This document shows positions 1 to 64,000 of a stretch of DNA of 64,000 nucleotides, piece after piece. Below the pieces are notes generated by a model. That model did no database searches. It saw only the letters and a list, made by a program, of their open reading frames with translations, and had not been told where the DNA came from. The stretch is from Salicibibacter cibarius (GTDB lineage Bacteria; Bacillota; Bacilli; Bacillales; Marinococcaceae), in assembly GCF_016495725.1 (NCBI RefSeq), contig NZ_CP054705.1:2046001-2110000 (forward strand), given 5' to 3'. Every line of letters begins with the position of its first letter. The first letter of the stretch is position 1. Made by a program: the position numbers and the translations under genes.

Positions 1-546
1 AACAAACCGCAGAGTTATTGATACCAAGGTCTACCGCACATACTTTTTGGTCGCTGATTTTGGTTTTATTTAATTTTACTTTCGATTGGTAACTAAAGTT
101 AAGGAAATATTTCTTCCCAACCTTCACAAGTTTGGGGTTGCTTTCTTTCCAATCCCAAACTCCGCGTTTGTATAAGTCTTGTTCGTTGAATTCGATATCT
201 ATCCATACCTCTTATGGAAGATTTTGATTTGGGCCGTCGTCTCTGATGCTCTCTCAAACATATTTCCTCGATAAAACACCGGAAACTCCTTGTGTTTTAA
301 TTGTAACCTCGGAGGGCTCTTTTTAAAATTTCTCCCTTCAGAAAGAGCGATTGCCTTCTCTTCGGAAATACGAAGGAACTTATAAAAACGAACGTTAAAT
401 TCCCGGTACTTTGGAGAGGGGTTTGATATTATTGTATGTATGAGCCATTCCACCGCAGGAACGATAGATTTTGTTGTCATATCATCGAAAATGCGCGAAT
501 GGTTTGTAATCTTATGAGACAACGTTTTTGCCATTTTCATCATCAA
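1..546 (-). pseudogene. TnpB-like transposase-associated protein, broken and incomplete
   Basis: The frame starts at 546 after a GGAGGGGG ribosome site and reads KTLSHKITNHSRIFD, then jumps to MTTKSI. Compared with the copy at 8615, about 24 residues are missing in frame. It stops at 199 after the KIFHKRYG residues. Beyond the stop, another frame continues with LVKVGKKYFLNFSYQSKV and DQKVCAVDLGINNSAV, the RuvC-like DLGI motif of the TnpB family, up to the window edge. A deletion plus a frameshift make this a pseudogene. TnpB proteins are RNA-guided nucleases encoded by IS200/IS605 elements; this TnpB-related branch is common in Bacillaceae. Family assignment rests on the DLGI motif and on similarity to the second copy. 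Confidence 0.7.
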
Positions 547-766
547 CCCCCTCCGAAAGCTTCATTAGAATGATATATTTTTACAGCAACATTTGTTTGG
601 TCTTATTATACGTTATCCTTAATGCAAAGTCTAATTCTATACATAATTGACATCCTTATCCGAAATGATTTTAAGAACAAGGTGAATAAGACCTTAACGC
701 CTAACCCTACTAAATCGGAGATTATTTTGAAGGGGAATGCGGCGCTAATTTTTTCGTTCAAAACGT
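1..766 (-). mobile_element. Decayed TnpB-like IS200/IS605-type element, left part, cut by window start
   Basis: The reverse complement of this stretch matches the element at 8393-9983. The match starts at a shared left end (TTGAAC, an A run, then TTAGCGCCGCATTCCCC) near 766 and continues through the transposase-like reading frame to the first base of the window. The flanks of the two copies differ outside this boundary, which places the end near 766. About 180 bp of non-coding left-end sequence precedes the reading frame, as in IS200/IS605 elements, whose left ends carry subterminal hairpins. The right end lies outside the window. There is no tnpA beside it, so it would depend on a transposase elsewhere. 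Confidence 0.7.
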
Positions 767-818
767 CAGGAATGTCGGCAAAGGTTCGGGCATATATCTC
801 TCCAACGGAGGTGTATGT

Positions 819-1250
819 ATGGCCGGTTACAAGGAAGCGTATATGACACCGATTGGGGAACGCCTGATTCGCGAACTTATTGAAAGAAAACAAGAAGAAA
901 AAAAGCGGGAACGATTAGTCACCGTCGCCGGTTGGATCACCACGGCAATGTTTGCTCTCCTGTTGGTTTTATTGTTTTCCATGGTTGAATCAAATGTCGG
1001 GGCTTCAATTATGCAATTTTTTCTTTCCGCTTATGGATTCGTGCTCGTGGCCATATGCGCCGGGGCTTCGGCCTTTCTCATCATCGAAAAGAAAAAAAGC
1101 GACAAGGCGGAAGAAGAATACACCGAGCTAAGAAATGAAGTCGTAGAACGATACGAGGAAATTTGGAATACGGAACAATTGCGAGAATATAGCTATGCAT
1201 TGTTCGAATGGTTGGAGAGGGAACATGATGTAAATTTGTACCATCGATAA
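819..1250 (+). CDS. ypbF: YpbF-like DUF2663 membrane protein
   Basis: 143 residues. A charged N-terminal helix rich in Lys, Arg and Glu (about 15-32) is followed by two hydrophobic segments (about 36-56 and 66-88) and a charged C-terminal helix with KKKSDKAEEEY, an arrangement typical of the DUF2663/YpbF family of Bacillaceae. B. subtilis ypbF lies in the same neighbourhood, upstream of ypbH-gudB-ypdA. The start is set by a GGAGGT ribosome site 6 bases upstream; a second ATG at residue 9 has no such site. No function is known for the family. It is flanked by a decayed mobile element upstream and an R repeat plus terminator downstream. Confidence 0.6.
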   Translation: MAGYKEAYMTPIGERLIRELIERKQEEKKRERLVTVAGWITTAMFALLLVLLFSMVESNVGASIMQFFLSAYGFVLVAICAGASAFLIIEKKKSDKAEEEYTELRNEVVERYEEIWNTEQLREYSYALFEWLEREHDVNLYHR

Positions 1251-1257
1251 GTGTGAC

Positions 1258-1346
1258 GTTAGAAAACCTGGCTTTTCGCCAAGCTTTTACGGCGAAAGCC
1301 TTAGCCCAACTTATGTAGGTAAGAAAGTTGATTTATACTTTCTACC
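1258..1346 (+). repeat. Dispersed repeat family R, copy 1 (full length)
   Basis: Begins TTAGAAAACCTGGC and contains three recognisable parts: CTTGGC-type hairpin (GGCTTTTCGCC), the GGCGAAAGCC block, and a long hairpin AGGTAAGAAAGT / ACTTTCTACC. The same order is found at 17705, 19071 (reversed) and 35885, with partial copies elsewhere. Confidence 0.8.
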
Positions 1347-1355
1347 AAGAAGGAA

Positions 1356-1400
1356 AGAATGGATGAGAGCCGCTTGTGCGGAGTCATCCATTCTTTTTTT
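1356..1400. terminator. Bidirectional terminator between convergent genes
   Basis: Stem AGAATGGATGA (1356-1366) pairs perfectly with TCATCCATTCT (1384-1394), with an inner CCGC/GCGG pairing, followed by seven T on the plus strand. It lies between ypbF (plus) and the small membrane gene (minus). Confidence 0.8.
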
Positions 1401-1610
1401 CTACCGGTCCCGGAGCCCGTTCAAGTATGGGCGGGAAACCTCGTGGGTTAAAGGATCGGCAATCACGAGACCGATAAAACAGAGAATGACGCCGAGGCCC
1501 ATAAAAACAAAGGGAAGAACAAGCTTTTTTTTCAAATAAAGAAAAATGAGCAGCAAAAAAAAGCCGGCTCCGAAACAGGCAGCACCTAAAATAAAAATGA
1601 TATAATCCAT
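1401..1610 (-). CDS. Small two-helix membrane protein, unknown function
   Basis: 69 residues from ATG at 1610, which has an AGGTGG ribosome site 5 bases upstream; an in-frame ATG four codons earlier lacks one. Residues about 2-22 and 32-50 are hydrophobic, separated by a short KKK loop, so two membrane helices are likely. The C-terminal tail is polar and ends in GLRDR. It converges on ypbF with a shared terminator. I do not recognise the family. Good start context and two clean hydrophobic segments support a real gene. Confidence 0.5.
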   Translation of the reverse strand: MDYIIFILGAACFGAGFFLLLIFLYLKKKLVLPFVFMGLGVILCFIGLVIADPLTHEVSRPYLNGLRDR

Positions 1611-1650
1611 ATTCCACCTCATTGACTATTTAGCCATGTATACTATTATT

Positions 1651-1760
1651 TTGAACCTCTCGTCACTAAAGGAACGAGCTTCTTGAGTCCTAAGAACACT
1701 AACCTTACTCACTGGATTCCCAGCTTGAAGAGGGTTCGGTTATTTTATTAGGCTAACCCC
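1651..1760 (-). ncRNA. Right end and likely omega-RNA region of the TnpB element
   Basis: Downstream of the tnpB stop on the minus strand the sequence reads ACCCTCTTCAAGCTGGGAA, then GGACTCAAGAAGCTCGT, a CTCGT/ACGAG hairpin and GAGGTTCA, ending near 1651. This resembles the 3' ends of IS605-type tnpB elements, where the guide (omega) RNA spans the end of tnpB and the right-end hairpin. The guide would be templated by sequence just outside the GGTTCA end. The assignment is by pattern; expression is not shown. Confidence 0.4.
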
Positions 1761-2777
1761 GTGGTTCCCACGGTTGTTTGCTTCAAACCTTCGATCAAAA
1801 TATTTTGTGCCGCATTGAGGTCACGGTCGTGGAAGGCCACACATATCGGACACGTCCACTGGCGAATGTGCAGGAGTTTCTTCCCATCACGATGACCGCA
1901 ATTGGAACAGATTTGAGATGAATGAAAAAATCGATCAACTTCTATTACTGTTTTTCCGTACCAATCTGCTTTATACTTGAGTTGCCGCACAAGTGCTGAC
2001 CAAGATACGTCACTTACAGCCTTGGACAGTTTTCTGTTTCTCAGCATTCCTTTTGTATTCAAATCCTCAATACAAATGACATCGTGGTTTTTGATGATAT
2101 CTGTCGAGAATTTGTGTAAAAAGCCTAGACGCTGATTGGTCACTTGCTCATGCAAATGAGCAACTTTGATCTTTTGTTTTTGATAGTTCTTAGCTTGGTC
2201 GAGAGGAACACCTCTTTTCTTAGCTTCTAATCCCAGGCGAGACAGCTTTCGCTGCTCTCGGGTGAGTTTCTTTTCCATTGTTTGGGTAAATCGGTTGTTA
2301 TCTACTTTACGCCCTGTTGACAGGATGGCGAAATCGGTAATCCCAAGGTCAATGCCAACAGCAGAATTTGTTTTCTCTTTTGCTTCAATATGCTGCTCTG
2401 CCTTTAGGGATACGAAGTGCTTGCCTGAAGGTTTGCGAGTAATTGTAGCCGAGATAATGCGACCTTCAACCTTCAATCATATTGACAGGAACTTGGTACT
2501 TGCCTTGAATTGCACTCGTATATTTTTGTAAAGATGTGGCATCCACTTCCTATAACCGAGGAAATTCTTCCTTTAGTGCAGGAAGTAAATTTGCACAAAA
2601 ATTATAACTCAGACCTTTCCCCGAGACCTTGTACTCAGATTCCCACAAGGCACGAAAATGGTTAAATACATAACGGCTGCACCCAATGGTTTTGTTCATG
2701 AATGTTTCTTGGTCTTCCGTTGGGTAAAGGCGATATTGATAACCTTTGTACTTTACATTTATGCCTGCGTTTGTCAT
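1748..2777 (-). pseudogene. tnpB: tnpB (IS200/IS605-type RNA-guided nuclease), inactivated
   Basis: The N-terminal part (2777-2550) has the usual YKGYQYRLYPTEDQ start but meets an in-frame TAG after EEFPRL. The C-terminal part (2476-1748) holds the RuvC residues: Asp in GIDLGITDFA, Glu in CIEDLNTKGM, Asp in HDRDLNAAQNIL. It also has a four-Cys zinc finger (CSNCG and CPIC). Between them most of the usual linking region is missing and the frame shifts around 2478. A complete TnpB is near 370 residues. The catalytic half is well preserved, so the damage looks recent. The CPxCG glycine of the second finger knuckle is Val here. No tnpA lies nearby. Confidence 0.85.
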
Positions 2778-2980
2778 TGGGATTATGCACCTCCTTGATG
2801 ATTATATTCTTAATACTATTATACCACTTCAAAGGTGTTCGGGAACCTAAATTTAAAAACCGATCAGTAGTCATCACATGACTGAGGCCATAAGTGTTCT
2901 GCTGATCTTATTATAAATAAAACGAAACAAGCTTACCATTGAATTTCATGGCAATTTGGCGAAAACGGAGGGATTTTGAA

Positions 2981-3667
2981 ATGGACAGACATCCGAAACG
3001 ATTAGCCATTTTAACCGGTGCAGGAATGTCTACGGAAAGCGGCGTGCCTGATTTCCGCTCGCAAACAGGCTTGTGGGCCAAGCATGATCCGATGCAAACA
3101 GCGACTGTTCAAGCCCTTGAAGATCGTTACGATCATTTTCATGCTTTTTACGGCAACCGCCTGGAAAGCCTGCAGTTCATCGAACCGCACAGCGGGCATG
3201 CCATCATTACGGAATGGCAAAAGAAAGGAATCGTCTCTGTTATTGCTACCCAAAATGTCGATCGCTTACATCAAAAGAGCGGTAGCGAAAACGTTGCCGA
3301 GCTGCACGGAAATCTGAGAGAATTTAGTTGCCACGATTGCGGGAAGGCTGCAAAACAGGAAGATTTTATCGCGAAAAAACATTGCCATCGTTGTGGGGGG
3401 AAACTCCGTCCGAACATTGTATTATTCGGAGAGCAGTTGCCGATGCAAGCTTGGGAATATGCGGCCCGGTACATAAGGGAATCCGATGTACTGCTCGTTG
3501 TCGGGACAAGCCTGCAAGTAGCTCCCGTCAATCAATTGCCGGAGCTGGCACCGGGCGAAAGCATTTACATCAACGAAGAAATCGACACGCCCGTCCCGTT
3601 TACACGAACGATCCAGGCAAAAGCAGGGGAAGGGTTGCAAAGTTTATCCAAAGAGTGGCAAATGTAG
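2981..3667 (+). CDS. cobB: NAD-dependent protein deacylase (sirtuin, Sir2/CobB family)
   Basis: 228 residues. It removes acyl groups from protein lysines while consuming NAD. The NAD site GAGMSTESGVPDFRS is at about 13-27, the TQNVDRLH motif at 90-97, and catalytic His109 in ELHGN. A zinc module follows with Cys117, Cys120, Cys135 and Cys138. GTSLQVAPVN near 180 closes the Rossmann fold. The start at 2981 is chosen for its GGAGGG site 8 bases upstream; an ATG 42 bases earlier would add an unconserved 14-residue extension. It stands alone between a dead tnpB and ypbH, so no operon partner suggests its target. Confidence 0.9.
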   Translation: MDRHPKRLAILTGAGMSTESGVPDFRSQTGLWAKHDPMQTATVQALEDRYDHFHAFYGNRLESLQFIEPHSGHAIITEWQKKGIVSVIATQNVDRLHQKSGSENVAELHGNLREFSCHDCGKAAKQEDFIAKKHCHRCGGKLRPNIVLFGEQLPMQAWEYAARYIRESDVLLVVGTSLQVAPVNQLPELAPGESIYINEEIDTPVPFTRTIQAKAGEGLQSLSKEWQM

Positions 3668-3951
3668 CGGAGATCAGATTACAGAAGCCAGAGGTCGGAA
3701 TCCAGACAACAGAAATCAGAAGCTAGTTGTCAGATAAGGTATGTCGAGGAAGTGAAGGGCTTCTTCCGGTGCACGTGATCTGATATCCGGAGAGATTTCC
3801 GGATTTTGAGGTCTCCGAGATACATATGTAAATGAATGGTGCTTTAACCGAAAAGGGCAAGTGACTTACGCTTTTAAAGAACGAGAATAAGACCTGTTGA
3901 ATAACGTATAGAAAAGGCCGGGAAAGGCTGGGTCCAAAAGGAGGGGCGGTT
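3668..3951 (+). repeat. Intergenic stretch with repeat family T, copy 1
   Basis: At 3671-3722 the words CAGAAGCCAGAGGTCGGA and ACAGAAATCAGAAGC recur in T copies at 6036 and 47358. A GATATCCGGAGAGATTTCCGGA hairpin-like stretch follows near 3780. The rest up to the AGGAGGGG site of the next gene shows no open frame or clear promoter. Confidence 0.5.
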
Positions 3952-4563
3952 ATGCGCCTGGAACGGATCGCCGCTAATAAAATAAAAGTGTTTCTAACCT
4001 TTGATGATTTAAAAGAACGCGGGTTAACGAAAGATGATTTATGGATGGATCGTCCTCGCGTCCATCAACTATTTCGTGATCTCGTGATGGAGGCTGACGC
4101 TTCACTCGGTTTTAAGGCCGACGGAACGCTGTCCGTTGAAGTGTTTGCTTTGCCGGCGCAAGGCATGGTCATTCATATTTCCAAAACGGAAAACGAACAT
4201 GAAGATGATGACATGATTGAAATGGACATCACCGTAGATGAACGGCAAGATTTATTTTATAAATTCCATGATTTCGAAGCGGTATTGCAACTCGTTGCTT
4301 TATTAACCCGAATCGGCGTTAAAAGCGGTTCGCTCATGTCTATGGAAGGGCACTATTATCTTTGCTTTCCGGTGAGCACACGCTATTTTTTAGGGTATGA
4401 TCGTTTCGTCGCCCTCATTTCCGAGTTTGGAGAAGCTTGTCCCCATTCGCCCGTTGTCGTGACAGAACACGGATCATTGCTTATTGAAAAAGAGGCGGTA
4501 GCTGTATTGGCACGCGCCTTTGGTTTCGGAGCCGAATCTGTGGAAAACGAAGCCGATTTTTAA
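3952..4563 (+). CDS. ypbH: Adaptor protein MecA paralogue (YpbH/MecB)
   Basis: 203 residues. MecA-type adaptors hand substrates to the ClpC unfoldase, and B. subtilis YpbH is the MecA paralogue linked to competence and sporulation control. The N-terminal substrate-binding part (MRLERIAANKIKVFLTF, then DDLKERGLTKDDLW) and the C-terminal ClpC-binding fold (from about 105, with FEAVLQLVALL and YYLCFPV) are separated by an acidic linker (ENEHEDDDMIEMD, about 81-93), as in the family. AGGAGGGG lies just before the ATG. The gene is directly upstream of the gudB homologue, the same order as in B. subtilis. Confidence 0.9.
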   Translation: MRLERIAANKIKVFLTFDDLKERGLTKDDLWMDRPRVHQLFRDLVMEADASLGFKADGTLSVEVFALPAQGMVIHISKTENEHEDDDMIEMDITVDERQDLFYKFHDFEAVLQLVALLTRIGVKSGSLMSMEGHYYLCFPVSTRYFLGYDRFVALISEFGEACPHSPVVVTEHGSLLIEKEAVAVLARAFGFGAESVENEADF

Positions 4564-4642
4564 TATAGTTGAGAGGGAACATTACAAATTGGAAATGGGG
4601 CCAATCGCCCCCAATCCCATGAACCGCGCGGAGGTGACCCTG

Positions 4643-5905
4643 ATGGGTGGAGAATCGGAGCTTGATTCCGACAAAGAAAAAAGCCACCGTTTAACAATCA
4701 TACAAGCGCTTATGGCCTCATCTCTAAAAAAGTGGGGGTATGGACCTCAAGTTCATGCGTTGCTTAAAGAACCGCTCCGGACGCTCGCCGTTCGGATTCC
4801 CATAAAACTGGATAGCGGTGAGACCAAGATCTTCACCGGTTTCCGTGTCCAACATAATGATGCGATTGGGCCGGGGATCGGAGGGGTGCGGCTTCATCCC
4901 GAAGTGACGGAAAAAGATGTTCAGGCACAGGCGATTTGGACGTCGCTGCAAGCGGGAGTCATCGATATTCCATATGGAGGCGCGAGTGGCGCAATCGTTT
5001 GCAATCCAATGGAATTATCCTTTCGTGAACTTGAAGCATTGAGCCGCGGGTACATTCGGGCCATTGTCTCTTTTATCGACCCGACAAAAGATGTCATTGC
5101 TCCCGATGGCGTAACCAATACACAAATCATGGCGTGGATACTCGATGAATGCAGCCGGTTAAAAACGGATCACTCCCCCGGGTTTATTAGCGGAAATCCG
5201 TTGATTTTGGACGGGTCACTCGGGCGGGAAGCGGCTGTTGGGAAGGGCATCTCGATCATAGCCAAGTCAGCGGCCAAGCGAAAGAAGCTTCCGTTGGAAA
5301 AGACCTGCGCCATTATTCAAGGGTTCGGAAATGTCGGGACTTATGTTGCTAATACATTGAACGATGCCGGAGTAACGATCGTCGGCATCTCCGACGGCCA
5401 CGGCGCGCTTTACGATCCTGAGGGGCTTGATGTGGGTGACTTAATGGATCGCCGCGATAGCTTTGGCATGGTAACGAACGTTTTTAAAAAATCGATTTCC
5501 AAACATGAGCTGCTCGCTAAGGATTGCGATCTGATCGTTGATTCTTCCGGAGATCAAAAGAAGCTAACGACCCAAGACGTTGAAGCAATAAAAGCAAGTA
5601 TTTTTATCGAAGCCGGTAAGGGAAAGATAACGGGAGAAGCAAGTGAGCGTTTGCATCAACGTGGGACATGCGTGATCCCTGTCCTCTTGACGGGTGCCGC
5701 CAACACTGCCGTCTCTTATTTGGAAGGCGTCCAAAAAAACATTTGGACAGAAGAAGTGCATAACAAATTGGAAGAGATGTTGGAACGGGCATTGACATTC
5801 ATTGTTGATGCATCTTACAACCATGATGTGAATATGCATGAAGCTGCCCAAATGATCGGCATTCAAAAATTGGCGGTCGCAAGCTGTTTGCGCGGATGGG
5901 TATAA
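4643..5905 (+). CDS. gudB: Glutamate dehydrogenase homologue lacking the active-site lysines
   Basis: 420 residues, normal for NAD-GDH, in the gudB position after ypbH. The start has a GGAGGTGA site 7 bases upstream; the open frame extends further back into ypbH but without a site. The Glu/Leu/Phe/Val dehydrogenase fold is clear: FTGFRVQHND, RELEALSRGYIRAI, and Rossmann motif GFGNVG near 233-238. GDH binds and deaminates glutamate with three lysines, in PTKGGIRFHP, SLKCGI and GGGKGG in B. subtilis GudB. Here these are Ile79 (GPGIGGVRLHP), Gln103 (SLQAGV) and Ser115 (GGASGA). The catalytic Asp (Asp155 in IAPDGVT) remains. The later GANGPTT-type loop is GKGKIT. The reading frame is intact, so this looks like a kept, non-catalytic or re-purposed homologue, not a decaying gene. 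An active GDH would have to be encoded elsewhere. Confidence 0.85.
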   Translation: MGGESELDSDKEKSHRLTIIQALMASSLKKWGYGPQVHALLKEPLRTLAVRIPIKLDSGETKIFTGFRVQHNDAIGPGIGGVRLHPEVTEKDVQAQAIWTSLQAGVIDIPYGGASGAIVCNPMELSFRELEALSRGYIRAIVSFIDPTKDVIAPDGVTNTQIMAWILDECSRLKTDHSPGFISGNPLILDGSLGREAAVGKGISIIAKSAAKRKKLPLEKTCAIIQGFGNVGTYVANTLNDAGVTIVGISDGHGALYDPEGLDVGDLMDRRDSFGMVTNVFKKSISKHELLAKDCDLIVDSSGDQKKLTTQDVEAIKASIFIEAGKGKITGEASERLHQRGTCVIPVLLTGAANTAVSYLEGVQKNIWTEEVHNKLEEMLERALTFIVDASYNHDVNMHEAAQMIGIQKLAVASCLRGWV

Positions 5906-6035
5906 AGTGAAACTTCCATTAGGGGGCGGTTTTTCCCTCTGATAAGGAGGTCGGCTAAAACCGTCATGTCCTGTGACAACGCCGACACTAGCACATTCTG
6001 TGCGTCGCAATCGGGTGTGCCAGGGGTCGGTACCC

Positions 6036-6147
6036 GGATAACAGAAATCAGAAGCCAGAGGTCGGATGCATGATATCGAAAAAGTATATAGAGTTTCTAT
6101 GAAATTGACTTTCATCCGATTTCCGGCTTCCGATGTCTGGATGTATA
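6036..6147. repeat. Repeat family T, copy 2: long inverted repeat
   Basis: The left arm AGAAGCCAGAGGTCGGATG (about 6050-6068) is matched in reverse by CATCCGATTTCCGGCTTC (about 6114-6132), with the pairing extending outward to CAGAAAT / ATGTCTGG. The arms are about 28 bp with several mismatches. It lies in the gudB-ypdA gap, where it could fold into an RNA hairpin. The rest of the gap (5906-6035) shows no convincing gene. Confidence 0.6.
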
Positions 6148-6191
6148 GGTCCACCCGGTTTTGGAAAGCGTTAAAGTTGGAGGAATAGCAG

Positions 6192-7184
6192 TTGATACAA
6201 GAGAAAATTCTAATCATTGGCGCCGGTCCATGTGGACTGGCGGCCGCGATCGCTTGCAAGGAAAAAGGATATGATCCCCTTATCATTGAAAAAGGAAATA
6301 TCGTTTCCGCCATTTATCACTATCCGACGCATCAAACCTTTTTCAGCACTGCCAATAAACTGGAAATCGGGGATGTTCCTTTTATTACGGTAGACCGTAA
6401 ACCTAGGCGGAGCGAGGCACTCGCTTACTACCGAGAAGTCGTCGAACGAAAACAATTGCGTATCCACACGTATGAAACCGTAGAAAATGTTCGCAAAACG
6501 GAGGACGGGACGTTTGTGGCGGAAACAACAGCTAAAGGGGAAAATAAAGCCTATCAAGCCGACTATGTTATTATGGCGACAGGCTATTATGATCATCCGA
6601 ATGAACTTGGCTGTGAAGGGGAGAACCTCCCCCATGTGTATCATTATTTTAAAGAATCCCACCCTTTCCATGGACAAAATGTTGTCGTGATCGGAGGGAA
6701 AAATTCAGCGGTTGATGCTACATTGGAGCTGGAAAAAGCAGGTGCAAACGTCACCGTTCTATATCGGGGAGAGACATATTCATCAAGCATTAAGCCGTGG
6801 ATTTTGCCTGAATTCGAAGGGCTTGTCCGAAAAGAAAGCATACGGATGGTATTCGGTGCAACGATTACCCGGATAACCGAGACGAGCGTTTATTTTGAAA
6901 AAGATGGCTGGGAAAATGAACTGGATGCCGATTTCGTGTTCGCGATGATCGGTTATCACCCTGATCATCCGTTTTTAACAGCTGCCGGTGTGGGAATTGA
7001 CAGAGATACGGGAAGACCCGTTTATGAACCGGAAAGCTTCGAAACAGATGTCCCTGGTCTTTTTGTCGCCGGTGTGTTGGCAGCCGGCAATAATGCGAAT
7101 GAGATTTTTATTGAAACGGGAAGATTTCACGGTTATCGGATTGCGGCGGCAATTGCAAACGCCGAAAATGTAAAGCGGACGTAA
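6192..7184 (+). CDS. ypdA: Bacillithiol disulfide reductase YpdA (Bdr)
   Basis: 330 residues. This FAD/NADPH oxidoreductase reduces oxidised bacillithiol disulfide. The FAD motif ILIIGAGPCGLAAA is at about 6-19 and includes the Cys of GPCG, the conserved active-site Cys of YpdA. A second dinucleotide motif VVVIGGKNSAVDA starts near 162. The C-terminal FVAGVLAAGNNANEIFIETGR closes the FAD site. The start is a TTG with GGAGGA 7 bases upstream. It sits after the gudB homologue as in B. subtilis. bshA, for bacillithiol synthesis, is also in this window at 60372. Confidence 0.9.
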   Translation: MIQEKILIIGAGPCGLAAAIACKEKGYDPLIIEKGNIVSAIYHYPTHQTFFSTANKLEIGDVPFITVDRKPRRSEALAYYREVVERKQLRIHTYETVENVRKTEDGTFVAETTAKGENKAYQADYVIMATGYYDHPNELGCEGENLPHVYHYFKESHPFHGQNVVVIGGKNSAVDATLELEKAGANVTVLYRGETYSSSIKPWILPEFEGLVRKESIRMVFGATITRITETSVYFEKDGWENELDADFVFAMIGYHPDHPFLTAAGVGIDRDTGRPVYEPESFETDVPGLFVAGVLAAGNNANEIFIETGRFHGYRIAAAIANAENVKRT

Positions 7185-7197
7185 GGGGATTCAAGCG

Positions 7198-8163
7198 ATG
7201 AAAAAGATTGCATTGATCACGACCGGGGGGACGATCGCGAGCAAAAAAACAGACGGAGGACGCTTGCGTGCCGGAGAAAAAAGCGGTGAAGAGCTCGTCG
7301 ATATGTGTGACGTCCCTTTTGAGTTGGAGATTGTTTCGTTGTTTAACAAACCGTCCATCCATCTCGGGTATGAAGATTTATGGCAATTAAAGGCATATAT
7401 TGAAGATTTGTTGCGACAAGAAGGAATCGATGGTGCGGTCGTTACTTCCGGGACGGATACGTTGGAAGAAGTCGCCTATTTTCTCGATTTGACGGTGGAG
7501 AACGAAAAACCTCTTGTCGTTACAGGTTCCATGCGAGGACCGGACCAAGTGGGCAGCGATGCGTTTGTTAATTTGCGAAATGCCATGATAGCCGCTGCCG
7601 ACGAACATACTGCCCAGCTCGGTTCGGTTGTCGTTTTTAATGATCATATTTTTTCTGCGAAATATGTACAAAAAACGCATGCTTCTAATGTACAAGGGTT
7701 TCATGCACCTGGATACGGATACTTTGGCTTGATTGACAATGACCGCGTCAATCTTTATCAAAGGCCGCTTTATCGCGATATTTATATACCGAAAACAAAG
7801 ATAGGATACTCCGGGTCTCAGGTTGAAATTATTAAAGCCCATTTAGGTTCGTCGCCATCATTGCTACGGCTTTTGCTGGAAACGGGGGCGACGCATGGGA
7901 TCGTCCTTGAAGGGTTAGGAAGAGGACAAGTTCCGCCGGCTTTTATGCCGGTGATCGCGAATGCCCGGGTCCCGATTGTGATTACGACGAGCGCAAATGA
8001 AGGCGAGGTCTATCCAGCATATGAATATGAAGGAAGCACGTACGATCTGATGAATCATGGGGTTATTTTAGGGAAGGATTATAGTAGCCGAAAAGCAAAG
8101 ATAAAGCTGCATGTGCTTTTGGAAACCGGTGTTACGGACCTCCAGGAAGCGTTCAACAAGTGA
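7198..8163 (+). CDS. ansA: L-asparaginase
   Basis: 321 residues. It hydrolyses asparagine to aspartate and ammonia. Both active-site signatures are present: TTGGTIAS (about 8-15, first nucleophilic Thr) and TSGTDTLEE (about 81-89). TGSMRGPDQVGSDAFVN follows. No signal peptide is seen, so it acts in the cytoplasm. It starts 13 bases after ypdA, which suggests co-transcription, and the 54-codon zinc-ribbon gene follows after 33 bases. Confidence 0.9.
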   Translation: MKKIALITTGGTIASKKTDGGRLRAGEKSGEELVDMCDVPFELEIVSLFNKPSIHLGYEDLWQLKAYIEDLLRQEGIDGAVVTSGTDTLEEVAYFLDLTVENEKPLVVTGSMRGPDQVGSDAFVNLRNAMIAAADEHTAQLGSVVVFNDHIFSAKYVQKTHASNVQGFHAPGYGYFGLIDNDRVNLYQRPLYRDIYIPKTKIGYSGSQVEIIKAHLGSSPSLLRLLLETGATHGIVLEGLGRGQVPPAFMPVIANARVPIVITTSANEGEVYPAYEYEGSTYDLMNHGVILGKDYSSRKAKIKLHVLLETGVTDLQEAFNK

Positions 8164-8196
8164 AACTCCATCCCGGTGTGAAGGAGGGAAGCGGCA

Positions 8197-8361
8197 GTGA
8201 CGACGGATACAAGGTACCGCATCGTAATCCGTTGCCAGGATTGCGGCGAGAAATACATCTTGCGAGGCCGCCAAAAAGGGAACGGGCAATATGAGACAGG
8301 GTTTAAGCGGTGCGTATGCGGCAATGAAGATGATTTTGTCGTAGAAGCATCTCCGGAGTAA
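8197..8361 (+). CDS. Small zinc-ribbon protein, 54 residues
   Basis: A GTG start with AAGGAGGG upstream opens a 54-codon frame. Two cysteine pairs, CQDCG (13-17) and CVCG (40-43), would bind one zinc. The middle is basic (LRGRQKGNG) and the end acidic (EDDFVVEASPE). It follows ansA after 33 bases and may share its transcript. I do not recognise a named family. The ribosome site, paired cysteines and lack of a competing frame support a real gene. A similarly small protein, YpeQ, is known in this region of B. subtilis, but I cannot confirm orthology. Confidence 0.6.
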   Translation: MTTDTRYRIVIRCQDCGEKYILRGRQKGNGQYETGFKRCVCGNEDDFVVEASPE

Positions 8362-8392
8362 CCCTCCCCTACTAAAGCTACATCCGCGCCTC

Positions 8393-9983
8393 TTGAACAA
8401 AAAAGTTAGCGCCGCATTCCCCTTCAAAATCTACGATTTAGCGGGGGTTAGGCGCTAAGGTCTTGTTCTTAAAATTATTTCGAAAGAGGGGAAGTAACTA
8501 TCTGATGACCAAGTGTAGAATTAGACTTTACATAAAAGATAACGTAGAATAAAAAGCAAACAAATGTTTCTGATGTATATGACCTTGGAAAACTATCGGA
8601 AGGAGGGTTTGGTGATGAATAGAGTTAGAACTTTGTCACACAAGATTACAAACCATTCACGCATCTTCGATGCAACACTAGATATCTACAACGACGCACT
8701 GGCTTTTATAATCGAAGTCATAGAAAAAGGATTCGATACTCTTGGTGAGATGACGACGAAGTCTATCACTGTTGCGGTGGAAAAACTCATTCATACGACT
8801 AAATCAAACCCTTCTCCGAAGTGCCGGGCGTTTAATGTTCGGTTTTATAAGTTTCCTTCGTATTTCCGAAGAGAAGGCAATCGCTCTTTCTGAAGGGAGA
8901 AATTTTAAAAAGAGTCCTCCGAGGTTGCAATTAAAACAGAAGGCGTTTCCGGTGTTTTATCGAGGAAATATGTTTGAGAGAACATCAGAGACACGGCCCA
9001 AATCAAAATATTTCATAACAATGATTGGGTATGGATTGATATCGCATTTAAGGAACAAGACCTATATAAACGTGGGGTTTGGGATTTGGAGAGAAAACAA
9101 TCCTACACTTGTTAAGGTCGGGAAGAAGTATTTCCTTAACTTCAGCTATCAATCAAAAGTGGCATTAAATAAAACCAAAATTATTGACCAAAAAGTATGC
9201 GCAGTAGACTTAGGGATTAACAACTCTGCAGTTTGTTCCGTCATGGATGTAAACGGCACTGTCTTGGCTCGGGAGTTTATTAACCAGCTAAAAGAAAAAA
9301 GACCGGTTATATACGTTGACGAACAAACTACGTAAAGCACAACGGACGTCTGGTTGGATTGTAGCGCCGAATTTTTGGAGAAAAATCAATGGGGTTCAAA
9401 AACACATCGTGAATGATACGTCGCAGAAAATAGTGACATTTGCAAGTGAAAACAATTGCGATGTCATTGTATTCGAATTCCTGGACAAAATGAAGACGGT
9501 GAAAGGGTATTGGGGCGCGAAAAAACTTCGTTTTAAGCTCCGTTACTGGCGAAAGAAAGGGATTCTCAAAACAAGGTAACGGAGATGGCGCACTATCTTA
9601 GTATGCGCATATTAAGAGTGAATGCTCGTAATACGAGTAAATTGGCATTTGATGGTTCCGGAAAAGTGGAACGCAATGGCAAAAAAGACCTTGCCACGTT
9701 TACAACAGGCAAAGTCTATCATGCCGATTTATCGGGGTCATATAATATCGGCGCACGATATTTTGTTCGTGGCATTCAAAAAACCATTTCTGAAAAGCGA
9801 TGGTTGTCCCTTCAGGCAAAAGTTCCTGGTTTGGCAAAAAGGACATATACAACCTTATCTTCATTAATTAGCCTTACGAAAGCATTAGAGTCGCCGAAGG
9901 TGGCTTAACCGCTTTTGTTTGTGCCGTATTTAAGATAAGGGATGCTCCATCAAAATCTTTGATTTAGTTGAAGAGGTTCACAC
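8393..9983 (+). mobile_element. TnpB-like IS200/IS605-type element, decayed, full span
   Basis: The left end (TTGAAC then TTAGCGCCGCATTCCCC) matches the reversed copy at 766. The right end carries the pattern typical of these elements: GGGATGCTCCATC, CTTTGATTTAGTTGAAGAGG, then TTCACAC near 9983. Only a TnpB-like frame is carried and it is broken. The right end directly abuts the SAM-riboswitch operon. Confidence 0.7.
8615..9908 (+). pseudogene. TnpB-like protein with several frameshifts
   Basis: It starts at ATG 8615 behind GGAGGG and reads RTLSHKITNHSRIFD, TLDIYNDALAFI and EVIEKGFDTLGEMTTKSI. One frame shift occurs near 8860. A one-base loss near 8988 is compensated by a one-base gain near 9090, so the DQKVCAVDLGINNSAV motif is back in frame. 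Further breaks occur near 9320 and 9580. The C-terminal end SKLAFDGSGKVERN, then YHADLSGSYNIGARY, is the TnpB-related tail, but the zinc-type cysteines usual there (LCTF, YNCDLS) are Ala. Broken, so not functional. Confidence 0.8.
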
Positions 9984-10005
9984 ATGACGGAAATTCCTGT
10001 ACAAT
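9977..10005 (+). promoter_or_regulatory. Promoter of the SAM-riboswitch operon
   Basis: TTCACA (9977-9982), 17-base spacer, TACAAT (10000-10005), one mismatch from consensus in each box. The -35 box coincides with the TTCACAC right end of the TnpB-like element. Confidence 0.6.
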
Positions 10006-10031
10006 AATGAGACAGTAAAATAATAATAATG

Positions 10032-10137
10032 TTCTTATCAAGAGAGACGGAGGGAAAGGTCCAAAGATGTCTCAGCAACCAGCTCCCCGGAGTCAGGTGC
10101 TACTTCCTTCGGAACGGTGGTTCCGGGCGATAAGAAG
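10032..10137 (+). ncRNA. SAM-I (S-box) riboswitch
   Basis: P1 stem TTCTTATC (10032-10039) pairs with GATAAGAA (10129-10136). Between them are the conserved AGAGAGACGGAGGG, the GATGTCTCAGCAACC junction and the AGGTGCTA stretch before the last helix, the S-box order. Binding of S-adenosylmethionine would stabilise P1 and let the downstream terminator form. It precedes metI-yitJ, methionine biosynthesis genes, which fits. Confidence 0.9.
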
Positions 10138-10154
10138 ATGCATTCATCGGTGGC

Positions 10155-10205
10155 AATGCTTTCTTCTTATTCGATACACAAGAAGAGGGCATTTTTTATT
10201 TTTTC
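10155..10205 (+). terminator. Riboswitch-controlled terminator
   Basis: AATGC plus CTTCTT pairs with AAGAAG plus GCATT (10189-10193), followed by a T-rich run. CTTCTTAT (10163-10170) can instead pair with ATAAGAAG (10130-10137) of P1, giving an antiterminator when SAM is absent. Confidence 0.85.
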
Positions 10206-10242
10206 TAAACTTACATGTGCAGTAGCTGGGAAAGGAGAAGGG

Positions 10243-11367
10243 ATGATGGAGAGGACATATACGAAGGAGACAAAGCTTGTGCAATCAGGCAACCGCAGAG
10301 ATGAACGTACCGGTGCCGTCAATGCGCCGATTTACATGAGCACGGCTTTTGAGCATACGGGTGTCGGTGAATCAACAGGCTATGATTATGCCCGTACCGG
10401 AAACCCTACGCGTGAGGTGCTTGAAGAGGCGATCGCCGAATTGGAAGGGGGAAGGCATGGCTTTGCCTGCAGTTCCGGTATGGCGGCGATTCAAGCTGTG
10501 CTCAGTTTGTTTTCTCAAGGAGACGAAATCATCGCTTCCATGGATTTGTATGGCGGCACATACCGATTGTTTCGCCAATACTGGCCGCAATGGGGGGTCG
10601 ACGTTCATTATGTTGACCCGCGAGACTTGCAATCCGTTGAGCAAATGATTGAAAAGAATACGAAAGCGTTGTTTATTGAAACGCCGACAAATCCTCTAAT
10701 GCAGGAAGCGGATTTAGATGCACTCAGTCAAATAGCCGAGGAACATAATTTGCTCATGATTGTTGACAACACGTTTTACACCCCGTTATTGCAAAGGCCT
10801 ATTGAATTTGGCGCGGATATTGTGATTCATAGCGCCACTAAATATTTGGGCGGCCATAATGATATCGTGGCAGGGCTCGTCGTTACTGATGATGAAGCGT
10901 TAGGGGAGCGTCTTTTCAATATTCAAAATGGGATTGGGATGACACTCGGAGCTTTTGACTCCTGGCTGCTACTTCGCGGAATGAAAACGCTGGCGCTAAG
11001 AATGGAAAAACATCAACAAAATGCCCGCGCGGTTTGTGAAATGTTAAAAAAACATCCGCTTATCACGGAAGTCCTCTATACGGGCAAAGGAGGAATGCTT
11101 TCGTTTAAAGTTCAGGACGAGAAGCTCGTCGACCCATTGCTTCGCCATTTGCGGCTCGTCACATTTGCCGAAAGTCTGGGCGGCGTCGAAAGTTTAATGA
11201 CGTATCCGAGTGTTCAAACCCACGCGGATATTCCCGAAAACGTTCGGATTAAAAACGGCGTGACGAATGAATTAATGCGTTTATCTTGCGGCATTGAAAA
11301 TCACGAAGATATCATTGCCGATATTGAATGGGCCCTACAGGAAGCTGGACGCGCGATCCAAGTATAG
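10243..11367 (+). CDS. metI: Cystathionine gamma-synthase / O-acetylhomoserine thiolyase (MetI)
   Basis: 374 residues. A PLP enzyme joining activated homoserine to cysteine (or sulfide) in methionine synthesis. The Cys/Met-metabolism PLP fold is complete: YDYARTGNPTREVLE near 45, CSSGMAAI near 75, Asp in IVDNTF, and the PLP lysine in HSATKYLGGHND. The start follows AAAGGAG after 5 bases; ATG at 10246 is equally possible. It is the first gene of the SAM-riboswitch transcript, followed 23 bases later by yitJ. No separate cystathionine beta-lyase gene lies in this operon. Confidence 0.9.
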   Translation: MMERTYTKETKLVQSGNRRDERTGAVNAPIYMSTAFEHTGVGESTGYDYARTGNPTREVLEEAIAELEGGRHGFACSSGMAAIQAVLSLFSQGDEIIASMDLYGGTYRLFRQYWPQWGVDVHYVDPRDLQSVEQMIEKNTKALFIETPTNPLMQEADLDALSQIAEEHNLLMIVDNTFYTPLLQRPIEFGADIVIHSATKYLGGHNDIVAGLVVTDDEALGERLFNIQNGIGMTLGAFDSWLLLRGMKTLALRMEKHQQNARAVCEMLKKHPLITEVLYTGKGGMLSFKVQDEKLVDPLLRHLRLVTFAESLGGVESLMTYPSVQTHADIPENVRIKNGVTNELMRLSCGIENHEDIIADIEWALQEAGRAIQV

Positions 11368-11390
11368 CCATGGCGAAAAGAGAGAGAGGG

Positions 11391-13232
11391 ATGAAGGTGA
11401 AGTTTCTGGAAAAATTGAAAGATGAGATTTTAATCGGAGATGGGGCGATCGGTACTTTGTTGTACAACCGGGGGTATAGCGGTTCGATCGAAGATGCCAA
11501 TCGCCGCGCAGAAGATATGGTTGTATCCGCACATCAAGAATATATTGAAGCGGGCGCAAATGTTATTCAATCGAACACGTATGCAGCTAATCAGCTTAAA
11601 TTGGATAATTATGGATTGGGACAGGAAGCAGCTCGAATTAATACCCTGGGAGTGCGCCTGGCAAAAGAGGCGGCGAACGGCAAGAAAGAAGTATATGTAG
11701 CAGGGACCATCGGCGGGATTCGTGATGGAAGAGCAAGTTCTTTCACCAATCAAGACATAAAGAAAGCGACCCAATCACAAGCTGAAGCGCTTATGGCCGA
11801 GGATCCAGATGTCATCCTTTTGGAGACGTACTATGATCTACACGAACTTATTCAAGCGGTGCGGATCATTAAACGGTTATCGCCGGACATGCCGGTGATC
11901 GGGAACGTTTCATTAGGAGATGTGGGTGTTTTGCACGGAGGGATTCCCATCAATGATGCTCTCTTGCGCTTGTTGAATGAAGGTGCGGACGTTGTTGGGA
12001 TTAATTGCCGGATGGGTCCTGCCCAAACGATTGCATCATTGGAAGAAGTTTCCGTTCCGGAAGGGACGTATCTCTCCGCCTATCCGAATGCGAGCTTGCC
12101 AGGCATTCAAGATGGCCGTCTCGTTTACCAGTCAAACCCGGATTATTTTAAAAACCAAGCAGAGGAGTTTCGGAATCAAGGGGTGCGCTTACTGGGCGGT
12201 TGCTGTGGCACAACGCCGGAACATATCCGTTCCTTTAAGGATAAATTGCAACACCAAGCTCCTATTGTAAAGGCGCGTGCGAAAGGGTCAACGGTGCGCG
12301 AACAAGCTTCGGCGGAAGTCGGAAATACCATTCAACTGGATAAAGAGGATCCTTCCATTATCGTGGAACTTGATCCGCCCAAGTCACTGACGAAAATCGA
12401 TACATTTATACAAGGGGCGAAGGCGCTCCACGAAGCAGGGGCCGATGCGGTTACGCTCGCGGATAATTCCTTGGCCACTTCACGTATCGATAACCTTGCC
12501 GCGTCCACGTTAATCAAGCAACAGGCAGGCGCTCATCCTTTGCTACATATTGCCTGCCGGGATCGGAATTTAATCGGCATGCAATCGCACTTGCTTGGAT
12601 TACATGCTTTGGGAATCAGAGATGTGCTCGCGGTAACCGGCGACCCGACGAAGGTGGGGGATTTTCCGGGAGCCACGTCAGTATATGACCTTACCTCTTT
12701 TGACCTCATCCGGTTAATTAAGTCCATGAATGAAGGTTTCAGCCAATCCGGGCGCCCGTTAGGGTTACAAACGCAGTTTACCGTCGGTGCCGCTTTCAAC
12801 CCAAATGTAAGTTCCATGGAAAAAGCCGTGAAACGGTTGGAGAAAAAAATCGTGGCCGGTGCTGATTTCGTAATGACCCAGCCGATCTACGATGTAGAAA
12901 CTTTGCAACGTCTGAAAGAAGCGACTGCCCATTTGGATATTCCTATTTACATTGGCATTATGCCTTTAATCAACGAGCGAAATGCTGAATTCTTGCACAA
13001 TGAAGTCCCGGGCATTCAACTTACGGAGCAGGTGCGGGAGCGAATGGCTGCTTGCAGGGGAGACGTCCAAAGAGGAGAAGAAGAAGGGTTGGCAATCGCA
13101 AAAGAATTGCAAGTCGCCAGTCTTGACTTGTTTGGCCGTCTATACTTAATTACCCCGTTTCTGCGCTATCACATCACGGCTCGGCTCACCAGTGATGTCA
13201 GGTCCGGATCTGCGCAAAAGATACGTTTTTGA
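11391..13232 (+). CDS. yitJ: Bifunctional homocysteine S-methyltransferase / methylenetetrahydrofolate reductase (YitJ)
   Basis: 613 residues, matching the ~612 of B. subtilis YitJ. The N-terminal domain (about 1-290) is a zinc-dependent homocysteine methyltransferase: GDGAIGTLLY, GINCRMGP (first zinc Cys), and GGCCGTTPEHI (the Cys pair). The C-terminal domain (about 325-600) is a flavin MTHFR: VELDPPKS, the HIACRDRN and VTGDPTK loops, DFVMTQPIYD. One protein can thus make the methyl donor and methylate homocysteine. It lies under the same SAM riboswitch as metI. An ATG 21 bases upstream lacks a ribosome site. Confidence 0.9.
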   Translation: MKVKFLEKLKDEILIGDGAIGTLLYNRGYSGSIEDANRRAEDMVVSAHQEYIEAGANVIQSNTYAANQLKLDNYGLGQEAARINTLGVRLAKEAANGKKEVYVAGTIGGIRDGRASSFTNQDIKKATQSQAEALMAEDPDVILLETYYDLHELIQAVRIIKRLSPDMPVIGNVSLGDVGVLHGGIPINDALLRLLNEGADVVGINCRMGPAQTIASLEEVSVPEGTYLSAYPNASLPGIQDGRLVYQSNPDYFKNQAEEFRNQGVRLLGGCCGTTPEHIRSFKDKLQHQAPIVKARAKGSTVREQASAEVGNTIQLDKEDPSIIVELDPPKSLTKIDTFIQGAKALHEAGADAVTLADNSLATSRIDNLAASTLIKQQAGAHPLLHIACRDRNLIGMQSHLLGLHALGIRDVLAVTGDPTKVGDFPGATSVYDLTSFDLIRLIKSMNEGFSQSGRPLGLQTQFTVGAAFNPNVSSMEKAVKRLEKKIVAGADFVMTQPIYDVETLQRLKEATAHLDIPIYIGIMPLINERNAEFLHNEVPGIQLTEQVRERMAACRGDVQRGEEEGLAIAKELQVASLDLFGRLYLITPFLRYHITARLTSDVRSGSAQKIRF

Positions 13233-13277
13233 CTCAAATATGATAGATGGAAATGGGAAAAGTGTTAGCTGCGTGCA

Positions 13278-13415
13278 GGAAGTGAGGACAAAACGATAGG
13301 TAAAGCGAGTAACAATGTCCTCACCATCCCTCAAACCGAAGGCTTCCCACTCATAGAGGGTCGGGAATCCTATTGCCGTCCCTCAGAGTTTGGGATTACG
13401 CGCCACTCCACGCAA
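13278..13415 (-). other. Probable decayed right end of another TnpB-type element
   Basis: On the minus strand this reads GGATTCCCGACCCTCTATG, GAGTGGGAAGCCTTCGG, TTTGAGGGATGGTGAGGAC, resembling the CCCTCT...GGGAA...hairpin...GGTTCA right ends at 1651 and 9983. GTGAGGACA / TGTCCTCAC (13283-13322) forms a 9-bp inverted repeat at its edge. No matching tnpB frame remains. Confidence 0.35.
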
Positions 13416-13440
13416 AAGCTACCAATCCGCTTTTTCTTAT

Positions 13441-13540
13441 GTTCCACTTTAAGAATGTTTAACTTTGTTAAAGGGGTAAAGTATAAGTAAAAGTAAGGCT
13501 TCCGCTATAAGGACTTGGCGGAAGCCAAGTTTTTCTAATG
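13441..13540 (-). repeat. Dispersed repeat family R, variant copy (reversed)
   Basis: The minus strand reads TTAGAAAAACTTGGCTTCCG, then CCAAGTCC, GCGGAAGCC, and ends with AAACATTCTTAAAGTGGAAC. The first part is the R head. The CATTCTTAAAGTG tail is shared with the partial copy at 58693. Confidence 0.6.
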
Positions 13541-13773
13541 TTTTAAACGGATAAGCCGTTTTTAGACGATATGAAGGCGTCTTCCATTCTAATTTCAGCG
13601 AACGTAGTTACGTTCTGATTTCGATAATCACATCAAATCGTAAATAGGTGTTTTCGGAAAGAATTCCCAAACAGCGCCACCAGTGCCAGCGCTCTTACCA
13701 ACGTCATATCCGCAATTGTTCCCGCCCCCATGATTGCCCTTTTCCTAAAACCTAACAACGTTCTGATTCACTT

Positions 13774-13797
13774 GTCTGCCTTAATGGCAGACTTTTT
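13774..13797 (+). terminator. Factor-independent terminator in the yitJ-sleB gap
   Basis: GTCTGCC (13774-13780) pairs with GGCAGAC (13786-13792) across a TTAAT loop, followed by TTTTTCTTTT. The rest of the 13541-13880 gap shows no convincing gene. Confidence 0.75.
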
Positions 13798-13880
13798 CTT
13801 TTGCACGTATAAATTCCGGTTTTTCTCGAAAAATAAAGGCAATGAAAGTAAGTTTAAGTGAAAAGAAGGAGGTAAGGCAA

Positions 13881-14846
13881 ATGGAAGGGAGCGTCCGCTA
13901 CTTCCTTGCAACGCTAATCGTAGTGGGTGGCGTTCTGGGATTTGCCACTGACAGGGGTGAAGCCTTTAGTGATCAAATCATCCAGCAAGGTGCTACCGGA
14001 GATGATGTTGTAGAGCTGCAAGCCAGACTTCAATACATTGGTTATTTTGATCAAACCATTGATGGTGTGTTTGGCTGGAGCACGTATTGGGGAGTTCGTG
14101 AATACCAAGAAGCATTTGGGATGGAGGTGGACGGGCTCGTCGGGGAGCAATTGAAAAACCGTTTGGAAGAGACAACGGAATATGACGAGCAGCACGTACA
14201 AGAAGCATTGGAAAATGCTCGGGAATTTACCCATTATGGAAGTACGCCGAACGAGATACAAAAAGGGCCGAAAGGCAGCGGTGAAGCAGAAGAGGAACAG
14301 GCTCCCGAGGCTGAAGAAGAGCCGAGCGGTGAAGAACCACCCGCTCCGGAAGAAACGGCAGATGAAGAAGAACCTGCCCCTGAACCGGAAGCGGAAGAAG
14401 GTGCACAACCGGATACAGGCGGAGAACAGCCTGACGAGGGCCAAGACGATCAAGCGAACGTTCAAAAAGCAATGAATGCTCCGGAAGGTTACTCGGATAA
14501 TGACATACAGATTATGGCTAATGCCGTTTACGGGGAGGCAAGGGGAGAACCATACGAAGGAATGGTAGCCGTTGCGGCCGTTATTATTAATCGTACCGAT
14601 GATCCTGAATTTCCGGACACGGCAAATGAGGTCATATTTGAACCGAGAGCTTTTACGGCGGTTGCGGATGGACAAATTTATCTGGAGCCGGATGAAGAAG
14701 CACGCGAGGCCGTTTTGGATGCGATTAATGGCCAGGATCCATCGAACGGAGCCGCCTATTATTACAACCCGGAAACGGCCACTTCGGAATGGATCTTTAG
14801 CCGTGATGTGCATACAGAGATTGGAAAACACGTGTTTGCAGATTAA
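13881..14846 (+). CDS. sleB: Spore cortex-lytic enzyme SleB
   Basis: 321 residues. A lytic transglycosylase that degrades spore cortex peptidoglycan during germination. The signal peptide occupies about 1-29, then a peptidoglycan-binding domain with GATGDDVVELQARL and IDGVFGWSTYWGV. A long Glu/Pro-rich linker (about 115-190) precedes the hydrolase domain, which opens IQIMANAVYGEARGEP; the second Glu region of GEARGE is the catalytic site of the family. AAGGAGGT sets the start; an upstream ATG at 13842 has no such site. ypeB follows 14 bases later, the usual sleB-ypeB pair expressed in the forespore. The acidic linker is much longer than in B. subtilis SleB. Confidence 0.92.
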   Translation: MEGSVRYFLATLIVVGGVLGFATDRGEAFSDQIIQQGATGDDVVELQARLQYIGYFDQTIDGVFGWSTYWGVREYQEAFGMEVDGLVGEQLKNRLEETTEYDEQHVQEALENAREFTHYGSTPNEIQKGPKGSGEAEEEQAPEAEEEPSGEEPPAPEETADEEEPAPEPEAEEGAQPDTGGEQPDEGQDDQANVQKAMNAPEGYSDNDIQIMANAVYGEARGEPYEGMVAVAAVIINRTDDPEFPDTANEVIFEPRAFTAVADGQIYLEPDEEAREAVLDAINGQDPSNGAAYYYNPETATSEWIFSRDVHTEIGKHVFAD

Positions 14847-14860
14847 CAGGAGGTGATTGG

Positions 14861-16213
14861 ATGTTTCGAGCAATTCTCATTGCTGTCTTATCGGTTGCCC
14901 TGATTGGGACCGGCGTGTTCGCGTATAACGAACACCAGGAAAAAGAAGCGCTGGCGATTAGCCATGAAAACAATTATCAAAAAGCATTTCACCAACTCGC
15001 CTTTCATCTGGATCATATGCAAGACGAGTTGGGAGCGTCTTTGGCAACAAACGGCGTTGCTAATATGAACGGATCGATGGCAGAGGTATGGCGAATTTCA
15101 TCATTGGCACATAGCGATATGGGTGACCTGCCGATGGGGCTCGTTCCGATTGACAAGACAGAAGAATATTTGTCAAATGTTGCCGACTTTACCCATGACG
15201 TCGCGATACGGGATCGGGCCGAAGAACCATTAACCGATGACGAATATGAACAACTGGAAACGTTTTATGAACAAGCGGGTGAACTATCCGGGGATCTTCG
15301 CACTGTGCAAGCCAATGTACTCGCCGATGATATTCGTTGGAGAGATATTGAAACGGAATTGGTGGCCAACACAGACCCCGGGGAAGGGACAGCCATCGAT
15401 GGCATCCAACAAATCGATGAAAAAGCGAAAGGTTTTGGCGAGAATAATTGGAACGATGATACCGGTTTTCCTGTCGATGCCGAGGAACGACTTGCGAATG
15501 TGGTGGAGGATAAAGAAAAATTTGATGAAGAAGAGGCCGTTGAAAGGGCACGTGAATTCCTGAATGTTCCTGATGATACGAATGCGGATATCAGTCGTTT
15601 GGGCGAAGGGATCCCGTATGAAGGATACAAAATTTATATTGAAGACCCTGACGGGGAAAGCAATTACGCGATGGACATGACGCTAAGGGGCGGGTTACCG
15701 ACGTGGGTGATGCAAGACCGCCCGATTACGGAAACGAATATCAGCTTAAATGAAGCATCCGAAATTGCCGCTGATTTTCTCGATGAACGTGGGTTCGACG
15801 ATGTAGAGCTGGTAGACGGAAAGCAATATGATTCGATTGGAACATTCCAATTTGTTCCAACTGCAAATGATGCACGCTTGTATCCGGACGCGATCATCAT
15901 GAAAGTGGCGCTTGACGACGGAGATGTCGTTGGTTATAAAGGAGCCGATTATTTGGCGAATCATCGCGAACGCCACGATTTGGATCCGGAGCTTTCATTG
16001 GAAGAAGCATTAGACGAAGTACACGAGAATCTGGAAGTTAGAGAAGAGCATTTGGCAGTGATTGAAAACCAATCCGGCGAAGAAGTGTTAACGTATGAAT
16101 TGTACGGAACGATGAACGATGACACGTATCAATTGTTTATCAATGCGAATGACGGGACGGAAGAAGATGTCAAGCGCATGCAAGGGGCAGAACCTGTCTA
16201 CGATGCAATGTAA
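14861..16213 (+). CDS. ypeB: Germination protein YpeB
   Basis: 450 residues, the family's length. It is needed to place and stabilise SleB in the dormant spore. One N-terminal membrane anchor lies at about 3-21 (AILIAVLSVALIGTGVFAY), then a helical N-terminal domain and C-terminal PepSY-like repeats from about residue 225 (EEAVERAREFLN, LNEASEIAADFLDERGF, LEEALDEVHENL). The AGGAGGTGATTGG site gives the start. Second gene of the sleB-ypeB operon; a terminator follows. The protein is strongly acidic. Confidence 0.9.
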   Translation: MFRAILIAVLSVALIGTGVFAYNEHQEKEALAISHENNYQKAFHQLAFHLDHMQDELGASLATNGVANMNGSMAEVWRISSLAHSDMGDLPMGLVPIDKTEEYLSNVADFTHDVAIRDRAEEPLTDDEYEQLETFYEQAGELSGDLRTVQANVLADDIRWRDIETELVANTDPGEGTAIDGIQQIDEKAKGFGENNWNDDTGFPVDAEERLANVVEDKEKFDEEEAVERAREFLNVPDDTNADISRLGEGIPYEGYKIYIEDPDGESNYAMDMTLRGGLPTWVMQDRPITETNISLNEASEIAADFLDERGFDDVELVDGKQYDSIGTFQFVPTANDARLYPDAIIMKVALDDGDVVGYKGADYLANHRERHDLDPELSLEEALDEVHENLEVREEHLAVIENQSGEEVLTYELYGTMNDDTYQLFINANDGTEEDVKRMQGAEPVYDAM

Positions 16214-16217
16214 AAAG

Positions 16218-16252
16218 AACCGGCGAATGGTTACGGCTATTCGTCGGTTTAT
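16218..16252 (+). terminator. Terminator of sleB-ypeB
   Basis: AACCGGCGAAT (16218-16228) pairs with ATTCGTCGGTT (16239-16249) with one G-U pair, followed by a short T run. Confidence 0.7.
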
Positions 16253-16393
16253 CATAACGATAAAATTTAATATTCTTTTTTTTCGGCTAATAATACTCAA
16301 TCGTTTGTCTTGTATACGCTTGTATGATAAGCTTAAAGCAGTGTTCGGGTCGCCCCGACATAACGATATCAGCTTCTACATACGGGGGGCAAT

Positions 16394-17074
16394 ATGCACA
16401 AGATAAACATCGCCATTGATGGACCGGCTGGTTCGGGAAAGAGCACAGTCGCGAAGGAAGTAGCTGCAAAACTATCGTACCTATACATCGATACAGGGGC
16501 GATGTATCGCTCTCTCACTTTCCGTGCATTACAAGCGCAAGTATCCGAACAAGATGAACAATCGCTTATCGAACTATTAAAAGAGATGGAGATCACCCTC
16601 GAACAACAAAGTGATGGCGAAGTGCAGGTGCTTGTGAACGGAGAGCGGCTCGGAGAGGAAATTCGCTCACAAATTGTTACTGCGAAAGTCTCTGAAGTTT
16701 CTGCCCATCGAAAAATTCGGGAAGAAATGGTGGCCAGGCAGCAACAGTTAGCGAAACAGAAAGGGGTCGTCCTCGATGGGAGGGATATCGGTACTTACGT
16801 ACTTCCCGGTGCCGAATTGAAAATATACATGGATGCATCAGTGGAAGAAAGAGCGAAACGACGGCATTTGGAGAATATGGAGAAACAGCGTCCTTCTGAT
16901 ATAACCACAACGAAAGAAGCGCTTAAACGGCGTGACCGGCTTGACCGGGAGCGGCCGATCGCTCCTTTGCAACAAGCAGGGGATGCGGTGCTCGTCGATA
17001 CGACAAATCAAACGATTGAAGAAGTGGTTGCGCGCATTTGCCGTATCGCCCGAGAGAAGGAGAATGAAAGTTGA
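16394..17074 (+). CDS. cmk: Cytidylate kinase
   Basis: 226 residues. It phosphorylates CMP and dCMP with ATP. The P-loop GPAGSGKST is at about 10-18, YIDTGAMYRSLTF follows, then GRDIGTYVLPGA and the RDRLDRERPIAPL lid. The GGGGGG site sits 5 bases before the ATG. The stop overlaps the start of plsC by one base, as expected for a cmk-plsC operon; ypfD comes next. Confidence 0.93.
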   Translation: MHKINIAIDGPAGSGKSTVAKEVAAKLSYLYIDTGAMYRSLTFRALQAQVSEQDEQSLIELLKEMEITLEQQSDGEVQVLVNGERLGEEIRSQIVTAKVSEVSAHRKIREEMVARQQQLAKQKGVVLDGRDIGTYVLPGAELKIYMDASVEERAKRRHLENMEKQRPSDITTTKEALKRRDRLDRERPIAPLQQAGDAVLVDTTNQTIEEVVARICRIAREKENES

Positions 17075-17669
17075 TGTTATACAGGATCGGTCGACTGATT
17101 TGCCGTGTCGTTTTATCGTTGGTTTTTTTCGCCAAAATCGAGGGAAAAGAAAATATACCGGCAGAAGGACCTGTCATTATTTGCAGCAATCATAAGAGCA
17201 ACTTTGATCCCCCCTGCTCGGTTCTTATATCAAACGCCCGCTCCGATTTATGGCAAAAGAAGAAATGTTCGCCTCAAAATGGTCCGCGTCTTTTTTTACA
17301 AAGCTGGGAGCCTTTCCGGTGAAAAGAGGAGGCAGTGATCGCGGAGCCCTTCGACAAGGGATAAGTGTTCTCGGAAACGGGGAAATGATGCTCCTTTTTC
17401 CGGAGGGGAACCGCAGCAAGACGGGCGAAATGAAAGAAGAAGGGCTTGCCGGCGCCGGCTTTTTTGCATTGAAAAGTGAAGCGACGGTCATCCCCGCATA
17501 TGTACGGGGGACATACAAGCCTTTTCGCAGAGTGGCACTTCGCTACGGGCCGCCGGTTCCACTCGATGATTTACGAAATGAAAAAGCATCATCCCGGGAA
17601 GTAACCGAACAAATAATGAGTCATATTCGGATGCTTAGGGATGAAGTGGAAGGTCCGCAAAAAGGTTAA
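17074..17669 (+). pseudogene. plsC: 1-acyl-glycerol-3-phosphate acyltransferase (PlsC), single-base frameshift in a C tract
   Basis: It would add the second acyl chain to lysophosphatidic acid at the membrane. The first part (from 17074) holds the HX4D catalytic motif in SNHKSNFDP. The second frame (from about 17215) continues without loss: LLGSYIKRPLRFMAKEEMF, then GAFPVKRGG, FPEGNRSKTG (the glycerol-phosphate binding motif) and VIPAYVRGTYKP. The two frames join if the run of six C at 17209-17214 had seven. All catalytic motifs are intact on both sides, so this is one single-base event: a sequencing or assembly error, a recent mutation or a phase-variable tract. Without correction the product ends after about 83 residues. 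Confidence 0.8.
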
Positions 17670-17704
17670 CATCATTCTTTCATTTTTACTGAAAGGGTTT
17701 TGTA

Positions 17705-17793
17705 TTAGAAAACTTGGCTTATCGCCAAGCTTTTATGGCGAAAGCTTTGGTTTCACTTATGCAGGTAAGAAGTTGATTATAATTTCTTACCTG
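17705..17793 (+). repeat. Dispersed repeat family R, copy 2 (full length)
   Basis: TTAGAAAACTTGGC start, CTTGGCTTATCGCCAAG hairpin, GGCGAAAGC block, and AGGTAAGAA / TTCTTACCT end hairpin. It ends 47 bases before the ypfD start, so it would be part of that gene's leader if transcription begins upstream. Confidence 0.85.
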
Positions 17794-17839
17794 TGAAAAA
17801 GAGTTTTGTTCCCGACAAGGGTAAGGAGGCAAATCGGCA

Positions 17840-18994
17840 ATGGACGAAGAGATGAACAACGAAATGGCGAATGTGAAGGAGTTTAACGTTGATGATATCG
17901 TCAGCGGAAAAGTAACGAAAGTGGAAGAAAAACAAGCGTTTGTAGACGCTGGATACAAAGTAGACGGCATCATTCCGATCAGTGAAATTTCCAGCTTGCA
18001 CGTGGAAAAAGTATCGGACGCTTTAAATGAAGGTGACGAAGTGGAGCTAAAGGTCATTAAATTGGAAGATGACGAGCTTGTCCTTTCCCTTCGTGGGGCA
18101 CGTGCCGACAAAGCGTGGGCATCTTTGCAAGAAGCATTTGAGCAAGGGGATTTGATCGAAGCAGAGGTAGCGGAGATTGTCAAAGGGGGCCTTGTCGTTG
18201 ACGTAGGGGTCCGTGGCTTCATTCCCGCATCGCTCGTTGAACAGCATTTTGTCGAAGATTTCTCTGAATACAAAGGGAAGCAACTGGAACTTAAAATCAT
18301 TGAAATTGATCCGGAAGATAACAAGCTGATCCTTTCGAGAAGAGCAGTGCTTGATGAAGAAGAAGATCACCGGAAAAAAGAAGTGCTTAATAATCTCGAA
18401 GTCGGCGCGGAAGTGACGGGGAAAGTCCAACGGTTGACTTCTTTCGGCGCATTCGTCGATGTCGGCGGGGTTGATGGATTGGTTCATATCTCGCAGATGG
18501 CCCATCACCGCGTAGAGTCTCCGGGAGAGATCGTAAAAGAAGGCGAAGAAGTTCAAGTTAAAATTTTGGGCGTTGATCCGGAGAAAGAGCGTGTATCTTT
18601 GTCGATTAAAGAAACGCTTCCCGGACCTTGGACACTTATTGAAGGCCAATTTCAACCGGGAGATGTGATTGACGGCCAGGTAAAAAGGCTTGTCTCCTTC
18701 GGGGCGTTTGTGGAAGTTGCTCCGGGAGTGGAGGGACTCGTCCACATTTCCCAGATCGCCAACCGTCATATCGGCACACCCGGCGAAGTACTTGAAGAAG
18801 GACAAGCGGTTCAAGTGAAAGTGCTTGATATTAACCCCTCGGATCAAAGAATTTCGCTCAGCATTCGCGAGTTGGAAGAAGAAGGAACTACTGAAAGCAA
18901 AGTTCAACGAGAATTTGAAGAACCGGAAGAAGACCATACGGGTTTTTCATTTGGTGACATGATTGGTGACCAGTTGGATAAATATCGTAACTAA
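17840..18994 (+). CDS. ypfD: Ribosomal protein S1 homologue YpfD
   Basis: 384 residues with four S1 RNA-binding domains, starting at about 15, 100, 185 and 270. The repeated signatures are GKVTKVEEKQAFVD, EIVKGGLVVDVG, GKVQRLTSFGAFVD and GQVKRLVSFGAFVE, each followed by VHISQ- or LSxR/SIxE-type ends. Gram-positive YpfD is shorter than the six-domain proteobacterial S1 and is not a stable ribosome component in B. subtilis. AAGGAGG lies about 10 bases before the ATG. It follows cmk-plsC as in B. subtilis, with an R repeat in the gap. Confidence 0.9.
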   Translation: MDEEMNNEMANVKEFNVDDIVSGKVTKVEEKQAFVDAGYKVDGIIPISEISSLHVEKVSDALNEGDEVELKVIKLEDDELVLSLRGARADKAWASLQEAFEQGDLIEAEVAEIVKGGLVVDVGVRGFIPASLVEQHFVEDFSEYKGKQLELKIIEIDPEDNKLILSRRAVLDEEEDHRKKEVLNNLEVGAEVTGKVQRLTSFGAFVDVGGVDGLVHISQMAHHRVESPGEIVKEGEEVQVKILGVDPEKERVSLSIKETLPGPWTLIEGQFQPGDVIDGQVKRLVSFGAFVEVAPGVEGLVHISQIANRHIGTPGEVLEEGQAVQVKVLDINPSDQRISLSIRELEEEGTTESKVQREFEEPEEDHTGFSFGDMIGDQLDKYRN

Positions 18995-19029
18995 CAAATT
19001 GTTTTAGGGCACAAAAGTGAAGCGAAGGC

Positions 19030-19062
19030 AATCGGCGAATCGTTGGATTCGCCGATTGTTTT
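19030..19062 (+). terminator. Terminator of ypfD
   Basis: AATCGGCGAATC (19030-19041) pairs perfectly with GATTCGCCGATT (19046-19057), then GTTTT. Confidence 0.9.
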
Positions 19063-19070
19063 CCGCTTGG

Positions 19071-19162
19071 TAGGTAAGAAAGTATAAATCAACTTTCTTA
19101 CCTACATAAGTGCAACTAAGGCTTTCGCCATAAAAGCTTGACGACAAGCCAAGTTTTCTAAC
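19071..19162 (-). repeat. Dispersed repeat family R, copy 3 (reversed)
   Basis: The minus strand reads TTAGAAAACTTGGCTTGTCG, then AAGCTTTTATGGCGAAAGCC, and ends in the hairpin AGGTAAGAAAGT / ACTTTCTTACCT. It lies between the ypfD terminator and yphA. Confidence 0.85.
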
Positions 19163-19233
19163 AGTTGGCAGTCCCCTGTCTATGAATCTTCGTTCCTGTC
19201 CATAATGGAGGATGTCCGGACAGGAGGATTCAT

Positions 19234-19836
19234 ATGGAATATGCATTATTTTTTTGGTTCGCTTGGATGCTTTGGATTATTGCCACGTTTTTTATGAAGA
19301 GAACGAAGAGACAGGCCTTTCTTGCCGCCGCCATTTTGATAACGATCATCTTTGTTCCAATCACATTGACGCTAAGTGTTGTGGAATTATCGGCGGCGTA
19401 TGGAGTTATTATGATGCTTGCATGTTTATGGACCGGGGTTTTGCCGGCTGCCCACAAATGGAAAGTCATTGTCCTTGCCGCTGCACTCATGCTTTTATAT
19501 GCAAGTTTTCAGCTCATGGTTTGGTATAACCCGGTTATTTTTCTGCTCGGTGAAACGTGGATACCTGCTGTTGTGCTTTCTTTTGTAATGGTATTTTTTC
19601 ATGGACATTCGGAAAGCCGGTATCCGTTGGTTCTTTTGGCATTTGCTTTCGGTGAACTGATTGCTGCCGTTACCGTTATGCCGTTAACGGGAAACTTATA
19701 CTTGGCAGATGTTCATTTTTATAATACGTTGGCCACTGTTCTTGTCCTCCTGGTGTGTTGGCATTGGTTGGAGCAATTTGCATGGAGACTGGTTGGGACG
19801 GGCAATGCCAAACGATCAAGCGGCCTACCTTTATAG
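19234..19836 (+). CDS. yphA: YphA-family membrane protein
   Basis: 200 residues, almost wholly hydrophobic, with about six or seven membrane helices and short polar loops. B. subtilis YphA (199 residues) lies at the same place between ypfD and der. CAGGAGG before the ATG supports the start. No function is established. The C-terminal tail (GTGNAKRSSGLPL) is polar and probably cytoplasmic. Confidence 0.7.
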   Translation: MEYALFFWFAWMLWIIATFFMKRTKRQAFLAAAILITIIFVPITLTLSVVELSAAYGVIMMLACLWTGVLPAAHKWKVIVLAAALMLLYASFQLMVWYNPVIFLLGETWIPAVVLSFVMVFFHGHSESRYPLVLLAFAFGELIAAVTVMPLTGNLYLADVHFYNTLATVLVLLVCWHWLEQFAWRLVGTGNAKRSSGLPL

Positions 19837-19897
19837 ATGGGGCGTGGCTGAAGGTGAAAAGACGCAGACAGATTGAGAAATAGGAGGAAAGCAAAAA

Positions 19898-21211
19898 ATG
19901 TCGAAACCGACCGTTGCGATCGTGGGTCGTCCAAATGTGGGGAAATCCACGATTTTCAACCGTATTGTCGGCGAGCGGATCGCCATTGTTGAAGACATAC
20001 CGGGGATCACCCGTGATCGTATATATGGAGAAGGGGAATGGCTCAACCGCACGTTTCATTTAATTGATACAGGCGGGATTACGTTTGATGAGGAACCGCT
20101 ATTGGAACAAATGCGCCAACAGGCTGAAATTGCAATCGAAGAAGCGGACATTATCCTTCTGCTCGTGAACGGGCGTGACGGGGTGACAGCCGCCGATGAA
20201 GATGTTTCGAACCTGTTGTACCGTTCAAATAAACCGGTCGTAATTGGCGTCAATAAAATAGATAACCTGGAGATGCAGACGCAAATTTATGATTTTTATC
20301 AATTGGGGCTCGGGGAACCTTTTCCAATATCCGGTGCACATGGTCGCGGAATCGGTGATATGTTGGATGAAGTGTTTACTTATTTTCCCGCGAACGATGA
20401 CGGCGACCTTGAACCTGATACCATCCATTTTGCCGTGATCGGTCGACCGAACGTCGGGAAATCTTCTTTGGTGAACGCGGTTCTCGGAGAGGAACGGGTG
20501 ATCGTAAGTGAGGTTGCAGGTACGACAAGGGATGCGGTTGATACCGGTTTTACGAAGGATGGCCAAAAATATCGCATTGTCGATACGGCCGGAATGAGAA
20601 AACGGGGAAAAGTATACGAAAATACGGAAAAATACAGTGTGTTACGGGCGCAAAGGGCGTTGGAACGCGCGAATGTCGTTCTCGTTGTGATTGACGGCGA
20701 GGAAGGCATTATTGAACAGGATAAAAAAATTGCAGGCTATGCCCATGAGTCGGGGCGGGGTGTCATTATCGTCGTAAATAAATGGGACGCGATTTCTAAA
20801 GACGGGCGTACGATGGATGAATTTACGGAACAGATTCGCAAAGGGTTCGCTTTTCTTTCCTATGCGCCGATTGCTTTCGTATCAGCCAAAACGACTAAAC
20901 GCGTTCAAAAAGTTCTCCCCGTCGTCCAGCGCGTGTCGGAAAATCATCAAATGCATGTGCCGACCCATGTGGTTAATGACGTCATTCTCGACGCGGTTTC
21001 CATGAATCCGACACCAACCTCCGGGACGAAACGATTGCGCATTAATTATGCCACCCAAGTGGCCGTCGGTCCGCCCACATTTGTTGTATTTGTGAATGAT
21101 CCGGATTTGCTCCATTTTTCCTATCGGCGATTTTTGGAAAACAGTTTACGGGAGGCGTTCGCATTTGAGGGTACACCTTTAAAGGTCATTGCCCGTAAAA
21201 AAAATGACTAG
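19898..21211 (+). CDS. der: Ribosome-assembly GTPase Der (EngA)
   Basis: 437 residues, the normal length. It has two GTPase domains in tandem and a C-terminal KH-like domain, and acts in 50S subunit maturation. The first domain carries GRPNVGKST (about 9-17), DTGG and NKID; the second GRPNVGKSS (about 183-191), DTAGMRKRG and NKWD. The KH-like end includes [10 protein letters not shown] and [17 protein letters not shown] lies before the ATG. It is directly upstream of plsY and gpsA. Confidence 0.95.
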
Positions 21212-21218
21212 TTTTTAA

Positions 21219-21498
21219 GGGTCAACACTAAAATCTATGGTTGAAAAATAGATGTAATCATGAACGATGGTAACCGCTGCGGAAAAACACGACGCTTTCC
21301 GTGGGCTTGCGTCCAGCCTCCTCGTTAGAAAACTTGGCTTGTCGCCAAGCTTTTATGGCGAAAGCCTTAGTTGCGCTTTTTTCTGCGGGGTCTTCCCGCT
21401 GCGTTTTCTCACAGGAGTCTCCGTGTTTTTCCTCCGCTAGCTAGTGTTATCACCATAAATATTCACTGATATCAACGATAGATTTTGATGAAGAGTCG
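21219..21498 (+). repeat. Repeat family S (MITE-like), copy 1, with an R copy nested inside
   Basis: The left end GGGTCAACACTAAAATC and ATGGTTGA matches, in reverse, the right end of the copy at 47448 (TCAACCATTGA, GGTGTTGACCC). The core CGCTGCGGAAAAACAC, GCTTTCCGTGGGCTTGCG, CTGCGGGGTCTTCCC, GTCTCCGTGTTTTTCC, GCTAGCTAG is shared with 47448 and partly with 23301. It has no open frame. It fills most of the der-plsY gap. Confidence 0.75.
21325..21375 (+). repeat. Repeat family R, partial copy nested in S
   Basis: TTAGAAAACTTGGCTTGTCG, CCAAGCTTTTATGGCG, AAAGCCTTAGTTGCGC: the R head and middle without the end hairpin. In the S copy at 47448 the same site reads TTAGAAGTTCAC, about 43 bases shorter. 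Confidence 0.75.
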
Positions 21499-21546
21499 TT
21501 TTTAAAGTCGTTTTCTAACACGGATAGGGGAGGGGGAGCCTCAACG

Positions 21547-22182
21547 ATGGATGTACTTATCGCCGGTTTGATGGCTTATTTGTTGGGATCGTTGAGTGTC
21601 AGCTATATCATTACGCAAAAGGTTAAAAAAGTGGATATCCGCCAATATGGGAGCGGGAACGCGGGAGCGACGAATACGTTAAGGGTGCTCGGAAAAGGTC
21701 CCGCGATTTTGGTGCTTGCACTGGATTGCTTGAAAGGGGTGATCGCCGTTTGGTTCGGTTTTTGGGCTGAAAGCTTATTTAGCGGGACAGGTCTCTCCCT
21801 TTTCGAAGGATATGAAGGATGGGCACCGGCAATTAGCGGATTGTTGGCTATATTTGGCCACAATTGGCCGGTGTATCATCGTTTTCGCGGTGGAAAAGGC
21901 GTAGCCACCACCATTGGAGTCATCGCGGCATTGATTTTTTTTCCGGCTATCTACGTTGGAATTGTCGCGATTTTGGCGGTAGTGATTACGCGCTATGTAT
22001 CACTCGGCTCCATCATTTTTGCACTCGCGACCCCGATCCTTCTTTTCGTTATGATGGATTATTATGGACATCCGTGGCCGTATTTTTACCTTGCTTGTAT
22101 CGTAGGGGCAATGTCTCTGTGGCGGCATCGAACGAATATCCAACGGTTGGTCAGCGGAAATGAAAGTAAACTTGGACAATAA
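21547..22182 (+). CDS. plsY: Acyl-phosphate:glycerol-3-phosphate acyltransferase PlsY
   Basis: 211 residues. This multi-pass membrane enzyme transfers the acyl chain from acyl phosphate to glycerol-3-phosphate, the first step of phospholipid synthesis. Family motifs are present: AYLLGSLSVSYI near 11, GSGNAGATNTLRVLGK near 36-51, and FGHNWPVYHRFRGGKGVATT near 102-121. gpsA, which makes the glycerol-3-phosphate substrate, follows after 29 bases. A GGGGAGGGGGAG stretch precedes the ATG. Confidence 0.93.
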   Translation: MDVLIAGLMAYLLGSLSVSYIITQKVKKVDIRQYGSGNAGATNTLRVLGKGPAILVLALDCLKGVIAVWFGFWAESLFSGTGLSLFEGYEGWAPAISGLLAIFGHNWPVYHRFRGGKGVATTIGVIAALIFFPAIYVGIVAILAVVITRYVSLGSIIFALATPILLFVMMDYYGHPWPYFYLACIVGAMSLWRHRTNIQRLVSGNESKLGQ

Positions 22183-22211
22183 TGAGTCATTCAACCAACG
22201 GGGGGCTATGT

Positions 22212-23237
22212 ATGGGAGCAAAAAAAGTGGCTGTTTTGGGAGCGGGAAGTTGGGGAACCGCTCTCGCGATTGTTCTTGCAGATAACGGGCACGATGTTAC
22301 GATCTGGGCACGGCGTCATTCCCAGGCGAAAGAAATGAATGAGCACAAAACGAACGAACAATATTTAAGCAACATCACGCTTCCGGAAAATATTACGGCG
22401 ACGACGGATGTGAAAGAGGCGCTTAAGGAGCGCGAGGCGGTTATTGTCAGTGTTCCTACCTCGGGCATTCGCGGGATGACGCGCCAATTACTTGAAGCTC
22501 ATATGGAAATCCCGCTTATCGTTCACGCTACAAAGGGGATCGAACCGGATACACTTTTGCGGGTATCGGAAATGATGGCGGAGGAAGGCATGCACAAATT
22601 GAGTTCCAATTTGGTCGTGTTGTCCGGACCGAGTCATGCCGAGGAAGTGGCGAGCCGGCAACCGACGACGGTCACCGTTTCATCGCAAGTGATGGACGCT
22701 GCCAAACGCAGCCAAGACTTGTTTATGAACACCCAGTTTCGTGTATATACGAGCCAAGATATGGTCGGGGTAGAATTAGGCGGAGCTTTAAAAAATGTGA
22801 TGGCTCTCGGGGTTGGACTTGCCGAAGGCTTGGGGTATGGAGATAACGCCAGGGCGGCAATCATGACGAGAGGAATCGCCGAAATGACACGCCTTGGGAC
22901 AAAACTCGGGGCCGATCCGCTAACATTTTCAGGTTTATCGGGACTTGGAGATTTGATTGTCACTTGCACAAGCAAATACAGCCGAAATTGGCGCGCCGGC
23001 TATCGGTTGGGCCGAGGGGTCTCACTCGATCAAGTGCTTGAGGAAATGGGAATGGTCGTGGAAGGCGTGAAAACGACACAAGCCGTCTCGCAATTGGCAG
23101 AAAGAGAAGGGGTGGAAGTCCCTATCACAACCGCGATATATGATGTTCTTTTTAATGGCCAATCGCCGGTCCGGGCCGGACAATTACTCATGGACAGAGA
23201 CCCTAAAAAAGAAACGGAGCATATCGTTGAATGGTAA
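22212..23237 (+). CDS. gpsA: Glycerol-3-phosphate dehydrogenase [NAD(P)+]
   Basis: 341 residues. It reduces dihydroxyacetone phosphate to sn-glycerol-3-phosphate. The Rossmann motif VAVLGAGSWGTALA is at about 6-19. HATKGIEPDT, the catalytic Lys in VELGGALKNVMALGVG, and the substrate loop GLSGLGDLIVTCTS follow. The start at 22212 is taken from the GGGGG site; an ATG 30 bases upstream adds an unconserved stretch. Pairs with plsY. Confidence 0.93.
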   Translation: MGAKKVAVLGAGSWGTALAIVLADNGHDVTIWARRHSQAKEMNEHKTNEQYLSNITLPENITATTDVKEALKEREAVIVSVPTSGIRGMTRQLLEAHMEIPLIVHATKGIEPDTLLRVSEMMAEEGMHKLSSNLVVLSGPSHAEEVASRQPTTVTVSSQVMDAAKRSQDLFMNTQFRVYTSQDMVGVELGGALKNVMALGVGLAEGLGYGDNARAAIMTRGIAEMTRLGTKLGADPLTFSGLSGLGDLIVTCTSKYSRNWRAGYRLGRGVSLDQVLEEMGMVVEGVKTTQAVSQLAEREGVEVPITTAIYDVLFNGQSPVRAGQLLMDRDPKKETEHIVEW

Positions 23238-23247
23238 TTTTCTTTTT

Positions 23248-23283
23248 AAGACCCCCATGCAGCTGACGCTGCATGGGGGTCTT
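23248..23283. terminator. Perfect 16-bp inverted repeat after gpsA, possible terminator
   Basis: AAGACCCCCATGCAGC (23248-23263) is followed by TGAC and its exact reverse complement (23268-23283). Neither side has a T run in the right place, so termination is uncertain. Confidence 0.45.
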
Positions 23284-23300
23284 AAAGTGGAAAAAAGAAG

Positions 23301-23372
23301 ATCGCTTTTTTCTTCGGGGTCTTCCCACTGCGCTTTTCCACAGTCTCCGTGTTTTTCTTTCGCTAACTCGTT
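23301..23372 (+). repeat. Repeat family S, right-half fragment
   Basis: GATCGCTTTTTTCTTCGGGG, TCTTCCCACTGCGCTTTTCC, CACAGTCTCCGTGTTTTTC and CGCTAACTCG match the right half of the S copies at 21219 and 47448. Confidence 0.65.
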
Positions 23373-23411
23373 TCTTTGGCCTATTGTTTAATTATTTTAA
23401 ACCTAAATTTT

Positions 23412-25080
23412 CCTGAATTATTCATACTTCCAAGTGAAAGCGGAATGAAACATCAAATCCCACCATTATTCGGTTTTGTTCACAAAAATGAGGCGTAATA
23501 ATTGAAATTGTAAAGAGGTACAATGACAACCGCTGAAAAATGCCCTTTTTTGGACATACGTCTCCCTTGGTCTTGAAAAGGCTTTTAAAAAAATGAGGAG
23601 CGATTGCATGTCACTCTAGTTTTAGCCTTTGAATGCGATTGAGCACATGCCAGAAAAAGGTTTCATAGACAAAACTTGAAGATAGTTTGAAATAAAGCGA
23701 ACGCCCTGATTTCACCAATTTGCTTGCCACTTTAATGACCTTCGATCGTATGGTTTGGATTTGCATGCTTTTTTGTTCTTTCGGAAAACAAAGCGTGCGC
23801 AGCCAGTTCGTTAAATTGTACGCTAACAAGCTGACCATCATCCTTGCTTCGTTGGCCTGAAACGAATGGCTGCTCATTCGATCCAAGTCAAACCCATTTT
23901 TGGCTTCTTTGATATAATTCTCCATCGTTCCACGTTTTTGGTAAGAACGGACGATTTCTTTGGGAGAGAAGGCATCGAACAGGTTTGTGACAAAGAAGGC
24001 ATGCGTAAAGAACAATTCGCCGGCCGGACGTACGGATTGAATGATGACTTTTCGAGGCTTGGCCCATGATTTGGCTTGGTATTCAGTTTCCTCATAATAG
24101 CATTCCGTTTGCGTGACGTCAGATGGCGGCGTTGCCGGATGCAGCTCATCGGCAAGCCGTTGCAGATTGGCGTTGGATTTCAAACGAATCACATAATAGA
24201 CGGATTCGTCTTCACATAACTGATACAGCCCTGGAACCGCAAAGCCACTGTCCCCACGCAGAAATGGGATCGTCTCAGGAAACGTTTCGTTGTAATGGGC
24301 AATCAGGGGCTTCACAAAATCCACAACCCCATTGGATGTGTAGACATTTCCCGGGCGTAGTTTGGCTTTCATAAAATCACCGGTCAAGCCATCGAAAGCG
24401 ACCATTGGGTGAAAGCCGACGGTTCCGTAATGGGCATTGAAAGCTGTTGATTCTTGCTCGCCGTATGTATCGGCATGTGTGGAGTCCAAATCAAAGATAA
24501 GACTCTTGGAGCCCCTCACTTGGTGGACTTTATCTAAGAGCTCCTGGTTGGCTTGATTGAGTTGGTCGATCGATGCTTCATTAAATCGCGGGAAAAAGCG
24601 AGATAAAGTGGGTTGAGAGGCTAACGCATCCGTTTCAATGATGTGCTTAAACACAGGATCATTTGTTAGTTTATCCGCCGCATCATCTTCAGCATAGCCG
24701 GCAATCATCTGGTAAATCTTTTGTCGAAGCATTTGCTCATTCGAATGGACATGGTACAGTCGCTCGTCTTTCAGATGCAGATGTTTATCCAAGGTGCGAA
24801 AGAAACCAAGTTTTTCATCGAACTCTCGAAATAAGATCTCACCTGTATCAGAGGAAAGAGCACCTCCATCATTCGACAGCTTCATTTTGCGATTGAAATC
24901 CAGGGTTACTTGCGTTAAAGTAGTCATTAGAAGAATCCTTTCTGTGGTTATTTTTTCCTTGATTTAACTCTAACAGAAAAGGATTCTTTTTTCATTTATT
25001 AGATGACTATTCATTTTAGCTGTATGCCCTATGATCAGGGGATTAATCATTCATTTGCGAATTTCTGTGAATATATCAGG
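23412..25080 (-). mobile_element. IS1380-family insertion sequence with visible ends and target duplication
   Basis: The ends CCTGAATTATTCAT (23412-23425) and, reversed, CCTGATATATTCAC (25080-25067) agree at 11 of 14 positions. IS1380 elements carry short CCT-starting inverted repeats and make 4-5 bp duplications. The element is flanked by ATTTT on both sides (23407-23411 and 25081-25085). Total 1669 bp with one intact transposase gene. It appears complete and recent. Confidence 0.8.
23611..24927 (-). CDS. IS1380-family transposase
   Basis: 438 residues, full length for the family. The DDE-type core shows IFDLDSTHADTYGEQE near 144-159, LRGDSGFAVPGLYQLCEDE near 219-237, and the YQKRGTMENYIKEAKNGFD block with the catalytic Glu near 336-350. 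The N-terminal KLSNDGGALSSDTGE is typical. It is intact, so probably active. The element lies between gpsA and the CPBP protease gene. Confidence 0.92.
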   Translation of the reverse strand: MTTLTQVTLDFNRKMKLSNDGGALSSDTGEILFREFDEKLGFFRTLDKHLHLKDERLYHVHSNEQMLRQKIYQMIAGYAEDDAADKLTNDPVFKHIIETDALASQPTLSRFFPRFNEASIDQLNQANQELLDKVHQVRGSKSLIFDLDSTHADTYGEQESTAFNAHYGTVGFHPMVAFDGLTGDFMKAKLRPGNVYTSNGVVDFVKPLIAHYNETFPETIPFLRGDSGFAVPGLYQLCEDESVYYVIRLKSNANLQRLADELHPATPPSDVTQTECYYEETEYQAKSWAKPRKVIIQSVRPAGELFFTHAFFVTNLFDAFSPKEIVRSYQKRGTMENYIKEAKNGFDLDRMSSHSFQANEARMMVSLLAYNLTNWLRTLCFPKEQKSMQIQTIRSKVIKVASKLVKSGRSLYFKLSSSFVYETFFWHVLNRIQRLKLE

Positions 25081-25157
25081 ATTTTGATGTTGGTTCGTTT
25101 ACTTTTGTTCAATAATTCGTGTGCGATTGAGGCATACTTTATGTATTAGTTTTCATA

Positions 25158-25766
25158 CTACTCTGTGTTTTTCCAATTACCAGTAACGACCGCAAGTATA
25201 AGCCAGGGCTCAATAAATAAGTTAATCAAAACATGAGCAACAATCGGTGCAAGTATATTTCGATCCGCAACTATATACAAAATGGCAAGTAATCCACCAA
25301 GGGCTATCGTAGCCAATATAGCCGGAAGAGCAATCTTCAAATCTCCTCCAAGTAACACCCACGCGCTATGTCCCAACCCGAAAATGATGGCTGACGCTAG
25401 CACTTGTATAGTTAGTGAAAAATCTAAACTCATTAGCCAATCCATCAATATTTGTCTAAATAAAATCTCTTCTAAAGTACTGGAAACGATTGCAATCCAT
25501 ATACCGATCACTTTAAGCCATGAAATTGTAAATAGGTTCTCACGTACAAAAGGAATCACTCTAGCAGTGTACATAATATATCCAATTGCAATTACAAAAG
25601 TTAGTATCCAAACAATCGGATTATTAAAAGTTTCAGGGTTAACTCCTAATCGATGCTCAATAAATTGTTGATTATCTCTTAAATACATAAACATAAGCCA
25701 AAAAGTAAGAAAAGATGAGATGCCTGCCAGTATGATCGCAGTTTTTTTCTCGTCACGTGTTTTCAT
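25158..25766 (-). CDS. CPBP-family intramembrane glutamic endopeptidase
   Basis: 202 residues with about six membrane helices. CPBP (CAAX/Abi-type) proteases cut substrates within the membrane; bacterial ones are often linked to bacteriocin immunity or maturation. The motifs are EExxxR at Glu99-Glu100-Arg104 (STLEEILFRQ), FGLGHSAW with His133, and a C-terminal HVLINLF. CAGGGAG precedes the ATG. The gene is visibly more AT-rich than its neighbours and sits alone on the minus strand next to an insertion sequence, which suggests acquisition. No bacteriocin genes are beside it. Its target is unknown. Confidence 0.85.
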   Translation of the reverse strand: MKTRDEKKTAIILAGISSFLTFWLMFMYLRDNQQFIEHRLGVNPETFNNPIVWILTFVIAIGYIMYTARVIPFVRENLFTISWLKVIGIWIAIVSSTLEEILFRQILMDWLMSLDFSLTIQVLASAIIFGLGHSAWVLLGGDLKIALPAILATIALGGLLAILYIVADRNILAPIVAHVLINLFIEPWLILAVVTGNWKNTE

Positions 25767-26004
25767 TAGACACTCCCTGTAGTAACTCCATTAACTGGCA
25801 CGACTGCGGTATAACTTTGTACCGACAAATGCCTCTCTTAGAAAAAGCATATCCAAAGGGTTAAATCTTTGCAACCTTTTTTGGACGTCGCGATTTTGTT
25901 TTAACACCTGCCACCTGCCACCTCCCACATCCAGAATGGCTCACACCTTTTTCATATCGTCATATAATGGGGATGAGTTATTAAATGGAAAGGGATGAGC
26001 GAAT

Positions 26005-26262
26005 ATGAATCGCCATGATTCAATCTTTGATCATATTCAAAACAAAACCAATGTTGACCAGGGGGACTTGCAAAATTTAGCAAGCGCAGCACAGGGTGCG
26101 AACTTTCAAGATGAGGAATCGGTTAGACAACTCATCCATGATGTTGCGCAAATGGCGGGTGTTCGAGTGTCAAGGGACAAAGAAGAATACTTGGTGCATG
26201 CAATTACCAACAACCAGGTTCCCCTTGATTTTGCATCATTAAGCGAATTATTTCGAGATTAG
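26005..26262 (+). CDS. spoVIF: Stage VI sporulation protein F (SpoVIF)
   Basis: 85 residues. The pattern FDHIQNKTNVDQGDLQNLA, then ANFQDEESVRQLIHDVAQMA, then VRVSRDKEEYLVHAI and an end in DFASLSELF matches the SpoVIF (YjcC) family, a mother-cell factor needed late in spore coat assembly in B. subtilis. The ATG follows AAAGGGATGAG. In B. subtilis it lies at another locus, so its place between gpsA and yphE is unusual. A terminator follows. Confidence 0.75.
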   Translation: MNRHDSIFDHIQNKTNVDQGDLQNLASAAQGANFQDEESVRQLIHDVAQMAGVRVSRDKEEYLVHAITNNQVPLDFASLSELFRD

Positions 26263-26364
26263 TTCTAACTGGGCGTTCGTCAAGCGCGTTCCGGGGATGT
26301 TACGCATAGGATATCAGGAACCATATCCTCAAAGGGTTCCACCTTTTTGGAAGAAAGGTTTAGT

Positions 26365-26392
26365 TAGCCGGAGATCATTGTCTCCGGTTTCT
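26365..26392 (+). terminator. Terminator after spoVIF
   Basis: CCGGAGA (26368-26374) pairs with TCTCCGG (26381-26387) and is followed by TTTCT. Confidence 0.65.
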
Positions 26393-26447
26393 GTCATTTG
26401 GACAACCTGTTTTCTGTTTTGTCACTCATCCCCATGCGCAACCTGTT

Positions 26448-26925
26448 CATGAAGTCCGAAACTGTAGAAGCCAGCCCCGTTCGGTCGCCATGGAGCAATC
26501 ATGAAGCCCGAAACAGTAGCCCCGTGCCCCGTTCGGTCGCCATGAAGCGATCATGAAGCCCGAAACAGTAGCCCCGTGCCCCGTTCGGTCGCCATGGAGT
26601 GGTCATGAAGCCCGAAACTGTAGAACCGCGCACTGTTCGGTCGCCATGGAGCAATCATGAAGCCCGAAACTGTAGAAGCCAGCCCCGTTCGGTCGCCATG
26701 GAGCAATCATGAAGCCCGAAACTGTAGAACCGCGCCCCGTTCGGTCGCCATGGAGCAATCATGAAGCCCGAAACTGTAGAACCGCGCCCCGTTCGGTCGC
26801 CATGGAGCGTTCATGAAGCCCGAAACTGTAGAAGCCAGCCCTGTTCGGTCGCCATGGAGCGGTCATGAAGCCCGAAAATGGAGCAGCCCGCGCTACTCGG
26901 TCGCCATGACGCGCCATGGATCTGC
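26448..26925. repeat. 52-bp tandem repeat, eight units plus a degenerate ninth
   Basis: Eight units of exactly 52 bp run from 26448 to 26863, then a degenerate unit to about 26925. Each unit has a near-constant 36-bp part (GTTCGGTCGCCATGGAGC, two variable bases, TCATGAAGCCCGAAAC) and a 16-bp part that occurs in a few closely related versions (TGTAGAAGCCAGCCCC, AGTAGCCCCGTGCCCC, TGTAGAACCGCGCCCC). The period is not a multiple of three, so it is not a coding repeat. It ends about 85 bp before yphE. Confidence 0.95.
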
Positions 26926-27011
26926 TATAAGCGGAATGAACCATCCGCCACGGTCGCCATGAAGTAGCTCGCTGTGCTATAATGTGACAGGGTTTAAAGG
27001 AGGGTAACTTT

Positions 27012-27212
27012 GTGAGCGCGTTAGATACAATGTGGCTTTCTTTTGTCGGTTTATTTCTCATGTTCGTCTCCTCCATCACAGCATTGCTCGGCCGTCAGAA
27101 ATTGTCCGGTTTTTTTCGGTTTCTCGTCCTTGCTTTTTCATTTATTTGCTTATTGGTAGCGGGTATTATCATGCTGGTTGTCGTTCTTCCCGGTTCAAGG
27201 GCTGATTTATAA
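27012..27212 (+). CDS. yphE: YphE-like DUF2768 small membrane protein
   Basis: 66 residues from a GTG with AAAGGAGGG upstream. Two hydrophobic helices (about 8-27 and 35-60) flank a GRQKLSG loop. Length, layout and position just upstream of a yphF-like gene and spoIVA match B. subtilis yphE. A TATAAT at 26978-26983 lies about 30 bases upstream, but a good -35 box is not visible. Function unknown. Confidence 0.65.
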   Translation: MSALDTMWLSFVGLFLMFVSSITALLGRQKLSGFFRFLVLAFSFICLLVAGIIMLVVVLPGSRADL

Positions 27213-27238
27213 ATGGACGAGGATTGGAGGATTCTCCT

Positions 27239-27967
27239 ATGCTGCGGCATTTAAGACCATTCGTCATCTTGTTTATGTGTTTGTTTTTTGTTAGCGGTTG
27301 TTTTTATCCCGGGGATGCCGAATCAGATGATCATCGCGGTCATCCACAGGCAGAACAGCTTCAATCGGTGCAAACCGCTGTAGAGGAGTATCAATCTGCT
27401 CATGGGGTGCCCCCGATTGATGATTTCGAAGGGGATACCAATCTGTATGAACGTTATCAAGTTGATTTTCAAGCGCTTATTCCCGGCTATATGCAGGAAG
27501 CGCCTGCAAGTTCCTTTGAAAATGGCGGCAATTATCACTATACATTGATTAATGTGGAAGAAGATCCGGAAGTGCGGGTCATTGATGCGATGCAATTACA
27601 AGAAGCCCGGGATTTTGAGCGAGACATTCGTGAATATGAGCGGGCGAATGAATTTCCCCCTATCGAAGATATGATAGGCCCGGGTGTGTTTTCATTGGAT
27701 TATGAACGTTTAGGCTATGATGAACAGCCGACGGTAGAGAGTCCGTATTTTGCGACGAGTCTGCCCCTGTATCTCGACGAGAATGGGGAAGTCATCATTG
27801 ATTACAGCAGCGATTTGAACCGTATCCTTCAAGAAGGCGATCCGGAAATTGAGGATGAAGATGATATTCGCTCGATTTTGACGGATGAGTTTGCCGTGGC
27901 CCCTGTATTATCAAGGCCTTACACGATTGAAAACGGAGAACCGGCATTCACGGATAAAAGAGATTAA
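27239..27967 (+). CDS. yphF: YphF-like lipoprotein
   Basis: 242 residues. The signal peptide ends in a lipobox, VSGC at about 20-23, so the mature protein would be lipid-anchored outside the membrane. The remainder is very acidic, with two similar segments: SVQTAVEEYQSAHGVPPIDD and RDIREYERANEFPPIEDM. The start is the ATG preceded by TTGGAGG; an ATG five codons upstream is poorer. yphE-yphF-spoIVA is the B. subtilis order. Function unknown; sporulation links are only positional. Confidence 0.65.
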   Translation: MLRHLRPFVILFMCLFFVSGCFYPGDAESDDHRGHPQAEQLQSVQTAVEEYQSAHGVPPIDDFEGDTNLYERYQVDFQALIPGYMQEAPASSFENGGNYHYTLINVEEDPEVRVIDAMQLQEARDFERDIREYERANEFPPIEDMIGPGVFSLDYERLGYDEQPTVESPYFATSLPLYLDENGEVIIDYSSDLNRILQEGDPEIEDEDDIRSILTDEFAVAPVLSRPYTIENGEPAFTDKRD

Positions 27968-27980
27968 AGGTATTGTTCTA

Positions 27981-28024
27981 AACCTCTTTTTTTCTATCTA
28001 TATATAGAGAGAAAGGGGTTTTTT
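27981..28024 (+). terminator. Terminator of yphE-yphF
   Basis: AACCTCTTT pairs with AAAGGGGTT around an A/T-rich CTATCTATATATAG stem, followed by TTTT. Confidence 0.65.
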
Positions 28025-28118
28025 ATATGGCGACTGATCGCCTTTTTTGAAAATAAAAATAAAGACTTCATCCAATAGCGATTGGCGGTTTAGCCAAGGA
28101 ATTCGAATGATGAACGTC

Positions 28119-28145
28119 ATAAAGATATGGACAACATCATATGAT
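28119..28145 (+). promoter_or_regulatory. Possible sigma-E promoter of spoIVA
   Basis: ATA (28119-28121), 16-base gap, CATATGAT (28138-28145), close to the ATA / CATACAnT pattern of mother-cell sigma-E. spoIVA is a sigma-E gene in B. subtilis. Confidence 0.35.
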
Positions 28146-28205
28146 GGAGTAGCAATCACGCATTTCTTTGAACGGAAGTGTATATTTTAGAACGGAGGGG
28201 ATCTC

Positions 28206-29687
28206 GTGGAAAAAGTGGATATCTTTAAGGATATCGCGGAACGCACAGGAGGGGATATTTACTTAGGCGTCGTCGGTGCTGTGCGGACGGGAAAGTCTAC
28301 ATTTATCAAGAAATTTATGGAACTTGCCGTCCTTCCGCACATGGATGATGAAACGGACCGTATTCGAACACAGGATGAATTGCCGCAAAGCGCTGCAGGG
28401 AAAACGATTATGACAACAGAACCCAAATTTGTCCCCAATACGGCCGTGGAACTGCATGTAGATGAAGGGCTCGATGTCAATGTAAGGTTTGTTGATTGTG
28501 TCGGGTATGCGGTGTCCGGGGCAAAGGGATACGAAGATGAGCATGGCCCCCGTATGATCAATACCCCGTGGTACGAGGAGCCAATCCCGTTTCAGGAAGC
28601 AGCTGAAATCGGGACACGCAAGGTCATCCAAGAGCATTCAACCCTAGGCGTCGTTGTAACGTCGGACGGGACGATCGGCGAATTGCCGCGGGAAGAATAC
28701 GTGGAAGCGGAAGAGCGTGTCATCGAAGAATTAAAAGAAGTGGGTAAACCGTTTATCGTCATCGTGAATTCAACGCAGCCCCATCATCCGGATACAAGGG
28801 AACTCCAACATCATCTCGAAGAGACCCATGATGTTCCCGTGCTCCCTTTAAGTGTGGAATCCATGTCCGAACACGACATTTACCGTGTACTCAGGGAAGT
28901 GCTTTTTGAATTTCCGGTACACGAGGTAAACGTAAACCTTCCCAGCTGGGTCATGGTCCTCAATGAAGATCACTGGTTGCGCAGAGAGTATGAAGAATCG
29001 GTAAAAGATACGGTGCGGGACATTAAAAGGCTTCGCGATGTCGACCGTGTCGTTGGCCATTTTGGCGAGGATTACGAATTTATTGACTCCGCTTCCCTCG
29101 CGGGGATGGAAATGGGGCTGGGTGTGGCCGATATCGATTTGTACGCGCCGGACGATCTTTATGACCGAATTTTAAAAGAAGTCGTCGGTGTAGAAATACG
29201 CGGAAAAGATCATCTCTTGCAATTGATGCAAGAATTCGCCCATGCAAAAAGCGAATACGATCTCGTCTCCGATTCGTTGAAAATGGTAAGGCAAACCGGT
29301 TACGGCATCGCGGCTCCGGCCCTTGCCGATATGAGCCTGGATGAGCCGGAAATCATTAGGCAAGGGTCTCGCTTCGGGGTCCGCTTGCGTGCTGTCGCCC
29401 CCTCCATTCACATGATTAAAGTGGATGTAGAGTCGGAGTTTGCTCCGATCATCGGTACGGAAAAACAGAGCGAAGAACTTGTTCGTTACCTCATGCAAGA
29501 TTTTGAAGAAAATCCACTCTCGATTTGGAATTCCGATATCTTTGGCCGATCGTTGAATTCCATTGTGCGAGAGGGGATTCAGGCGAAAATATCGCTCATG
29601 CCCGAGAACGCGCGCTATAAACTGAAAGAAACCTTGGAACGAATTATTAATGAAGGCTCGGGTGGGTTGATCGCGATTATTCTTTAA
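28206..29687 (+). CDS. spoIVA: Stage IV sporulation protein A, spore-coat morphogenetic ATPase
   Basis: 493 residues, the family's length. SpoIVA polymerises with ATP around the forespore and forms the basement layer of the coat. The P-loop GAVRTGKST is at about 24-32. TTEPKFVPNTAVE and FVDCVGYAVSGAKG match the family's GTPase-like core, and the C-terminal region ends KLKETLERIINEGSGGLIAIIL, typical of SpoIVA. The start is GTG behind ACGGAGGGG. The HU gene (hbs), which follows spoIVA in B. subtilis, is absent here. Confidence 0.95.
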   Translation: MEKVDIFKDIAERTGGDIYLGVVGAVRTGKSTFIKKFMELAVLPHMDDETDRIRTQDELPQSAAGKTIMTTEPKFVPNTAVELHVDEGLDVNVRFVDCVGYAVSGAKGYEDEHGPRMINTPWYEEPIPFQEAAEIGTRKVIQEHSTLGVVVTSDGTIGELPREEYVEAEERVIEELKEVGKPFIVIVNSTQPHHPDTRELQHHLEETHDVPVLPLSVESMSEHDIYRVLREVLFEFPVHEVNVNLPSWVMVLNEDHWLRREYEESVKDTVRDIKRLRDVDRVVGHFGEDYEFIDSASLAGMEMGLGVADIDLYAPDDLYDRILKEVVGVEIRGKDHLLQLMQEFAHAKSEYDLVSDSLKMVRQTGYGIAAPALADMSLDEPEIIRQGSRFGVRLRAVAPSIHMIKVDVESEFAPIIGTEKQSEELVRYLMQDFEENPLSIWNSDIFGRSLNSIVREGIQAKISLMPENARYKLKETLERIINEGSGGLIAIIL

Positions 29688-29785
29688 TACCGTTCCTCCG
29701 TTCATCGGGGGTTCGTTTTTTGTGCGGGAAGGAAAATTTTTCGGGCGAAGTGTATTTCAAACGGGAATGGATCCCTAACTGAAGT

Positions 29786-29887
29786 CCAGGGCAGCCGTTA
29801 GGTCGCCAACGGAAAAAAATAGAACCCTGACCGCGATCACGCGGACACTGCCCTGTCCCGAGTTCCGCCGCTCGGGGGCTTTTTTGG
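29786..29887 (+). ncRNA. Candidate structured RNA: three-way junction plus terminator
   Basis: CAGGGCAG (29787-29794) pairs with CTGCCCTG (29848-29855), enclosing a CCGTT/AACGG hairpin (29795-29812), an A-rich joining stretch and a CCGCG/CGCGG hairpin (29831-29844). A terminator follows directly: CCCGAG (29857-29862), CTCGGG (29871-29876), then TTTTTT. CCCTG at 29825-29829 could compete for CAGGG. It lies in the gene-free 29688-30124 gap between spoIVA and folE, 240 bases before folE. No known riboswitch class was recognised. It could instead be a remnant of a mobile element. Confidence 0.4.
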
Positions 29888-30124
29888 TTAAGGATAAGGA
29901 ATTCTTGGTTTTCGCTAGAAACACTGGGCAAAAGCTATGCGACTATTTCGTTCAAGATCGATCCCCCCCTAAATATCCCTACATCCCCAAGCAAAAAAAC
30001 CCCTTATCTTTCCTACATAGTGTTATAATAAAAACAGTGCGTGAAAAGCGCGCATCGATTGCTTTTAAGCATTTGCTATGCTAAAATCTCTAGCGATTAA
30101 CGATTAGTATTAGGAGGTTCAAAA

Positions 30125-30679
30125 ATGGACCATGAAAAAATACAAGCAGCGGTTCGGCAATTGCTTGAAGCAGTTGGCGATGATCCGGACCGTGAAGGTG
30201 TGTTGGAAACGCCCGCGCGTGTCGCGCGCATGTACGAAGAAATTTTCAGCGGTCTTCATGAAGATCCGGAAACCCATTTGCGCACGATTTTCGGCGAAGA
30301 ACACGAGGAACTCGTGCTCGTTAAAGATATCACCTTTTATTCCATGTGCGAGCATCACCTTCTTCCTTTTTTTGGACGGGCACATATTGGATACATCCCG
30401 AAAAACGGAACGGTAACCGGACTCAGCAAGCTTGCCCGTGCTGTGGAGACAGTGGCGCGCAGGCCGCAATTGCAAGAAAGAATTACTTCCGATGTTGCTA
30501 ATGCCCTTGTGGAAACCCTTGACCCTCACGGTGTCATCGTTGTCGTTGAGGCTGAACACATGTGCATGACGATGCGGGGCATCAAAAAACCGGGGAGCAC
30601 AACCGTGACTTCTGCAGTGCGCGGTGTTTTTGAAAGAGACGCTTCTTCTCGTTCGGAAGTGCTGGCTCTATTAAAATAA
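30125..30679 (+). CDS. folE: GTP cyclohydrolase I (MtrA/FolE)
   Basis: 184 residues. It converts GTP to dihydroneopterin triphosphate, the first step of folate synthesis. Motifs: [18 protein letters not shown] near 22-39, the zinc Cys in [28 protein letters not shown], and [11 protein letters not shown] with the second zinc Cys. AGGAGG lies before the ATG. mtrB follows after 14 bases, the mtrAB operon of Bacillus. The upstream gap (29688-30124) has a TATAAT at about 30024 without a clear -35 box. Confidence 0.95.
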
Positions 30680-30693
30680 GGAGGTGTAGACGT

Positions 30694-30912
30694 TTGCGCG
30701 AAAACGATTTTTTTGTCATCAAGGCAGAGGAAGACGGCGTTAACGTGATTGGACTTACGCGGGGGAATACCACCCGTTTTCACCATTCCGAAAAACTTGA
30801 TGCGGGGGAAGTAATGATTGCCCAATTTACAGAGCATACTTCTGCCGTAAAAGTCCGGGGGAAAGCGACGATTCAAACCAACCATGGGGAAATGAAAACA
30901 GAAGGTTCTTGA
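30694..30912 (+). CDS. mtrB: Tryptophan RNA-binding attenuation protein (TRAP, MtrB)
   Basis: 72 residues from a TTG with AAGGAGGT upstream. TRAP forms an 11-subunit ring that binds tryptophan and wraps RNA with (G/U)AG triplets. Tryptophan- and RNA-contact residues are kept: [38 protein letters not shown], and the GEMKTE end with the Lys used for RNA contact. Its target site is present in this window at 40085, before trpE. Confidence 0.95.
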
Positions 30913-30988
30913 GCACGGATTTCTTCGTGAAAATGGGGAGAACTGTGCTATAATGCCTATGAGTGTCATCCGGAACGGGGGAACAACG

Positions 30989-31771
30989 ATGGAATGCGTG
31001 CGGACAGAGCAAAAACAGCTAAAGTGGGCGACGGAAAAATTTAGTAAACTTTCCCATCATCCTTTTTTGGTTACGTACGGAATCGAACCAAAGCATGATG
31101 AAGATAAGACAATTTTATTATTGCACGCGATTGAGAAACATGATTTTGATTGGGCGGAAAAATCGGAGCGGGTCACTACCGCGATGCTTGTCGAAGCCGC
31201 GCTTACTGCCCATGAACATATTCCATTACATAACAATGACGCCGTCGAGGTGAAAAAAAATCAATTAACAGTGTTGGCCGGAGATTTATACAGCAGTTTG
31301 TACTATTATCGGCTGGCAAAAATGGCGGATATACCGCTCATCGGCTTGTTCAGCGAATCCATCCAAACAATGAACGCTGCCAAGGCGGATTTACACGCCC
31401 TTAATTGGAAAACTGCCGAGGAGCTTGAGCAGTTAATCATGGATATGGAATCGACGCTGATTGTTAATTTGGCAAAATTTTACCGTCAAGAGATGATTCT
31501 TCGCATCGCTCCCCATTTTTTGGCAATGAAAAGAATAATAGAGACGATACAGATATTGGAGGAAAGAGGGGATCAGGATCAAGAATCACCGATCCCACAC
31601 TCTCCTTTGTTGTCGGGACAACGTCCGCACGAAGAAAGGTATTTCCTGAAGAAAAACCTCAAAACGGTGATAACAAAGCAGCAAACACGCTTGCAAGAAG
31701 GGGTGGAAAACGCTAGTGGCAGCCTTCCGGCCCTCCTTTCGGACCGAATAATGACGGTCCTTCATGTCTGA
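30989..31771 (+). CDS. hepS: Heptaprenyl diphosphate synthase component I (HepS)
   Basis: 260 residues. HepS is the small, non-catalytic subunit that pairs with HepT to make the C35 menaquinone side chain. MLVEAALTAHEHI, the AGDLYSSLYYYRLAKMADIPLI segment and the family order support it. The start at 30989 uses the GGGGGAA site; the longer frame upstream has none. It lies between mtrB and menG as in B. subtilis. hepT is 3 kb away, separated by menG and three futalosine-pathway genes. Confidence 0.85.
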   Translation: MECVRTEQKQLKWATEKFSKLSHHPFLVTYGIEPKHDEDKTILLLHAIEKHDFDWAEKSERVTTAMLVEAALTAHEHIPLHNNDAVEVKKNQLTVLAGDLYSSLYYYRLAKMADIPLIGLFSESIQTMNAAKADLHALNWKTAEELEQLIMDMESTLIVNLAKFYRQEMILRIAPHFLAMKRIIETIQILEERGDQDQESPIPHSPLLSGQRPHEERYFLKKNLKTVITKQQTRLQEGVENASGSLPALLSDRIMTVLHV

Positions 31772-31803
31772 TCGATGATCGCCGTACAAAAGGGTGTATG
31801 CAA

Positions 31804-32574
31804 ATGAATAAAGATAAAGAAAACCACGTGCATGACGTTTTCGAGTCGATCTCAAACCGATATGACCGTATGAACGGCGTGATCAGTTTAAAGATGCACA
31901 CCCGATGGAGAAACGACATGATGAAACGCATCGATTTTTCCCCCACTTCAAATGTATTGGATGTGTGCGCGGGGACTGCGGATTGGACGATCGCGAGCGC
32001 CGGCCATCTTCAAGGCGGAGAAGCGATTGGGGTTGACTTCAGTGAACGAATGCTGGAGGTGGGAAGGGAAAAAGTCAAGAAAGCGGGGATGGAAAATGTT
32101 CATTTAGTCCATGGGAACGCCAGCCAACTCCCCTTTGATGCCGATTCGTTTGATGTCGTGACGATAGGGTTTGGATTACGGAACGTCCCGGACCCGCACT
32201 TGACGTTGATGGAGATGTTGCGTGTCCTCAAGCCGGGCGGACAAGCGCTTTGCCTGGAAACATCCCAACCGGAAAACGTGCTTTTTCGGCCTTTATACGG
32301 CTTTTATTTTCAACGTATCATGCCGAAACTTGGGAAGTGGTTTGCCGGTACGGATAAATATGAATGGTTGAATGAATCGACGATGAATTTCCCGGACAAA
32401 CAAACGCTTGCCGATTGGTTTGCCGGTGCCGGTTTTGAAAATGTCGGTTATTGCAGCTATGCCGGCGGGGCAGCTGCCGGGCACTGGGGGTATAAACCGG
32501 GGAGAAAAGGAAAAAGAGAGGGAAACATGTGTGATACGGAAAATCAAGATCATATTCGAAATGATAAAATTTGA
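31804..32574 (+). CDS. menG: Demethylmenaquinone methyltransferase (MenG/UbiE)
   Basis: 256 residues. It performs the last menaquinone step, S-adenosylmethionine-dependent ring methylation. Motifs: FESISNRYDRMNGVISL near 12-28, the SAM site VLDVCAGTADWTIA, ERMLEVGREK, FDVVTIGFGLRNVPD, and VLKPGGQALCLETSQP. ATG 31804 fits the ribosome site better than ATG 31798. The C-terminus extends about 20 residues past the usual GYKP end, overlapping the start of the next gene by 44 bases. Confidence 0.9.
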   Translation: MNKDKENHVHDVFESISNRYDRMNGVISLKMHTRWRNDMMKRIDFSPTSNVLDVCAGTADWTIASAGHLQGGEAIGVDFSERMLEVGREKVKKAGMENVHLVHGNASQLPFDADSFDVVTIGFGLRNVPDPHLTLMEMLRVLKPGGQALCLETSQPENVLFRPLYGFYFQRIMPKLGKWFAGTDKYEWLNESTMNFPDKQTLADWFAGAGFENVGYCSYAGGAAAGHWGYKPGRKGKREGNMCDTENQDHIRNDKI

Positions 32575-33394
32575 ACATACCATTTTCGCGCTTCCTTTCG
32601 CATATATGGGGATGATTCTCGGGAGTTTTGAAATTAACGGGAGTTGGCCAACCCTCTCGCAATGGATTTGGGTAACCGTCGCCATGTTTGGGGCCAGAAG
32701 TGCAGCCATGAGTTTAAATCGGCTGATCGATGCAACCATTGACAGACGCAATCCGCGTACGGCTGAGCGGGCAATCCCTGCCGGCCTTATTTCGTACCTT
32801 GAAATTATTGCTTTTATCGTTGTTTCTTTTGTTTTGTTTTTTACGGCCGCATTTCAATTGAATATGCTCGCCGTTTACTTGTTGCCGATCGCGGTTTTCT
32901 TTTTGACGTTTTATTCATATACGAAGCGGTTTACGTGGCTGTGCCATTTTATTCTCGGCATGACGATTGCCATTGCCCCTTTAGGGGGGTGGGTCGGAGC
33001 AACAGGCGGGTTGCACCCCGAAAGCTTTTTGCTTTTCTTGGCAGTTATGTTTTGGACGGCCGGATTTGACATTATTTACGCAACCCAAGATGTTGAGCAT
33101 GACAAATCGGTAGGCCTTTACTCCGTACCGGCACGCTTTGGCGTTAAGCGTGCCTTGCAAACAGCCAGAGGGAGCCATGTCGTGAGCATCGTCGCGCTCT
33201 TTTCCCTCTTTTTCCTATCGGAGCTTGGTGTTGTATATTTAATCGGAGCTTGTATATCAACAGCGATTATGATTTATGAACACTCACTCGTATCCGAGAG
33301 CGATCTTTCAAATGTAAATGTGGCTTTCTTTACAATGAACGGCATCGTCAGCATGGTGATGTTGGCATTTACGATTGGAGATTTTATTCTATGA
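32531..33394 (+). CDS. mqnP: UbiA-family polyprenyltransferase (menaquinone, MqnP type)
   Basis: 287 residues with about eight membrane helices. The two Asp-rich UbiA motifs are present: NRLIDATIDRRNPRTAERA near 59-77 and DIIYATQDVEHD near 181-192. It attaches the polyprenyl chain to the aromatic precursor. The companions ubiX and mqnA point to the futalosine pathway, in which this enzyme is MqnP. The start is a GTG with GAGGGA upstream, inside the menG end. Its stop overlaps ubiX by four bases. Confidence 0.85.
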   Translation: MIRKIKIIFEMIKFEHTIFALPFAYMGMILGSFEINGSWPTLSQWIWVTVAMFGARSAAMSLNRLIDATIDRRNPRTAERAIPAGLISYLEIIAFIVVSFVLFFTAAFQLNMLAVYLLPIAVFFLTFYSYTKRFTWLCHFILGMTIAIAPLGGWVGATGGLHPESFLLFLAVMFWTAGFDIIYATQDVEHDKSVGLYSVPARFGVKRALQTARGSHVVSIVALFSLFFLSELGVVYLIGACISTAIMIYEHSLVSESDLSNVNVAFFTMNGIVSMVMLAFTIGDFIL

Positions 33395-33987
33395 ATCAAC
33401 GACAGCCGATTTATACGGTTGGGATGACCGGCGCAAGTGGAGCGATTTATGGGGTTCGTCTCGTCCAAACGTTGTTAAAAGAAGGGGTGAAGGTTCACTT
33501 CCTTATGTCCGGCGCCGCCTGGCAAGTGTTTGAGCAAGAATTGGAATTGGATGTGACGGACAAAGAAGCTTGTTTGCATCATTTGTTTCCGGAAGGTGAC
33601 CTGCATGTTCATGGATTGCAAAACTTTTCCGCGCCGGTCGCCAGCGGTTCCTATCAAAATGACGGGATGGTCATTGTCCCGTGTTCGATGGGAACGTTAT
33701 CAAAAATTGCCAACGGCAATTCCGGGAGCCTTCTTGAACGAAGTGCCGACGTTGCTTTGAAAGAAGGGCGGAAACTGGTGATCGTCCCCCGGGAAACCCC
33801 TCTGCACGCTATCCACCTCGGAAATATGAAGGCCGTTGCAGAAGCGGGAGGGGTGATTATTCCGGCAATGCCTGGTTTTTATCACAAGCCGGAAACACTT
33901 GATGATCTCGTCGATTTTGTTGTCGGAAAAATACTGGACCGGTTGGATGTCGAGCATCACCTTTTTAAACGCTGGGGAGATGATTAA
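33391..33987 (+). CDS. ubiX: Flavin prenyltransferase UbiX
   Basis: 198 residues. It makes the prenylated FMN cofactor needed by UbiD-type decarboxylases. The N-terminal flavin site GMTGASGAIYGVRL is at about 11-24, then the conserved IVPCSMGTLSKIANG and RETPLHAIHLGNM. The family's PAMPGFYHKPETLDDLVDFVVGKILD end is complete. It is translationally coupled with mqnP (ATGA overlap). In the futalosine pathway it would serve the late UbiD-like decarboxylation step; the decarboxylase gene is not here. Confidence 0.92.
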   Translation: MNQRQPIYTVGMTGASGAIYGVRLVQTLLKEGVKVHFLMSGAAWQVFEQELELDVTDKEACLHHLFPEGDLHVHGLQNFSAPVASGSYQNDGMVIVPCSMGTLSKIANGNSGSLLERSADVALKEGRKLVIVPRETPLHAIHLGNMKAVAEAGGVIIPAMPGFYHKPETLDDLVDFVVGKILDRLDVEHHLFKRWGDD

Positions 33988-34845
33988 ATGGTACGTGTCG
34001 GTGAGATCCTTTATACAAATGTCCATCCTTTCTTTTTTTACATGGATCGGGAAAAATTAAGCGCCCATAGCCAGTTCATCCCAAGCATACCGGCAAGGTT
34101 AAATGCCGCGATGAGCAAAGGGGACATCGATGTTGGGGCAATCTCGTCTTTTGCTTATGGGGAAGACGCCGAAAACTTGGTCCTTATGCCTGATTTGGCC
34201 GTTACATCCCACGGGTCAGTCGGGTCGATCTTTCTTTTCTCGAAAGTCCCCATTGAAGAATTGGATGGAAGAAAAATCGCGCTTACCCATAGTTCGGCAA
34301 CTTCCACGCATCTTTTAAAAATCATTTTGCAACGTTTCTACGGGCACCAAGACCTTATTTATACAACGATGATGCCCGTGTACCGGGAAATGATGGCTGA
34401 ACATGATGCTTGTTTGTTGATCGGAGACGATGCCATCCAAGCGAGTTGGCGCGAACAAGGACAGATGTATGTTTATGACTTGGGTGAAAAATGGTATGAT
34501 TTCACAAAGATGCCGATGACATTCGCCGTGTTCGCGATGCGAAAACAAGCGCTTAAGCAGGAGCCGGAAGCTTTAAGAGCGCTTTATTATGATTGGAAGC
34601 AAAGTGAGGAAAAGGCCCATGCGGACGGCTATGAACAATTGGCCCATGCGGTCGTGAAAGATCATGGCGGAAACGTTGATTTTTGGCAAGGCTACTTCCG
34701 GAAATTGCAGTACCGATTCGGACCCAGGGAACAACGGGGGCTTCTTCATTTTTACCGACTTGGCTTTGAAGAAGGGTATTTGCCAAAAGATGTCGACCAT
34801 TTGAGCGTTTGGGACGTCGACATAGACATTCATTCCATTAATTGA
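33988..34845 (+). CDS. mqnA: Chorismate dehydratase MqnA (futalosine pathway)
   Basis: 285 residues. MqnA removes water from chorismate to give 3-enolpyruvylbenzoate, the entry to futalosine-type menaquinone synthesis. The periplasmic-binding-like fold shows the N-terminal GEILYTNVHPFFFY, IPSIPARLNAAMSKGDIDVG, SSFAYGEDAENL and LTHSSATSTHLLK, typical of MqnA. It starts directly after ubiX with GGGAGATGA as ribosome site. B. subtilis uses the o-succinylbenzoate (men) route and has no gene here, so the organism probably uses futalosine instead. Confidence 0.88.
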   Translation: MVRVGEILYTNVHPFFFYMDREKLSAHSQFIPSIPARLNAAMSKGDIDVGAISSFAYGEDAENLVLMPDLAVTSHGSVGSIFLFSKVPIEELDGRKIALTHSSATSTHLLKIILQRFYGHQDLIYTTMMPVYREMMAEHDACLLIGDDAIQASWREQGQMYVYDLGEKWYDFTKMPMTFAVFAMRKQALKQEPEALRALYYDWKQSEEKAHADGYEQLAHAVVKDHGGNVDFWQGYFRKLQYRFGPREQRGLLHFYRLGFEEGYLPKDVDHLSVWDVDIDIHSIN

Positions 34846-34857
34846 AAGGGAAACCAT

Positions 34858-35829
34858 ATGAAATTAAAGGACCTTTACATGTATCTGCGAGGAGATATTC
34901 TTCGTATTGAAAAGGAGATGGGCGCTGCAGTTTCAGAAGCTTCTCCCGTTCTTGAAGAAGCGACGTTGCAATTGCTCGAAGCAGGCGGAAAACGTATTCG
35001 GCCTGTATTTATGTTGCTGAGTGCCAAATTCGGAAATTATGACATTCAAAAACTTAAAGATGCCGGTGTCGCTTTGGAGTTCATACATATGGCTTCGCTC
35101 GTACACGACGATGTCATTGACGATTCCGATCTTCGCCGCGGCAAAGAAACCGTGAAGGCAAAATGGGATAACCGTGTGGCCATGTATGCCGGGGATTATT
35201 TGTTTGGAAAAGCAATCAGCCGTGTTTCCCTGTTCAAAGAGCAAGGCATTCACGAAGCCATGTCCTGGTCGATGCACGAAATGGTGCTCGGTGAAATCGA
35301 ACAAATTCGCTTTAAATATGCATGGGACCAAAATGTGCGAACGTATTTCCGTAGAATCAAGCGCAAAACAGCTGTATTGATCGCGGGCAGTTGCAATATA
35401 GGCGCCCAAGCTGCCGGCGTTTCCCGCCGGGAGCAACGTTCGCTTGCCCATTTTGGCCATCAAGTGGGGATGGCTTATCAGATCACCGACGATATTCTGG
35501 ATTTTACGAGCTCGGAGGAAAAACTCGGGAAACCTGCCGGCGGCGATTTGTTACAAGGCAATATTACGCTTCCGGTTCTGTATGCCATGGAGAAGAGTCC
35601 TTCTTTTAAACAGGAACTGATCCGAGCATTTGCGGGTGGGCTACCTTCGAGGGAAGAGATGGACGAATTGCTTGAAAAAATTAAGGGAAGCGGCGGGATT
35701 GAACACGCGAGACAAATAAATGAACGCTATTTGCAAAAAGCGTATGAATCCCTGAAAACATTGCCGGATATTCCCGCTCGCCGATCCCTTTATGATATTG
35801 CTAACTTTATTGGTTCCCGTGAACATTAA
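34858..35829 (+). CDS. hepT: Heptaprenyl diphosphate synthase component II (HepT)
   Basis: 323 residues. Catalytic trans-prenyltransferase adding isopentenyl units to a C35 chain for menaquinone. Both Asp-rich motifs are present, DDVIDDSDLRRGK near 83-95 and DDILDFTS near 211-218, plus GGKRIRP near 41-47. It follows mqnA after 12 bases, so the side chain, ring and attachment enzymes may be transcribed together. An R repeat follows. Confidence 0.93.
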   Translation: MKLKDLYMYLRGDILRIEKEMGAAVSEASPVLEEATLQLLEAGGKRIRPVFMLLSAKFGNYDIQKLKDAGVALEFIHMASLVHDDVIDDSDLRRGKETVKAKWDNRVAMYAGDYLFGKAISRVSLFKEQGIHEAMSWSMHEMVLGEIEQIRFKYAWDQNVRTYFRRIKRKTAVLIAGSCNIGAQAAGVSRREQRSLAHFGHQVGMAYQITDDILDFTSSEEKLGKPAGGDLLQGNITLPVLYAMEKSPSFKQELIRAFAGGLPSREEMDELLEKIKGSGGIEHARQINERYLQKAYESLKTLPDIPARRSLYDIANFIGSREH

Positions 35830-35884
35830 CGAGAAGTTTCAATTCAGGGTAAAGAGATGATATACTAGGGTGCGGACAAGTGTT

Positions 35885-35976
35885 TTAGAAAACTTGGCTT
35901 TCGACAAGCTTTTATGGCGAAAGCCTTAGTTGCACTTATGCAGATAAGAAAGTTGATGTATACTTTATTATCTGCC
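35885..35976 (+). repeat. Dispersed repeat family R, copy 5 (full length)
   Basis: TTAGAAAACTTGGCTTTCGAC, AAGCTTTTATGGCG, AAAGCCTTAGTTGCAC, end hairpin CAGATAAGAAAGT / ACTTTATTATCTG with paired changes in both arms (AGGTAAGAAAGT-type in other copies). It ends about 37 bases before ndk. Confidence 0.85.
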
Positions 35977-36012
35977 AAAAAAAAGATTAATGAATGAGGA
36001 GTGGAACATGTC

Positions 36013-36408
36013 ATGGAAAAAACATTCATAATGGTGAAGCCGGATGGCGTGAAACGGCAATTGATCGGAGAAATCGTCACCCGCTTTGAAAAACGGGGGT
36101 ACACATTAACGGATGCAAAAATGATGACGGTTAGCCGTGAAACAGCAGAAAGCCATTACGGTGAACATAGCGATAAACCCTTTTTCGGGGAGCTTGTAGA
36201 CTTTATTACCTCCGGACCGGTTTTTGCAATGATTTGGGAAGGGGAAAACGTAGTGGAGAATGCTCGCACGATGATGGGGGCAACAAACCCGAAAGATGCG
36301 GCACCGGGATCCATCCGGGGAGACTACGCGGTGAATGTTGGCCAGAATATTATCCATGGATCGGATTCAGCGGAAAGCGCTGAAAGAGAGATTGGTTTAT
36401 TTTTCTAA
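36013..36408 (+). CDS. ndk: Nucleoside diphosphate kinase
   Basis: 131 residues. It moves the terminal phosphate between nucleoside triphosphates through a phospho-histidine. [13 protein letters not shown] near 9-21 and the active His in [16 protein letters not shown] near 112-127 are intact. It is shorter than the 148-residue B. subtilis enzyme at the C-terminus but contains all catalytic residues. The ATG at 36013 gives the conserved [12 protein letters not shown] start; a GTG at 36001 is too close to the GAGGAG site. Confidence 0.92.
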
Positions 36409-36413
36409 TCGAT

Positions 36414-36443
36414 AAAGCCGGCCGTTATGGCCGGTCGCTTTGT
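36414..36443 (+). terminator. Terminator of ndk
   Basis: AAAGCCGGCC pairs with GGCCGGTCGCTTT around GTTAT, followed by GTT; T run weak. Confidence 0.6.
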
Positions 36444-36489
36444 TACGCTATCAAAAAGTAGAAATGGTTCGGATGATAGTGTAAAAAAG

Positions 36490-36536
36490 ACTATGACTTT
36501 CGCCATTCTTGGCGATAAGTCAAGTCTTTCTAACAG
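36490..36536 (-). repeat. Dispersed repeat family R, partial copy (reversed)
   Basis: The minus strand reads TTAGAAAGACTTGACTTATCG, CCAAGAATGGCGAAAG: head and middle of R without the end hairpin. It ends 15 bases before cheR, overlapping its leader. Confidence 0.65.
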
Positions 36537-36550
36537 GTGAGGAGAGGGAG

Positions 36551-37336
36551 ATGGAAGAAGATTACAAGTATTTCAAATCTGCGGTTTTGGAACGGACAGG
36601 CATTGATTTAACATTGTATAAAGAACGGCAAATGAAGCGGAGGCTCGAATCGCTTTATCAAAGGCATCGCTTTTTGTCTTTTCGTGCCTTTTTCCATGAA
36701 GGAATGCTAAAGGATCCCGTTCTTTTGCAAGCTTTTTTGGATAAAATGACGATAAACGTGTCAGAATTTTACCGAAACAAAAGTCGCTGGGATTTCTTTG
36801 AAGAAGTGGTATTGCCTGAATTGCTGGAGACGCGGCAAAAGTTGAAACTTTGGTCGGCCGCCTGTTCATCGGGAGAAGAAGCGTATACGGTGGCCATCAT
36901 CGCGAGTAAACATCGGGATCTTTCGGACGTTTCAATCGTGGCGACAGATATCGACGCCGAGGCTTTGAAGAAGGCAGATGTCGGTTTTTATAAGGAAATA
37001 TCGATACGGGAAGTGCCGACTGAGGAGATGAGGTATGCTTTCGATCTAGAAGCAGACGGTTATCGCATCAAATCAGTGTTTAAAGAAGCGATTCGATTTC
37101 AAAACCACAACCTGTTGGCGGATCCTTATCCCCGTGGCAATGACTTGATCATCTGCCGAAACATCCTCATCTATTTCACCGCCACAGCCAAAGATCAAAT
37201 TTTTCGCGGCTTTAACGATGCGCTCAAAATTGGCGGCTTTCTTTTCGTCGGGAGCACGGAGCAAATTTTTTCACCCGAAACCTACGGGTTTGAGCATGTA
37301 GGTAACTTTTTTTATCGTAAACGTTGGGGACTGTAA
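36551..37336 (+). CDS. cheR: Chemotaxis protein methyltransferase CheR
   Basis: 261 residues. It methylates glutamates of chemoreceptors with S-adenosylmethionine. N-terminal helical domain (about 1-85), then the SAM fold: LKLWSAACSSGEEAYTVAI near 99-117, VATDIDAEALKKA, and DLIICRNILIYF near 201-212. The start is the ATG behind GTGAGGAG. Placement between ndk and aroC is as in B. subtilis. No receptor or cheB gene lies near. Confidence 0.92.
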   Translation: MEEDYKYFKSAVLERTGIDLTLYKERQMKRRLESLYQRHRFLSFRAFFHEGMLKDPVLLQAFLDKMTINVSEFYRNKSRWDFFEEVVLPELLETRQKLKLWSAACSSGEEAYTVAIIASKHRDLSDVSIVATDIDAEALKKADVGFYKEISIREVPTEEMRYAFDLEADGYRIKSVFKEAIRFQNHNLLADPYPRGNDLIICRNILIYFTATAKDQIFRGFNDALKIGGFLFVGSTEQIFSPETYGFEHVGNFFYRKRWGL

Positions 37337-37430
37337 CCCTTTCCGGAAGGGGATATTTATGATACAATTTACTGCATAAAAGCGTTAAAGACTAATATTC
37401 TCATATGTACATATAGACAGGAGGGAGAAC

Positions 37431-38603
37431 ATGCGCTATTTAACGGCCGGTGAATCCCATGGTCCGGGACTGACAACGATTATAGAAGGGGTGCCGGCAC
37501 ATCTGCCGCTTGCCCAGAGCGACATCAACGATGAATTAAAGAGACGCCAGGGCGGATATGGCCGCGGCCGGCGCATGAAAATCGAAAAAGACCTCGTGGA
37601 AATTACGAGCGGCGTACGCCACGGGAAAACGACGGGTGCGCCCATCGCCCTTTCGGTGACAAATGATGATTTTGTGCACTGGTCAAAAGTGATGGGGATT
37701 GATGCCTTGCATCCCGAAGATGAAAAAATGGTCAAAAATAAAACAATCTCACGCCCCCGACCGGGGCACGCGGATTTGAATGGGGCCATCAAGTACAACC
37801 ACCGCGACATGCGTAATGTGCTTGAGCGTTCGTCTGCCCGTGAAACGACGATGCGCGTGGCGGCCGGCAGCGTGGCGAAAAAACTGTTAAAGTCGCTGGG
37901 CATTACCGTCGGCGTCCATGTGCTCAACATTGGCGGAATCAAAGCTGACACAAATTACAAGGATGTCCACGATTTAATCCGGCGAGCTGAAAACTCCGAT
38001 GTCCGTTGCGTCGATGAAGCGGCAAGCGAAAAAATGAAAGAAGCGATTGATGAAGCCAAAAAAAATGGCGATTCCATCGGCGGTGTCGTCCAAGTTGTGG
38101 CAGAAGGCGTTCCGATCGGGGTCGGGAGCCATGTTCATTATGATCGCAAGCTGGACGGGAAACTCGCGGGCGCGGTCATGAGCATCAATGCCTTTAAAGG
38201 TGTCGAGGTCGGCATCGGTTTTGAAGCAGCAAATCTTCCCGGCAGTCAAGTCCACGATGAAATTGCCTGGGACGAAGAGAGAGGGTACCACCGCAAAAGC
38301 AATCGTCTCGGCGGATTTGAAGGCGGGATGACAAACGGCATGCCGATTAAGATCAACGGGGTGATGAAGCCGATCCCTACACTTTATAAACCGTTGCAAA
38401 GTGTAGATATTGCTTCAAAAGAACCTTTTTCCGCGTCGATTGAGCGGTCGGACAGCTGCGCCGTACCCGCGGCGGCAGTCGTTTGTGAAAATGTCATCGC
38501 GTTTGAACTTGCGGATGCCATCGTGGATATGTTCGGCCATGACCGTTTTGACCGCATCCAAGAAGCGATTGATCGCCATCGTAGTGAAGCGAGGGAGTTT
38601 TAA
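37431..38603 (+). CDS. aroC: Chorismate synthase
   Basis: 390 residues. FMN-dependent elimination making chorismate from EPSP, the branch point to tryptophan, prephenate and menaquinone. Signatures: [13 protein letters not shown] near 2-14, [41 protein letters not shown] and [19 protein letters not shown] is before the ATG. The stop overlaps aroB by one base; aroC-aroB-aroH head the aromatic supraoperon. Confidence 0.95.
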
Positions 38604-39691
38604 TGCAAACGATTGAGGTGGCTTCTTCCTCGCATCCGTATACGATTACGGTCGGAAAGCAGCTGAGATTGTCCCCTTACAAGTATTTGCCGGATGATTT
38701 CCCCCGAAAAAAAAACCGTCTTCTAATTCTTGCCGATGAAACGGTGGCTTCCTACTATTTGGAAGAGGTGTGCGCGGCGTACGCGGAAAAGCTGCCTGTG
38801 CATACGTACGTGCTGCCCGCGGGGGAAGAGATAAAATCATTTTCCGGATATGAGGAAGTTTTGAATGCCTGTGTACAAGCTGGGCTGGATCGAAAGAGCG
38901 CGGTCATTGCCCTCGGCGGCGGTGTGATTGGTGATTTGGCAGGGTTTGTGGCTGCCACTTACATGCGCGGCATTTCCCTAGTGCAAATGCCGACGACATT
39001 GCTTGCCCATGACAGTAGCATAGGCGGGAAGACCGGCATCAATCACCCCGAAGGCAAAAATATGATCGGTGCTTTTCACCAGCCCGAGGCCGTGATCTAT
39101 GATATCGGGATGCTTGATACCCTGCCCGAGAAAGAATGGCTTTGCGGGTTCGGTGAAATGATTAAACATGGGTACATCGCGGATCAACAGTTGCTTGGGC
39201 AGCTAAAGCGAATGCACAAAGGCTCTGTCTTATCAATCAGTGATGAACTGCTGGCCTCCTCGATCGCCGTGAAAAAAGACATTGTTCACGAAGATGAACA
39301 AGAGCAAGGTATCCGCGCCCATTTAAATTTCGGGCACACCCTTGCCCACGCTTTGGAACAAACAGCAGGTTACGGGGTGCTGACCCACGGCGAAGCGGTT
39401 GTGAACGGCATCGTGTTTGCCCTGTATGTCGGCCGCCGACTCGGTTACGTTGGCCCCGATCCTGCTGAAGAACAGCGGTGGTTGCAAACATTCGGTTATT
39501 CATTTGCGCCTTTGCAGCAAATGGAGCCGGCTAAAATGTTGCAAGCGATGAAGCGTGATAAGAAAAATCGTGGAGGCAACATTCGATATGTAGTACTCGC
39601 TGATGCCCAACAACCGATCATCGTAACACTTGACGATGAACAACTTTTAACATACATGGATGCTTTCAAGAAGGAGATGGAGGTTACATGA
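38603..39691 (+). CDS. aroB: 3-dehydroquinate synthase
   Basis: 362 residues. NAD- and metal-dependent cyclisation of DAHP in the shikimate pathway. Motifs: GGGVIGDLAGFVAATYMRG near 96-114, the SSIGGKTGINHPEGKN loop, and metal ligands in HEDEQEQG, NFGHTLAHALE and HGEAV. Coupled to aroC at the start and to aroH by a four-base overlap at the end. Confidence 0.95.
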   Translation: MQTIEVASSSHPYTITVGKQLRLSPYKYLPDDFPRKKNRLLILADETVASYYLEEVCAAYAEKLPVHTYVLPAGEEIKSFSGYEEVLNACVQAGLDRKSAVIALGGGVIGDLAGFVAATYMRGISLVQMPTTLLAHDSSIGGKTGINHPEGKNMIGAFHQPEAVIYDIGMLDTLPEKEWLCGFGEMIKHGYIADQQLLGQLKRMHKGSVLSISDELLASSIAVKKDIVHEDEQEQGIRAHLNFGHTLAHALEQTAGYGVLTHGEAVVNGIVFALYVGRRLGYVGPDPAEEQRWLQTFGYSFAPLQQMEPAKMLQAMKRDKKNRGGNIRYVVLADAQQPIIVTLDDEQLLTYMDAFKKEMEVT

Positions 39692-40080
39692 GAGGCATTC
39701 GCGGAGCGACAACGGTAGATGCTAATGAAGCGGAACATATATGGACACGGACGAGACGGTTACTCGTGGAAATGATCGAGGCAAACAATCTCCACCCCGA
39801 CCAAGTGGTTCACATGTGGTTTACCGTAACAACCGACATTGATGCAGCCTTTCCCGCGAAGGCTACCCGCATGCTACCGGGAGACTGGTCATATGTGCCG
39901 GTGATGTGTGCGACGGAAATTCCGGTACCGGACAGTTTGCCGCGATGCATTCGCGTAATGGTAACGGTAAATACGGAAGTTTCCCCGCGGGAGATCCATC
40001 ATGTCTTTCAGGAAGAGGCTATTAAACTAAGGCCGGATTTGACAAAACAAGCCGGCGGGGATTATGCTAAAAAAGAGTAA
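39688..40080 (+). CDS. aroH: Chorismate mutase, AroH class
   Basis: 130 residues. Rearranges chorismate to prephenate for phenylalanine and tyrosine. The AroH trimer fold is recognised by MRGIRGATTVDANEAEHIW, FTVTTDIDAAFPAKA, PVMCATEIPVPDSLPRCIRVM. Active-site Arg7 and the RCIRV arginine are present. It ends 4 bases before the trp leader with its TRAP sites, as in B. subtilis. Confidence 0.95.
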   Translation: MRGIRGATTVDANEAEHIWTRTRRLLVEMIEANNLHPDQVVHMWFTVTTDIDAAFPAKATRMLPGDWSYVPVMCATEIPVPDSLPRCIRVMVTVNTEVSPREIHHVFQEEAIKLRPDLTKQAGGDYAKKE

Positions 40081-40084
40081 AGGA

Positions 40085-40164
40085 TAGTTGAGAAATATAG
40101 AATGAAAACGAGATGAGTGGAGAAGAGCAAGCGTCGAGAAGAGTTGAGACCAGTTGAGGTTTAG
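40085..40164 (+). promoter_or_regulatory. TRAP-binding site and antiterminator of the trp operon
   Basis: Twelve (G/U)AG triplets begin at 40085, 40090, 40098, 40110, 40115, 40120, 40125, 40136, 40141, 40146, 40156 and 40162, many with the two-base spacing TRAP prefers. GATGAGTGG (40112-40120) can pair with CCACTCATC (40177-40185) as antiterminator; TRAP bound to the triplets would block this pairing. mtrB is present at 30694. Confidence 0.9.
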
Positions 40165-40177
40165 TGTGTCCTTCAGC

Positions 40178-40212
40178 CACTCATCCCGCACCCAGGGATG
40201 AGTGTTTATTAA
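40178..40212 (+). terminator. trp operon attenuator terminator
   Basis: CACTCATCCC (40178-40187) pairs exactly with GGGATGAGTG (40195-40204), followed by TTTATTAATA. The left arm overlaps the antiterminator arm, giving the expected switch. Confidence 0.88.
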
Positions 40213-40296
40213 TAACGAAACTATGAAAAACCTCCGATTGCTATTCTTCCGGTGCCTTCCCGCGTTTCTCTTTTCAAGAGAGAGGTGTATCGATGT

Positions 40297-41793
40297 ATGG
40301 TCACATCCTTTGATTCCTTTAAAAAAGAAAGCGAAGATTACCGACTTGTTCCCATCATTGAGCGCATGTTTGCCGATACGACGACGCCGATTCAAATGTT
40401 CCGGCAATTGCAAGATAGTGCCGTCTATCTGCTGGAAAGCAACGACCGTACGTCCGAGTGGTCGCGCTATTCATTTGTCGGTTTAAACGCTGCTTATCAG
40501 TTAATGGAGAAAAACCGAGGATTTCAGCTCACAAAAGCGGACGGAACGGTAGTTGTCACAGAATCGGATATGCATACAGCGGTCCAACAAGCTTTTCAGG
40601 CCTTGAAGCCATCCCCGGCTGCCGAAAGTGATGTTCCTTTTCCGGGAGGAGCCGTTGGCGCCCTTCCTTATGACGCGATTATGCATCAGGAAAAAACGCT
40701 TGACAAACCGAAAGAACAGGCAATTGAATCGGTACACTTTCTGTTTTGCGAGACGATGATCGCTTTTGATCATGAGCAGGCAACGATTACGATCGTCCAT
40801 TATAAAGATTGCGCAGGGCGAGTGGCGGAGGATGCTTACCGGGAAGGAAAGGATTATGTTGATTCGCTTGTGAAGCGTATGCAAGAAAACAATCAATCTA
40901 GCTTCCCCGGAAAATTACCGGAGAAGAGTGCGCCTTCTTTTGAAAGAGTGACAACGAACTTTACCCGTAAAGATTTTTTGGAAGCCGTGGAAAAAATAAA
41001 AGCGTATATTGCACAAGGAGATGTGCTTCAGACCGTCCTTTCCCAACGGTTTGAGTGTGATATTCGCACATCGGCGTTTATGATTTATCGGGTATTGCGC
41101 CGTTTAAACCCTTCCCCGTATATGTTTTTTCTGAAACTGGGAGATAAGGAAATTGTCGGAAGCTCACCGGAACGTCTTGTGGAAGTCAAGCAAGGTGAAG
41201 TGGAAATTCACCCGATTGCCGGTACGAGAAAACGAGGCAAAAGTAAACAAGAAGATGATGCCCTTGCCGAACAAATGCTTGCCTCCCCGAAAGAGCGGGC
41301 CGAACATCAAATGCTGGTTGATTTGGCAAGGAATGATGTTGGACGCGTGGCAAGCTACGGGACTGTGCGAACACCGGTTTTTATGGAAGTCGGGAAGTTT
41401 TCCCATGTGATGCATATTGTTTCGAAGGTTAGGGGCGACTTACGACCAGATGTTCATCCACTGTCGGCTTTGCTCGCCGGTTTCCCGGCCGGGACCGTGT
41501 CCGGAGCCCCGAAGGTGCGGGCAATGGAAATACTCCAGGAGTTGGAACCGACAAACCGCGGCATTTATGCCGGAGGAATTGCCTATATCGCTTATAACGG
41601 ATATATCGATTCTTGCATCGCCATTCGGACGATGGTAGTGGAGAACAATCGCGTTCGCATTCAAGCCGGAGCCGGTGTCGTAGCCGATTCGGTGCCGGAA
41701 GAAGAGTACGAGGAAACGATGAATAAAGCAGCGGCGCTTTTCAGTGCCATTGAAATAGCAGAAGAGATGAGTATAGGGGAGATGAGCCGATGA
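40297..41793 (+). CDS. trpE: Anthranilate synthase component I
   Basis: 498 residues. Converts chorismate to anthranilate with ammonia supplied by the glutaminase subunit. The chorismate-binding C-terminal domain (about 230-490) has IAQGDVLQTVLSQRF, EIVGSSPERLVEV, IAGTRKRGK, VDLARNDVGRVA and GTVSGAPKVRAMEI. The N-terminal region has the inhibition-site LLESNDRTSEWSRYSFVG. The start is ATG 40297 with GAGAGGTG upstream. No trpG is in the operon; in Bacillus the PabA subunit serves both pathways. Confidence 0.93.
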   Translation: MVTSFDSFKKESEDYRLVPIIERMFADTTTPIQMFRQLQDSAVYLLESNDRTSEWSRYSFVGLNAAYQLMEKNRGFQLTKADGTVVVTESDMHTAVQQAFQALKPSPAAESDVPFPGGAVGALPYDAIMHQEKTLDKPKEQAIESVHFLFCETMIAFDHEQATITIVHYKDCAGRVAEDAYREGKDYVDSLVKRMQENNQSSFPGKLPEKSAPSFERVTTNFTRKDFLEAVEKIKAYIAQGDVLQTVLSQRFECDIRTSAFMIYRVLRRLNPSPYMFFLKLGDKEIVGSSPERLVEVKQGEVEIHPIAGTRKRGKSKQEDDALAEQMLASPKERAEHQMLVDLARNDVGRVASYGTVRTPVFMEVGKFSHVMHIVSKVRGDLRPDVHPLSALLAGFPAGTVSGAPKVRAMEILQELEPTNRGIYAGGIAYIAYNGYIDSCIAIRTMVVENNRVRIQAGAGVVADSVPEEEYEETMNKAAALFSAIEIAEEMSIGEMSR

Positions 41794-42818
41794 TGATAAA
41801 GCGTGTTTTACAGTCCCTCCTCGAGGGAGAAACCCTTTCGGAAGAGACAGCTGAATCTGTCATGAGCGAAATGATGAGTGGAGAAGCGGAGGAGAGCCAA
41901 ATCGGGAGCTTATTAACCGTTCTTCGCTATCGGAGTGAAACCGTTGAGGAGTTAACGGGATTTGCGCGAGCGATGCGCAAAAACGCCGTCCCCGTTTCCC
42001 GTCCGCTCCATACACGCTTGCTGGATACGTGCGGAACAGGGGGAGACCAACGGTCCACGTTTAACATTTCGACGGCAACAGCCATTGGGGTTAGCGCATG
42101 CGGGGTTGCCGTTGCGAAACACGGAAATCGTTTCGTTTCCTCGAAGAGCGGCAGCGCCGATGTGTTGGAACACTTAAATGTCCCCATTGACACCGATCCG
42201 GCAGAACTGGAAACGGCGATTGGCGAAAAAGGACTCTCTTTTTTGTATGCCCCTTTGTATCATCAAGCGATGAAACATGTAGCAAAAGCGCGAAAGTCAT
42301 TGGGATTCCGCACGATTTTTAATCTTATCGGACCTTTGACGAACCCGGCCAATGCCGACGTCCAAGTCGTCGGCGTGTTCGATAAAGATTATGGTAAAAT
42401 GATGGCTGAGGTGTTAAAACGCTTGGGGACGGAACGGGCGTTGTTTGTCACCGGCGAGGACGGCATTGATGAGATTACGATCAGCGGGAAAACGTATGTG
42501 ACTGAATTGGATGGCGATCGTATACGTTCGTATACGATCGAACCGGAGATGTTCGGAGTGCAAAGAGGCACCTTATCCGACATTCAAGTGTCATCCGTTG
42601 CCGAAAGCGCTACGCTTATCCGGGATATTTTCAACAATTGCGCATCGGAGAGCGCTACGCAAGTATTTTTGCTCAATATGGCTGCTGGGTTGTATGTGAG
42701 CGAGGCGGAAAAAAGCTGGGAGGACGCTTACGAACGCGCGCGTCATGCGTTGACGGACGGCGCGATTCTTGCCCATCTTAGACAATTGCAAAGAAAGGCA
42801 GGAAAAATGCATGCTTGA
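41790..42818 (+). CDS. trpD: Anthranilate phosphoribosyltransferase
   Basis: 342 residues. Adds phosphoribose to anthranilate. The PRPP-binding LDTCGTGGDQRSTFNIST loop is at about 76-93, KHGNRFVSSKSGSADVLE follows, and the second metal site is in RTIFNLIGPLTNP. Four-base ATGA overlap with trpE and eight-base overlap with trpC show coupled translation. Confidence 0.95.
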   Translation: MMIKRVLQSLLEGETLSEETAESVMSEMMSGEAEESQIGSLLTVLRYRSETVEELTGFARAMRKNAVPVSRPLHTRLLDTCGTGGDQRSTFNISTATAIGVSACGVAVAKHGNRFVSSKSGSADVLEHLNVPIDTDPAELETAIGEKGLSFLYAPLYHQAMKHVAKARKSLGFRTIFNLIGPLTNPANADVQVVGVFDKDYGKMMAEVLKRLGTERALFVTGEDGIDEITISGKTYVTELDGDRIRSYTIEPEMFGVQRGTLSDIQVSSVAESATLIRDIFNNCASESATQVFLLNMAAGLYVSEAEKSWEDAYERARHALTDGAILAHLRQLQRKAGKMHA

Positions 42819-43581
42819 GAAAATCGTCGACCGAAAAAAAGAAGACTTAAAATTTTTCCAGCTCCCTCGCCGGGAAGAAGTAAAGCCTCATTCGTTGAAG
42901 CAAGCCCTCGCTTTTGCCGCCAATCGTGACGGAATCGGTTTAATCGCGGAAATTAAACGCGCGTCTCCATCAAAAGGCGTGCTGGCCGAAGACCTTGATG
43001 TCGTCGAAAGGGCCAAAGCATATGAAGCGGGAGGAGCCGATGCCATTTCCGTGCTTACGGATGGTCCTTATTTTCAAGGCTCCATCATGGATTTGATCGC
43101 GGTGAAACGAGCGGTAAGTGTGCCGGTGTTGCGCAAAGATTTTATCGTTGATGAACGGCAAATTGAAGAAAGCGCCCGCATCGGTGCCGACGCAATTTTG
43201 TTGATTGCCTCGATCCTGGAGCCCGATCATTTAAAAGATATGGCCGAGATGGCCCATGCCGTTGGGTTGGAAACACTCGTGGAAGTGCATACGAAAGATG
43301 AACTTGAACAATTGCTCGCTGTGTATGACCCTTCACTCATCGGGGTTAACAATCGCAATTTGAAAACCTTTGCAACAGACACCGGGCAGACGCGCGCGCT
43401 TTCGGACTCTGTTCCGTCAGACAGTTTTATCGTTAGTGAAAGCGGCATTCACAATGCCGAAGATGTTGCTTCTGTTGCGAAAGCAGGTGCCAAAGCGATG
43501 TTAATCGGGGAAAGGCTTGTATCCGATGGCGATCCCGAAAAAACGATCCCGGATCTAAAGAAAGGGGCGCTTCTTGGGTGA
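42811..43581 (+). CDS. trpC: Indole-3-glycerol phosphate synthase
   Basis: 256 residues. Closes the indole ring. TIM-barrel motifs: LIAEIKRASPSKG near 51-63 with catalytic Lys, AISVLTDGPYFQGS, VPVLRKDFIVDERQI, and GVNNRNLKTF. Overlaps trpD by 8 and trpF by 4 bases. Confidence 0.95.
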   Translation: MLEKIVDRKKEDLKFFQLPRREEVKPHSLKQALAFAANRDGIGLIAEIKRASPSKGVLAEDLDVVERAKAYEAGGADAISVLTDGPYFQGSIMDLIAVKRAVSVPVLRKDFIVDERQIEESARIGADAILLIASILEPDHLKDMAEMAHAVGLETLVEVHTKDELEQLLAVYDPSLIGVNNRNLKTFATDTGQTRALSDSVPSDSFIVSESGIHNAEDVASVAKAGAKAMLIGERLVSDGDPEKTIPDLKKGALLG

Positions 43582-44228
43582 CAGACATTAAATTTTGCGG
43601 GATGCAATCAAAGAAAGATGTCGAAAACGCGGCAGCCGCAGGGGCGACCGCTCTCGGCTTCGTGTTTGCAAACAGCAAGCGCCAAGTGGCGCCGGAAGCT
43701 GTCAATGAGTGGCTCGCCTCGGTTCATTTGCATGAGCAAAAAACGGTGGCTGTTTTCGCGGACCCGGACGCTACGGAAGTAAAAACGACGCTTGAAAAGG
43801 TTTCCTTAGACGTGTTGCAATTCCATGGGGATGAATCTTCGGAATTTTTAAAGGCAGTCAAAAAAAGTACAGGTAAACGAGTGATCAAGGCGTTTCGCCA
43901 TCAGGAAAAAACGTTGGATTTGCTTAGCGCTTTCGCCCCTGTTGCGGATGGATTTATCGTGGACGCCGGAACTAAGATGCAAAAAGGGGGGACCGGCCAA
44001 CGTTTTGACTGGGGGTCCGTCCCTGTATATGTACATTTTGCGCAGCAGTTAAATCGCCCGCTTTGGATCGCGGGTGGCGTCTCGCCGGAAAATGTGCCGG
44101 AACTTCTATCTTTTCATCCCGACGGCATTGACGTATCCAGCGGGATCGAAACCGAACATCAAAAAGATCAGGGTAAAATGGAAACAATCGTAAAGCAGGT
44201 GAGAGAAGATGGCTATGTCGTATCCTGA
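43578..44228 (+). CDS. trpF: Phosphoribosylanthranilate isomerase
   Basis: 216 residues from a GTG that overlaps the trpC stop. Amadori isomerisation of phosphoribosylanthranilate. Catalytic Cys in [13 protein letters not shown] at the start, [22 protein letters not shown], and FIVDAG with the catalytic Asp. trpB starts 20 bases before its stop. Confidence 0.93.
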
Positions 44229-45411
44229 TATGCGCGGCCGATATGGAGAATTTGGCGGAAAATATGTGCCCGAAACGGTAATGGCCGCTCTCGAGGAACT
44301 GGAAACCGGCTTTCAAGAGGCACTGACGGACCCGGCGTTTACGGAAAACTATCATGAAGTGTTGCAGTCGTACGCGGGAAGGGCTACACCACTTACGTAT
44401 GCGGAACGCCTGTCGAAGCATGTCGGCGGTGCGCAAATCTATTTAAAAAGGGAAGATTTGTTGCATACCGGAGCCCATAAAATCAATAATGCCATCGGGC
44501 AGGCACTGCTTGCCGTGCGGATGGGAAAGAAAAAAATTGTCGCGGAAACGGGCGCCGGGCAGCACGGCGTCGCCACCGCCACCGCCGCCGCTAAATACGG
44601 ATTGGAATGCAAGATTTTTATGGGGTCTAAAGATATGGAGCGGCAACGCCTCAATGTGTTTCGCATGGAACTGTTAGGCGCCGAAGTTGTGCCGGCAACG
44701 AGCGGCAGCCAAACATTGAAAGATGCGACAAATGAAGCGATTCGCTACTGGGTCGCCAACGTTGATGATACGATGTATTTGATCGGCTCTGTCGTCGGCC
44801 CCCATCCATACCCGCAGATTGTCCGTGAATTCCAACGTGTCATCGGAGACGAGGCTAAAGTGCAGTTGGAAGAAACGCCTGCAACCGTCGTTGCCTGTGT
44901 CGGCGGCGGGAGCAATGCAATGGGGATATTCAGCGCGTTTCTCGCTGATGAATATGTACAGCTATACGGAGCAGAAGCAGCAGGACACGGCATTGATACG
45001 AACGACCATGCCGCGAGCCTTAGCAAAGGAAGCCCGGGCGTGATTCACGGCGCGCTTACGTATTTGTTGCAAGATGGGGCAGGCCAAATCATTGAACCCT
45101 ACTCGATTTCGGCGGGACTGGATTATCCAGGGATCGGACCGGAACACGCCTATTTATCCGAATCGGGGCGTGTAAGCTATGAGGCAATTAGCGACGAGGA
45201 AGCGATGGAAGCCCTCGTGTTGCTTACAAAAACGGAGGGGATCTTGCCTGCCCTTGAAAGCGCGCACGCGCTTGCGCTAGCGATAAAAAAGGCAAAGCAC
45301 ATGCCAACGACTGAGAAAATGCTCGTTTGCTTGTCCGGCCGGGGCGACAAAGACGTGGAGACGATAAGCGATGTGCAAAAAGGAAAGGGGAGGCGAGACG
45401 AAGATGAATAG
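44209..45411 (+). CDS. trpB: Tryptophan synthase beta chain
   Basis: 400 residues. PLP enzyme joining indole and serine. [13 protein letters not shown] near 10-22, the PLP lysine in [16 protein letters not shown] near 83-98, the [10 protein letters not shown] loop, GGGSNAMG phosphate cup, and [13 protein letters not shown] are present. An ATG two codons later is possible. Overlaps trpF and trpA. Confidence 0.95.
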
Positions 45412-46204
45412 CGTTGAACAAGCTGCCCGTGCAGCAAATGACCAGTTGTTTATCCCTTACATGATGGGCGGGGACCCTTCCTTTGACGCTTCCGTTGAGA
45501 TCGCCTTTACCCTGCAGGAGAGCGGGGCCCATATTTTGGAATTAGGTGTTCCGTATACGGATCCGCTCGCCGACGGTCCGGTTATTCAAGAAGCCGGTAT
45601 GCGGGCGTTTGAAGAAGAAATGACCCTTTCGAAAACATTTTCACTCGTGCGCGCCATTCGTGATCGGGGTGTTACGATTCCGATTGTTCTTTTTTGTTAT
45701 ATCAATCCTTTATTAAGGTATGGCATTCAGTCCGGCGTCGATGCCGCGGCTCATGCCGGCGCGGACGGTTGGCTTATCCCGGATCTCCCATATGAGGAAA
45801 ATGAAGAAGTGCGTAACCGTTGCCATCAAAATGAATTGGCGCTCGTCTCCCTTGTTGCCCCGACCTCAAGAGAACGTATACAAAAAATAGCGATGCAAGC
45901 GGAAGGTTTTTTATATTGCGTCTCGAGTTTGGGGGTCACCGGTGTCCGGAAAACATTTGACGAGCGATTGGACGCATTTTTGCAAGAGGCAAAACGATAT
46001 AGCAACGTGCCCCTCGCCATTGGTTTCGGCGTCTCCGACAATGAACAAGTGAAGGCGATTCACGGACAAGGCTTCGGGGTGATCGTCGGAAGCGCGATTG
46101 TGCGGGAAATCGGCAAACATAAAGATGCTTTGCGACAAGCGAATTCGCGCCCGCAAGCATTGAAAAAAATCCGATCATTTGTGGGAACGCTCGTTACGCC
46201 GTAA
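45404..46204 (+). CDS. trpA: Tryptophan synthase alpha chain
   Basis: 266 residues. Cleaves indole-3-glycerol phosphate and channels indole to TrpB. Catalytic Glu in [20 protein letters not shown] near 45-64, [11 protein letters not shown] and [10 protein letters not shown] phosphate site. The ATG lies 8 bases before the trpB stop, with GGGAGG upstream. Last trp gene; hisC follows after 33 bases. Confidence 0.95.
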
Positions 46205-46237
46205 AAAAAGGAAGAAAATGAAAAGGTGAGAGAAGCT

Positions 46238-47335
46238 ATGAATCTAAAGATGAAACCCGTTGTCGACGATTTAAAACCATACGAACCGGGGAAGCCGATC
46301 GAAGCTGTGAAAGAGGAGTTAGGTCTTGATTCGGTGATCAAGCTGGCTTCCAATGAAAACCCCCATGGCTCTTCCCAAGCGGTGCAAAAACAGTTGCAGG
46401 AGGCAGGGGCGCCAAACTTGTACCCGGACGGACACGCGCAAGCATTGCGGCAAGCCGTTGCCGATCATTTGCAAGTAAAAGAAGGGCAATTGTTATTCGG
46501 CGCCGGTTCCGATGAAGTGATTTTACTCCTTTGCCGGGCCATGCTAGCTGAACAGACGAACACCGTAATGGCGACGCCGACGTTTTCCCAGTATAAACAG
46601 AATGCCGCCGTTGAAGGTGCACAGATTATTGAGGTCCCACTAAAAGACGGGGTTCACGATTTGGATGCTATGGTGGATGCCATCGATGACGAGACTCGCA
46701 TTGTTTGGATTTGCAATCCGAATAACCCCTCCGGCACGTATGTGAACGCTGAAACGTTTTCCGCTTTTATGGAGCGGGTACCGAGCGATGTGCTCGTCGT
46801 CAGTGATGAGGCGTATGGGGAGTATGTTGAGGCGGGCGATTATCCGGATACGATTGCGATGATGAATACTTATGAGAACTTGTTGATCCTTCGCACGTTT
46901 TCGAAAATGTACGGCCTTGCCGGGTTAAGGATTGGCTTTGCTGTCGGCGCCGAAGCTTTAATATCGAAATTGGAACCGTTGAGGCCGCCATTTAATACAA
47001 CGACCGTGGCCCAGGAAGCGGCCATCGCCGCGCTTGATGACCAGGCGTTTGTACAAGATTGCCGGGAAAAAAATCTTCGCGAAAAGTATAAGCTTGAAAC
47101 TTTTTTTAAGGAAAAAGGTTGTATGCCCTATCCAAGCGAGACGAATTTTCTTCTCGTAAACGTGGGGGTGAACGGAGATCGTGCTTTTGACGCCCTCCTA
47201 CAGCGGGGGATCATTGTGCGTTCAGGGGAAGCGCTCGGTTTTGCGAATTGCATTCGTGTCTCCATAGGAACGGAAAAAGAAAACGAACAATTTATGGCGA
47301 GCTTCTCGGAATGGATAAACGCGCAAGATGGATAG
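46238..47335 (+). CDS. hisC: Histidinol-phosphate / aromatic aminotransferase
   Basis: 365 residues. PLP aminotransferase working in histidine synthesis and, in Bacillus, in the last step to tyrosine and phenylalanine. KLASNENPHGSS near 36-47, WICNPNNPSGTYV, VVSDEAYGEYVE, and the PLP-lysine segment RTFSKMYGLAGLRIGFAV. Start chosen for GGTGAGAG before ATG 46238; a GTG four codons earlier overlaps that site. Continues the trp operon as in B. subtilis. Confidence 0.93.
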   Translation: MNLKMKPVVDDLKPYEPGKPIEAVKEELGLDSVIKLASNENPHGSSQAVQKQLQEAGAPNLYPDGHAQALRQAVADHLQVKEGQLLFGAGSDEVILLLCRAMLAEQTNTVMATPTFSQYKQNAAVEGAQIIEVPLKDGVHDLDAMVDAIDDETRIVWICNPNNPSGTYVNAETFSAFMERVPSDVLVVSDEAYGEYVEAGDYPDTIAMMNTYENLLILRTFSKMYGLAGLRIGFAVGAEALISKLEPLRPPFNTTTVAQEAAIAALDDQAFVQDCREKNLREKYKLETFFKEKGCMPYPSETNFLLVNVGVNGDRAFDALLQRGIIVRSGEALGFANCIRVSIGTEKENEQFMASFSEWINAQDG

Positions 47336-47357
47336 AGAAAGGCGCGATTGCGTCTTT

Positions 47358-47432
47358 CTGGAGATCAGAAGCCAGAAGCCGGATTGGGTGAAATCGGTGA
47401 AAAGAACCGATATCTTCACATCCAGACTTTTT
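47358..47432. repeat. Repeat family T, copy 3
   Basis: AGATCAGAAGCCAGAAGCCGG and, near its end, CATCCAGAC match the left arm and outer right arm of the copy at 6036; the interior (GAAATCGGTGAAAAGAACCGATATCTTC) forms its own CGGT/ACCG hairpin. Confidence 0.5.
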
Positions 47433-47447
47433 CCTTAAACAAAATGA

Positions 47448-47659
47448 GTTCTTCACCGAAATCTATCGTTAAATGCAACCGCTGCGGAAAAACACAACGC
47501 TTTCCGTGGGCTTGCGCTCAGCCTTCTCGTTAGAAGTTCACTTTTTTCTGCGGGTTCTTCCCACTGCGCTTTCCCACAGTCTCCGTGTTTTGCCTACGCT
47601 AGCTAGTTGTCATTACACATTTATCCATATCTCAACCATTGATTTTTGGTGTTGACCCA
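47448..47659 (+). repeat. Repeat family S (MITE-like), copy 2
   Basis: Core CGCTGCGGAAAAACACAACG through CTAGCTAG as in the copy at 21219, without the nested R. Ends CACCGAAATCTATCGTTAA (left) and TCAACCATTGATTTTTGGTG with TTGACCC (right) are imperfect inverted repeats. It fills the hisC-tyrA gap and ends 45 bases before tyrA. Confidence 0.75.
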
Positions 47660-47704
47660 CAAATGTATATGTTTTTTCGTAAATGAAAGGAATAGGTGAA
47701 TGGT

Positions 47705-48838
47705 ATGGAAAATGAGACATCTGCGCATCCGCATGAATACCCTAAAGCTGTCGTTATCGGCCTGGGCCTGATTGGGGGGTCGGTAGCCCTCGCCATTCGC
47801 GCGCGTCATCAAGTACATATTACCGGAATTGATGTGCATGAAGCCTCTTTGCGTATGGCCAAAGCGTTGGAAATCATCGATGAAGGGCATACAACGATAG
47901 AAGAAAGCGTTCAAAATGCAGATATCATCATTATCGCTACTCCGGTCTCAAAGACATTTGAAATGTTGGAAGCAATCGCCCGTCTTCCCTTGAGGGAAGG
48001 AGTGATCATTACCGATGTGGGCAGCACCAAAGGAACGGTCATGGCCGAGAGTGAGCGCCTGTTCCACAAGAAAGAAGCCACGTTTATCGGTGGTCATCCG
48101 ATGGCAGGCTCTCATAAAAGCGGGGTGCAAGGTTCTAGGGGCGATTTATTTGAAAATGCATTTTATTGTTTAACCCCGGGTGAAGAAGCGGGTGTATCAG
48201 AGGTAGAACGTTTGAAACGATGGTTAAACGGTACGAATGCGCGCTTTATCGAATTGGATCCCAATCTTCATGACTTGTTCGCAGGCAGCGTGAGCCACCT
48301 GCCGCATATCGTGGCGGCGTCTCTCGTCCACCAATTGGCCGAATTGCAACAGCACCACCCGGTACTTGGAGATCTTGCCGCAGGCGGTTTTAAGGATATC
48401 ACCCGCATTGCTTCCGCGAATCCGGTCATGTGGCGGGATATTTTAATGCATAACAAACATGTCCTTCTGCCGATGATGGAGCGTTGGCAGTCGGATATGC
48501 AAACGATTCAAGACTTGATCGAAGAAGGAAACGATGAACGCTTGCAACAATTTTTTTCAGTAGCAAAAAACCATCGTGATGGTCTCCCTTCCAAAAAGAA
48601 AGGGGCTATTCCCTCCTTTTACGATTTATTCGTTGATGTTGCCGACCACCCGGGCGTCATTTCGGAAGTAACGGGAATACTGGCGGACAAAGAAATAAGT
48701 ATCACGAATATCCGCATTATGGAAGCTCGCGAGGATATCATGGGCGTGTTAAGATTGAGTTTCAGAAAAGAGGCAGATCGGCAAAAAGGCATGGATTGCC
48801 TGGAAGCGGAACAATTCAGCGTCTATATCAGTGAATGA
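47705..48838 (+). CDS. tyrA: Prephenate dehydrogenase with ACT domain
   Basis: 377 residues. Oxidative decarboxylation of prephenate to hydroxyphenylpyruvate. NAD site VVIGLGLIGGSVALAI near 16-31, TDVGSTKGTVM, GGHPMAGSHKSGVQ with substrate residues, and a C-terminal ACT domain (from about 300: FVDVADHPGVISEVTGILAD) for feedback control. ATG 47705 is favoured over GTG 47696. Separated from hisC by repeats, unlike the tight B. subtilis spacing. Confidence 0.93.
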   Translation: MENETSAHPHEYPKAVVIGLGLIGGSVALAIRARHQVHITGIDVHEASLRMAKALEIIDEGHTTIEESVQNADIIIIATPVSKTFEMLEAIARLPLREGVIITDVGSTKGTVMAESERLFHKKEATFIGGHPMAGSHKSGVQGSRGDLFENAFYCLTPGEEAGVSEVERLKRWLNGTNARFIELDPNLHDLFAGSVSHLPHIVAASLVHQLAELQQHHPVLGDLAAGGFKDITRIASANPVMWRDILMHNKHVLLPMMERWQSDMQTIQDLIEEGNDERLQQFFSVAKNHRDGLPSKKKGAIPSFYDLFVDVADHPGVISEVTGILADKEISITNIRIMEAREDIMGVLRLSFRKEADRQKGMDCLEAEQFSVYISE

Positions 48839-48853
48839 TCGGGAGGGTTGTAT

Positions 48854-50152
48854 ATGGACAAGGAAACGATGACTGCTTCAAAAGCCTTGCGTGGAGAAAT
48901 AACGGTACCCGGGGACAAATCCATCTCTCATCGCGCGGTGATGTTTGGAGCGATTGCTTACGGCCGTACGACCGTGAACGGCTTTTTAGACGGGGAAGAT
49001 TGCCGGCAAACCATTGCTTGTTTTCAAAAAATGGGCGTTGCTATTCAATATGACCGAAAACGTGGGACGGTTGTCATTGACGGAAGAGGAATGGAAGGGT
49101 TAAATGAACCTTCGGAATTGCTAGATGTCGGCAATTCCGGAACGACGATCCGGCTTATGCTTGGGATTTTGGCTGGCCGGCCCTATTTTTCCGTTGCGGC
49201 CGGTGACAAGTCGATCGCAAAACGGCCAATGGCGAGAATTACCGAACCATTACGGTCGATGGGGGCACACATCCACGGGCGGCGGAACGGAACGTATACG
49301 CCGATCGCGATTCCCGGTGGGGAAAATACATTAATGGGAATAGACTACAGCCTTCCGGTCGCGAGTGCACAAGTAAAGAGCGCGATATTATTGGCCGGCT
49401 TACAGGCAGAGGGAAAGACAACCGTTCGGGAGGAGTATCGTTCGCGAGACCATACGGAGCGTATGTTACAGGCGTTCGGTGCCCGGGTTGATGTTTCCGG
49501 TAACGAGGTGTCGGTTTCCGGCGGTCAATCGTTACAAGCCCGGGACGTGGAAATCCCAGGGGATATCTCTTCCGCCGCCTTTTTGCTCGCGGCCGCGTCA
49601 GTCGTTCACGACAGCAGTTTACGCATTAAAAACGTCGGTGTAAATCCTACGCGTACAGGTATCATTGATGCCCTCATGGCGATGGGGGGAGATGTGACGT
49701 TCGAAAATGAGCGCATCCTCAGCGGTGAACCTGTTGCTGACATTGTGGTCCGGGAAAAAACGTTGAACGGCGCTACAATTGCCGGGTCGCTGATTCCGCG
49801 TTTAATTGATGAACTTCCCGTCCTCGCGGTTGTTGCGACGCAAGCAAAAGGGCGAACGGTCATTAAGGATGCCGCGGAATTAAAGTTTAAGGAAACTAAC
49901 CGAATTGATGCGACGACTAAGCAATTGCGTCAATTGGGTGCACAGATACAAGCAACGGAAGACGGATTCATCATAGAGGGGCCGACCCCCCTCACCGGTG
50001 CGGAAGTCAGCAGTTACGATGATCACCGGATCGGGATGGCGTTTACGATCGCCGGTTTAATTGCAAGTGGCGAAACAACGATTCATGGAGCTCAAGCAAG
50101 CGCGGTTTCTTTCCCGGAATTTTATAAAACGTTGCGGTTGTTAAGCGAGTGA
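48854..50152 (+). CDS. aroA: 3-phosphoshikimate 1-carboxyvinyltransferase (EPSP synthase)
   Basis: 432 residues. Makes EPSP from shikimate-3-phosphate and phosphoenolpyruvate. VPGDKSISHRAVMFGA near 18-33, the GNSGTTIRLMLGIL loop near 95-108, RPMARITEPLRSMGA, and KFKETNRIDATTKQLRQLG. GGGAGG lies 7 bases before the ATG. Follows tyrA after 15 bases. Confidence 0.95.
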   Translation: MDKETMTASKALRGEITVPGDKSISHRAVMFGAIAYGRTTVNGFLDGEDCRQTIACFQKMGVAIQYDRKRGTVVIDGRGMEGLNEPSELLDVGNSGTTIRLMLGILAGRPYFSVAAGDKSIAKRPMARITEPLRSMGAHIHGRRNGTYTPIAIPGGENTLMGIDYSLPVASAQVKSAILLAGLQAEGKTTVREEYRSRDHTERMLQAFGARVDVSGNEVSVSGGQSLQARDVEIPGDISSAAFLLAAASVVHDSSLRIKNVGVNPTRTGIIDALMAMGGDVTFENERILSGEPVADIVVREKTLNGATIAGSLIPRLIDELPVLAVVATQAKGRTVIKDAAELKFKETNRIDATTKQLRQLGAQIQATEDGFIIEGPTPLTGAEVSSYDDHRIGMAFTIAGLIASGETTIHGAQASAVSFPEFYKTLRLLSE

Positions 50153-50155
50153 AAA

Positions 50156-50191
50156 TGGGGGGGCGAAAAGTCGGGAGTTTTCGCTTTCCCC
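50156..50191 (+). terminator. Hairpin after aroA, probable end of the supraoperon
   Basis: GGGG...GCGAAAA pairs with TTTTCGC...CCCC (50157-50191). No clear T run follows. Confidence 0.5.
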
Positions 50192-50865
50192 AATCTAGTG
50201 CAGGAGAGTTGAATTAAATGTTCACACCGCTTCCGACCACGCGTGAAACTGTTTTGTTGACGACCGAAAGACTTCTGACTTTCGGAGTTACGGCGTCAAA
50301 AATCGTCTTTGATAACCGAACGGCATTCGCTTACCGGCGTTAGGTCGTTAAAAGCTTTCGTTGGCGACCTAACAGCTTTTGAAAGCTCGAATTAGGGAAC
50401 CAAAGCTATTGTAGTGGATTAGTTGGTCGATTACACGGGGATTGCCCGATGCTGGGTAGACCGAGTAATTCAACCACTAAATACTAGTGCTAATTGCGCT
50501 GGCACAGAATGAATCCTTGCCGTACAAAGGATAAGAACAAGTCGGCAAAGCGGCGTTCAATTGTATCAGATTAGCCCACGTAATTGAGTTTTGAGGACTC
50601 TTTGTGTTGCACGTGACCCATATATGAATCCTCAGGATCTGGTTGAGCGGGCTCATAATGAATGCCGAGCGTCAAATGAGTCTGCAATCGCAACAAACAC
50701 GATATGCCAAAACCCTTGTCATCTCTGAGGGGCATAAAAACAAATGATCTACGAATAGGAGCGATGTTGGTTCGTGAAAGTAAATTTTGAGAACAAAGCG
50801 TGAACCTGGTCCCGTTTTTATGTCTAAAGCAAAAATCGGTACTGCCAAGAAGCTTAAAAAAATCA
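50192..50865. other. Long gene-free stretch with several hairpins
   Basis: No convincing reading frame. Visible structures: CCGAAAG / CTTTCGG (50264-50285), GTTAGGTCG / CGACCTAAC (about 50340-50378), and AGTGG...GGTC / GACC...CCACT (50413-50478). The minus-strand frames at 50571-50930 lack good starts and look accidental. It may be decayed mobile DNA. Confidence 0.5.
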
Positions 50866-50893
50866 TTGACAATTTTAAGATGTCGTTTATAAT
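50866..50893 (+). promoter_or_regulatory. Perfect-consensus sigma-A promoter
   Basis: TTGACA (50866-50871), 16-base spacer, TATAAT (50888-50893). Both boxes match exactly. No gene follows until ypiA at 51075, and a terminator lies at 50955-50998. Confidence 0.75.
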
Positions 50894-50899
50894 AATAAT

Positions 50900-50998
50900 C
50901 AGCGTATGGTTTCTCTCCACTCCTATCCATAATCTTAGAGCATGTTTTGCTCGGCCTGAAATGTAAGCGTTTACGCGCGATGCATTCAGGTTTTTTTT
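50900..50998 (+). ncRNA. Candidate small RNA or attenuated leader upstream of ypiA
   Basis: Between the consensus promoter and a terminator (CCTGAA...TTCAGG, 50955-50990, then eight T) lies ~100 nt without a reading frame. It could form TATGG/CCATA (50905-50931) and GAGCA/TGCTC (50938-50952) hairpins. Read-through would reach ypiA, so it may be an attenuated leader. No known family was recognised. Confidence 0.5.
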
Positions 50999-51074
50999 AT
51001 GCTTTTCGTTTGCTATACTGAAGTGGGTTAGCTACTAAAATGAACAGGAGTCTATCGCAGAGAGGGAGATTTGT

Positions 51075-52343
51075 TTGCAGATGGAAATGGAACGGGCGCT
51101 TGACCTTATTGAGCAAGGGGATGTGCAAGGCGGCCTACAAAAAATAAACCGGATCGAGAAAAACGCCGACGATGATCAATTGTTTGAAATTGCCACGCTT
51201 TATCAATCGCTCGGCCATTCGCATGAAGGGCTCCGAATTGCCGACAAACTATTGGAAACATACCCGTCTGAAGGAAGCTTGTTGACACTGAAAGCAGAAG
51301 CGGCCATTGATTTGGACCGGGAAGAAGAAGCGATTGATTTGTTGGAATCGATCGATTCAGCTGATGATGCCTTTTTGGAAGCGCAGATGTTGCTCGCTGA
51401 TTTGTATCACCTCCAAGGTCTTGAAGAAGTAGCGGAGAGAAAATTGTTTTTGGCGCTTGAACAAGCACCGAAGGAACCGATTTTATTGGCGGGTATCGGG
51501 AGTTACTACGTTGAACAGGGGAGTTATCAAAGCGCCATTCCATACTTAAAACAAGCGCTTCAAGAAGGCTTTGATCCGAAAGAGTCGAATCTGCACTTGC
51601 TTTTGGCCGAGTCCTACAGCAATACGGGAGCATTTGAAACGGCAATGGCTTATTACGGCCAGGCCACCGAGGAGCAAAAAGAACCGCGTGCGCTGTTTGG
51701 GTTCGGGTTTACGGCTTTGCAAATTGGTGACTATAAAACAGCGATTGAACAACTCGAAGCTTTACGGGAAGCCGATCCCGAATACACCAGCTTGTATGCG
51801 CCGTTAATCGAGGCCTATGAGACGGACAAGCAGTATGAAAAAGCCTTAAAAACCGCTGAAGCGGGTTTGGAAGCGGATGAATATAATGAACATCTTTACA
51901 CTGAAGCGGGACGCTTTCAACATGCTTTCGGAGAGTTGAAAAAAGCGGAAGATCATTTGCAGCAAGCGCTTGCGCTTAATCCCGGGAATATGGACGCAAG
52001 CGCCAAATTATTGGAAATATATGCCGAGCAAGAACGAAGCGATGATATAAAAAGAATCATTGAAGATTTGCGGCAAGCTGGAGAAGAAGACCCAATGTTT
52101 ACTTATTACGAGGGGAAAGCCCATTACATTGATGATGAAATTGAAGAGGCATTGCCGTTTTATGAACGGGCCGCTGCATATTTGGAAACAGATGGAGAAG
52201 CCTTGGAAGAGTATGGTCAGCTTTTGTTGGAGAACGGAAGACAAAAGAAAGCCCTTTCCATTCTCATTGATGCGCTGCAACAGCAGCCGGAGAATCATGA
52301 ATTGGCAATGTTCGTGGAAGAGTTACAATCCCGTGAACAATAG
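51075..52343 (+). CDS. ypiA: Tetratricopeptide-repeat protein YpiA
   Basis: 422 residues made almost wholly of TPR helices, for example LFEIATLYQSLGHSHEGLRI, KESNLHLLLAESYSNTGAFE and EHLYTEAGRFQHAFGELKKAE. TPR solenoids bind other proteins; the partner of YpiA is unknown. TTG 51075 fits the GAGGGAG site; ATG 51081 is the alternative. Position after aroA and before ypiF is as in B. subtilis, but ypiB, which lies between them there, is missing. Confidence 0.85.
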   Translation: MQMEMERALDLIEQGDVQGGLQKINRIEKNADDDQLFEIATLYQSLGHSHEGLRIADKLLETYPSEGSLLTLKAEAAIDLDREEEAIDLLESIDSADDAFLEAQMLLADLYHLQGLEEVAERKLFLALEQAPKEPILLAGIGSYYVEQGSYQSAIPYLKQALQEGFDPKESNLHLLLAESYSNTGAFETAMAYYGQATEEQKEPRALFGFGFTALQIGDYKTAIEQLEALREADPEYTSLYAPLIEAYETDKQYEKALKTAEAGLEADEYNEHLYTEAGRFQHAFGELKKAEDHLQQALALNPGNMDASAKLLEIYAEQERSDDIKRIIEDLRQAGEEDPMFTYYEGKAHYIDDEIEEALPFYERAAAYLETDGEALEEYGQLLLENGRQKKALSILIDALQQQPENHELAMFVEELQSREQ

Positions 52344-52427
52344 AATGTTTTTTCTTTATGGACTGGCTTTTTTTTACGCAAATCCGTTATAATTGAACGC
52401 GAGACGTTGAAAAAGGAGTTTCCCACG

Positions 52428-52898
52428 ATGCGATGGCAAACGGCAGATATTGATACGTACCAACAATCCCAATCCTATGTGGACACGGTTCTCGTTCCGC
52501 TGTTATCCGTTTCCCTCGGAGAGGAGATGAAAAACCACGTAGCGATGGGGGAATATATATCATTGATTGCAATGGAGATGGAAAAGCAGTTTCGCGGGAG
52601 ATTATTGCAACTGCCTCCGCTCGTCTATCCGCAAAATGAACCCCGGGAGCAACTTCTTCGGCACGCGGGGGCTTGGGTCGATGAATTGAAGGCAAATGGA
52701 AAAAATCATGTTATTTGGATAACGTCGGATCCCGCGTGGAAAAATGATGAAAATGATCTTCCCGGACTTTTGCTATGGTTCCCGCATTTGCCGATCGAGC
52801 ACATGGACAAGAAATTACAACAAAAGACGATGAATGATCAGATGAAAGAAATTTTGCCCCAAGTGATGAAGGAGTGGCAAAAGGAAAACGGGATATAA
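52428..52898 (+). CDS. ypiF: YpiF-family protein (DUF2487)
   Basis: 156 residues, soluble. MRWQTADIDTYQQSQSYVDTVLVPLL and a C-terminal amphipathic segment fit the DUF2487/YpiF family that lies just upstream of qcrA in Bacillus. The ATG follows AAAAAGGAG after 10 bases; an upstream in-frame TTG/ATG gives only a short unconserved addition. TATAAT at about 52388 may be its promoter. Function unknown. Confidence 0.75.
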   Translation: MRWQTADIDTYQQSQSYVDTVLVPLLSVSLGEEMKNHVAMGEYISLIAMEMEKQFRGRLLQLPPLVYPQNEPREQLLRHAGAWVDELKANGKNHVIWITSDPAWKNDENDLPGLLLWFPHLPIEHMDKKLQQKTMNDQMKEILPQVMKEWQKENGI

Positions 52899-52928
52899 AC
52901 ACATATGCAAACACCTTTGTGCAAAAGA

Positions 52929-52958
52929 TTGACATGCTCTGAGCAGCTAGGCTATTAT
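52929..52958 (+). promoter_or_regulatory. Promoter of qcrABC
   Basis: TTGACA (52929-52934), 18-base spacer, TATTAT (52953-52958), about 140 bases before qcrA. Confidence 0.6.
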
Positions 52959-53095
52959 GTATATGTCTTAATCTTGTCCGTTTATTCGAGCGGCAACGGC
53001 AAAAAGGTGCACATATCGAGGTGCCGTTCAATAATATCCCGGCATCATAGAGAGCGAAACTTTCGTGAAAAGTTTTCAAGTACGTAGGGGGGAGT

Positions 53096-53596
53096 ATGAT
53101 GGAGAAAAATCACAATGTATCAAGACGGCAATTTTTAACCTATGCGTTATTGGGAACGGGCGGTTTTATGGCCGCCGGGTTGATCATGCCAATGGTGCGG
53201 TTTGGCGTAGACCCCATCTTGCAAGCCGATGCAGAAGATGACATGATTGACGTTGTAGGTGTAGATGAATTGACGGATGTGCCCCAAGCTTTTGATATGG
53301 AATATGAACAGGATCATGGGTGGCACGTGGAGCAGGTGACGGAAACGGTCTGGATGTTTTTAGAGGGTGACGAGGTTGTCGCGCTGTCGCCAACCTGCAC
53401 ACACTTAGGATGTACTGTGAGTTGGGGAACAGATGCGGATAATCCGGAGCAATTCTTTTGCCCCTGCCACTTCGGAAGGTTTGAGAGAGACGGAACGAAC
53501 GTTCCTGGCACACCGCCAACGGAACCGCTTCACCGTTATGATCACGAAGTCCGCGACGGCAGAGTATTACTGGGGAGTCCATCACCACAACTCTAG
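53096..53596 (+). CDS. qcrA: Menaquinol:cytochrome c reductase Rieske iron-sulfur subunit
   Basis: 166 residues. One N-terminal membrane anchor with a twin-arginine type signal (SRRQFLTYALLG, about 9-20), then a Rieske domain outside. 2Fe-2S ligands are Cys101 and His103 (CTHLGC) and Cys122 and His125 (CPCH), with the supporting Cys106 and Cys124. It takes electrons from menaquinol bound to QcrB. First gene of qcrABC. The exported domain is rich in Asp and Glu. Confidence 0.95.
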   Translation: MMEKNHNVSRRQFLTYALLGTGGFMAAGLIMPMVRFGVDPILQADAEDDMIDVVGVDELTDVPQAFDMEYEQDHGWHVEQVTETVWMFLEGDEVVALSPTCTHLGCTVSWGTDADNPEQFFCPCHFGRFERDGTNVPGTPPTEPLHRYDHEVRDGRVLLGSPSPQL

Positions 53597-53610
53597 GAGG
53601 GGCATTGATA

Positions 53611-54282
53611 ATGTTACAACGTATCTACGATTGGATTGATGATCGTATAGATGTCACCCCACTATGGCGGGACGTGGCCGATCACGAGGTGCCCGAACAC
53701 GTAAACCCCGGGTACCATTTCTCGGCATTTGTATATTGTTTCGGGGGATTGACGTTTTTTACGGTCGTTATCCAAATTTTATCCGGCATGTTTTTGACGA
53801 TGTATTACGTACCCGATATTGTGAACGCACACGCGTCTGTGGAATATTTACAGACCGATGTGGCTTTCGGAATGATTGTGCGGGGGATGCACCATTGGGG
53901 AGCCAGTGTTGTTATTGTCATGGTGTTTCTACATACGTTACGGGTATTTTTCACAGGCTCATACAAAAAACCCCGTGAAATTAACTGGGTTGTAGGTGTG
54001 CTGCTATTTTTCATTATTTTAGGCCTTGGGTTTACCGGCTATTTACTCCCGTGGGATATGAAGGCTTACTTTGCCACCCAAGTCGGTTTGGAGATTGCCG
54101 AAAGCGTACCCGTTGTCGGGGACTTGGCAAGCAACTTGTTAGCGGGAGGAGAGTTCATCGGGGCACAGACGCTGACGCGTTTCTTTGCCATCCACGTTTT
54201 CTTCTTGCCGGGAGCATTGCTCGGGCTCATTGCCATTCATTTTATTATGATTCGCAGACAGGGCATATCCGGACCGCTATAG
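53611..54282 (+). CDS. qcrB: Menaquinol:cytochrome c reductase cytochrome b subunit
   Basis: 223 residues, the usual short b6-type subunit with four membrane helices. Heme ligand histidines are in GMHHWGASVVI and HTLRVFF (helix B) and FFAIHVFFLPG and AIHFIMIRR (helix D). The GYLLPWDMKAYFATQVG quinol-site loop is intact. ATG 53611 follows GGAGGGGC. A strong hairpin lies between this gene and qcrC. Confidence 0.95.
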   Translation: MLQRIYDWIDDRIDVTPLWRDVADHEVPEHVNPGYHFSAFVYCFGGLTFFTVVIQILSGMFLTMYYVPDIVNAHASVEYLQTDVAFGMIVRGMHHWGASVVIVMVFLHTLRVFFTGSYKKPREINWVVGVLLFFIILGLGFTGYLLPWDMKAYFATQVGLEIAESVPVVGDLASNLLAGGEFIGAQTLTRFFAIHVFFLPGALLGLIAIHFIMIRRQGISGPL

Positions 54283-54313
54283 GAGATTGCCCCCAATAAG
54301 TTGAAATGAGATA

Positions 54314-54356
54314 AACCCGATGGTTCTCGCCATTTAAGGCGAGTTCCGGGTTTTCT
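54314..54356 (+). terminator. Strong hairpin between qcrB and qcrC
   Basis: AACCCG and CTCGCC pair with GGCGAG and CGGGTT (54314-54352), followed by TTTTC. It looks like a factor-independent terminator inside the qcr operon and may set the qcrAB:qcrC ratio or be an RNA-processing stem. Confidence 0.6.
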
Positions 54357-54377
54357 AAACTCTGAGGAGGGGAACCG

Positions 54378-55286
54378 ATGCATCGAGGAAAAGGAATGAA
54401 GTTCGTTACGGACTCCAGAATTCCGGAACGCGAACATCGTATGGAAAACATACCTAAAGATTATTCGGAATACCCCGGCAAGACAGAGGCTTTTTTCCCG
54501 AACTATTTGCTGAAGGAATGGCTTGTCGGTGCCGTATTTCTTATCGGCTTTCTCTGTTTAACGGCCGCTCATCCGGCGCCGCTTGAACGGGAAGCAGACC
54601 CTACAGATTCAAGTTATATCCCATTGCCGGACTGGTTTTTCCTGTTCTTGTACCAGTTGCTCAAGTATGAATTCGCAGCCGGTGATTACATTGTATTGGG
54701 AACGGTCGTCCTTCCCGGACTTGCTTTCGGCGCATTATTATTGGCGCCGTGGCTTGATAAAGGGCCGGAACGAAGGCTGTCCCAACGGCCGATTGCAACC
54801 GCGATGATGACACTCGGGGTTGTGAGTGTGATTTATCTAACTTGGGAATCGGTCGATCAGCATGACTGGCAAGCAGATGCAGAGCAGGCCGCGATGGACG
54901 ATGAAGACATACAAGAAGTCGACCAAGGGCTCGAAGGTTACGAGATCTATCAAGCCCAGGGTTGTATTTCCTGTCACGGAGAAAATATGGAAGGGAACCC
55001 CGGGGTCAGAGGACCTGCCCTCTATGACCTTCCTTATGACGCGGAAGGCGTTGCCGAAATTTCTCTGGAAGGGATCGGAGAAATGCCGGCGGATATGTTT
55101 GATGGTTCAGAGGAAGAATTGCAAATTCTATCCGAGTACGTTGTTGACGGCGGCGGCACGAATGAAGAACTGGAATACCTGGATGATGACGTCGATGCAG
55201 ATGATGCAGAAGAAGAAGATGAAGACGACGAAAATGGCGACGATGAAGATAACGGTGAAGAAGAAGATGCAGAAGAGGAAGCATAG
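54378..55286 (+). CDS. qcrC: Menaquinol:cytochrome c reductase cytochrome b/c subunit with acidic tail
   Basis: 302 residues. The N-terminal half is the subunit-IV-like membrane part (about 47-157, with PDWFFLFLYQLLKYEF). The C-terminal half is an extracellular cytochrome c with the heme motif CISCH (Cys196, Cys199, His200) and a likely Met ligand at 236 or 240. The last 35 residues (268-302) are a tail with 25 Asp or Glu and no basic residue; B. subtilis QcrC, 255 residues, lacks it. Start from GAGGAGGGG. A terminator follows. Confidence 0.93.
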   Translation: MHRGKGMKFVTDSRIPEREHRMENIPKDYSEYPGKTEAFFPNYLLKEWLVGAVFLIGFLCLTAAHPAPLEREADPTDSSYIPLPDWFFLFLYQLLKYEFAAGDYIVLGTVVLPGLAFGALLLAPWLDKGPERRLSQRPIATAMMTLGVVSVIYLTWESVDQHDWQADAEQAAMDDEDIQEVDQGLEGYEIYQAQGCISCHGENMEGNPGVRGPALYDLPYDAEGVAEISLEGIGEMPADMFDGSEEELQILSEYVVDGGGTNEELEYLDDDVDADDAEEEDEDDENGDDEDNGEEEDAEEEA

Positions 55287-55296
55287 TGACGTCCTG

Positions 55297-55325
55297 AAAA
55301 AAGCTGACATTGGTCAGCTTTTTTC
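55297..55325 (+). terminator. Terminator of qcrABC
   Basis: AAAAAAGCTGAC (55297-55308) pairs exactly with GTCAGCTTTTTT (55313-55324) across ATTG. Confidence 0.9.
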
Positions 55326-55371
55326 ATCATGCTCAGCAGCATTTCAACATATCGAATGAGGAGTGGCCGTC

Positions 55372-55971
55372 TTGCGAGTATTCATTGGTTTTTTAGCCCG
55401 TCCGTCAATGCTATGGGTGTTGTTATTAATCAACGGCGGGGGGACGCTATATGGATTTTATTGGTATGAAGGGCAACTGGCGCAAACACCTGTTTATTTT
55501 CTGCCTTTCGTACCTGATAGCCCAACCGCCAGCTTGTTTTTCACCGGAGTGTTGGCGGCATTTCTTTTGCGCAAACATATCGGGTTATTGGAAGCATTCG
55601 CGGCAGTCACGCTCATTAAATACGGCATTTGGGCGGTCGTCATGAATTTGGGTGCCGATCTCATGGGAGGGCCGGTGAACTGGCAAAATTACATGCTGAT
55701 CGCCTCCCACTTTGGAATGGCGTTGCAAGCTGTGTTGTTTTTGCCCTATTATCGCATTAAGCCTTGGCATCTCGCTGTGGTAGGAATTTGGACCGTACAT
55801 AATGATATCATCGACTATGTTTATGGAATGCATCCTTGGGTAAGTCCCGCTATGATGCCTTATATCGACACAATAGGCTATTTTACGTTTTGGCTCGGGT
55901 TGGCAGCGATTGCCGTTGTTTACATTTTCAATGTGCGTCACCATCGCTACCGTCTTTCTTTGCCCCGTTAA
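55372..55971 (+). CDS. ypjA: YpjA-family membrane protein (DUF1405)
   Basis: 199 residues with about six membrane helices (for example MLWVLLLINGGGTLYGFYWY and TASLFFTGVLAAFLLRKHIG). Length, topology and position between qcrC and ypjB match B. subtilis YpjA. TTG 55372 is preferred, with GAGGAG 8 bases upstream; the in-frame GTG at 55363 overlaps that site. Function unknown. Confidence 0.75.
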   Translation: MRVFIGFLARPSMLWVLLLINGGGTLYGFYWYEGQLAQTPVYFLPFVPDSPTASLFFTGVLAAFLLRKHIGLLEAFAAVTLIKYGIWAVVMNLGADLMGGPVNWQNYMLIASHFGMALQAVLFLPYYRIKPWHLAVVGIWTVHNDIIDYVYGMHPWVSPAMMPYIDTIGYFTFWLGLAAIAVVYIFNVRHHRYRLSLPR

Positions 55972-56036
55972 AATGGTCTACTCTTGTCCTTTTTTTCATA
56001 TGCTTTCGGTAAGAGGACAAGGGAGGAGGCTGTTCG

Positions 56037-56819
56037 GTGCGCGGCTGGTTAATCATGCTTACGGCGGTGATCTTTCTTATGGGTCTCGGCGCGGAGCAGG
56101 AAGAACAAGGACGAGAAGAATGGGCATACATCGATGCCGAAGCTGAAAAAATCGTTGCACACGTTCAATCCGAAAATGATGAAGAAGGGCGTGCCCGGGT
56201 GCAGGCACTTGCCGATGAGCTAACAGTAGCAGATTATGAGTCAATGGCATTGGATGTTCACGATATGGGCACGATTATAATGAGTTATGAACGCTTACAA
56301 GGGGCACTGACGGAAGTGTCACTTGAGCGGGATGAACGGCTTGCGCAGGCGCTTAGTTTTCACTATGCCATTGACGCCGTTATAAATCCGGAGAATCCGA
56401 AGTGGAAAGAAACAAGGCGTGATGTCGAAGAGCAATTGGCTCAGTTACGGGAAGCAGCGTCAGAAGGCGGAAGTTCTTTTGAACATGCGTGGAATGATTG
56501 GCGCAAAACGTTTGAAATGATTCATCCTGCAGCGACGTTGCGCTTGTCGCCATCCGAACGTGAAAAAGTGCGTTCGCTCGTAACGTTCATGGATGAACAT
56601 AGTCATCGCTTAAAAGATGAACAGGCAGCGCGGCCGTTTTTTGATGCCCTGGAAGCACAAATGACCCGTTTATATGAAGGCGACATCGAGGAGAATGACC
56701 CATCACTCATCACGGTCATTGCCATCATTAGCGGAGCGATTCTGCTTTCGCTCTCGTATGCCGGGTGGAAAAAATACCGGGGAGAAGCAAGACGGAGCCG
56801 CAGAAAGCGTGATCGTTGA
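56037..56819 (+). CDS. ypjB: Sporulation protein YpjB
   Basis: 260 residues. N-terminal hydrophobic signal or anchor (about 3-18) and a C-terminal membrane helix (about 223-243, LITVIAIISGAILLSLSYAGW) followed by a basic tail KKYRGEARRSRRKRDR; the domain between would be extracytoplasmic. This layout and the position match YpjB, a sporulation-associated family. GTG start behind GGGAGGAGG. Role in sporulation is poorly defined. Confidence 0.8.
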   Translation: MRGWLIMLTAVIFLMGLGAEQEEQGREEWAYIDAEAEKIVAHVQSENDEEGRARVQALADELTVADYESMALDVHDMGTIIMSYERLQGALTEVSLERDERLAQALSFHYAIDAVINPENPKWKETRRDVEEQLAQLREAASEGGSSFEHAWNDWRKTFEMIHPAATLRLSPSEREKVRSLVTFMDEHSHRLKDEQAARPFFDALEAQMTRLYEGDIEENDPSLITVIAIISGAILLSLSYAGWKKYRGEARRSRRKRDR

Positions 56820-56879
56820 CGTAAACACGCAATTTCATTAAAATAAAAATAGGGTAGGAGAACGTGTGGAGGTGAAAGC

Positions 56880-57563
56880 ATGGATTTAACGACGCTTTTG
56901 ATTTATTTTGCCCTGATTATGATTATCCCCATTTATGCGCAAATGCGTGTGAAATCGACGTACAACAAATATTCGCAGCTAAGTAACAGTTCAGGGATGA
57001 CTGGCGCACAAGTGGCGATGAAAATCATGCAAGATAACGGCATTTATGATGTCAACGTTGAACCAGTCAAAGGAAAACTTACAGACCATTATGATCCCCG
57101 TTCGAAAACGGTAAGGTTATCGGAAGATAACTATTACGGAACTTCAATTGCCGGCACATCCGTCGCGGCACACGAAGTTGGACACGTCATCCAGGATGCG
57201 GAAGATTACAGTTTTATGCGCCTTCGTTCTTCGCTCGTTCCTGTAGCGAGTTTTGGGTCGAATGCGGCGATCTTTCTCATCATTGGCGGTATGCTTCTGC
57301 AATTCAGCGGTTTAATGCTTGTCGGGATTTTCGCGATGGCAGCAGCTGTCGTGTTCCAACTCGTTACGTTGCCGGTTGAATTTAACGCGAGCAGCCGGGC
57401 GATGACACAGATGGTCTCAAGCGGCATCATCCGCAACGACGAAGAAAAAGAATCAAAAAAGGTATTGAACGCCGCTGCCCTTACGTACGTGGCGGGCGCG
57501 CTCGTCGCCGTACTGGAACTTGTCCGCTTCGTCCTCATGTACGTGATGATGAACAACGACTAA
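56880..57563 (+). CDS. yugP: Membrane zinc metallopeptidase (YugP type)
   Basis: 227 residues. HEVGH (98-102) is the zinc-binding HExxH motif in SVAAHEVGHVIQDAEDYS. N-terminal helix (about 4-20), then two or three helices from about 118 (VASFGSNAAIFLIIGGMLL). PVEFNASSRAM near 160 is typical of the YugP/DUF-type neutral peptidases. GTGGAGGTG precedes the ATG. In B. subtilis yugP is elsewhere; here it sits between ypjB and ypjC. Substrate unknown. Confidence 0.88.
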   Translation: MDLTTLLIYFALIMIIPIYAQMRVKSTYNKYSQLSNSSGMTGAQVAMKIMQDNGIYDVNVEPVKGKLTDHYDPRSKTVRLSEDNYYGTSIAGTSVAAHEVGHVIQDAEDYSFMRLRSSLVPVASFGSNAAIFLIIGGMLLQFSGLMLVGIFAMAAAVVFQLVTLPVEFNASSRAMTQMVSSGIIRNDEEKESKKVLNAAALTYVAGALVAVLELVRFVLMYVMMNND

Positions 57564-57579
57564 TCAATGTGTAAGCCAT

Positions 57580-57612
57580 GCGCCAGGGAGCCCCACGGCC
57601 CCGGCGCTTTTT
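57580..57612 (+). terminator. Terminator after the zinc peptidase
   Basis: GCGCC plus GGG pairs with CCCC plus GGCGC (57580-57607), followed by TTTTTG. Confidence 0.75.
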
Positions 57613-57649
57613 GTTATCCAATGGACGTATAGAGGCTGATCATTTCCGT

Positions 57650-57733
57650 TTGGCTGATAAAACGTTCAGTTCCGCTGATATGTTGCTGGTTTTGGCTGAT
57701 ATTTTAACGATTTCGGCTGATAAAGCAGCATAA
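57650..57733. repeat. Four 21-bp units each containing GCTGATA
   Basis: GCTGATA begins at 57653, 57674, 57695 and 57716, exactly 21 bp apart, each preceded by TTtgG or TTccG; another GCTGAT lies at 57635. Located between the convergent ends of the zinc peptidase and ypjC genes. Confidence 0.7.
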
Positions 57734-57748
57734 GCCTGTGGTCCGATG

Positions 57749-58621
57749 TTATTGCAACGGTTTTTGTTCGTCATCGAATGTAAATCCTTCACCGGCAATA
57801 TCCTGCACGTTGGTGATGGATACGAACGCTAAAGGATCGACTTTGTCGATAAGGTTTTTTAAACGAGTGATTTCATGACGACTGACGACACAATAGAGAA
57901 TTTCCTTGTTCGTACCGGTGAAAGACCCGCGTCCGCTTAGTAGCGTTGCCCCTCTGTCCATTTCGAGCAGGATTGCATCTGCAATAGCCTCGCTATTTTC
58001 TGATATAATAAAGGCAGCCTTCCCTGAGTAGGCACCTTGCTGGATGAAATCGACGACCCTGGACGCCACAAATACGGCAACGAGCGTGTACATCGCTTCC
58101 CGGTAATTTAAATAGACGAGCGAGGAAGTGATGACCAACGCATCGATGATGAAGAGCGTTCGCCCAATACTTACGCCGGAATAATTAAACATAAGTTTGG
58201 CGATAATGTCGGCGCCGCCGGTTGTACCCCCGTATCGGAAGACCATCCCCAAACCTGCCCCAATAAAAACGCCGGCGAAGAGCGCGGCAAGTGTAAGATC
58301 GTCTTGAAGAGGGACGTCAACAATCCGGTAGGTTTGGAATAACCATAGAAAGAAGGAAAGCCCAAACGTTCCGATCAATGTGTAAATGAAAAGGGGACGG
58401 CCAAGCACACGATACCCAATAAAAAACATGGGGATGTTGAGCACGATGTTGGAAATCGCGGGATCAATCGTGAAAACGAAAAAGAGGATAAGAGTAATTC
58501 CCGTAAATCCACCGTCAGCAAGATTGTTTTCCATGTTAAAATAAACGAGTCCGAACGACATGAGCGCGGTTCCGAGCAGCACAAGAATGACGCGTTTGCC
58601 GTGTTGCAAAAAATGTTTCAC
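57749..58621 (-). CDS. ypjC: YitT-family membrane protein (YpjC)
   Basis: 290 residues from a GTG with AAAGGAGG upstream; an earlier ATG pair gives only a 12-residue unconserved addition. Five or six membrane helices fill about 10-185, with the family's ADGGFTGI and GMVFRYGGTTGGADIIAKL motifs. The C-terminal DUF2179 domain (about 205-275) contains GRGSFTGTNKEILYCVVSR. Only minus-strand gene in this part, whereas its neighbours read plus. Function unknown. Confidence 0.88.
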   Translation of the reverse strand: MKHFLQHGKRVILVLLGTALMSFGLVYFNMENNLADGGFTGITLILFFVFTIDPAISNIVLNIPMFFIGYRVLGRPLFIYTLIGTFGLSFFLWLFQTYRIVDVPLQDDLTLAALFAGVFIGAGLGMVFRYGGTTGGADIIAKLMFNYSGVSIGRTLFIIDALVITSSLVYLNYREAMYTLVAVFVASRVVDFIQQGAYSGKAAFIISENSEAIADAILLEMDRGATLLSGRGSFTGTNKEILYCVVSRHEITRLKNLIDKVDPLAFVSITNVQDIAGEGFTFDDEQKPLQ

Positions 58622-58692
58622 GTGCGTGCCTCCTTTGTCGTGAGGTAAGCCCATCATACTATAGGCTTTTTTGGTAACAGGGGCAAATGTTC

Positions 58693-58731
58693 TTTAGAAG
58701 AACTTGGCTTCCGCCAAGTTCTTAGAGCACA
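58693..58731 (+). repeat. Dispersed repeat family R, partial variant copy
   Basis: CTTTAGAAGAACTTGGCTTCC, GCCAAGTTCTTAGAGC, and shortly after AAACATTCTTAAAGTG, the same tail as the variant at 13441. It ends about 48 bases before mazG. Confidence 0.55.
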
Positions 58732-58778
58732 AAAACTAAACATTCTTAAAGTGTAAAAAATGGAAGGAGGAGGAAACA

Positions 58779-59129
58779 ATGAACGAGCCATCGATGAAAG
58801 CGATGCAATCGGAAGTGGACAAATACATAGGCCAGTTTAAAGAAGGTTATTTTTCCCCGTTGGCCATGTTGGCACGCATGTCGGAAGAAGTTGGCGAATT
58901 GGCACGGGAAGTGAATCACTACTATGGAGAAAAGCCGAAGAAAACAACTGAGCAAGGAAAGGAAATGGAAGAAGAACTTGGGGATCTTCTCTTCGTTCTC
59001 ATTTGTTTTGCCAACTCGCTTGACATTGATTTGTCCGAGAGTTTTACAAACGTCATGCATAAATTTAACGATAGGGATCGTAATCGTTGGACATCCATTA
59101 AAGAAGGAGAGGAAAATAACAATGGCTAA
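58779..59129 (+). CDS. ypjD: MazG-like nucleotide pyrophosphohydrolase (YpjD)
   Basis: 116 residues. Hydrolyses nucleoside triphosphates to monophosphates, probably as a housecleaning enzyme. The metal-binding EEVGELAREV (about 36-45) and EEELGDLLFVLICFAN (about 64-79) with KFNDRDRNRW are the MazG signatures. Start from GGAGGAGG. dapB begins 8 bases before its stop. Confidence 0.88.
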   Translation: MNEPSMKAMQSEVDKYIGQFKEGYFSPLAMLARMSEEVGELAREVNHYYGEKPKKTTEQGKEMEEELGDLLFVLICFANSLDIDLSESFTNVMHKFNDRDRNRWTSIKEGEENNNG

Positions 59130-59913
59130 TCGTGACATTCGTATTGTTTTGGCAGGTCCGCGCGGGAAAATGGGGACGGCGGCCCGGAATTTGATTGCCA
59201 ATACCGCACATTTTTCACTTGTTGCCTGCTTGGACCATAAACCGCCAACAGAGACACACTTTTCGGAAGAGGAGGTACCGATCTTTACGGATGCCGACCG
59301 CTGCTTTTCCGAAGTAGAGACGGATGTATTGATTGATTTGACAACACCGCAAGCGGCAAAAGCTCATTTGGAATGTGCCCTCGATCATCATATTCGTCCG
59401 GTGATCGGTACAACGGGATTTACGGATGAAGAAATTGAACAGTTAAGGGCCAAAGCGGAGAGTAAGTCGCTCGGTGCCATGATTGTGCCGAATTTTGCCA
59501 TAGGCGCGGTGTTAATGATGAAATTCTCGCAAATGGCTGCCCGGTATTTCGATGATGTAGAGATTATCGAGCGGCATCACGACCGCAAACTTGATGCTCC
59601 GTCGGGGACAGCTTTAAAAACGGCGAATCTCATTTCCGACGTTCGCGGGGAGAAAAAACAAGGGCATCAGAATGAAAGTGAGACGCTCGAAGGCGCGAGA
59701 GGCGGACAGGTCGAAGGAATGCCGATTCACAGTGTCCGTTTGCCGGGTCTTGTGGCTCATCAAGAAGTTGTTTTCGGCGGCAGCGGACAAACGTTAACGA
59801 TACGGCACGATTCCATTGACCGCGGTTCATTTATGCCGGGCGTGAAACTGGCAGTGGAAACGGTAATGGCGACAAAAACGCTCATTTACGGGCTCGAACA
59901 GGTTATAGAGTGA
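59122..59913 (+). CDS. dapB: 4-hydroxy-tetrahydrodipicolinate reductase
   Basis: 263 residues. Reduces dihydrodipicolinate in lysine and diaminopimelate synthesis; its pathway also supplies spore dipicolinate. Motifs: [10 protein letters not shown] near 9-18, [24 protein letters not shown] and [17 protein letters not shown] with catalytic His and Lys. The ATG follows GGAGAGG. mazG-dapB-mgsA is the B. subtilis order. Confidence 0.95.
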
Positions 59914-59918
59914 TCGTG

Positions 59919-60338
59919 ATGAATATCGCCTTGATTGCTCATGACCGTAAAAAAGATGAACTCGTCAATTTCACCATTGCCTATCGGCATATTTTAGCAA
60001 CGCATGCTCTCTTCGCGACGGGCACGACCGGAAAACGTATTTCCGAAGCAACGGATCTCCCCATTACCCGTTTTTTGTCCGGGCCGTTAGGAGGGGATCA
60101 ACAATTGGGCGCGCGTGTCGCGGCAGGGCAGCTTGATTTGGTTCTTTTTTTTCGTGACCCTTTACAAGCCCAGCCGCATGAACCTGATATTACCGCGTTG
60201 ATTCGCCTTTGTGACGTGCACGAAGTGCCGATTGCGACGAACATGGGCACGGCTGAAATCCTTGTGGGCGCCCTGAACGATGGAGCATTTCAGTTTCGCA
60301 AAAAGACAGACAATGATAGCGATGGCTGTCATGAATAG
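59919..60338 (+). CDS. mgsA: Methylglyoxal synthase
   Basis: 139 residues. Converts dihydroxyacetone phosphate to methylglyoxal and phosphate. [12 protein letters not shown] at the start, [24 protein letters not shown] with catalytic Asp, and [16 protein letters not shown] are all present. ATG 59919 matches the family start; GTG 59910 would overlap dapB by four bases. In B. subtilis bshB1 follows; here the next gene is bshA. Confidence 0.93.
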
Positions 60339-60371
60339 CAGGAAGGGAAGGAGGGCGGGTTTCGTTTTACT

Positions 60372-61505
60372 ATGAAAGCTTTAAAAATCGGGATCACATG
60401 TTACCCTACTGTTGGCGGATCCGGAATCGTAGCGACCGAACTTGGTAAACGCTTGGCGGAAAAGGGGCATGAAATCCATTTTATTACGTCCGGCTTACCT
60501 TTTCGGTTGGAACGAGCCTATACGAACATTCATTTCCATAAGGTGGAAGTAAACCAATACCAAATTTTTCGGTATCCTCCATATGATTTGACATTGGCCA
60601 GTAAAATGGCCGAGGTTACAGAACGGCATGAATTGGACCTTTTGCATGTTCATTATGCCGTTCCCCATGCCGTTTCGGCGGCTCTTGCCAAAGATATGAG
60701 CGGCGGGAACGTGAAAGTGATGACGACGTTACATGGCACGGATATTACCGTGCTTGCGCATGATCCGTCCTTGCAAAATATTATCCGTTATGGCATTAAC
60801 CGTTCGGATAAGGTTACGGCCGTGTCCCGCTTTCTCGTTAACGAAACAAAAGAACAATTGGACATTGCAAAACATATGGAACCGATTTATAATTTCGTTC
60901 CGCCAAGTATTGCCGTCCCTGCCAATCGGCATGCATTACGACGCGAATACGGCATCAACGATGATGAAGATGTGATCGTACATATGTCTAATTTTCGTCC
61001 GGTGAAGCGAGTGGAAGACGTGGTTCGCGCTTTTCGTCTCATTCGGCAAGAAAAACGCAGCAAGCTGCTTTTGATTGGAGACGGCGGGGAACGACATTCG
61101 ATTGAAGCGCTTGTCGAAAATGAAGGCCTCCAAAAAGATGTTTTATTTCTCGGCAACCAAAGCCGCATTTATGAATTGATTTCCCTTGCCGATGTTATGC
61201 TTTTGTTATCGGAAAAGGAAAGTTTCGGCCTCACGGCATTGGAAGCGATGGCTGTCGGTGTGCCGGTCATCGGTACCAATATCGGGGGCATCCCCGAAGT
61301 AATCAGTGATGGAGAAACAGGGTTGATCTGCCCGGTTTACGATTATAAAGCAGCCGCCGAAGCAGCACTCGCGCTTCTTAATGATAAAGCGATGCATCGT
61401 CGAATGTCCAATGCCGCGAGGGCGCGTGCATTCTCTAAATTCAACAGTGATACGATCGTCGCCGGTTATGAAACCCTTTACGCGGAAATGCTGGGATTGC
61501 CGTGA
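60372..61505 (+). CDS. bshA: N-acetyl-glucosaminyl-L-malate synthase BshA
   Basis: 377 residues. GT4-family glycosyltransferase making GlcNAc-malate, the first step of bacillithiol synthesis. ITCYPTVGGSGIVATELG near 8-25, TTLHGTDITV, VSNFRPVKR-type MSNFRPVKRVEDV near 205-217, and the EKESFGLTALEAMAVGVPVI donor site. The deacetylase bshB1 usually next to it is missing. Overlaps cca by four bases. Confidence 0.93.
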   Translation: MKALKIGITCYPTVGGSGIVATELGKRLAEKGHEIHFITSGLPFRLERAYTNIHFHKVEVNQYQIFRYPPYDLTLASKMAEVTERHELDLLHVHYAVPHAVSAALAKDMSGGNVKVMTTLHGTDITVLAHDPSLQNIIRYGINRSDKVTAVSRFLVNETKEQLDIAKHMEPIYNFVPPSIAVPANRHALRREYGINDDEDVIVHMSNFRPVKRVEDVVRAFRLIRQEKRSKLLLIGDGGERHSIEALVENEGLQKDVLFLGNQSRIYELISLADVMLLLSEKESFGLTALEAMAVGVPVIGTNIGGIPEVISDGETGLICPVYDYKAAAEAALALLNDKAMHRRMSNAARARAFSKFNSDTIVAGYETLYAEMLGLP

Positions 61506-62644
61506 ACAAAAATACTGTGTGGCAGTTGGGCCTCCTCTTGCTACAAACGCTGACAAGCAATGGGCATGATGCATATATTGTCGGCGGGGCTCCTCGCGAT
61601 TGGCTTTTAAAAGAAGCTTCTGCGGATCTTGATATCGTCACCTCGGCAACTATGGGTGAACTGGAGGGGATTTTTCCAGGAGCGGCCATCATTCGCACGA
61701 ACATTCCGCTCCTTTCGATGATGAAGGCCAATGTGCGCGTGGAAATTAGTGAATTACACGGACGCTCATTGGCGGAGAATTTAGCGGCAAGAGATTTTAC
61801 CGTAAACGCGATAGCGATAAATGCAAGGGGCGATTGGATCGATCCTTTTTATGGAAAGATCGATATTGAACACCGTGTGCTCCGGCTTGTCCGTGAGGAT
61901 TCGATTCAATCAGACCCTTTGCGTATGCTACGTGCCGCTCGCTTGATGGCTGACTGCCAATTCGCGGTGGACCCCGGTGTTGCCAAAAGTAGCAAAGCTG
62001 AGCGGCAGCGCTTAAATTCAATCGCTGCCGAAAGAATCGGCGAGGAATTGAACCGTTTGTTGCGAAGCCGCGATGCTGCCTTAGGGATGCAATGGTTAGG
62101 CGAACAAGGCATTCTTTCGATTTTATGTCCCGAGGCCACACGGTTGCATAAACGTCCCGTTTTTTCAGCGCTGAATAACGTCGATACGCTTGCGGAAAAA
62201 TGGGTGGTATTTTTCTATCTGCTCGGGGAGAAAAACGTGGACCACCGCTTGAAAAAATGGCGATTACCGAAAACAATGGCAAAAAAAGCGGAGCGATTGT
62301 TTTTTTATACCGAAAAGCGAATGGAGGCCATATGGGATCGGCGGCGTCTTTATGAAGCCGGGGAAACGGTAGCGTTGGCAGCTGAGAAGACAGCGCACGT
62401 TCTCTCGGATTCGGTTCCCGGAGGGGAAATAAACGTGAGAAGCTTTTTGGCCGAACTGCCAATTCAAAGCCGGCATGACCTGGCCGTTTCTCCGCTTGAA
62501 ATCAGTGCTCATATGAATTGTGAACCGGGGCCATGGCTCGGGGACATGTTGCACGCGTTGGAATTGGCTGTGGTGGACCGTCAGGTGGCAAATGAGCGGA
62601 AAGCGTTACTTACTTGGGCAAAGGAGTGTTTTTGTGAAACATGA
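61502..62644 (+). CDS. cca: CCA-adding enzyme (tRNA nucleotidyltransferase)
   Basis: 380 residues from a GTG overlapping the bshA stop. Adds or repairs the CCA end of tRNAs. Nucleotidyltransferase core AYIVGGAPRDWLLKEASADLDIVTSA near 23-48 with the DLD aspartates (the usual GGxVRD is GGAPRD), RDFTVNAIAINARG near 97-110, and the RLVREDSIQSDPLRMLRAARL helix. Overlaps birA by 11 bases. Confidence 0.9.
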   Translation: MNKNTVWQLGLLLLQTLTSNGHDAYIVGGAPRDWLLKEASADLDIVTSATMGELEGIFPGAAIIRTNIPLLSMMKANVRVEISELHGRSLAENLAARDFTVNAIAINARGDWIDPFYGKIDIEHRVLRLVREDSIQSDPLRMLRAARLMADCQFAVDPGVAKSSKAERQRLNSIAAERIGEELNRLLRSRDAALGMQWLGEQGILSILCPEATRLHKRPVFSALNNVDTLAEKWVVFFYLLGEKNVDHRLKKWRLPKTMAKKAERLFFYTEKRMEAIWDRRRLYEAGETVALAAEKTAHVLSDSVPGGEINVRSFLAELPIQSRHDLAVSPLEISAHMNCEPGPWLGDMLHALELAVVDRQVANERKALLTWAKECFCET

Positions 62645-63602
62645 TCTGTTGCAAGTGTTAACGGAAATGAAGGACGGTTATGTTTCCGGACAGCAAATAA
62701 GCGACCGCTTAGGCGTGAGTCGAACGGCAGTGTGGAAACATATGGAGGATTTGCGCAAAGAAGGGTATGTGATTGAAGCCATTCCCAGGAAAGGCTATCA
62801 ATTGAAAGCACGCCCGGAAACATTAAGCGAAGCTGAAATCAAAGCGGGTTTATCGACAAACAAGATTGGGCAGACAACTTTTTATAAATCGAAAGTGACG
62901 TCGACGCAAACGCTTGCAAAAGAAGCATATCGTGAAGGCACTCCCCACGGAACAGCGATCGTTGCCAGTGAACAAACAGGTGGCAGGGGACGGATGGAAC
63001 GGCCCTGGCAATCGCCGGAACAGACGAGCATTAGTGTATCCATCGTTGTCAAACCGGACATTTCGATTAGAGAAGCCCCGCAGTTAACATTAGTGACCGC
63101 GGTGGCGGCAGCAGAAGCGTTGGAACAGATGACCCAACTTCCCGTGCAGATCAAATGGCCGAACGATATTTATATAAATAACCGAAAAGTTTCAGGCATT
63201 TTGACGGAAATGCAAGCGGAAGCGGAAGTGGACAAAATACAAATGATGATCGTCGGGATCGGTCTGAACATTAATCAAAAACAAGCCCACTTTCCCGAGG
63301 ATCTCCGGGAAAAAGCGACGTCATTATACGTGGAAAGCGGAAAGGAATGGCCGCGGGCATATATTTTGCAAGCTTTGTTTATCGCTTTTGAAAAATGGTA
63401 TGACACGTGGATGGAACATGGATTTGATCATATTCGCGAAACGTGGGAAAAATACGCGGCGCTTTATGAGCGGCCGGTAAAAGCCATGCAGGGCAATAAA
63501 ACCGTCGTCGGGCACATGATAGGCATTAATCGTGAAGGCGTCTTGCAATTAAAGGATCAACATGGGGAGGTTCATTTGATATACAGCGGTGATTTGGAAT
63601 AA
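62634..63602 (+). CDS. birA: Biotin operon repressor / biotin-protein ligase BirA
   Basis: 322 residues. N-terminal helix-turn-helix (about 5-60: SGQQISDRLGVSRTAVWKHM) for biotin operon repression, then the ligase domain that attaches biotin to carboxylases: TSTQTLAKE, ASEQTGGRGRMERPWQSP with the biotinyl-AMP loop, IKWPNDIYINNRKVSGIL, and a C-terminal SH3-like part. GTG start with AAGGAG upstream. panC follows after 18 bases. Confidence 0.93.
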   Translation: MKHDLLQVLTEMKDGYVSGQQISDRLGVSRTAVWKHMEDLRKEGYVIEAIPRKGYQLKARPETLSEAEIKAGLSTNKIGQTTFYKSKVTSTQTLAKEAYREGTPHGTAIVASEQTGGRGRMERPWQSPEQTSISVSIVVKPDISIREAPQLTLVTAVAAAEALEQMTQLPVQIKWPNDIYINNRKVSGILTEMQAEAEVDKIQMMIVGIGLNINQKQAHFPEDLREKATSLYVESGKEWPRAYILQALFIAFEKWYDTWMEHGFDHIRETWEKYAALYERPVKAMQGNKTVVGHMIGINREGVLQLKDQHGEVHLIYSGDLE

Positions 63603-63620
63603 TCCAAAGGAGGAACGAGG

Positions 63621-64000
63621 ATGCTTATTTGCCGAACAAAAAAAGAATGGCAGAACTGTCGTGATCAAATGGAGGGAAATGGTTCCATTGCCCTCGTTCC
63701 GACAATGGGGGCGTTGCATCAAGGGCATCTGCAGTTGGTGAAGCAAGCAAAGGCCGATCATGACCAATTGGTTATGACGATTTTCGTCAATCCCTTACAG
63801 TTTGGGGAAGGGGAGGATTATGACCATTATCCCAGGCAGGAAGAGGCGGATATTGAAAAAGCAAAAGCAGCAGGTGTCGACGTCCTTTGGTTGCCGTCGG
63901 TGGACGATATTTATCCACGTGATCCGGCTGTAACCGTTAGGGTAGGCAAAATGAGCGAACGTCTTTGTGGGCGTCACCGTCCCGGCCATTTTGACGGCAT
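63621..64000 (+). CDS. panC: Pantothenate synthetase, 3' end cut by the window
   Basis: First 126 residues visible. Joins pantoate and beta-alanine with ATP. ATP-site motif ALVPTMGALHQGHLQLV near 24-40, IFVNPLQFGEGEDYDHYPR near 54-72, and LCGRHRPGHFDG near 115-126 are standard. GGAGGAACGAGG precedes the ATG. In B. subtilis panB precedes panC; here panC comes directly after birA. Confidence 0.93.
   Translation, partial: MLICRTKKEWQNCRDQMEGNGSIALVPTMGALHQGHLQLVKQAKADHDQLVMTIFVNPLQFGEGEDYDHYPRQEEADIEKAKAAGVDVLWLPSVDDIYPRDPAVTVRVGKMSERLCGRHRPGHFDG

Follow-up and report, generated by a model that had tools for sequence, protein, structure and literature searches.

The window analyzed here comprises 64,000 nucleotides (G000:C1:2046001-2110000) of a 4.5-Mb single-contig genome. 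It contains an unbroken open reading frame (ORF) of 420 amino acids, whose best Protein Data Bank (PDB) matches are GudB and RocG of Bacillus subtilis, both aligned over nearly the full length of the protein. The identity to B. subtilis GudB is approximately 48 to 49% (7mfm, E value of 1e-132; 3k8z, E value of 1e-130). The encoded protein is a two-domain glutamate dehydrogenase (GDH) of the Glu/Leu/Phe/Val dehydrogenase superfamily, with Pfam scores above the gathering scores for PF02812 (ELFV_dehydrog_N; 141.1 versus 25.3 bits) and PF00208 (ELFV_dehydrog; 144.3 versus 23.4 bits). The GDH models of NCBIfam also match, with scores far under their cut-offs. A structure model of the protein shows the GDH fold, with TM scores of 0.75 to 0.86 to GudB/RocG and low confidence at residues 147 to 192 in the cleft region. 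The features of the locus are listed in Table 1.

The gene order sir2-ypbH-gudB-ypdA-ansA-metB is common, with small variations, to relatives with canonical gudB and to those with the form described here. The position after ypbH, pointed out in a preliminary description of this DNA, is therefore that of an ordinary gudB neighborhood. In addition to lying between ypbH and ypdA, the gene falls inside the gudB clade and apart from rocG. It is the in-place gudB orthologue, neither rocG nor an additional copy. Upstream comparison showed that the GGAGGTG and ATGGGG of its start are kept across all four genera that carry this form. Elsewhere in the window, ORFs resembling TnpB/OrfB-type transposase genes or fragments were recognized by eye from their cysteine motifs at 1748-2476 (minus strand) and 8564-9908 (plus strand).

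Table 1. Features of the gudB locus (window coordinates)
Feature	Position	Strand	Basis
Shine-Dalgarno sequence GGAGGTGA, 5 nt before ATG 4643	4630..4637	+	sequence; upstream comparison
ypbH (MecA-type ClpC adaptor), upstream neighbor	3952..4563	+	domain matches; gene-order comparison
Dead GudB orthologue gene (420 aa + stop; protein 4643-5902)	4643..5905	+	ORF; PDB/GudB match; Pfam
PGIGGVRLHPE, former PTKGG loop, Ile79; codons 77-87	4871..4903	+	alignments
SLQAG, former SLKCG, Gln103; codons 101-105	4943..4957	+	alignments
IPYGGASGAIVCNP, rewritten catalytic-lysine loop, Ser115; codons 109-122	4967..5008	+	alignments
Dinucleotide motif GFGNVG, retained; codons 224-237	5312..5353	+	alignments
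LYDPEGLDVGDLMDRRDSFGMVTNVFKKSIS, stretch with the highest conservation in the dead clade; codons 256-286 (31 residues)	5408..5500	+	alignments
LIVDSSGDQKKLT, replacing NAD-side LVPAAIENQIT; codons 297-309	5531..5569	+	alignments
ypdA (bacillithiol disulfide reductase family), downstream neighbor	6192..7184	+	family match; gene order
Asparaginase gene, ansA-like, next after ypdA	7198..8163	+	family match; gene order

Three active-site lysines serve glutamate binding and catalysis in active GDHs. The window protein has none of them, carrying Ile79, Gln103, and Ser115 instead. Alignment with GudB reproduced the three replacements exactly as first noted, namely, PTKGG to PGIGG, SLKCG to SLQAG, and GGGKGG to GGASGA. 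The losses extend further: PAAIENQI has become DSSGDQKKL, EAANGPTT has become EAGKGKIT, and ASAGGVTVSYFEW has become TGAANTAVSYLEG. The nicotinamide-side motifs PAAIEN and AANGPT of active GDHs are thus absent, with DSSGDQKK and AGKGKI in their place, and the window copy is without four residues near 366 to 369. The Rossmann motif, length, and frame are kept, as the preliminary description had stated: GFGNxG (GFGNVG in the window protein) and the SD after beta-2 are retained, the ORF is intact, and the GudB match runs nearly end to end. The former catalytic Asp is also kept in most sequences of this type and is Glu in that of G003. Given the established chemistry of GDHs, the loss of the lysines and of the nicotinamide-side motifs predicts a product unable to oxidize glutamate, referred to here as dead GudB.

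All four genomes of the window's genus carry the lysine-less gene (the window genome, G000, and G001, G002, and G003), and the three lysines are also missing in Natribacillus halophilus (L020/L021), G010, and G011/G014. The same three losses are thus found in eight intact proteins from four genera, at the same place (ypbH-gene-ypdA-ansA). In the orthologue comparison proposed earlier, all close relatives show the same substitutions and none has the lysines restored, which rules out a local mutation or a sequencing error. In G012 and G013, dead gudB is interrupted by one frameshift per gene; each stems from a single indel in a draft genome and may be of recent date or an error. When 397 genomes of the order were searched with a profile of the dead form, the dead forms scored at least 735 bits and everything else at most 603 bits, and no further dead GudB was found outside the clade in this sample.

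In the gene tree, the dead forms make up one clade, which persists with a support of 95/96 after removal of 86 active-site columns; the grouping is therefore no artifact of common active-site changes. The host genera likewise form a clade in the neighbor-gene tree (support, 100/99), which together with the in-place orthology rules out an extra paralogue or a transferred gene. We conclude that the active-site chemistry was lost once, in the common ancestor of four genera of salt-loving Bacillus relatives. Twelve positions, most of them in the cleft, changed and were then held in all eight dead proteins (E92D, L109I, G114A, K115S, G117A, D121N, P152I, A252G, T284S, P300D, A302S, and A350T).

Altered gud-locus genes also occur elsewhere in the family. 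In another genus, the gud-locus GDHs of G009 and G008 (L029/L030) retain the lysines and have APE for APD, GGSKGG for GGGKGG, and AASGS for AANGP, a pattern that may indicate that the active site has partly eroded a second time. G004 has a long-branched gudB beside ypdA (L031) that lacks the second lysine (SLQSG), retains the first and third, and has SSD for APD. Its position as sister to the dead clade, seen in a first tree, was gone in a second.

Pairwise dN/dS values of dead gudB range from 0.14 to 0.26 within the window's genus and from 0.09 to 0.14 to Natribacillus. A codon model (GY94 type, F3x4) was fitted to five genomes, with the topology picked on lnL. Over the tree, omega equals 0.18 for dead gudB and 0.11 for five neighbor genes, marking dead gudB as the faster evolving. 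On single branches, it amounts to 0.09 (Natribacillus), 0.16 (G002), 0.25 (G001), 0.27 (G003), and 0.52 (window genome). Neutrality (omega of 1) was rejected on three of the four tested tips of the genus (G001, G002, and G003) and was not rejected on the window tip (2dlnL of 3.0; omega of about 0.5). The frame is intact in eight genomes and has been held in four genera across nearly saturated synonymous distance. With dN/dS values of 0.09 to 0.27 on most branches, dead gudB does not behave as a plain pseudogene there. The dN/dS check suggested in the preliminary description thus points to purifying selection, except on the window tip. Constraint has weakened in the window lineage, where the role of the protein may be fading, given this omega and the frameshifts in two relatives.

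Conservation is unevenly distributed along the protein. Residues 256 to 286 share an identity of 0.89 with the remote g6 proteins, versus 0.43 for the whole protein and 0.73 for this stretch among working GudB/RocG enzymes, and none of 5,000 column shuffles attained this value. For the rewritten loop at 109 to 122, the identity between g6 and the other dead genera is 0.87 (working enzymes, 0.92), a value attained by 0.8% of column shuffles, and 12 of its 14 residues are invariant in the dead clade. Regions 166 to 195, 316 to 330, and 346 to 360, which in working enzymes close over the substrate and nicotinamide, show identities of only 0.22 to 0.44 between g6 and the other dead genera, versus 0.82 to 0.93 in working enzymes. 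Synonymous change in 256 to 286 and 109 to 122 is about the same as elsewhere in the gene. Selection therefore acts on the protein in these stretches, and a DNA-level element overlapping the conserved stretch can be set aside. That conservation in parts of the dead protein exceeds that of the working enzyme suggests that the protein is kept for a noncatalytic job. The presence of one clade in four genera, at the same locus and under purifying selection, supports on sequence grounds the initial reading of a conserved, probably noncatalytic GDH.

That reading had offered, among other roles, that of a subunit tuning a genuine GDH. Such a case is known from Thermus thermophilus, in which the catalytically inactive GdhA acts as a regulatory subunit (PMC9570180). 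Dead GudB resembles Thermus GdhA (PDB 3aoe) in its GDH fold and its predicted lack of catalysis. However, GdhA shares a hexamer with the catalytic GdhB, whereas most dead-GudB genomes are without a close canonical partner: no canonical GudB/RocG was found in the four genomes of the window's genus, in Natribacillus, or in four g6 genomes. Among the dead-GudB hosts, only G010 has retained a canonical RocG. This second GDH shares 73% identity with GudB of B. subtilis, and its locus, named by eye, reads as a RocG locus, flanked by aminotransferase and PAS-type regulator genes. The remaining GDHs of the hosts are approximately 25 to 35% identical, a divergence at which co-assembly is unlikely. The tuning role is weakened accordingly, and a hetero-oligomeric GDH with dead GudB as its regulatory subunit seems very improbable. 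The search for a second GDH thus returned no canonical enzyme in the window's genus; at other loci, the window genome encodes GDHs of different types in which all three lysines are present. One of them (L003:1348-2739), a 463-amino-acid GDH with all three lysines, adjoins a membrane transporter gene; each of the four genomes of the genus has it, as do several others of the family. This enzyme may have taken over glutamate oxidation. A role as regulator, also proposed, survives in part. Working GudB and RocG of B. subtilis have a known second function, the inactivation of GltC (PMC6794564), and dead GudB could exert the same trigger-type control. However, GltC, searched at an E value of 1e-50 with a query sequence that retrieved the GltC of a B. 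subtilis relative at 93%, was detected in four of the five genomes used for comparison and in none of the 10 dead-GudB genomes. No gltC adjoins gltA. Control of GltC by dead GudB is hardly conceivable in these hosts.

Alternatively, dead gudB could be a relic. Another GDH (the 463-amino-acid type or GdhA) would have taken over glutamate oxidation, leaving the inactive gene to drift and be lost lineage by lineage, with the remaining conservation due to selection against misfolding. The omega of about 0.5 in the window lineage, with neutrality not rejected, the value of 0.27 on the G003 tip, the two frameshifts, the evolutionary rate exceeding that of the neighbors, and the presence of other GDHs with all lysines agree with this scenario. 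It is harder to reconcile with a frame that persists in four genera although synonymous distance is nearly saturated, an omega of 0.09 in Natribacillus, twelve changes that were then held, and a stretch at 256 to 286 conserved beyond the working enzyme, and the frameshifts themselves may be recent or erroneous, as noted above. We consider a relic unlikely. It is more doubtful still that the rewritten cleft (GASGA, SLQ/SLH, and P.IG) senses or converts a small molecule other than glutamate. The near invariance of loop 109 to 122, the kept NAD motif, and the former catalytic Asp of most sequences would fit such a new ligand or reaction, but against it stand the loss of the lysine on which amino acid dehydrogenase chemistry depends, the replacement of the Asp by Glu in G003, the divergence of the nicotinamide-side motifs, and the low model confidence at 147 to 192.

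Taken together, dead GudB is probably a pseudoenzyme kept for binding, an in-place gudB orthologue whose active-site chemistry was lost in a common ancestor. In the ancestor of the four genera, the three substrate and catalytic lysines disappeared together with the nicotinamide half of the cofactor site. Purifying selection continued to act on the overall fold, on the adenosine side of the dinucleotide site, on the loop GASGAI.CNP, and on residues 256 to 286. Through the latter stretch, the GDH-fold protein would bind another protein, and an adenine dinucleotide perhaps gates the binding of this partner. More specifically, and only tentatively, dead GudB could be a dedicated nonenzymatic binder that acts via 256 to 286 and perhaps responds to a dinucleotide, with a cleft rewritten once and then held and a partner other than GltC and not necessarily another GDH.

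GudB is a well-studied enzyme with second, protein-binding roles, and evolution seems to have stripped it of catalysis here while retaining the rest. Dead GudB shares with B. subtilis GudB (PDB 3k8z and 7mfm) the fold, length, approximately 49% identity, gene neighborhood, dinucleotide motif, and RRDSFG.VT stretch, but differs in the replacement of all three lysines and the nicotinamide-side motifs. An inactive GudB at the same locus is also known from B. subtilis 168, in which the cryptic GudB-CR owes its inactivity to a short repeat and its product undergoes rapid degradation (PMC4285742); the dead clade, in contrast, has numerous substitutions fixed across its four genera. Inactive GDH subunits and an inactive laboratory GudB are already known. 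A literature search confined largely to freely accessible papers returned no description of the dead-GudB clade, a probable GDH pseudoenzyme that arose by in-place change of gudB. The dead GudBs form a natural separation-of-function set, and their comparison with working GudB singles out 256 to 286 as a stretch that is maintained independently of glutamate oxidation, a point testable in B. subtilis. Annotation by overall similarity would label the dead gene a glutamate dehydrogenase, which calls for caution.

The most concrete candidate partner is glutamate synthase (GltAB; GOGAT), since it binds GudB in B. subtilis, where it inactivates the working enzyme (PMC10938345). Similar to this counter-enzyme complex (PDB 7mfm and 7mft), a GudB-type protein and GltAB co-occur here: of the eight genomes with intact dead GudB, six also have an intact gltB (G000, G001, G010, G011, G014, and G020). 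However, dead GudB is predicted to have no activity to inactivate, and in G003 the gltAB operon is absent from its syntenic place between the usual neighbors (L098, about 10583-11146). In G002, gltB is split. Because the 256-286 stretch persists in both genomes, where an omega of 1 was also rejected, GltAB stays a candidate by analogy and no conclusion. Across the family, defects of gltB (absence, splitting, truncation, or interruption) occur in G002, G003, G004, G008, G009, and G013, whose gud-locus genes are all altered, and gltB is intact in the family's six genomes with a fully canonical gud-locus gene, a comparison of small numbers that ignores kinship and includes some drafts. No gltB was found in G009 and G004, and that of G008 has an internal TAG.
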